Virus record (IMG/VR): IMGVR_UViG_3300046028_011447
Span: 1 to 24,385 of that record
Direction: 5' to 3' (one strand)
Source: a virus
DNA: 24,385 nt
The notes below the pieces were generated by a model that was given only the letters and a program-made list of their open reading frames with translations, had not been told where the DNA came from and made no database searches. Positions 1 through 24,385 of the stretch are shown here, piece after piece. Made by a program: the position numbers and the translations under genes. Position 1 is the stretch's first letter; every line of letters starts with the position of its first letter.

Positions 1-685
1 AATGCGTAAAAGTTCGTTATTGGAAACTATAGCAATAAACAAGCGTTGGTATACTGATAACTTAGGGACAATCGACAATAAAGATGTGATTCTACGCATG
101 CGAAGCAAATTGGTTGTAGAGAATGCGGAATTAACCATTTTTAATAAAGCCGATTCTAACGAAGTAAAAGCCTTTTTATCGCGACAAGTTGACCGCGATA
201 GGTTGCCCTACGACAGGTTGCCCCGGGATTTGCCAAGACAGTGCATAATTTTTGCAACAACCAACAAAGACAGATTTTTGCAGGATGAAACAGGTAATCG
301 CAGAATGTGGCCAATCCAGGTAAATAAATTGATCGATACGGTTGAAGTGAGAAAAAACTTAGACTTACTTTATGCTGAGGCAATATTTAAGTACAAAAAC
401 AAAGAAGAGCTTTGTTTAAGGGGCGAAGCGGCAACCATAGCTGAAGAACTCCAAAACGAGCGCTATAATCAAGATGACTGGCAAGACCACATCAAGAAAT
501 TTTTAAACGAAAAAGATAAAACGACTATCTTAAAAATCTGGGAGGAATGTTTTATGAAAGACACGACTCAACTTGGCTATCGCGAGCAAGCAAGAATTGG
601 TAAAATTTTACGAAGACTTGGTTGGGTGCGTAAAACAGTAGTAATAGACGGCGAGGCCACTTCTGGTTTTGCTAAAAAATATTAA
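1..685 (+). CDS. VapE-type phage primase/helicase, C-terminal part (5' end outside window)
   Basis: This is the C-terminal part of a virulence-associated protein E family (PF05272) enzyme, a P-loop replication helicase often fused to a primase in phages. The reading frame starts at base 2 and is open at the window edge, so the first visible Met is probably internal; full members usually run to several hundred residues and 227 are visible here. Diagnostic segments are ELTIFNKADSNEVKAFLSR (about residues 43-61), VDRDRLPY, the block PRQCIIFATTNKDRFL and the signature GNRRMWPI, all typical of this family. The Walker A motif must lie upstream of the window. The last 70 residues form a basic helical tail, possibly a winged-helix-like DNA-binding end. 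It heads the replication block and probably loads or acts as the replicative helicase. The family call is strong; the domain content of the missing half is unknown. Confidence 0.88.
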   Translation, partial: MRKSSLLETIAINKRWYTDNLGTIDNKDVILRMRSKLVVENAELTIFNKADSNEVKAFLSRQVDRDRLPYDRLPRDLPRQCIIFATTNKDRFLQDETGNRRMWPIQVNKLIDTVEVRKNLDLLYAEAIFKYKNKEELCLRGEAATIAEELQNERYNQDDWQDHIKKFLNEKDKTTILKIWEECFMKDTTQLGYREQARIGKILRRLGWVRKTVVIDGEATSGFAKKY

Positions 686-698
686 AGGAGAAAAAATT

Positions 699-1070
699 AT
701 GGTAGATTGCAGCATTCATCAACAAATTGAAAAGACTGAAAACCAAAAACTTTTTCGAAAGTTTTTAGAAAGATTTAAAACTGATAAAAATGGCCATATT
801 TATATGGATTTATACATAGATGGCAAATTAATTGAAGGCTCGGAACAAAACTATAGCGCTACAATCGATGAGTTCATAAACCCAAGTTATGAGCTATACG
901 AAAGGGTTCGATCATTAAATCTAATGTATATTGATGCGAGGGGCGCATCGGATAAAGCTAGCTCTTCAAGCCATTATAACAATAATTTATTAATTTACGC
1001 GCATATGAGAAAATGTATTGCTGACGACACTTTAGCACTATATGAACAAAAATTTTCGGAGGCTAAATAA
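699..1070 (+). CDS. Hypothetical phage protein, 123 aa
   Basis: I do not recognise this gene. The start at 699 is chosen because AAAGGAG lies at 684-690, eight bases upstream, overlapping the stop of the VapE-type gene; the frame could extend to a TTG at 669, but that has no ribosome binding site. The predicted protein is soluble, charged and mixed alpha/beta, with no signal peptide or membrane segment. The N-terminal third is rich in Lys and Glu, and a serine run (SSSS) occurs near residue 87. It is the first of a run of seven small genes between VapE and the SNF2 helicase and is probably an early gene on the same transcript. No function is claimed. Confidence 0.7.
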   Translation: MVDCSIHQQIEKTENQKLFRKFLERFKTDKNGHIYMDLYIDGKLIEGSEQNYSATIDEFINPSYELYERVRSLNLMYIDARGASDKASSSSHYNNNLLIYAHMRKCIADDTLALYEQKFSEAK

Positions 1071-1071
1071 T

Positions 1072-1572
1072 ATGAAAATACAAGAAATTAAAATATCTAT
1101 TAAAGAAAAATGTTTTGTAAACTTTAATGGCCTAACAAATACAGAAAGAAAAGGAAACCTACAACGAGCCCGCGATCTTTTTTTAAACGAGAGAGGCAAC
1201 GAAATACAAATACTAGAAAGTATAGAGATAGAAAACACTGATAGCGATGGTAAAAAAAACAGCAAATACTCAGATAGCTATAGCGGTTATTCGGTAAAAT
1301 ATTATGAAGGGGAATTGAAAATTGCGAGTGAGCAAAACCAAAGTGGTGTTAATATGCAAGTGAAGCTCACTAAAAGCATAATGGATTTAGTTTTAAAAGA
1401 AGCCGGCGGAGAAATTAAAGAATTTGTTAAAAAAGAATATGAAGAGTTTGAAAACCAATTAATCCAGTTAATCGACAAAACGCAAAATAAAAATATTTTC
1501 GGCAATTTTGTCGTAAGTAAATTTAAAAAATTAAAAGAAACAATTTTAAAAAACGCGAATCACACATTTTAA
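1072..1572 (+). CDS. Hypothetical phage protein, 166 aa
   Basis: I do not recognise this gene. The ATG at 1072 is preferred over an in-frame ATG at 1042 because GGAGG (1058-1062) sits nine bases upstream and the gene then follows the previous stop by one base. The protein is very polar, rich in Lys, Glu, Asn and Ser. A Ser/Tyr-rich stretch lies in the middle (around residues 60-80, SDSYSGYSVKYYEG). The C-terminal half looks helical and probably coiled (repeated KEF, EYEEFE, KFKKLKE patterns). There is no membrane segment and no obvious catalytic motif. It belongs to the same early cluster of small genes. Confidence 0.7.
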   Translation: MKIQEIKISIKEKCFVNFNGLTNTERKGNLQRARDLFLNERGNEIQILESIEIENTDSDGKKNSKYSDSYSGYSVKYYEGELKIASEQNQSGVNMQVKLTKSIMDLVLKEAGGEIKEFVKKEYEEFENQLIQLIDKTQNKNIFGNFVVSKFKKLKETILKNANHTF

Positions 1573-1576
1573 ATAT

Positions 1577-1930
1577 ATGGCAAAAACATTAGAACAAATC
1601 CAAGAATTTAATCGTAGGAAAATTATTTGTGCGGTTAATGGAACTGAGAATTATGAGGAGGCTTTAAAATTAGAATATGCTAAAAAAGGCAACAACACAA
1701 TATCAGTTCCGCTTCGAGAATATGAAGGTGAAGACATTACGCTTGATAGAGCGTTAATCGCTATCAGGCGGTGTGGTTATACTCGCGACATTTGGTTCGG
1801 TGAAAACATTGGTTTTTTGAATTTTTTATTTAAAGATTTATCTTGGGATTTAACCAAACCTACGCTCGAAGAGCAATCGGAAGAGACGCAAAAAGGTTTT
1901 TATGAATTATTGGGGGAGGAAAATGGGTAA
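1577..1930 (+). CDS. Hypothetical phage protein, 117 aa
   Basis: I do not recognise this gene. It begins four bases after the previous stop in the junction TAAATATATG, which recurs at two other gene starts in the window, and it has no Shine-Dalgarno sequence. The N-terminal half contains NRRKIICAVNGTENYEEALK, followed by an acidic/aromatic central part and an RRCGYTRDIWFG stretch near residue 75. The protein is compact, has no membrane segment, and carries two Cys (residues about 17 and 77). Its last eight bases overlap the start of the next gene, whose ribosome binding site lies inside this coding sequence, so the two are likely translationally coupled. Confidence 0.65.
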   Translation: MAKTLEQIQEFNRRKIICAVNGTENYEEALKLEYAKKGNNTISVPLREYEGEDITLDRALIAIRRCGYTRDIWFGENIGFLNFLFKDLSWDLTKPTLEEQSEETQKGFYELLGEENG

Positions 1931-2333
1931 AAGATATTATTACACAGATGTTATAGTTGCTCTTTACATGATAAAAGAATTTGGGGTTGAGTTTGAAACA
2001 AAACATCAATCCAAATTTAACGGGAAATATTTTTTTAAAGGATTAGAAAAATTATGGGTTGATCATATAGATATTAGTGATGACAGCCTTAGAATTTGTA
2101 GTTTATTGTTTTTAGAAAACAATGACGAAACCTGCGTTAATAATAAATTCTATGTCGTCAAAGAATCAGAACATATTTTTGAGCCGAAAGAAGGAGATAA
2201 GGACGAAAATGGATTATTTTTTGATGGAAGACATTGGACTGATGGAGTCAGTTATGCCATTTCCTCCGAACAATCAAAAACATCTTTTAGATTTGGTAAA
2301 CAATTTTTTATGCCAGAGGTAGAAAATGACTAA
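1923..2333 (+). CDS. Hypothetical phage protein, 136 aa
   Basis: I do not recognise this gene. The start at 1923 is set by a strong GGGGGAGG at 1912-1919, inside the end of the upstream gene; an in-frame ATG at 1902 would precede that signal. The protein starts MGKRYYYTDVIVALYMIKEF and is rich in Phe, Tyr and acidic residues. An aromatic and Gly-rich segment (FDGRHWTDGVSYA) sits near residue 105. No signal peptide, membrane segment or catalytic motif is evident. The stop overlaps the next start by eight bases, continuing the tightly packed early cluster. Confidence 0.65.
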   Translation: MGKRYYYTDVIVALYMIKEFGVEFETKHQSKFNGKYFFKGLEKLWVDHIDISDDSLRICSLLFLENNDETCVNNKFYVVKESEHIFEPKEGDKDENGLFFDGRHWTDGVSYAISSEQSKTSFRFGKQFFMPEVEND

Positions 2334-2664
2334 AACAACGAATTTTGAAATATCAAAAAAATTAGAAGAAATTGGGTTTAATCAAGAAACAAATTTTTAT
2401 TATCGCAAAAATGATAAAGAATTATTTATAAACACACCGCCAAATTTAAAAAATTCCGAGGAATTTTTTTTAAAAAGCTACGATTTAGCGACTTTACTTG
2501 ATGTTTTGCCTGACACTATAGGTGGTTGTTTAATGATTCACAAAGAGGGCATGTATTACCAAGAATCTATGGTAGAAGTGCAAAAACTAGAAAACGAATC
2601 ACTAGCCGACACTGCTGGCAGAATGATTATTGAACTTTATAACAATAACTTAATTAAATTTTAA
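2326..2664 (+). CDS. Hypothetical phage protein, 112 aa
   Basis: I cannot name this gene. It overlaps the preceding gene by eight bases and has a weak AGAGG about six bases before its ATG. The layout is an N-terminal helix (SKKLEEIGF), an aromatic beta segment (TNFYYRK), a central part with LATLLDVLPDTIGG near residue 60, and a C-terminal helix (LADTAGRMIIELYNNNLI). Small proteins with a similar plan are common in phage early regions and are generally of unknown function; that likeness is only an impression. No catalytic residues stand out. Confidence 0.68.
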   Translation: MTKTTNFEISKKLEEIGFNQETNFYYRKNDKELFINTPPNLKNSEEFFLKSYDLATLLDVLPDTIGGCLMIHKEGMYYQESMVEVQKLENESLADTAGRMIIELYNNNLIKF

Positions 2665-2668
2665 ATAT

Positions 2669-2908
2669 ATGAACGAAACTTTAGAAAAACAAATAGAAGA
2701 AATTAGAAAAACTTCAAAAGATAAAGTACAAAAAAGAAGCAAAAATTTTTATTGGGGAACAGGGGATCTCTGTGATCGTGCTAGCCTTGAAGCTAGAATT
2801 GAATCAGCAAAAGAAGCTATTTCAATTATTGACGAGCTCTTAAAAGAAAATAAAAGACTCAAACATGTGCTTAAGATGTCTCACAAACTTATAAATAAAT
2901 ATTTTTAA
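2669..2908 (+). CDS. Small charged coiled-coil protein, 79 aa
   Basis: The function is unknown. The gene follows the previous stop by four bases in the repeated junction TAAATATATG without a Shine-Dalgarno sequence. The protein is strongly helical. Two charged heptad-like stretches (residues 3-25 and 42-70, the latter with ISIIDELLKENKRLKHVL) flank a short Trp/Gly turn (NFYWGTGDLC). This suggests a small antiparallel coiled coil or helix-turn-helix scaffold. There is no membrane segment. It may be a regulatory or host-takeover peptide, but nothing in the sequence shows this directly. Confidence 0.6.
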   Translation: MNETLEKQIEEIRKTSKDKVQKRSKNFYWGTGDLCDRASLEARIESAKEAISIIDELLKENKRLKHVLKMSHKLINKYF

Positions 2909-2914
2909 AATAAT

Positions 2915-3313
2915 ATGACTAAAACAGACAGAATTAAAAAAATCATAGACAAATTGTCGGAAAAACGCGAGATAATCGTTCGACGATTTTATATTGACGG
3001 AATAATTCTTTGCTTTGACATAAGAGTAAGAGGTTATTTTTTACGAAGCTATAGCGATTTTGGCAGTTATAAAATATGCATGGCTTTTAGTGAAAAAGCA
3101 CTAGAACTAGAGCATTCCTCTTGTAAACAGCGAGCCCTAGAATTCATCGAAAATTCAAGGTTTTTTGGGGAGATAACACTGTTTAAAGATTTAAATCGTA
3201 TAGATAGAAAAGAAATTTTTGAACATGTTGACGAAGCATACCATAAACAACTGACAAACGGTATGGTTAAAGAGATGAAAATATTTTTAAAAAAAGACTT
3301 GACAATAAAATAA
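2915..3313 (+). CDS. Hypothetical phage protein, 132 aa
   Basis: I do not recognise this gene. The ATG at 2915 lies six bases after the previous stop in an A/T-only context. The protein is basic at its N-terminus (TKTDRIKKIIDKLSEKREI), has a beta-rich middle (FYIDGIILCFDIRVRGYFL) and a helical C-terminal half. There are no membrane segments or known motifs. Its last codons contain the -35 element of the promoter placed upstream of the SNF2 helicase gene, so this gene closes the first small-gene cluster. Confidence 0.65.
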   Translation: MTKTDRIKKIIDKLSEKREIIVRRFYIDGIILCFDIRVRGYFLRSYSDFGSYKICMAFSEKALELEHSSCKQRALEFIENSRFFGEITLFKDLNRIDRKEIFEHVDEAYHKQLTNGMVKEMKIFLKKDLTIK

Positions 3314-3327
3314 TTTAAATGTATATT
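3299..3327 (+). promoter_or_regulatory. Near-consensus sigma70 promoter for the SNF2 helicase gene
   Basis: A perfect -35 hexamer TTGACA (3299-3304) is separated by 17 bases from TATATT (3322-3327), which matches the -10 consensus at five of six positions. Transcription would start near 3334, about 25 bases before the SNF2 ATG at 3360. The element overlaps the 3' end of the preceding gene. It is the clearest promoter in the window and suggests transcription by host RNA polymerase. Confidence 0.65.
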
Positions 3328-3359
3328 ACTTTACAGAAATAAAAAAAACATTAAACAAC

Positions 3360-4976
3360 ATGGAATTTAAATTACAAAACGAAAACGAAAAACCAAGCCA
3401 GTTCAACAAGATTTTGGTTTCTGATTTAGCTTTTGAGGATCGCGAAATTCTTCGCAATTTGAAATTTAAATTTGACGACCAAACGAGAAAATGGTGGACA
3501 GATGATTGGTTAAAAGTTTTACAAGCAAAAGCAATTCACGATCCAAAGGAAGCAGAAAAAATTATATTAGCTTTAAAAGCAAATATTGCCGAATATTGTT
3601 TGGATAAAGACTTTAATGATTTTTGTGATAACGATAAAAATTTCTCTAAACTTTTACCATACCAAAGAGCGGGTGTTTTTTTTATGTTAAAAGAAAAATC
3701 CACTATTCTTGCGGACGAGCCAGGCCTCGGTAAAACAATGCAAGCGATCGCCAGCATCAACTATGTTGCACAATGCCTACCAGCACCTAAAGCTTTGGTG
3801 GTGTGCCCAGCGTCCATTAAAGAAAATTGGTTAAAAGAATTAGAATTTTTCGACGAAAATTTCTGGGAAGTAGTCATCGTTAAAAACGGCACGCAAAGAT
3901 TTGTCGATAAATTGCTTGAAAGCAGAAAGCCAACATTAATTATTGTTAATTATGACTACTTAAAAAATAAAGTGGTTAACGATCAACTTAAAAGATTTAA
4001 TCCAGATTTTTTAATATTGGATGAAGCGCACTACATAAAAAACCCACAGTCGAAAAGATATAAATATATAGCCCATGCGCTTATTCCAAATTGGAATCAG
4101 TTAAAGCTAAAACTATTTCTAACAGGAACGCCAATCCAAAACCGACCAAAAGAAATTTACCCTTTGGTTAAACTTACTAAACCAAAAATTCTTGAACCTT
4201 ATCACGAGTTTAGAAAATTTGCTTTGCGTTATTGCGATGCAAAAATGGGTAAGTGGGGTTTCGATTATTCGGGGTCATCTAATGAAGAAGAGCTTGGTTT
4301 AAGACTCGCTTTAGGCGGGGCGATTATTCGCAGAAAAAAAGAAAATGTTTTACCACAATTACCAGATAAAACTATGACCATGTTAGTGTTTGAGGGTAAT
4401 GCTACAGTAAAACGCATTGTCAAAAAACATGACATACATTTTGATTTCGACACGATCATGAAATCACCAGAATTTTGGTCAAAAAATCCGAACGAACATA
4501 TCGCTACGGCACGCAAAGAATTAGGTTTGGCTCGATTAGAAGAGTCGATTATTAATGTAATTGAAATGCTTGAAAGCGTAGACAAAGTAGTAGTATTTGC
4601 TTGGCATAGAGAAGTTATGGAGGGTCTCGAAGAAGCGCTTAAAGAATACAACCCAGCGGTAATTTCGGGTAAAACTAGAAGTGAAACTAGGCAAGCCGAA
4701 GTTGATAAGTTTCAAAATGATCCGACTTGTCGCGTATTTATCGGCAACATATTAGCGGCTGGTGTTGGCATCACTTTAACCGCAGCTTCTCATATAGAAT
4801 TTGTGGAAACTAGCTGGGTCCCTGGCGAAATTTTCCAAGCGGTTGATAGATGCCATAGAATCGGTCAAAAAAGTGCGGTGTCGGCAAGATTCCATGTTGT
4901 CAAAGATAGCATAGACGAAGCAGTTATCCGTAGCGTTATAAATAAGAACTTAATAATAAGAAAAATACTTTCATAA
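3360..4976 (+). CDS. SNF2-family DNA-dependent ATPase/helicase
   Basis: A superfamily 2 DNA translocase of the SNF2/SMARCAL1-like type, 538 aa. It is expected to remodel or anneal DNA at phage replication forks, powered by ATP. Residues 20-55 hold a short Trp-containing segment resembling a HARP-like DNA-binding region. The helicase core follows: Walker A DEPGLGKT (119-126), DEAH box (221-224), motif III LTGTPIQN (254-261), and in the second RecA domain AAGVGITLTAASHIEF (about 465-480) and motif VI DRCHRIGQ (496-503). All key ATPase residues look present. The gene sits 46 bases behind the previous gene, with its own promoter and no clear Shine-Dalgarno sequence. SNF2 genes are a standard member of the VapE, DUF2800, DUF2815 and PolA phage replication set, which supports a replication or recombination role. 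Confidence 0.93.
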   Translation: MEFKLQNENEKPSQFNKILVSDLAFEDREILRNLKFKFDDQTRKWWTDDWLKVLQAKAIHDPKEAEKIILALKANIAEYCLDKDFNDFCDNDKNFSKLLPYQRAGVFFMLKEKSTILADEPGLGKTMQAIASINYVAQCLPAPKALVVCPASIKENWLKELEFFDENFWEVVIVKNGTQRFVDKLLESRKPTLIIVNYDYLKNKVVNDQLKRFNPDFLILDEAHYIKNPQSKRYKYIAHALIPNWNQLKLKLFLTGTPIQNRPKEIYPLVKLTKPKILEPYHEFRKFALRYCDAKMGKWGFDYSGSSNEEELGLRLALGGAIIRRKKENVLPQLPDKTMTMLVFEGNATVKRIVKKHDIHFDFDTIMKSPEFWSKNPNEHIATARKELGLARLEESIINVIEMLESVDKVVVFAWHREVMEGLEEALKEYNPAVISGKTRSETRQAEVDKFQNDPTCRVFIGNILAAGVGITLTAASHIEFVETSWVPGEIFQAVDRCHRIGQKSAVSARFHVVKDSIDEAVIRSVINKNLIIRKILS

Positions 4977-4977
4977 T

Positions 4978-5283
4978 ATGATTATTACAAAAAAAGAACT
5001 AGAAAAATTACATAAAGATTTTGCCGGACTTTTTGAGAAAAAATATCTGATTAAAATGGGATTTTTTAAGCACCCACAGCACGGATTAGTGGTGTTGGTG
5101 AATGTATCAGTAATGAATGGATGCGGGGATGGTCAGGAGTTTTTAACTCTTGATTTTGCCAGCAAACTTTTAAAAGAGCCAAAAGAGTTGGAACAATATT
5201 ATCTTCGCTGGCAACGAGGTTTCGCTTCTGCGAAAATGACGCCAACTTTGGATTTATCTTTAACAACAAAAACAATTCAATAA
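4978..5283 (+). CDS. Hypothetical phage protein, 101 aa
   Basis: I do not recognise this gene. It starts one base after the SNF2 stop (TAATATG), so translation is likely coupled to the helicase gene. The N-terminus is a charged helix (TKKELEKLHKDFAGLFEKKY), followed by a hydrophobic beta stretch (HGLVVLVNVSVMNGCG) and a helical C-terminal part with YYLRWQRGF. The hydrophobic stretch is too interrupted for a confident membrane segment. The position suggests a partner or modulator of the helicase, which is inference from context only. Confidence 0.65.
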   Translation: MIITKKELEKLHKDFAGLFEKKYLIKMGFFKHPQHGLVVLVNVSVMNGCGDGQEFLTLDFASKLLKEPKELEQYYLRWQRGFASAKMTPTLDLSLTTKTIQ

Positions 5284-5287
5284 ATAT

Positions 5288-5761
5288 ATGTTTAATAGAA
5301 AACCAATAACACCTTCTTTAACGGAAAAAGAAATAGCGGACATTGTTTCAAAAGAACTAGAAAAGCAGGAATTTTCTTTAAAGCGAGAATTTGCTAGAGA
5401 AAAAGAAGAAATCGAGCGTAATAATAAAATAGCAATAGAGGATCTAAATATTAAAAAAGGTAGAGAAATAGACGTTTTAACTTTTAAGCAAAATCAAGAA
5501 AAAAAGGAGTTAGAATATAAAATTGAACAACTTAAAGAAGAAGCAAGTCTAAGCCGAAAAACACAAGACTCGTTGACAGAAGCAAAAATAGCGGAAATGG
5601 TGTTGGAGTATCGCGTAAAAGCAGAAACAGCGACGGCTCAAAACGCAATACTACGCACAGCTTTTGAAACTATGGGCTTTGATGTAAAAGACATGAAAGG
5701 TATTTTGGATAAACTTGTTGACGGTTTAATCAGTAAAAATGAAATCAATGTTATCCGATAA
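5288..5761 (+). CDS. Coiled-coil protein, 157 aa
   Basis: The function is unknown. The protein is almost entirely helical: residues 12-115 are dense in Glu, Lys and Arg with heptad spacing (EKEIADIVSKELEKQEFSLK, EKKELEYKIEQLKEEA), a long coiled coil. The last 40 residues form a more globular end (TAFETMGFDVKDMKGILDKL). The start uses the repeated Shine-Dalgarno-less junction TAAATATATG (5281-5290). Such proteins in phage early regions may be scaffolds or recombination accessories, but no family is recognised. Confidence 0.68.
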   Translation: MFNRKPITPSLTEKEIADIVSKELEKQEFSLKREFAREKEEIERNNKIAIEDLNIKKGREIDVLTFKQNQEKKELEYKIEQLKEEASLSRKTQDSLTEAKIAEMVLEYRVKAETATAQNAILRTAFETMGFDVKDMKGILDKLVDGLISKNEINVIR

Positions 5762-5763
5762 AA

Positions 5764-6252
5764 ATGAAATTTGAAACCGAGTCTATTGTCAATTGGGCCC
5801 AAAATACAACTAGGCCAGAACCAGTCTTTCGGGATCTGCAGCTTTGCTTTTACTTAACAAGGTACGAAAAAGGCATACTTTTGCACTTATTACCGAGTGT
5901 AAATTTTTTGATCGTTCGCGACCCAATGGTGCCTGATTTTTATCACATCAGCTGTAAACATACAGAATTTGCGGAAGCAAATCGTTGGTTTAATTACCAA
6001 AAAGCAGCAGAGCTTGAAAGCCTTATTAATTTTTCAAAAGAAAGAGCGAATCGGATTGCCGAGCCACGACCAGAAATAAGACAGGCAGAAATGTCTGCAC
6101 AATTCTTTAAAGAAAAAGAAGAAAGAGAGGCAAAGTTAGCAAAAAAGAAGAAAGAACTGGAGGAAAAACAAAAAGAAGAAAAAAGAATTGCGGACGAAAA
6201 AGAAGCGGAATTACAAAAAGTGATTTCATATTTTTATATCCGAAATAATTAA
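5764..6252 (+). CDS. Hypothetical protein with charged helical tail, 162 aa
   Basis: Not recognised. The first 90 residues look globular and contain aromatic, His and Cys residues (DLQLCFYLTRYEKGILLHLL; YHISCKHTEF). From about residue 100 the protein becomes a highly charged Lys/Glu helix, probably coiled coil. It ends in a short aromatic tail (YFYIRNN). The start ATG is three bases after the previous stop with no clear ribosome binding site. Neighbours on both sides are also coiled-coil or low-complexity proteins, so this may be a set that works together; that is inference. Confidence 0.65.
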   Translation: MKFETESIVNWAQNTTRPEPVFRDLQLCFYLTRYEKGILLHLLPSVNFLIVRDPMVPDFYHISCKHTEFAEANRWFNYQKAAELESLINFSKERANRIAEPRPEIRQAEMSAQFFKEKEEREAKLAKKKKELEEKQKEEKRIADEKEAELQKVISYFYIRNN

Positions 6253-6274
6253 TATTAACTTTAAAACAAAAAAC

Positions 6275-6808
6275 ATGACAAAACTAACAGCAGAAAAAAT
6301 AGCCAAAATAGTCCACGAAAATTTGGTCTCAGCCGAGATTGAAGCCGTCGATGAGATTAACGCAAACTTATCAAATCTTACTGACGCGATAAAAGAATTA
6401 ACCAAAGTTCTGGCGACAAAAAAAGAGCCAGAGCAATTAGAAATGTTTGCAGAGCCGCAGCAAGTTATCATAACCCCTAATGTAGTTGAACAACCAAAAG
6501 TAAAAACTGCTAAACCTTTAAAAGCGAAACCACCAGTAGTTGAGCAAGCAGTCGCACCTGTGGTTGAACCAGTAGTTGAGCAAGCAGTTGCACCAGTGGT
6601 TGAACCAGTAGCTCAAGAAGTTATTACTTTAAAGTTCTTACAAACTAAAATCGGTGGTGATTTTGTAGAATACCCAGCTTTTGAGACTTATTTTGAAGGC
6701 ATCCTAAAAAAATATAAGGCCTCTTCTTTGGGTCAAGTGCCAGAAGATTGCTATAGATCATTATTAAATGATGTAGACGCAGCCATAGCTCAAATTAAAA
6801 AAGCATAA
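6275..6808 (+). CDS. Two-domain protein with Val/Pro/Glu repeat linker, 177 aa
   Basis: The function is unknown. The N-terminal 50 residues are helical and acidic (IVHENLVSAEIEAVDEINAN). Residues about 64-112 form a Pro/Val/Glu/Lys-rich linker with two near-identical 12-residue repeats, VVEQAVAPVVEP. The C-terminal 60 residues look like a small compact helical domain (FLQTKIGG, then SSLGQVPEDCYRSLLNDV). The plan resembles phage proteins that tether a small binding domain through a flexible linker. It ends two bases before the DUF2800 nuclease gene, so it may be a partner of that nuclease. No Shine-Dalgarno sequence is seen, and the leader CAAAAAACATG resembles the one before the DUF2815 gene. 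Confidence 0.68.
   Translation: MTKLTAEKIAKIVHENLVSAEIEAVDEINANLSNLTDAIKELTKVLATKKEPEQLEMFAEPQQVIITPNVVEQPKVKTAKPLKAKPPVVEQAVAPVVEPVVEQAVAPVVEPVAQEVITLKFLQTKIGGDFVEYPAFETYFEGILKKYKASSLGQVPEDCYRSLLNDVDAAIAQIKKA
6536..6607 (+). repeat. 36-bp tandem repeat, two copies, coding for a linker
   Basis: Two adjacent 36-bp units (6536-6571 and 6572-6607) differ at only a few bases and encode the same 12 residues, VVEQAVAPVVEP. A related shorter unit precedes them. The unit keeps the reading frame, so copy number could vary without breaking the gene. Confidence 0.85.
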
Positions 6809-6810
6809 CT

Positions 6811-7986
6811 ATGAAACACTCACATTACGGAGCGAGTTCAGCAAATAGGTGGCTAAACTGTCCAGGGTCCATATCTTTAATAAAAGACATACCAGCACCA
6901 GCACCGAACCCACATGCTATGGAAGGGACTCGAGCACATAATTTAGCGGAATATTGTTTAAAAAATAGCTTTGATGCTATAGATTTAATCGACGAGGATT
7001 TTTCCGGAGAACCCGTTATACAAGATATGGCGGAAGCCGTTCAGGTATATCTGGATTATATCCGAAAACAATCGAGCAGATCAGCAGTTAAAGTTATGGT
7101 CGAAACACAATTTTCGCTAGACCACATCCATAAAGGTATGTTTGGGACTAATGACGCGTGTTTGTTCGACTCAATGCTGGATACTCTCGAGGTGGTTGAT
7201 TACAAACACGGTGTAGGTGTAGTAGTTTCACCCGAAGAGAACGAACAATTAATGTATTATGGATTAGGTGCGGCTATTCTATATAAGCTACCATCTACAG
7301 CCAGAGTTATTTTAACCATCATTCAACCAAGAGCAATGGGGCAAACCATTAAGACTTGGGAAACTACCGCGGGATTCTTGTATGATTTCGGCGAAGAATT
7401 AAGACAAGGTGTTGAAAGGACCAAGATCAAAAACCCAAAACTAAAAGAGGGCGATTGGTGTAGGTTTTGTCCGGCTTTGGCGACTTGTCCACAAGTTAAC
7501 GCTACCGCACTATCTGTGGCTCAAGCTCAGTTCACTGATGGCGAACTCATATTGGGCACTCCTGAAGAAGCGGTCAATCAAAAATTAGTCGACATCAGCA
7601 AAGTGTTGCAATATGCACCATTAATTACCAGCTGGTTTAAAGCGGTTGAGAGCATGGCCTTTCAAATGGCTAATTCTGGAATACCAATTGAAGGCTACAA
7701 ACTTGTAAAGAAAAGAGCAAATCGTGTTTGGAAATATGAACCCGACGAACTCGAGCGAGTCTTAATCCAATCAAACGGTAATAAAAAAGATACTAACTGG
7801 TTTACTGAACCAAAAATGAAATCTCCGGCACAATTGGAGAAAATTTTCGGTAAAGATTTTATTGGCAATCTCTGTGAGACGCCCGATAATGGAAACACTC
7901 TTGTCCCTATTTCGGATAGAAGGCAAGAGGTGAAAATAGAAACCCTTGAATTTGATGTGATCGATTTCGACACATTGAAAGAGTAG
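6811..7986 (+). CDS. DUF2800 protein, PD-(D/E)XK / Cas4-like nuclease
   Basis: A 391-aa member of the DUF2800 family (PF10926), part of the PD-(D/E)XK nuclease superfamily related to RecB, AddB and Cas4 nucleases. It probably processes DNA ends or flaps during phage replication or recombination. It opens with HYGASSANRWLNCPGS (5-20) and an early GTRAH motif (39-43). The likely catalytic block is GTNDACLF (112-119) followed by EVVDYKHG (127-134), giving Asp115, Asp130 and Lys132, with QLMYY (146-150) as the following conserved element. Cys17 plus Cys217, Cys220 and Cys226 (CRFCPALATC) match the four-Cys iron-sulfur arrangement of Cas4/AddB-type nucleases. The gene starts two bases after its neighbour. 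Its stop codon immediately precedes a structured non-coding stretch. Confidence 0.9.
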   Translation: MKHSHYGASSANRWLNCPGSISLIKDIPAPAPNPHAMEGTRAHNLAEYCLKNSFDAIDLIDEDFSGEPVIQDMAEAVQVYLDYIRKQSSRSAVKVMVETQFSLDHIHKGMFGTNDACLFDSMLDTLEVVDYKHGVGVVVSPEENEQLMYYGLGAAILYKLPSTARVILTIIQPRAMGQTIKTWETTAGFLYDFGEELRQGVERTKIKNPKLKEGDWCRFCPALATCPQVNATALSVAQAQFTDGELILGTPEEAVNQKLVDISKVLQYAPLITSWFKAVESMAFQMANSGIPIEGYKLVKKRANRVWKYEPDELERVLIQSNGNKKDTNWFTEPKMKSPAQLEKIFGKDFIGNLCETPDNGNTLVPISDRRQEVKIETLEFDVIDFDTLKE

Positions 7987-8107
7987 GGGATAGCTCATAT
8001 AGACTCTGTCGAACAGCAGGGTGCGAAACATACTGCACAGGTAGGCTATCTTAAACCGACATCTACCTAAGTATGTTATGTTCTGACAGCTCGGAAAGCT
8101 ACGGGCA
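7987..8107 (+). ncRNA. Candidate structured RNA A, 3' of the DUF2800 gene
   Basis: This non-coding stretch is about 46% G+C, clearly above its surroundings, and has dense complementarity. Nested stems: 8006-8015 with 8079-8089 (10 bp, one bulged base at 8084), 8027-8034 with 8070-8077 (8 bp, perfect), and 8039-8044 with 8063-8068 (6 bp, perfect). The terminal loop 8045-8062 can pair outward twice: GCTATC (8045-8050) with GATAGC (7989-7994), a pseudoknot, and CCGA (8056-8059) with TCGG (8091-8094). GTGC (8021-8024) with GCAC (8035-8038) is a further option. No open frame crosses the region. I cannot match it to a known class. It could be a cis element of the downstream small gene, a 3' processing element, or a free phage RNA. 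The strand is assumed from the flanking genes. Confidence 0.55.
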
Positions 8108-8133
8108 ATTTTATTAATTTAACTTTATAAAAT

Positions 8134-8445
8134 ATGGAAATTATTATTGTGTTAACAGTTGCGTTATTGATTAATATAACAATCTGTGCGTTTTCGGACG
8201 AATATACAGATCTACATGCTGCTTCAGGAATGTTATCAATTATTTTTTTAATCTTGTTCTCATTAGCTCTGACATGCTTAATCCAATCGAGTAAAACAGC
8301 TCAATATTTAAATAAAACTTATAATACAAAATACACTGCCCAAGATATTTTTTGGAATGAAAAATTAATTATGAGTAAATTAAAAATCGAAGATAACATA
8401 ATTGACGATAGTTCTAAAATTAAATTGGAATTAATCAATAAATAG
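8134..8445 (+). CDS. Small two-TM membrane protein, 103 aa
   Basis: The function is unknown. Two hydrophobic segments are visible: residues about 2-20 (EIIIVLTVALLINITICAF) and 33-50 (MLSIIFLILFSLALTCLI). A soluble tail of about 50 residues follows, containing NKTYNTKYTAQDIFWNE and an acidic, Lys-rich end. With a short loop between the helices, both ends would be on the same side, probably the cytoplasm. The gene is isolated between two non-coding, apparently structured stretches, unlike the packed genes elsewhere in the block. The start ATG has no Shine-Dalgarno sequence (TTTATAAAATATG). It lies within the replication module, yet nothing ties it to replication; membrane anchoring of replication or superinfection control are possibilities only. 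Confidence 0.7.
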   Translation: MEIIIVLTVALLINITICAFSDEYTDLHAASGMLSIIFLILFSLALTCLIQSSKTAQYLNKTYNTKYTAQDIFWNEKLIMSKLKIEDNIIDDSSKIKLELINK

Positions 8446-8455
8446 AAAATAGAAT

Positions 8456-8592
8456 AAGGCGGGTCGCTCCCGCAAGTGGTTTTGGAACGGAGAAATCCGC
8501 ACCAGTCCAAAACGGCTATATTGATGAAAAAACATCTTAGGCGATTAGACGCTGAAAGTCCGCTGATTTCTAACTTGGTAAGTGGAGCCAAA
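8456..8592 (+). ncRNA. Candidate structured RNA B, 5' of the DUF2815 gene
   Basis: A second non-coding stretch, about 47% G+C. Visible elements: a strong hairpin GCGGG (8459-8463) with CCCGC (8469-8473); a stem 8479-8486 with 8506-8513 (8 bp, perfect) enclosing CGGA-GAAA-TCCG (8488-8499), a GNRA-type tetraloop hairpin; GATG (8523-8526) with CATC (8533-8536) around an A6 loop; TTAG (8537-8540) with CTAA (8570-8573) enclosing GCG/CGC and GAC/GTC pairs around 8541-8563; and GGCT (8514-8517) with AGCC (8586-8589) closing the last domain. It ends about 35 bases before the DUF2815 start. A long 5' leader element controlling the ssDNA-binding protein is the simplest reading. No known riboswitch consensus is recognised. 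Confidence 0.55.
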
Positions 8593-8625
8593 ATACTTTT
8601 TTCAACATTTAAAACATTAAAAAAC

Positions 8626-9210
8626 ATGTCAAAAATAAACATAACGCCAATGGGCAGAATTTCTTATCCATATCTTTTCAAAGCTAAACGCAACGGACTC
8701 AACAATAAAGACGAGTATACTGTGGACATCTTATTCGTTAAAAATGAGGACCCTAAAAAAGACCCAATTAACGCGATCCACAATGCGATAGAAGAAGCTA
8801 TTAAGGAGAAGTGGCCAAATAAAAGGCCACCTAATCTTATTATACCAGTTAAAAACGGGGATTTGCCTAAGCCCAAAGCGGGCACGCCTTATGATGAGGC
8901 ATATCACGGTTGCTGGTTCATCACTTTAAAGAATAGTCGTAAACCACAAGTGGTCGACGCCAACAAACAAGAAATCTTGGATGAAGGCGAAGTCTATGGT
9001 GGTTGCTACGGCAGAGCCAGCTATACCGCTTATGCTTACGACACTAAAGGTAATAAAGGGGTATCGCTATCTCTTGTGCACTTCCAAAAAATTAAAGATG
9101 GTGAGGCTTTTTCCGGAACGCACTCGACTGCTGAAAATGATTTTGATGTGGTGTCTGATGAATCGGATAATCCGTCAAATTATTCGCCTAAAAATTCAAT
9201 GTTAAGCTAA
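8626..9210 (+). CDS. DUF2815 protein, probable ssDNA-binding protein
   Basis: A 194-aa DUF2815 family (PF10991) protein, a likely OB-fold single-stranded DNA-binding protein of the T7 gp2.5-like group that coats template during phage replication. Recognisable features are the N-terminal block MGRISYPYLFKAKRNG, the middle motif AYHGCWFITLKNSRKPQVVD (about 91-110), the family signature EVYGGCYGRASYTAYAYD (122-139), the NKGVSLSLVHFQKIKDGE stretch, and an acidic disordered C-terminal tail (DFDVVSDESDN). The start at 8626 is chosen because family members begin here; an upstream extension to a GTG at 8476 would translate the structured RNA stretch. The stop overlaps the polymerase ATG by one base (TAATG), indicating coupled expression of the SSB-like protein and the polymerase. 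Confidence 0.9.
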   Translation: MSKINITPMGRISYPYLFKAKRNGLNNKDEYTVDILFVKNEDPKKDPINAIHNAIEEAIKEKWPNKRPPNLIIPVKNGDLPKPKAGTPYDEAYHGCWFITLKNSRKPQVVDANKQEILDEGEVYGGCYGRASYTAYAYDTKGNKGVSLSLVHFQKIKDGEAFSGTHSTAENDFDVVSDESDNPSNYSPKNSMLS

Positions 9211-11153
9211 TGATATATCTTGATTTTGAAACAAGAAGCGAAGCGGATATTAGAGAAACAGGCGCTTGGGTGTATTCATTACACCCAAGTACCAGTATTC
9301 TTTGCCTAGCTTTTAAGAATACTGAGAACGGAGATCGATTACTGCTAAAATCCGGTTTTGAAAAGGACTCTTTTTTAAAAGCATATTTTAACCGATACAT
9401 AGGGGTAGCGCTATTTGAATCGCACAACGCCTTTTTCGAGAAAGCTATTTGGGAAAATATTTTGGTGAAAAGATTTGGTTGGCCATCAATACCGCAAGAA
9501 CATTGGAGATGCTCCGCGTCAGTAGCGGCGTATCATGCATTACCAAGGAACCTACAAAATGCAGGTAATATTTTAGGGTTAAGTCAAGTTAAAGATTTTG
9601 ACGGAAAAAGCATAATGTTGCAACTAGCAAAACCAAAAGCAAAAGGCGGGTTTATTTTAGAAAGCGACGCCCCAGAAAAATTTCAAAAACTTTATGAATA
9701 TTGTGAGCAAGATGTCGTAGCAGAAGAAGCTTTGTCCAAAAGACTCGGACACCTACCATCTAAAGAACTGGATGTTTGGTTGCTCGACCAAAAAATAAAT
9801 ACCCGAGGCGTATACATAGACAAGCAAGCCGTCGATGCGTCTTTGAAAATTTTGGAACAATATATCGAGACGCTACAAAAAGAAGTGGCCATCATAAGTG
9901 AAGGACAATTTGAAACTGTTAACCAGCGCGCTAAAGTTTTGGCTTGGTGCAAAGAGCAAGGAGAAAATGTAGCGCTTTACGATAAAGCATATTTAGCAGA
10001 TATTTTGCCGAAAATTAAAAACCCAAAAGTAAAACGGATCTTAGAAATAAGGCAGGCAATCGGTAAAACCAGCACTGCGAAATACCAAGCAATGTTTAAC
10101 AGCATGGCACCAGATAATCGAATCCGAGACGTCTTGTTTTATCACGGCGCTTCAACTGGTAGATGGACTGGCAAATTAGTTCAGTTCCAAAACCTTCCGA
10201 GAGGAAGTATTAAGGACATGGACAAGGCAGTCGATTTTGTAAAAAAAGTTAAAAGCTACCGTTCAGTCGAGATGGTTTATGATCGCCCGATGGACTTCAT
10301 GTCATCATTAATTCGTGGCATGGTGTCGGCACCAAAAGGTAAAAAACTTGTGGTTGCAGATTTCGCTGCAATTGAGGCGCGAGTTTTAGGCTGGATCTCA
10401 GGTTGCGAAAGCATGCTAAAACAATTTAGAAATGGCGAGGATCTTTACAAAGACATGGCAAGTAAAATATTTAAGGTGCCAGTCGATAAGGTCAATGCAG
10501 AGCAAAGGCAACTAGGTAAAGCGGCTATTCTTGGTGCGGGCTACGGTATGGGTGCTGAGAAATTTTATCAAACATGTAAATCGTGGGGGATAACCATTGA
10601 TGAAGCCTTAGCACAAACTGCAATCATGGCCTATCGAAAAACTTATTTCGAGGTGCCACAATTCTGGTCGAATACTGAAAAAGCGGCGCATAATGCGGTG
10701 AGGACCAAGCAAAGACTAAGAGTTGGAAAAACTAGTTGGTTTATTGATAAAGGTTTCTTAAAATGTGAATTACCAAGCGGTAGGCATTTACACTATTACC
10801 AACCAAAATTTGAAAATAATTCGCGAGGTAATATCGAATTAACCTATTGGGGCGAAGCGATGGGTAGCGCTGTAAGAAACGGAACTTATGGCGGTAAATT
10901 AGTAGAGAATGTGGTGCAAGCCATAGCTAGAGACATAATGGCGGAAGCTATGTTGCGGTTAGAAGCAAAAGGGTTTGAAATAGTTTTAAGTATCCATGAC
11001 GAAGTTGTAGCAGAGTTTCCAGAAAACTTATACAATTTTGATCATGAAAAAGTAGTTAAAACTTTTGAAGAAGTAATGGCGCAAGTTCCGACTTGGGCTG
11101 TGGGCTGTCCAATCGAAGCTTCTGGCTGGGCGGGTAAACACTATAAAAAATAA
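9210..11153 (+). CDS. polA: Family A DNA polymerase with 3'-5' exonuclease domain
   Basis: A 647-aa phage replicative DNA polymerase. The N-terminal DEDDy proofreading exonuclease shows YLDFET (Asp5, Glu7), an ExoII region around SHNAFFEKA (71-79) and YCEQDVV (Tyr164, Asp168). The polymerase domain shows TGRWTG near residue 316, motif A VVADFAAIEAR (381-391, Asp384), motif B RQLGKAAILGAGYG (433-446, Arg433, Lys437, Tyr445) and motif C SIHDEVV (594-600, Asp597). All catalytic residues are present. There is no 5'-3' exonuclease domain, as usual for phage enzymes. By alignment to the E. coli Pol I O-helix, Leu441 occupies the position of Phe762. The gene overlaps the DUF2815 stop by one base. 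The product would extend primers made by the VapE-associated machinery on SSB-coated template. Confidence 0.95.
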   Translation: MIYLDFETRSEADIRETGAWVYSLHPSTSILCLAFKNTENGDRLLLKSGFEKDSFLKAYFNRYIGVALFESHNAFFEKAIWENILVKRFGWPSIPQEHWRCSASVAAYHALPRNLQNAGNILGLSQVKDFDGKSIMLQLAKPKAKGGFILESDAPEKFQKLYEYCEQDVVAEEALSKRLGHLPSKELDVWLLDQKINTRGVYIDKQAVDASLKILEQYIETLQKEVAIISEGQFETVNQRAKVLAWCKEQGENVALYDKAYLADILPKIKNPKVKRILEIRQAIGKTSTAKYQAMFNSMAPDNRIRDVLFYHGASTGRWTGKLVQFQNLPRGSIKDMDKAVDFVKKVKSYRSVEMVYDRPMDFMSSLIRGMVSAPKGKKLVVADFAAIEARVLGWISGCESMLKQFRNGEDLYKDMASKIFKVPVDKVNAEQRQLGKAAILGAGYGMGAEKFYQTCKSWGITIDEALAQTAIMAYRKTYFEVPQFWSNTEKAAHNAVRTKQRLRVGKTSWFIDKGFLKCELPSGRHLHYYQPKFENNSRGNIELTYWGEAMGSAVRNGTYGGKLVENVVQAIARDIMAEAMLRLEAKGFEIVLSIHDEVVAEFPENLYNFDHEKVVKTFEEVMAQVPTWAVGCPIEASGWAGKHYKK

Positions 11154-11170
11154 ATGGGAGGCCAAAAAAA

Positions 11171-11344
11171 ATGACAAATCTTGAATTGATATGTATATTT
11201 GTAATCGTATTTGCTTTAATATATTTAAATCATGCCACAGAGGTCATGTTTAAATTGAAAAAAGAAAATGAAATTTTAAGAGAAAAAAATTTAAGGTTAG
11301 AAAAAAATATCGCGGAAATTATGAAACAAAAATTTAATTTATAA
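11171..11344 (+). CDS. Small membrane protein with coiled-coil tail, 57 aa
   Basis: A short gene in the gap after the polymerase. A good ribosome binding site, GGGAGG (11156-11161), lies nine bases before the ATG at 11171, which supports real translation. The protein has one hydrophobic N-terminal segment (LELICIFVIVFALIYL, residues 4-19) followed by a Lys/Glu-rich helical tail (LKKENEILREKNLRLEKNIA). It looks like a single-pass inner-membrane protein with a cytoplasmic coiled coil. Its role is unknown. The next gene starts five bases after its stop. Confidence 0.6.
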   Translation: MTNLELICIFVIVFALIYLNHATEVMFKLKKENEILREKNLRLEKNIAEIMKQKFNL

Positions 11345-11349
11345 AATTT

Positions 11350-11682
11350 ATGACAGAGAAATATACTTTTATTAAGAAAGAAACAAAAGACTTTGGGGAT
11401 ACCCTCCGAATTTATTGGCAATTAGAAGATAATATTCGCGCAATACCTTGCACTGAATCTGAAAAACGTATTTACGGTGTTGAATTTAAAGCGAGTACGG
11501 GCTTATTTAAACCACAAGTTTTCGAATCCAAATTTATTGATAGCAAGGATAAATATTATTCAATTTATAACGGCTTTGGGGGCATTAGCACCTTAAATGT
11601 TTTTAAATCCTTAAAAAAAGCCCAAGAAGCGGCAATTATCGACTATGAAAAAGATAAAGAACTTTATAAAACGAAACTCTAA
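11350..11682 (+). CDS. Hypothetical phage protein, 110 aa
   Basis: Not recognised. It is a compact, soluble, aromatic-rich protein with mixed charge. Likely beta strands come first (LRIYWQLEDNIRAIPC, RIYGVEFKAS, KYYSIYNGFGG) and a C-terminal charged helix last (KKAQEAAIIDYEKDKELY). Beta-rich with a final helix would fit a small binding domain. The start at 11350 has an A/T-only leader without a Shine-Dalgarno sequence. It lies between the polymerase region and the resolvase gene, on the same strand and closely spaced. Confidence 0.65.
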   Translation: MTEKYTFIKKETKDFGDTLRIYWQLEDNIRAIPCTESEKRIYGVEFKASTGLFKPQVFESKFIDSKDKYYSIYNGFGGISTLNVFKSLKKAQEAAIIDYEKDKELYKTKL

Positions 11683-11687
11683 TTAAT

Positions 11688-12140
11688 ATGAAAAAAATAA
11701 TGTGCTTAGATCTAGGCACTAAAACAGGATTTGCTTTAATCGAAAACAATAAAATTATAAAATCCGGGACTAAAAATTTCCAACCAACGCGATTCCAAAG
11801 TAGCGATTATAGGTTTGTTGTGTTCAGAAATTTCTTAAAAACTTTTTTACCTTTAGATCAAGTTTACTTTGAAGAAGTTCGTCGGCATATTGGTGTCGAT
11901 GCTGCACATTGTTATGGTGGATTTAAAGCGGTCTTGACTACTTTTTGCCAAGATAACAGCATTAATTATTGTGGCGTAGCAGTAGGCACCATAAAAAAAA
12001 GCATAACAGGTAATGGCGCCGCTAAAAAAGATGCGGTAATAAAAGCAGTTCAGGATAGAGGTTTCTCACCAATTGACGATAACGAAGCCGATGCTATAGC
12101 CATTGCTTTACATGTTATTAAACTTAATTTGTTAGCTTAA
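11688..12140 (+). CDS. RuvC-like Holliday junction resolvase
   Basis: A 150-aa RNase H-fold nuclease of the RuvC type. It starts MKKIMCLDLGTKTGFALIEN: Asp8 in the DLGT motif is the first catalytic acid, with Gly-rich and hydrophobic spacing typical of the fold. A second acid is Glu62 or Glu63 (VYFEEVRRHIG). The C-terminal motif DNEADAIAIALHVI supplies Asp131/Glu133 and Asp135. The size matches RuvC and phage resolvases (about 150-170 aa). The product would resolve branched replication intermediates before packaging. It is the last plus-strand gene; its stop overlaps the stop of the convergent nuclease gene by four bases. Confidence 0.82.
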   Translation: MKKIMCLDLGTKTGFALIENNKIIKSGTKNFQPTRFQSSDYRFVVFRNFLKTFLPLDQVYFEEVRRHIGVDAAHCYGGFKAVLTTFCQDNSINYCGVAVGTIKKSITGNGAAKKDAVIKAVQDRGFSPIDDNEADAIAIALHVIKLNLLA

Positions 12141-12541
12141 TTACACCAATTTTTTATTTTAGTGCCACCATCATAAAAAACAGCTAAACCGCTTTTTACC
12201 AGCTCTTCAGCTAAATCCCTGTCATTTTTTCTAACAGAAACTAAATGCCTTCCATACATATCTAACTTTCCGAAATACAAAATTTCAACTTCGCCTTTTA
12301 AAAAAGCTTGAGAAAATTTCTTTGCTTTTAAGCCAAGTTCAATTTCTTTTTGACATTTAGCATGCCTTTTTGTGCTTTCGGGAGTATCGATGCCGATAAT
12401 TCGGTGAGATTTAATTACCACTTCAACTGTTGGCTTTGGATTATTTAACTCAAAAGTATCACCATCAACTACTCTGTCAACAACAGTTGCATTTGCATTG
12501 ATGGTTCCTGTTATTAAAAAAAATAAAATAAAAATAATCAT
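12137..12541 (-). CDS. Exported staphylococcal nuclease homologue (thermonuclease)
   Basis: A 134-aa SNase-fold endonuclease with an N-terminal signal peptide (MIIFILFFLITGTINANA), so probably periplasmic or secreted. Family motifs are VVDGDTFEL (24-32, Asp26), RIIGIDTPES (47-56, with Arg47, Asp52, Glu55), MYGRHLVSV (95-103, Arg98) and DLAEELVKSGLA (109-120). These supply the calcium-binding acids and both catalytic Arg residues of micrococcal nuclease. It overlaps the M15 peptidase gene by four bases and closes the late lysis operon. It may degrade host or released DNA at lysis, reduce viscosity, or block DNA entry by competitors; these roles are inferred from export and context. Confidence 0.87.
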   Translation of the reverse strand: MIIFILFFLITGTINANATVVDRVVDGDTFELNNPKPTVEVVIKSHRIIGIDTPESTKRHAKCQKEIELGLKAKKFSQAFLKGEVEILYFGKLDMYGRHLVSVRKNDRDLAEELVKSGLAVFYDGGTKIKNWCN

Positions 12542-13068
12542 TTAGGCTCCCATTTTTTATTTTTGATATTAAATTTAAATTCAGACATTTCAATTAAAGG
12601 CTCATCAAGCACCCATTTTTTAATTTTAGGATTCCATTTAGCAATCGCGATTTCCAGTCGGTTTTGTTCTTCTTTTATTTTAATTCCAAAATGCAAAGTA
12701 TTTTCTTCGATCAGCATTTGATCAAAAACTACACCTGTCTGCAGAATTAAATCGCAGGTCTCCGCTGGAGTTTTTCCTTTAAATAATAAATCAGCAGCAC
12801 AACCCTGCAAATGAGCAGAATTGGGCGAACCCTTTACGAGCCTATTTAGCTGGTGGCATCTGAAAACACTGGTTAAAACCATTGGTATATCATGTCCTTT
12901 GTCGATTAAAGTTTGTCTAACAAACTCTAATTTATCTGCTAATTTCATCAATCCAGTTAATGCGGATTGTGGCGGGACATTAGATATATTGTTTTTTTCA
13001 GCTGTTTTTGAATACCAAAAATCTTTGGCTTCAAAATGTGGTCTTTTCAAATCTTTTACTTTTAGCAT
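12538..13068 (-). CDS. M15-family peptidase, probable endolysin
   Basis: A 176-aa zinc peptidase of the D-Ala-D-Ala carboxypeptidase/peptidase M15 group, expected to cut peptidoglycan cross-links during lysis. Zinc ligands are His86 and Asp93 in SAHLQGCAADL (84-94) and His126 in LHFGI (125-129). The upstream VLTSVFRCHQLNRLV segment (64-78) also matches the family. The C-terminal 45 residues are Lys/Trp-rich (AKWNPKIKKW, KNKKWEPK), perhaps wall-binding. There is no signal peptide, so holin-dependent release is expected. It overlaps the lipoprotein gene by seven bases and the nuclease gene by four, within a compact lysis cassette. Confidence 0.87.
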   Translation of the reverse strand: MLKVKDLKRPHFEAKDFWYSKTAEKNNISNVPPQSALTGLMKLADKLEFVRQTLIDKGHDIPMVLTSVFRCHQLNRLVKGSPNSAHLQGCAADLLFKGKTPAETCDLILQTGVVFDQMLIEENTLHFGIKIKEEQNRLEIAIAKWNPKIKKWVLDEPLIEMSEFKFNIKNKKWEPK

Positions 13069-13328
13069 ACTTTTTTATTTTTTAAACATTTAACGGCAAT
13101 TAAAGTATCGGTTGCCCAAACTTTAAAAGATTCAGGCACAGAAGCAATTCTTATTTGGTCTCGCTTGCTGAAAGTTTCCAGCTTTGGATATTCTGGAAAC
13201 ATAGAAATATATTCATCCAATTGTTGCTGTGATAAACTCTTTTTATTTGAGCTGCTCGAGCAAGAAATCAGACTCAAGGTCGCCAGTATAATTATAATCA
13301 TACTGAGGAGTTTGTTTTTGTTTAGCAT
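13062..13328 (-). CDS. Rz1-like outer-membrane lipoprotein (o-spanin candidate)
   Basis: An 88-aa lipoprotein. It has a basic N-terminus, a hydrophobic core (MIIIILATLSLI) and the lipobox LISC with Cys23 as lipidation site, followed by a Ser-rich linker. The mature part is about 66 residues. Its first 86 bases overlap the end of the upstream Rz-like gene in another frame, the embedded arrangement typical of Rz/Rz1 pairs. It would sit in the outer membrane and bridge to the Rz-like protein to fuse membranes at the end of lysis. Unlike classic Rz1 it is not Pro-rich. Its start carries the repeated leader ATTAAAAAATG. Confidence 0.72.
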   Translation of the reverse strand: MLNKNKLLSMIIIILATLSLISCSSSSNKKSLSQQQLDEYISMFPEYPKLETFSKRDQIRIASVPESFKVWATDTLIAVKCLKNKKVC

Positions 13329-13512
13329 TTTTTAATGAAAGTTTAAGTTGTTCAATCTTTTCTTGGTGATTCTTTAAATCATTTTCTTCAATTATTTTTA
13401 AGTTTTGAAGTTCTGATTTGCAATCGCGAGCGTCTTTTACAAAATTTAAAATAGGAGTTAAAATTGCAATAATTAGCACAGTAATTGTGTAAAATATAAT
13501 TTTATTTTTCAT
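13243..13512 (-). CDS. Rz-like inner-membrane spanin candidate
   Basis: An 89-aa protein with one N-terminal membrane segment (residues 5-24, IIFYTITVLIIAILTPILNF) and a charged periplasmic coiled coil (about 31-68, with EENDLKNHQEKIEQLKLSL). The C-terminal tail is Tyr/Asp-rich. This is the architecture of the i-spanin Rz. The following lipoprotein gene overlaps its 3' end out of frame by 86 bases. Its start overlaps the end of a 50-aa membrane protein gene. The position between holin-like and endolysin genes supports a lysis role; the family cannot be proven from sequence alone because spanins diverge fast. Confidence 0.72.
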   Translation of the reverse strand: MKNKIIFYTITVLIIAILTPILNFVKDARDCKSELQNLKIIEENDLKNHQEKIEQLKLSLKNAKQKQTPQYDYNYTGDLESDFLLEQLK

Positions 13513-13654
13513 TGTCTTTTTTAATTAAATTTTCAATGTATTTTAAATTATTCAGCAGATGTTTATATTCTTTTTCTTGTTTGTTTCTTATTTTTATAAT
13601 AGCTATGGCTAAGCCAAAAGAAAATAGAAATTGTGATAAATATATGTATATCAT
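13502..13654 (-). CDS. 50-aa single-TM protein in the lysis cassette
   Basis: A short frame that fills the only gap in the lysis cassette. Its ATG overlaps the stop of the preceding gene (ATGA, 13654-13651) and its end overlaps the Rz-like start by 11 bases, so it is packed as a translated gene would be. The start has the leader ATTAAAAAATG shared with two neighbours. The protein has one hydrophobic segment (about residues 4-21, IYLSQFLFSFGLAIAIIK) and a Lys/Glu/Asn-rich helical tail. The size and topology fit a pinholin, antiholin or small membrane accessory; which one is not known. Confidence 0.6.
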   Translation of the reverse strand: MIYIYLSQFLFSFGLAIAIIKIRNKQEKEYKHLLNNLKYIENLIKKDNEK

Positions 13655-14328
13655 TTTTTAATGGGTAAAATTTTTCTAAATTTATTTAATAGATATTTAG
13701 CATCTAAGCAGGGTTGCTCATTCCAAGAAACCATGTGTATTGCGTATATTAAATGCTGAGTTTCATTTTTTACAGCAGTTATAAATAAATGCTTTGCCGA
13801 ACCATCTTTAAAGTGAACTGATTTAGAAAGTAAATTAGCAATTGTTGGGTAATCGTCAACTTCAAATCCGGGCAAATAAACTTTTTCAACATCTTCTTGT
13901 TTAGAAAGTGTTTCAAGCCAAGAATAGGTAGTGTTGTCTACAGAATAATCCCCAGAAAATGGAAATTTTTCACTTGATAGATCAACAATGCAATTTTTTG
14001 GGTTTAATAAAAAATCACAAGAATATATTTCTTTAAATTTTGCATAATAATCCGTTCTTATTTCTGTAGAAATTGTTGACAACCCAAGTGCATTTTTATC
14101 ACCACATTTGGTTAAAATTTTTATAACATTTTCTTTTATTTTATCGTCTTCAATATTATCAATATGGATAGAATTATCACTATACTTTAAAACTCCAATT
14201 GCAAAAATAAAAGTTGAAATAAAAAATAACAATATTGAAATTGTAAAAAATCGATATTCCCGCAGGAATTTAATCAAATTAAAAATAATGTTAATTTTTG
14301 TCAGAAATTCAAACATTTGTGTATACAT
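13651..14328 (-). CDS. Membrane-anchored protein of unknown function, 225 aa
   Basis: Not recognised. A basic N-terminus (residues 1-25) precedes one hydrophobic segment (about 26-47, RFFTISILLFFISTFIFAIG), then a soluble domain of about 175 residues, probably periplasmic given the positive-inside rule. That domain has four Cys (KCGDKN, SCDFLL, KNCIVD, QPCLDA), which could form disulfides in the periplasm, and a C-terminal basic end. It lies between the hydrolase and spanin genes and overlaps the former by 20 bases. A role in lysis timing, superinfection exclusion or host-envelope change is conceivable but unproven. Confidence 0.65.
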   Translation of the reverse strand: MYTQMFEFLTKINIIFNLIKFLREYRFFTISILLFFISTFIFAIGVLKYSDNSIHIDNIEDDKIKENVIKILTKCGDKNALGLSTISTEIRTDYYAKFKEIYSCDFLLNPKNCIVDLSSEKFPFSGDYSVDNTTYSWLETLSKQEDVEKVYLPGFEVDDYPTIANLLSKSVHFKDGSAKHLFITAVKNETQHLIYAIHMVSWNEQPCLDAKYLLNKFRKILPIKK

Positions 14329-14911
14329 TTTTTAATTTTATCACTTCATTCGGTGAGTAAGCCTCATCCGTTGGAATATTATATCTGCCAGTCGAATTCA
14401 TATTAAAGACTAAATGAGACGAGCATAATCTTTCCGATTCTTTTTTGTTTAATCTTGCAAAAATTTTTCTTTGCCAAGATTTTGGTAAAATTTTCTCAAA
14501 AAATTCAGCTGTCAAAATAAATCTTGAATAGCCATATTTTTTGCCCACTTGTTGAATTGCGTCTTTAATCCCTAACTCTTCTTGTTCTGGCGTCATGCCA
14601 GTAAACATCATTTTTATAAAATCTTGTTTCAAAAAATAAGGATCCTGCATAAAATATAAATCACCGTATTTTATAATTTCAATTGGTCTATATTTTCCGC
14701 CATGGAATTCCTGCTCGCTTAGCATAAAGGAGCATGATTTTTCAGTGCGTTTTATTTGGTAAGCTATGGCGACATGTTGGGGCGGATTTTCTTTTTTACT
14801 TTCCTTTGTGAAAAAAGGAACAAGTTGAACAAAAAATCCTTTTCGGTAAAATGCCAAGACGGTGCCACGTTCAATATTTTCAAAAATGTCTTTTAGGTTT
14901 TCAATTTTCAT
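14309..14911 (-). CDS. Permuted papain-fold (YiiX / NlpC-P60-like) hydrolase
   Basis: A 200-aa protein resembling circularly permuted NlpC/P60-type cysteine hydrolases such as YiiX/YaeF. The first motif, GTVLAFYRKG (16-25) then QHVAIAY (45-51), gives His46. The catalytic Cys comes late, in RLCSSHLVF (161-169, Cys163), the reverse of standard NlpC/P60 order. The start at 14911 (MKIENLKDIF) is chosen because it leads directly into the domain; the frame extends upstream to 14974 but that part overlaps the holin-like gene. There is no signal peptide. It could cleave peptidoglycan, a lipid-linked or an amide substrate. Its place just after the holin-like gene suggests a lysis or envelope role, but M15 is the clearer endolysin. 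Confidence 0.6.
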   Translation of the reverse strand: MKIENLKDIFENIERGTVLAFYRKGFFVQLVPFFTKESKKENPPQHVAIAYQIKRTEKSCSFMLSEQEFHGGKYRPIEIIKYGDLYFMQDPYFLKQDFIKMMFTGMTPEQEELGIKDAIQQVGKKYGYSRFILTAEFFEKILPKSWQRKIFARLNKKESERLCSSHLVFNMNSTGRYNIPTDEAYSPNEVIKLKNVYTNV

Positions 14912-15143
14912 TTTTATCAGTGTTTTTGAATTTTTTCTCAAAAATGGTTGAGCCGACAAGAGCGACGCCACCATAGATTAAATCACGAACCAAGCCCGTA
15001 TTATTTGGCGTCAATTCAACGCCATCTAAAATAGAATGCGTGATTAAAAAACCAGCAAGGGTAATCATTAAGAAACCAGTTGCCCGTTTACTTGAAAGTG
15101 TTCCCGAAGGCGATAAAAACATAGATTTAAAAATTTCAAACAT
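14901..15143 (-). CDS. Holin-like protein, 80 aa
   Basis: A small protein with two hydrophobic segments (about residues 22-38, TGFLMITLAGFLITHSI, and 52-68, VRDLIYGGVALVGSTIF) separated by a short polar loop and ending in a charged Lys/Glu/Asn tail. The segment TLSSKRATGFLMITL resembles the SSKR-type start of many phage holins. The size is close to T7 gp17.5 (67 aa), and the gene lies shortly after the tail fibre as in T7. It would form inner-membrane lesions that release the endolysin. It overlaps the next gene by 11 bases. The TM count and position fit a class II holin; function is inferred. Confidence 0.68.
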   Translation of the reverse strand: MFEIFKSMFLSPSGTLSSKRATGFLMITLAGFLITHSILDGVELTPNNTGLVRDLIYGGVALVGSTIFEKKFKNTDKNEN

Positions 15144-15145
15144 AA

Positions 15146-15664
15146 TTAAAACGATAAAATTTGATTCAATCTATAGCCGATTTTGAAATCATATTTTTCA
15201 ATTTCTTCAATCGTTTTTAAAATTGCAATCGCTTTTTCGTGAATTTTTTTTGCTTTAAAATTTGCGTCAACTAACGCACCGATGTAAAGCCGAATCCCGA
15301 TTAAAGCTGTTAAATTTAATGGCATCTCAATCCCGTTTTGGTAAAGCCATTTCGGATCTGCTTCGCCTTGCATTTTTTTAAAATTTAAAAGAGAAATTTG
15401 TTCGTCAAGCAAATAACGGGTGTCAGCATCAACGCTGATTTTTGTTGACGCACCATTTGCAAGTTTTATTGTAAAAATTTTCACGGATTCGCTTGCGTGA
15501 AAATTATTTAATTCGGCAATTTTATTGTTTTTTGCTTTTTGGAGCAAATAAGCTTTTCCCTCTTCAGCGTCAGAAATATTTACCCATTTGGCAAAACCCA
15601 TTCCTATTTCCGAAATATTATTAAATTCTTTAATATTTCCATTTTCATTTTTTAATAAAATCAT
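15146..15664 (-). CDS. DUF4376-like tail-fibre-associated protein
   Basis: A 172-aa protein directly downstream of the tail fibre gene. Residues 35-60 form a helix rich in Lys and Ala (GKAYLLQKAKNNKIAELNNF). A beta unit of the type FTIKLANGASTKISVDADTR follows (about 64-83), then a long helical part containing PLNLTALIGIRLYIGALVDA. This plan (helix, short modified-residue-like strand pair, helical bundle) resembles DUF4376 proteins often found next to tail fibres, some acting as fibre assembly or capping factors. The similarity is by pattern only. The start leader AAAAATTAAAAGCAATG closely matches that of the fibre gene, so both are likely expressed together. Confidence 0.55.
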   Translation of the reverse strand: MILLKNENGNIKEFNNISEIGMGFAKWVNISDAEEGKAYLLQKAKNNKIAELNNFHASESVKIFTIKLANGASTKISVDADTRYLLDEQISLLNFKKMQGEADPKWLYQNGIEMPLNLTALIGIRLYIGALVDANFKAKKIHEKAIAILKTIEEIEKYDFKIGYRLNQILSF

Positions 15665-15669
15665 TGCTT

Positions 15670-17169
15670 TTAATTTTTAATGTTTGTGTCAAAATAACCC
15701 AGTGTGTAAATTGCATAAGTAGCATTAGCACTATTTCCTTTTACTCCTATTTGAAAAGTTGAATTTGTTTTTACTGTGAATTCGCCAGCATTGAAAAAAT
15801 TTATATTTGCAAATAATTTTATGATATCTGAGTCGCTCTTATTTAGGTCTGACAAATATAAATGGTTAACGCCAACTGAAGCTATAGACGATAGTGTAGC
15901 ATTGATTTTTACAATAACATTTGCCGGAGCAGAAACTCCTAAAGGTGTTCGTGTGATGGGCGTAGTCGCTAAACCGTCTAAAATTGGAATACCAAATTCA
16001 AAATAATTATTTTTCAATTGATCGAAAGCCCTAATATTTCCGCTCCCATCGGTTAAAACCATTCCACGATAAGAGCCTTTGTAACCCGCGGGAATGTTTG
16101 CACCTGTAAGGCTTATATCAAAACCCGCGTCGTTTATTGTTCCGTTTGTTATCGCAAATTCATAATATCTTGTATTAATTGCTTTTGTTCCCGAAAATAA
16201 ACCGCCTTGATTTGTGCCTGCCGACCAAGAAGCATCTAGTCTTTTAACTAGAGTTGATGACAATAGAACTTGACCCGAGCCGTCATCAAGCGGTGCATTT
16301 CCCGAACTAAAATTGATGTCGTTATTTGCGTCGCTGGCATTATTTGAAACGGTAATCGGGTTGTTTAAGTAAGAAACACCTTGGTTGGTGGTGGTGGCTA
16401 ATCTATCTTGAAGAGCCATTGTTCCGCTTCCATTGAATATTAAAGCTTTGTTTGCAGATGGAGTTAAATTTGCAAAATTTGAAAGATTGGTTATGCTTGC
16501 TAAATTTGAAAGATTTGAAAGATTGGTTATGCTTGCTAAACTTGCAAGGGTCGAAAGATTTGCAGCCAATGGTTGCACATTAAGAGTAGTGCGGGCTTCC
16601 GCAGCATCCGCATCATTTAATAGAGTGGCAATAAATGGCGACACATTTGCTTTGTCAACATCTGCAAGTTTTATAAGAATTAAATTACCAGAGCCATCAA
16701 AAGCTAAAATATTATTGGCACGGTTTGTGGGTAGTTGAAGCGACCCGCCTTCTGAATCACTTGGCGCCAACCTAAACGATCGTGAAACATCGCGTTTTAA
16801 CTGCTGTGCTACAGTCAAAATTCTAGTAAGTTCGCTATTTAAAACATCGGCTTTAAAAGATCCACCAGTTGAAAATTGGGTGCTCCTATCAATCGGCACC
16901 TCTCTATTTATAGAGACCTTAGCCCCAGCGGTTAAACCAACATTAAAAACTATCTTACCGCCATCCATTGGTAGATCAGCACTTCCGATAACCCCACCAT
17001 CATTTTTTCTAACTACATAATCAGTAGTTATCGTTTTTAAAATATTATTTACATAAACTTTAATATCGCTTTCTGCAAAAATATAAAATGTAAAAGCAAA
17101 TTCCGTCTGCGCGCTAGAAGCGACATACTGGTTTATTGGAGTTTCGTCAGTTAAATTTGGTATAGACAT
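15670..17169 (-). CDS. Tail fibre protein with T7 gp17-like N-terminal domain
   Basis: A 499-aa receptor-binding tail fibre. Residues 1-135 match the T7 tail fibre N-terminal pattern that attaches to the tail: FAFTFYIFAESDIKVYVN (24-41), the INREVPIDRSTQF segment (about 87-99) and FKADVLNSELTRILTVAQQL (about 105-124). A helical or repetitive shaft follows, with LASITNLS repeated (about 205-235). The C-terminal half is beta-rich, Gly/Asn/Ser-rich and probably contains the trimeric receptor-binding tip. The gene follows the gp16-like protein as gp17 follows gp16 in T7. The C-terminal part is expected to be host specific and is not assigned. Confidence 0.85.
   Translation of the reverse strand: MSIPNLTDETPINQYVASSAQTEFAFTFYIFAESDIKVYVNNILKTITTDYVVRKNDGGVIGSADLPMDGGKIVFNVGLTAGAKVSINREVPIDRSTQFSTGGSFKADVLNSELTRILTVAQQLKRDVSRSFRLAPSDSEGGSLQLPTNRANNILAFDGSGNLILIKLADVDKANVSPFIATLLNDADAAEARTTLNVQPLAANLSTLASLASITNLSNLSNLASITNLSNFANLTPSANKALIFNGSGTMALQDRLATTTNQGVSYLNNPITVSNNASDANNDINFSSGNAPLDDGSGQVLLSSTLVKRLDASWSAGTNQGGLFSGTKAINTRYYEFAITNGTINDAGFDISLTGANIPAGYKGSYRGMVLTDGSGNIRAFDQLKNNYFEFGIPILDGLATTPITRTPLGVSAPANVIVKINATLSSIASVGVNHLYLSDLNKSDSDIIKLFANINFFNAGEFTVKTNSTFQIGVKGNSANATYAIYTLGYFDTNIKN
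16478..16540 (-). repeat. 27-bp direct repeat, 36-bp period, in the tail fibre shaft
   Basis: A 27-bp sequence occurs twice without mismatch (16478-16504 and 16514-16540), offset by 36 bp, and a degenerate third unit follows. It encodes the LASITNLS repeats of the fibre shaft in frame (12 residues per unit). Slippage here could change shaft length. Confidence 0.85.
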
Positions 17170-17174
17170 GGCTT

Positions 17175-20100
17175 TTATTTTTTAGTTATCCCCATAGAAT
17201 TATTAAATTCCTCTATCATTTTGTCAAGGATTATTCTTATCCCGTACATATTTTGATAAGGCATCATTTTTCTAACTTTATCTGTGGTGCTGCGTCTTAC
17301 GTCTCCACTAAGCACATCGCCACTTACAGCCAAAACATCTCCGGCTAATTTACCTGTTGGACCAAGTAAAGATTCAATACGCCCTCTTTGAGAATATCTA
17401 GCCATAGGTTCTGTCCCAAAAATTTTTGATAAACCCAATCTATTTCCGGAAGAAGCTTCAATCATATTATTGGCATCAAAAAACCAAGCCATCAATCCGC
17501 TTCTATCAACACCCTCTACAAGCATTTGTTTTGGGTCGTCTGTAAATTCTTTTCCGGCTACCGCACCTTTTAAGTAGGATGATAATACCCCCAAACCAAC
17601 CATAGCTGTTGCCGCTTGAGCGGTTTTAAAATCTCTATCTTGAAGCATAGGTATCATAGTTTTTTGCACTGAAGAAAATGCAAAAGATTTAAATTGGCCA
17701 AGCAAACTCAAGCCACCTCTTGACATCCAAAGAGGTGTCGAAGACGCACTTGGCGTCAAAATAACTCGATTTGCTTCTTTAGAAATAGCTGAAGTGTATA
17801 TATCTCCGAGCTCAGCAAATTCTTCATCCCAATTAGCTACATTTGGCATCATCAAGCCTTGGTAATCCTCACCGTGTTTAGCTACTTGTTTGGCTATTTG
17901 TTTTGCCATAGTTTCGCTAATACCAAATTCGTTTAATTTTGCCAAATCTTTTGGTTTAATTTTTCCCGAAACTACTCGAGTTATGGCGCGATGAACATTG
18001 TTTTGGATAACCATAGCCGCCAATGTTTTGAATCCTGCGTTCCAAAATGGAACTAAAGTATGTTTCATAAATTTTGAACTGACCGCATCTAATCCTCTTT
18101 CAAATTTAGAATTTTTTGCAAAGTCTTCAGTAAGACCATTGAGACCACGCTCTCTAGCACTATTCATTAAAAGCTCAGTGCCTATGTTGAAACTTCTTAA
18201 TTCACTTTTATATTTGGTAAAATATGCTCTGCCTTCTGCAGAAGATGCTAGTTTAACCAACGGAGCAAGACCATCTTTAAAAACGGGAGTAAGTCCATTA
18301 ACTAAAATTAATTTTGCCGGATCTGATACGGCAGCAATAACGGCTGACCCTAGCATCCTTAAAACATTTACTTGTTTTATTATTTTTGGGACTCGGTATA
18401 ACCAAGAACTAGGGTTAGCAGTTATACCGTAAGTGCCAAGCAACCTATCTCTAACGGATAATAAATCGTTAATATCTTTTTCTTCTTGTTTTAAAAGTTT
18501 GTTTAATTTTTTTGGTTGGTCTTCTACCAAAGCCATTTTTTTTGCGTATTCCTCTCTAATCTCTTTTACAGGTAAACTTTTTGCATCGGTAAAAGTGTCG
18601 TCTAAAAACTCAACACCAAAACGCCTAGCCAATTCTAATCTAGGTATCATTGATTTCGCATAAGTTGTCATTAGTTCGTCAATATCATTATTTAAAAAAT
18701 CTTCTATCTCGCTATCGTCTATCGTAAATTTTCGACCTTTTTGCGAACTGGCGCTACCCGATACCCCAATTTTATTGTGCAATGTCATAGATCTAGCACC
18801 AATAATATTGCGCCTAATGCTTTGAGCAGCTTGCACAAAAAACGCTTCGTCTTCTAACTCTAAAGCAGCTTCTTTACGAGGTGATTTAGAATCTGCCGCT
18901 TCTCTTTTTAACCAATTTTTTGTGATGGTTAAAAAACGAGGCGACTCTTTTACTATTCGATCCACGCCATACATCCGGTTTAAATACGGCTTTTTCATTA
19001 AAACTTCAATATCGTCGATTTCAAAAAAGCCCTTAACTTTTATACCTTCATCAGCAATATTTTTATAAATATTTTTATGGATAAAACTAGCACTTTCAAG
19101 AGCTTCAGGTATATCCGATACTAAACCTCTACGAATAGTTTTAGCCACTTCTGTTCTAAATTCAGGCTCACTTAATCGGGTTTTAACTTGCTCGCCTTTT
19201 AATCTTTGTTTATATTTTTTATAGGCTTGTTTTCTTTCAAAAAGAGCGGTGGCCAAACGACCTTCTAACACCCCTTTAATTCTAGTTTCAGCGGCTTCTT
19301 CGGTAGGTATACCTTTCCAATTCTTTTTTAATTTAAATGGGACTTCCGCCATTTGTTGAAACCATCTACGAGAACTCACCGCTGGCGACTGCAATATGCG
19401 CAATCCCGGATCTTGAAACCCTAAAACTTTTTCGACATAGGCAGCACTTTGAATAGTCTCATCATCAAGAGTCGTGTCCATTGGTTTAGCCGCTGAGCTT
19501 AACGATTTTGGTTCAGCAACAACACCCGATTCTTTAATCAAGGCCAGCTCGTCTTCGTCAATATTCATGTCTTTTTGAATATTATCTTCCATATTTTTAA
19601 GCATTTGTGGGTCAGATTTAGCTAAAGATTTATGGAGAGCCCCTCCTAATATTCCGCTCAATAATGTGGACGCAGCTATGTTTGATGCAGATTCGCCAAA
19701 AGTTCGAGTAAGATCTTGATCTTGTATAACCGCTTCTTGTAAACTTGTTGAGGTCATACCCGCCAATGCTACTTGTGCCGCACCAGTTAACATGTTTTTA
19801 CTTTTAACTGCAAATTTTGCATACGCCCCAAAAGGAACTAAATTCAACGGCTCTACGGCTTGACTAGCAAAACCAGCTACTACCCCCATCCAGCCAGATC
19901 TTCGAATAATTTCGTTGTTTTGCTCCTTAAAATCAATGTGGTCTTTAATTAAATTAAAATGTTCTTCATTTTCAGCATCTGTAAATAAATCGCCATAAAC
20001 ATCTTTTATATTGTTTGGCAACCCATCATACGCAGACGACCAATCAAAATCAGGATCAAAAGAATTTTTACTTCTAGTTTGATTAGCTAGCGTAGACCCT

Positions 20101-20252
20101 ACTGAAGTGCCTGTAAAAATTTGAGCTCCTAACGCCTCTACAAAAGTAGGCTCATACTCATAACCAACTTCGTTTTTTAAAGGTTGTTCAAGTTTATCCG
20201 CATACCTTTTTAGATCTGGTAAAATTTGTTCTTTTGAAGCTATAAACGGCAT
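17175..20252 (-). CDS. Large internal virion / DNA ejection protein, T7 gp16-like
   Basis: A 1025-aa late protein in the position of T7 gp16. It is mostly helical with hydrophobic Gly/Ala-rich stretches near residues 118-148 (WMGVVAGFASQAVEPLNLVP) and 185-205 (ASNIAASTLLSGILGGALHK), which suit insertion into the host envelope during DNA ejection. The C-terminal end (993-1025) contains RKMMPYQNMYGIRIILDK, matching a motif I associate with the C-termini of gp16-like internal virion proteins. Unlike T7 gp16 (about 1318 aa) no lytic transglycosylase motif is visible at the N-terminus, so wall cutting may be done by another protein. The gene is three bases from the gp15-like gene. Context and size support the call. 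Confidence 0.78.
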   Translation of the reverse strand: MPFIASKEQILPDLKRYADKLEQPLKNEVGYEYEPTFVEALGAQIFTGTSVGSTLANQTRSKNSFDPDFDWSSAYDGLPNNIKDVYGDLFTDAENEEHFNLIKDHIDFKEQNNEIIRRSGWMGVVAGFASQAVEPLNLVPFGAYAKFAVKSKNMLTGAAQVALAGMTSTSLQEAVIQDQDLTRTFGESASNIAASTLLSGILGGALHKSLAKSDPQMLKNMEDNIQKDMNIDEDELALIKESGVVAEPKSLSSAAKPMDTTLDDETIQSAAYVEKVLGFQDPGLRILQSPAVSSRRWFQQMAEVPFKLKKNWKGIPTEEAAETRIKGVLEGRLATALFERKQAYKKYKQRLKGEQVKTRLSEPEFRTEVAKTIRRGLVSDIPEALESASFIHKNIYKNIADEGIKVKGFFEIDDIEVLMKKPYLNRMYGVDRIVKESPRFLTITKNWLKREAADSKSPRKEAALELEDEAFFVQAAQSIRRNIIGARSMTLHNKIGVSGSASSQKGRKFTIDDSEIEDFLNNDIDELMTTYAKSMIPRLELARRFGVEFLDDTFTDAKSLPVKEIREEYAKKMALVEDQPKKLNKLLKQEEKDINDLLSVRDRLLGTYGITANPSSWLYRVPKIIKQVNVLRMLGSAVIAAVSDPAKLILVNGLTPVFKDGLAPLVKLASSAEGRAYFTKYKSELRSFNIGTELLMNSARERGLNGLTEDFAKNSKFERGLDAVSSKFMKHTLVPFWNAGFKTLAAMVIQNNVHRAITRVVSGKIKPKDLAKLNEFGISETMAKQIAKQVAKHGEDYQGLMMPNVANWDEEFAELGDIYTSAISKEANRVILTPSASSTPLWMSRGGLSLLGQFKSFAFSSVQKTMIPMLQDRDFKTAQAATAMVGLGVLSSYLKGAVAGKEFTDDPKQMLVEGVDRSGLMAWFFDANNMIEASSGNRLGLSKIFGTEPMARYSQRGRIESLLGPTGKLAGDVLAVSGDVLSGDVRRSTTDKVRKMMPYQNMYGIRIILDKMIEEFNNSMGITKK

Positions 20253-20255
20253 AAG

Positions 20256-22355
20256 TTATTTTTTTGGCGTTAGTAAATTCAAAGTGCTTTCCATAGGCAC
20301 CGTAATGTTTGGGACTGTTGGCTCAACAGGTTTATCTTTTAAAAATTCTTTTCGTTTTTGTAAAGCAATATTTTTTCTTAATTCAGTATTGTTTCCTGGA
20401 GTCCATCTATCTAAATTATTATCAGAAACAGTTTCAAAAACGCCATCTTTATTTTTAATCATGACGCGATAAGCTGGCGATCCTGTATTCCACATTCTAG
20501 CGGTTTCTATGGTGTCTACAATAGAAATTTTATTTTCATCAATATCTTTATATTTAGGCACCGCCTTGACAGCATCAATCAATTGTTTGCGTAAATCTTC
20601 GGGCGCTATGTTTGGATATGCTTTTTCAACTGGGTATTTTACTAATTTTTCATCTCCGTTCATTGAAGATGGCCCCCAAAATTTAGTAAGAGATTTTTCA
20701 GTTTGCGCTTCCGCAATTTTCTCATCACCGTTTGTGTAAATATACCAAGATTCATACGATTTTTCATAATCATTTAGCAATGCTTGGTTATAACCGAGTT
20801 GCGGGTCGTCAGGTAATCCTGGTGAGAAAAAACCAGCACCAATTGCTTTTTTAGCCTTATTTAGTCTTGTTGCAATGTCCCCTACTTTGGTTTCTTTTAG
20901 TTGCGTTTTTAATAGACCTATTCTAGCTGGATTTAATGATTTCTGTAAATCGTCTACTCTTGCAACTGCTTCTAAATTAGGTGTTCCAGATTTAACTAAT
21001 TCATTGATCATAACCGCTTGGGCAATGTCTTTGTCTTCGATATCATCTAGTGCTTGAGGTTTTACATCTTGTATGCGACCAACTAAATCGGCATAGAAAA
21101 CTTTATCTTCCGGATTAGCCCCTCTGAAAACACCGCGCAACCTAGATTGTAATTCGTTAGGGACCACACCAACTTTATCGATAAAATTTACAAGCATTGA
21201 TTTCTGTGCTTCTGGTGGGAGCCCTTCCATTTGTTGTTTTACCGCATTTTTATAAGTAAAATCAATTGCTTTTTTATCTCCAGCATCTTTTGGATCCAAG
21301 TAATCAGTGCCTTGTAATGCTCGCGAAACTTTTTCTAATTGAGCCATTTCATCTAGGCGCTCTTTATTTTTTGCGTCTAAAGTTTTAAAAAGACCCGCTT
21401 TTTGATCTGGTGTAATTATTCGGCTTTGTTCCAATCTAGTGATCTCGTCATAAGATGCTTGCCCCCTACTTGCCCTAATTTCTAGCTCTGCACCTTTTCT
21501 TGCTTTTGCTAATTCTTGTTCAGCTTTTTGTTGGGCAAAAGCTTGAGCGTTAACACTACGCAATTGATTGTCGTAAGCATTTAATTGGTTTACAACAGCT
21601 TGTTTTTCGTTAATATCCAAACCTTCGATATCCGTTTTAGAAATCTTGAGAATTTCTTTAGATCTTGCGTCATCCGATAACCCTTCTAAGCTAGCCTTAA
21701 AGCTAGTGGTTATTAGGTCTTTTCTAAAATCTTTTTTCACCAAAATAGCTTCTTCTGAAGTAATGTAATTATGTTTAACTTGAGCATCTAAAACGGCATT
21801 ATATTTTGCAATTTTTTCTTGATAGCTTTGAAGTTCAATTTCCGTTTTCGGCGACGGGTTGCTAAAAATGTCGTCCTTAATAATGTCCAAAGAAGCGGTT
21901 AATGATTTTTGCGCATTCATTTCAGTTTGCCTAAAAAAATCATCTTGGCTTTTAACGGTTAAAATGGCTGCTCTTTTTTCAAAACTTTGTTGATAATATG
22001 GTCGAATATTTTCAGGCAACTCCTGTAATTTTCCTTGCATATAGCCATTCAAACGCTCCGCAAGTTTTTCTGGATTATTGCCTTCAGCTACATTTTCATT
22101 GTAAAGCTGATTGGTTTTTGTTATATCTGCGACCTCTAAATTAGCCAAATATGCATCTTTTTCTTTTTCTAACGCCTCTTGTGAAACTGCCGCCAACCTA
22201 AAAAGAGAGTTTGCGGTTCCTTGACCTGCATCGGCTATCGAATTAAACATTTGCATAGCCCCTTCAAAAGCAGGACTCGCATCTACTCTCAAAGTTGGAA
22301 CATTACCAGCGTTATTAATTTGAGCTTCAAATCTAGGAATAGTTGGTCTAGTCAT
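20256..22355 (-). CDS. Internal virion protein, T7 gp15-like
   Basis: A 699-aa, largely helical and coiled-coil protein. It lies between gp14- and gp16-like genes and is close in size to T7 gp15 (747 aa). The N-terminus is Pro/Ala-rich (TRPTIPRFEAQINNAGNVPT). A long Gln/Lys/Glu-rich helical body covers about residues 60-440, and a more globular C-terminal third contains GFFSPGLPDDPQLGYNQALL (about 513-532). There are no membrane segments. It would form part of the ejectosome tube. GGAGG is close to its ATG (22363-22358, short spacing) and the ATG overlaps the previous stop (ATGA), so translation is coupled. The homology is by synteny and composition; direct sequence likeness is weak. Confidence 0.72.
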   Translation of the reverse strand: MTRPTIPRFEAQINNAGNVPTLRVDASPAFEGAMQMFNSIADAGQGTANSLFRLAAVSQEALEKEKDAYLANLEVADITKTNQLYNENVAEGNNPEKLAERLNGYMQGKLQELPENIRPYYQQSFEKRAAILTVKSQDDFFRQTEMNAQKSLTASLDIIKDDIFSNPSPKTEIELQSYQEKIAKYNAVLDAQVKHNYITSEEAILVKKDFRKDLITTSFKASLEGLSDDARSKEILKISKTDIEGLDINEKQAVVNQLNAYDNQLRSVNAQAFAQQKAEQELAKARKGAELEIRASRGQASYDEITRLEQSRIITPDQKAGLFKTLDAKNKERLDEMAQLEKVSRALQGTDYLDPKDAGDKKAIDFTYKNAVKQQMEGLPPEAQKSMLVNFIDKVGVVPNELQSRLRGVFRGANPEDKVFYADLVGRIQDVKPQALDDIEDKDIAQAVMINELVKSGTPNLEAVARVDDLQKSLNPARIGLLKTQLKETKVGDIATRLNKAKKAIGAGFFSPGLPDDPQLGYNQALLNDYEKSYESWYIYTNGDEKIAEAQTEKSLTKFWGPSSMNGDEKLVKYPVEKAYPNIAPEDLRKQLIDAVKAVPKYKDIDENKISIVDTIETARMWNTGSPAYRVMIKNKDGVFETVSDNNLDRWTPGNNTELRKNIALQKRKEFLKDKPVEPTVPNITVPMESTLNLLTPKK

Positions 22356-22903
22356 AGCCCTCCAAAAATAGAATTAGCTAAATCATTGTTGCCCGCTTTT
22401 TTTGCTTTATAGCCGGCGTAGCCCTTTAAACCTGATTGTAAAATATTGCTTCCAGCATTTATGGCATTTGCTTGGCGCATACTTTTATTCCCGGATAGCT
22501 GTGCTGCCACATTGAATTGTGCATTGGCTTGATTTATTTGAAGACCTATTTGCCTAGTATCAGTAAATAATTGATTCAATCTTGTAGCTTCCGAAGCCCG
22601 AGAGACATCAGCAGTTTGAATACCAATAAAAGTCCCTGAACTTAAACTTGCACCAGACGAACCAAAAATTGCATTTTGAGTGGCCAAAACTTGTTTTAAC
22701 TCTCTCTGTCTATCCAATTCTGCTTGAGCAGATTGGGTTTTTTCAGACTCTTGTGCCATTTTTAATTGAGCTGCTTCAACATCTGCCGACTGTTGCTGTA
22801 TATTACTTGCTCTTTTTGAAAGCACGTTTTGTTGTTGCAAACTGTAGCCGGTAGTTGCTGCTGTGATAGCCGTAGCTATCAGCATTAATGTAAATGGATC
22901 CAT
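22352..22903 (-). CDS. Internal virion protein, T7 gp14-like
   Basis: A 183-aa protein with a hydrophobic N-terminal segment (about residues 5-20, TLMLIATAITAATTGY), then a long Gln/Ala/Ser-rich helical region, and a C-terminal part with ANAINAGSNILQSGLKGYAG. T7 gp14 is 196 aa with a similar composition and forms an outer-membrane channel during DNA ejection. The SSGASLSSGTF segment (about 82-92) is also typical of gp14-like proteins of podophages. It is the first of three consecutive ejection-protein genes and overlaps the next by four bases. Confidence 0.75.
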   Translation of the reverse strand: MDPFTLMLIATAITAATTGYSLQQQNVLSKRASNIQQQSADVEAAQLKMAQESEKTQSAQAELDRQRELKQVLATQNAIFGSSGASLSSGTFIGIQTADVSRASEATRLNQLFTDTRQIGLQINQANAQFNVAAQLSGNKSMRQANAINAGSNILQSGLKGYAGYKAKKAGNNDLANSIFGGL

Positions 22904-22908
22904 ATTTT

Positions 22909-24385
22909 TTATTTAATTGCAACAACAACCGCTAAAAGATTGAACTCTAACGGTTGTTCTTGAGTTATTTCAATTTGGGTATCCCTACCGACACCCGCCA
23001 AATAAATTTTTTTCCAGCCCGAAAATAGTGAGACCGGAGTATCCAAAACATTTGCCCCAAAAGAATCAAACGGCGGACTGTATTTTTTATCACCCACTTT
23101 TATAACAATGTGCCTTGCATTTTGCAATAGCAAATTTATAAACACAACTCTTTTATAATCTCCGGCTAATGACTGACCATTAACTTGTGCCTGAATTGGC
23201 ATTAATTTTACAATAGAAAAAAAAGAAAAACCAATTTCAATTTTAGAAACCGCTTCAGAACTGGTAATATTGCCTGACGCAACTATTTCGTTTTTTAAAA
23301 TAAAACCATCGCCTTTAACAGCTATTTCTTGACCATTTAAATGACTAAGTCCACCCCAAGAAGTAATAGGCGTAGCATTAGTTGCTATTGTCGCCGCATC
23401 TAATGAATATGCTTGATCAAATTTTTCAATAAAACGAACAGTCGCACCATTAACCGTGCGTTTAACAATAGTGTAGACATCAAAACCTACAACGCAAACT
23501 TTTTCGTATTGCCCGTTTGTTTCAAATAAAGACCAAGCCAATAGCTCTTGGTCTCTTGCTACATTTAAAACTGCCATTGTCCCATCACTATTTACCGCAA
23601 AATAATAATCCGCTGGGCTATTTGCTCGAGATTGACGAACAGCCACAGAAACTGGATTAGTAATTAAATGTGGCGAAAGAACTGAAATATTTTTTGCGTT
23701 ATAATTTTGTTCTAAATCATTATAAACAAATTCTCTAACTACCTTTCCTGAGGCCTCAACAAATAAAGTCGCGCCCCCAATAGATTTTGGTTTGACTCGA
23801 CTAGATCCATGTGAGGTGGCTTTTGTTATCGATAAACTATTTGCGGTAATCGGGCTACCTATGGCTGTACTTATATAGAATTCGCCACCTGTTGTGTAAA
23901 ATTGTAAATTTCTTCCAGATATGATAAACAAAATAGCGTTTACAGCATTATCATCAATTGTAAAATCAATTGCGTCATCTGAATCACTGCTACCTATATC
24001 AAAATTAAAAAAATCACCAACTACAGATCCCCAAATGCTTTGCGGTCTTTGACCAGAATTCCCTAGCCACAGCCTATTTTGGTGAAAACTTCCACAAGAC
24101 GGCCATCCTCTAGTATTCGACCAACTTATTTCATATCCAGTCTCTATCTCCCAATTACCTTCTAAAACGTTTTCTTTATTTGGAAAATCTACTTCTATCC
24201 GACATTTAACTTGAGTTGAGCTAATAAAAGAAGTAATTCTAGCAATCCCACCTTGTTTGTTGTAAATATATTGGCCAACATAATTGCTGTTAAAAACAGC
24301 ATGTTGCGCCGTAAATAAAACATCTCTTCCGCCTGTAGCACTAGGTGTTAGGTGCCCGTTAGGCGTAATTATGGTTAATGCAATC
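22909..24385 (-). CDS. Tail tube / stabilisation protein, T7 gp12-like (N-terminus outside window)
   Basis: A beta-rich podovirus tail protein of the tail tubular protein B / stabilisation type; 491 residues are visible and the N-terminus lies beyond the window. A TTG at 23931 could be taken as a start, but the same frame stays open to base 24385 and encodes the family hallmark: GWPSCGSFHQNRLWLG, then SIWGSVVGDFFNFDIG, then DDAIDFTIDDNAVNAI, leading into LQFYTTGGEFYIS. So this is one continuous gene. It should form the nozzle or stabilising ring through which the fibre attaches and DNA passes. It precedes the gp14-15-16-17-like genes, as gp12 does in T7. Confidence 0.87.
   Translation of the reverse strand, partial: IALTIITPNGHLTPSATGGRDVLFTAQHAVFNSNYVGQYIYNKQGGIARITSFISSTQVKCRIEVDFPNKENVLEGNWEIETGYEISWSNTRGWPSCGSFHQNRLWLGNSGQRPQSIWGSVVGDFFNFDIGSSDSDDAIDFTIDDNAVNAILFIISGRNLQFYTTGGEFYISTAIGSPITANSLSITKATSHGSSRVKPKSIGGATLFVEASGKVVREFVYNDLEQNYNAKNISVLSPHLITNPVSVAVRQSRANSPADYYFAVNSDGTMAVLNVARDQELLAWSLFETNGQYEKVCVVGFDVYTIVKRTVNGATVRFIEKFDQAYSLDAATIATNATPITSWGGLSHLNGQEIAVKGDGFILKNEIVASGNITSSEAVSKIEIGFSFFSIVKLMPIQAQVNGQSLAGDYKRVVFINLLLQNARHIVIKVGDKKYSPPFDSFGANVLDTPVSLFSGWKKIYLAGVGRDTQIEITQEQPLEFNLLAVVVAIK

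Follow-up and report, generated by a model that had tools for sequence, protein, structure and literature searches.

What is the gene-free stretch that follows the DUF2800 gene of this phage: a functional RNA, and if so of what kind, or incidental DNA that happens to fold? The source record is a 24.4-kb virus contig of a podovirus-like phage, and by the window we mean the whole stretch analyzed (24,385 nucleotides). Its + strand codes for a primase/helicase, a SNF2-type helicase, a DUF2800 exonuclease, an Enc34-type ssDNA-binding protein (DUF2815), a family A DNA polymerase and RuvC; after these replication genes come virion genes on the - strand, including one for an internal virion protein. 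No + strand genes are found in the gap at 7987-8133, which holds the candidate termed RNA1, and a second gap (8446-8625) lies between a 103-aa ORF and the DUF2815 gene. The local arrangement is as follows:

6811 to 7986, + strand: DUF2800 exonuclease-like gene (PF10926, phrog_69), upstream of RNA1
7987 to 8107, + strand: RNA1, candidate structured RNA, gene-free, G+C 0.47
8134 to 8445, + strand: 103-aa ORF with a hydrophobic N-terminal half and a weak match to phrog_8077 (unknown function)
8456 to 8612, + strand: RNA2, a second noncoding stretch of raised G+C that precedes the ssDNA-binding gene and contains several hairpins (z of about -2 on folding)
8626 to 9210, + strand: gene for the DUF2815/Enc34-type ssDNA-binding protein (PF10991, phrog_112)
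7987 to 8625, + strand: 639-nt segment made up of RNA1, the 103-aa ORF and RNA2, missing in close relatives

The G+C content of 7987-8107 is 0.471 against a window mean of 0.353, a value equally high in 1.2% of 121-nt windows; this bears out the preliminary description of the locus as a gene-free gap with raised G+C. Few gaps in the + strand gene cluster are as large as that of RNA1. Alignment of the polymerase recovered about 27 close relatives (54-66% polymerase identity), and in 23 loci, some of them near-duplicate contigs, both DUF2800 and DUF2815 could be placed. The two genes are spaced by no more than 40 nt in 21 of the 23, and the other two (L134 and L137) carry a different ORF between them; hence, as judged from these sequences, 7987-8625 is a lineage-specific segment. 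The 103-aa ORF has no homologue in the phage collection or the loci of the relatives. The intervening ORF of L137 contains a near-perfect inverted repeat of GAAGCA repeats (5053-5134), which yields spurious microRNA matches. Viruses nearly identical to this one do exist in the collection: L186 (record G001) and the window share 97% identity in the helicase gene, and the L186 contig, which ends at about window position 6168, before RNA1, yields no homologue of the latter.

The preliminary description drew RNA1 as a set of nested stems, and all 24 of its nested pairs are present in the sequence:

8006 to 8089, + strand: long irregular hairpin of 24 pairs in three stacked stems, pairs checked
8006-8010/8085-8089 and 8011-8015/8079-8083, + strand: outer stem, with U8084 bulged
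8027-8034/8070-8077, + strand: middle stem
8039-8044/8063-8068, + strand: inner stem

These stems enclose a terminal loop of 18 nt that includes GCTATC and CCGA. The + strand of RNA1 has a minimum free energy (MFE) of -31.9 kcal/mol, with a z of -1.43 and 14 of 200 shuffles equal or better; a rerun gave a z of -1.13. In the comparison with shuffled sequence that had been put forward as a check, the + strand folding energy is ordinary, with a z of about -1.1 to -1.4 that is not significant. In the MFE fold the outer stem is swapped for other hairpins (e.g., at 8089-8106), and forcing the described stems while optimizing the rest gives -28.8 as against -31.9 kcal/mol. The - strand folds better than the + strand (z -3.06; 0/200 shuffles as good). 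The accompanying claim that so much complementarity is unusual for chance fares better in one respect than in another. The outer stem alone is matched by just 0.3% of shuffles (p 0.003), and none of 300 shuffles reaches RNA1 when the outer stem and the inner hairpin are scored together with the pairing of the loop to the 5' flank, a summed score designed post hoc with the sequence already seen; in contrast, the + strand energy and the pairing of the loop CCGA with TCGG are ordinary. Taken together, the high-G+C noncoding insertion, the excess complementarity of the outer stem and a 19-nt element held in common with the structured leader of a relative make a real structured phage RNA at RNA1 plausible.

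Searches for known families and genes place some bounds on what this RNA could be. In a cmscan with all 4227 Rfam families, nothing in the window matched at E<=1, and a cutoff of E<=10 for 7960-8640 brought up unrelated families alone; the self-cleaving ribozyme families of Rfam (hammerhead, twister, HDV-like and others) gave no match either. No tRNA or tmRNA was found. If real, RNA1 would be a structured RNA element that belongs to none of the Rfam families. It had no relative by blastn among 50,697 phage records, and a single-sequence covariance model, searched against 57 loci and 18 whole records, did not find it a second time. No full-length homologue that could serve a covariation analysis was found in phages, viral contigs or the records of relatives. 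DNA patterns modelled on RNA2 and on RNA1's apical loop, when scanned over viral contigs, hit only unrelated chance places, and an 18-nt version of the core occurs at six places in bacterial genomes, about the chance expectation, none of them RNA1-like. Readthrough of the DUF2800 stop codon via a 3' pseudoknot was rejected: past the TAG at 7984 the frame runs on for just 27 codons, and the DUF2800 protein of a relative terminates at about the same position. So was a small coding gene, given that in both phages, as read from the sequence, stops lie shortly before the 19-nt match in its frame.

What, then, connects RNA1 to other phages? The 19-nt element has the following copies:

8080 to 8098, + strand: GTTCTGACAGCTCGGAAAG, with an exact copy in L135/L136 (SNF2 leader, 1323-1341)
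L137, 548 to 563, helicase leader: two-edit copy of GTTCTGACAGCTCGGAAAG

The exact match to L135/L136 has an E of about 5e-4 among the close relatives. The copy in L136 lies on the same strand in the noncoding leader of the SNF2 helicase, 36 nt before the start codon, and that of RNA1 lies 35 nt before the start codon of the 103-aa ORF. Across 2.18 Mb of loci, the places within an edit distance of two, besides RNA1 and L135/L136, are two internal to DUF2800 genes of distant phages and the L137 helicase leader, the only other noncoding one (shuffle p 0.002, for one of 13 leaders tested). The element is present as a single copy in both the whole window and the L136 record. Half of it forms the 3' strand of the window's best stem. 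Outside the 19 nt, no alignment of RNA1 with the L136 leader rises beyond chance. In L137, a second TTTGACAGCTC stands upstream of the element with no complementary strand, and there is no obvious partner for an outer stem, so that the element may work in some form other than a helix. In terms of sequence, the 19-nt core suggests a link between RNA1 and the diverse structured helicase leaders of the relatives, for which we delineated the following stretches:

L113, 1245 to 1548: SNF2 leader
L114, 1600 to 1781: SNF2 leader
L117, 1360 to 1563: SNF2 leader
L128, 1687 to 1851: SNF2 leader
L134, 743 to 920: SNF2 leader
L136, 971 to 1377: SNF2 leader
L137, 364 to 875: SNF2 leader

In most relatives, a TTGACA-type promoter upstream of the SNF2 gene is followed by a noncoding leader with hairpins and then by about 22-45 nt of A/C-rich sequence without a Shine-Dalgarno motif before the start codon; the window's own helicase gene has the promoter but lacks the structured leader. 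Several leaders fold far better than their shuffles, with z values of -6.2 (L117), -5.4 (L193), -5.0 (L190 and L170), -4.3 (L114), -4.0 (L191) and -3.9 (L122); those of L113 and L136 do only slightly better, and those of L182 and L209 no better. Most of the leaders do not resemble one another in sequence. An alignable subfamily (L117, L122, L190, L193, L194 and L195) retains two hairpins, a long irregular one near the expected transcript start and a second one, and a few of the changes in them are compensatory; the L117 leader has no Rfam match. In the L136 leader, a hammerhead-like core (CTGATGA..GAAA..GTC at 1232-1307) has pairing strands at its flanks, one stem being mismatched (A-A) at its base; the core was set aside as a ribozyme, there being no Rfam match and such cores occurring about once per 40 kb. 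In the helicase leader region of L137, positions 620-698 are a tRNA according to Rfam but not according to ARAGORN.

Based on these observations, we tentatively favor, with somewhat less than even confidence, the reading of RNA1 as a cis-acting intercistronic RNA element of the inserted cassette, either an RNase III-type processing/stability hairpin or a leader. Briefly, RNA1 would be a structured element of the phage early mRNA that either arrived with the cassette between DUF2800 and DUF2815 or was kept within it only in this lineage. Its long irregular hairpin would form just upstream of the 103-aa ORF of the cassette and would most likely act in the manner of T7-type intercistronic hairpins or of a 5' leader, being cut by host RNases or shielding the transcript from them. 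About 36 nt of unstructured sequence free of a Shine-Dalgarno motif would then remain, where ribosomes could load to translate the downstream gene. The stems, the noncoding insertion, the 19-nt element with its similar spacing and the strongly folding helicase leaders are shown by the sequences; transcription of RNA1 and its folding as drawn, a role for RNase III or any other nuclease, and a pseudoknot are inferred. In favor of the cis-acting element are: (i) stems that are real, with an outer stem and architecture rare in shuffles; (ii) the absence of the segment in 21 of the 23 relatives, together with a 19-nt match that has a start codon about 36 nt downstream of it in each phage; (iii) the strongly folding, promoter-led helicase leaders and the compensatory changes in their alignable subfamily. 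It is weakened by the + strand energy, which is not significant and is bettered by the - strand, by the lack of a whole-length homologue or of any RNA1-L136 similarity beyond 19 nt, and by the L182 and L209 leaders that do no better than shuffles.

T7-type phages have intercistronic RNase III processing hairpins. By shape, RNA1 is akin to these: a long irregular hairpin (about two helical turns; 24 possible pairs, though not in the MFE fold) that directly precedes a gene, in a gap of an early transcript presumed to be polycistronic, in a podovirus-like phage. It differs in its possible pseudoknot and in the 3' 19-nt element that it has in common with a relative. The put-type antiterminator RNA of HK022 is likewise a structured RNA of an early phage transcript; however, put sites directly follow early promoters, whereas RNA1 lies deep inside an operon. 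Closer at hand, the helicase leaders of the relatives (L117, L122, L136, L137, L190, L193 and others) resemble RNA1 as structured noncoding stretches that end tens of nt upstream of a start codon lacking a Shine-Dalgarno motif, with the 19-nt element in L136 and its near copy in L137. Yet these leaders precede another gene, mostly follow a sigma70-like promoter and are without overall sequence similarity to RNA1. If RNA1 is real, its 19-nt link suggests that these phages may commonly exchange early-mRNA structure as a module.

The ordinary + strand energy makes chance foldability a serious rival. On this account, RNA1 would have no RNA function: it would be an incidentally foldable stretch in recently acquired, slightly G+C-richer DNA, and the 19-nt match a leftover of modular recombination or a coincidence. 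The missing homologue and the chance-level CCGA/TCGG pairing fit such an origin as well as the energy does, but the outer stem (p 0.003), the scarcity of gaps of such size in the + strand gene cluster and the placement of both the exact and the near 19-nt match in helicase leaders do not, and we hold it to be unlikely, if the least so of the rivals. Were it to be correct, it would be a caution that nested stems and loop matches picked out by eye where a gap has raised G+C may not beat chance folding energy.

The loop raises a further question, namely whether RNA1 is pseudoknotted, as the preliminary description proposed. The loop complementarities that were claimed are there in the sequence:

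7989 to 7994, + strand: GATAGC, possible pseudoknot arm, partner 8045-8050, chance probability 0.06
8045 to 8050, + strand: GCTATC, terminal loop, partner of 7989-7994
8056 to 8059, + strand: CCGA, terminal loop, proposed partner TCGG at 8091-8094, P 0.43

The second of these arms, CCGA/TCGG, is expected by chance at this P and was dropped. The GATAGC arm has a competing pairing (TAGCT 7992-7996 with AGCTA 8098-8102). Thus, of the pseudoknotted RNA originally pictured, a structured RNA remains plausible, while one arm falls to chance level and the pseudoknot, via the 6-bp pairing of loop and 5' flank, is possible but unproven. A bolder extension would make RNA1 one representative of an undescribed, fast-evolving pseudoknotted class of this phage group (an aptamer, ribozyme or factor-binding leader) that has UCUGACAGCuCGGAAAG as its conserved 3' core and a loop pairing to the 5' flank, moves between genes of an aquatic podovirus group and controls the gene just downstream. 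The conservation of the 19-nt core speaks for it, as does L136, where the elements come in the same order and a hairpin loop before the same 19 nt can pair over 9 bp with an upstream strand (0/300 shuffles match). However, those L136 strands can alternatively make one plain nested hairpin, the L136 version of the outer stem is weak (p 0.34), RNA1's second loop arm has no counterpart there and the class would be founded on two sequences only; we consider it improbable.

The identity of the 19 nt within two otherwise unlike surroundings could also reflect a DNA or RNA binding site (an operator, a site for a phage factor or the like) amid incidental folding, which would suit L137, with its second TTTGACAGCTC and no complementary strand. 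Against this, each record (window and L136) has but one copy, and the window's best stem uses half of the 19 nt as its 3' strand; we regard such a site as decidedly doubtful. Only slightly less probable still is a weak attenuator, for which the relevant feature is:

8089 to 8106, + strand: GCTCG-GAAAGCTA-CGGGC hairpin, then AATTTTATTA; weak intrinsic-terminator-like, from a consensus scan only

This hairpin with its AATTTTATTA would end or pause transcription before the 103-aa ORF, the upstream pairings being alternative folds. The region holds five such terminator-like matches against 0.7 in shuffles, and the CCGA/TCGG loop pairing would exclude the hairpin; on the other hand, the hairpin has only five pairs, its T-run is broken, and it is not kept in L136, where no T-run follows the element.

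Finally, the DUF2800 RNA of Weinberg and colleagues, a structured noncoding RNA reportedly located upstream of DUF2800/DUF2815 genes, has such phage genes nearby as RNA1 does, but the membership once suggested by the adjoining DUF2800 gene can scarcely hold: RNA1 has no match up to E 10 in the Rfam copy said to include the class, lies downstream of DUF2800, on the opposite side from that reported, with the 103-aa ORF between it and DUF2815, and is missing from relatives with the same gene pair. As for the other noncoding part of the cassette, a likeness of RNA2 to a hairpin of the L113 leader, seen by eye, was not significant. The RNA2 region (8446-8625) has a GCGGG-UCGCU-CCCGC hairpin, a GAAA-capped hairpin and more stems, and a 120-nt stretch starting at 8407 folds with a z of -4.4.
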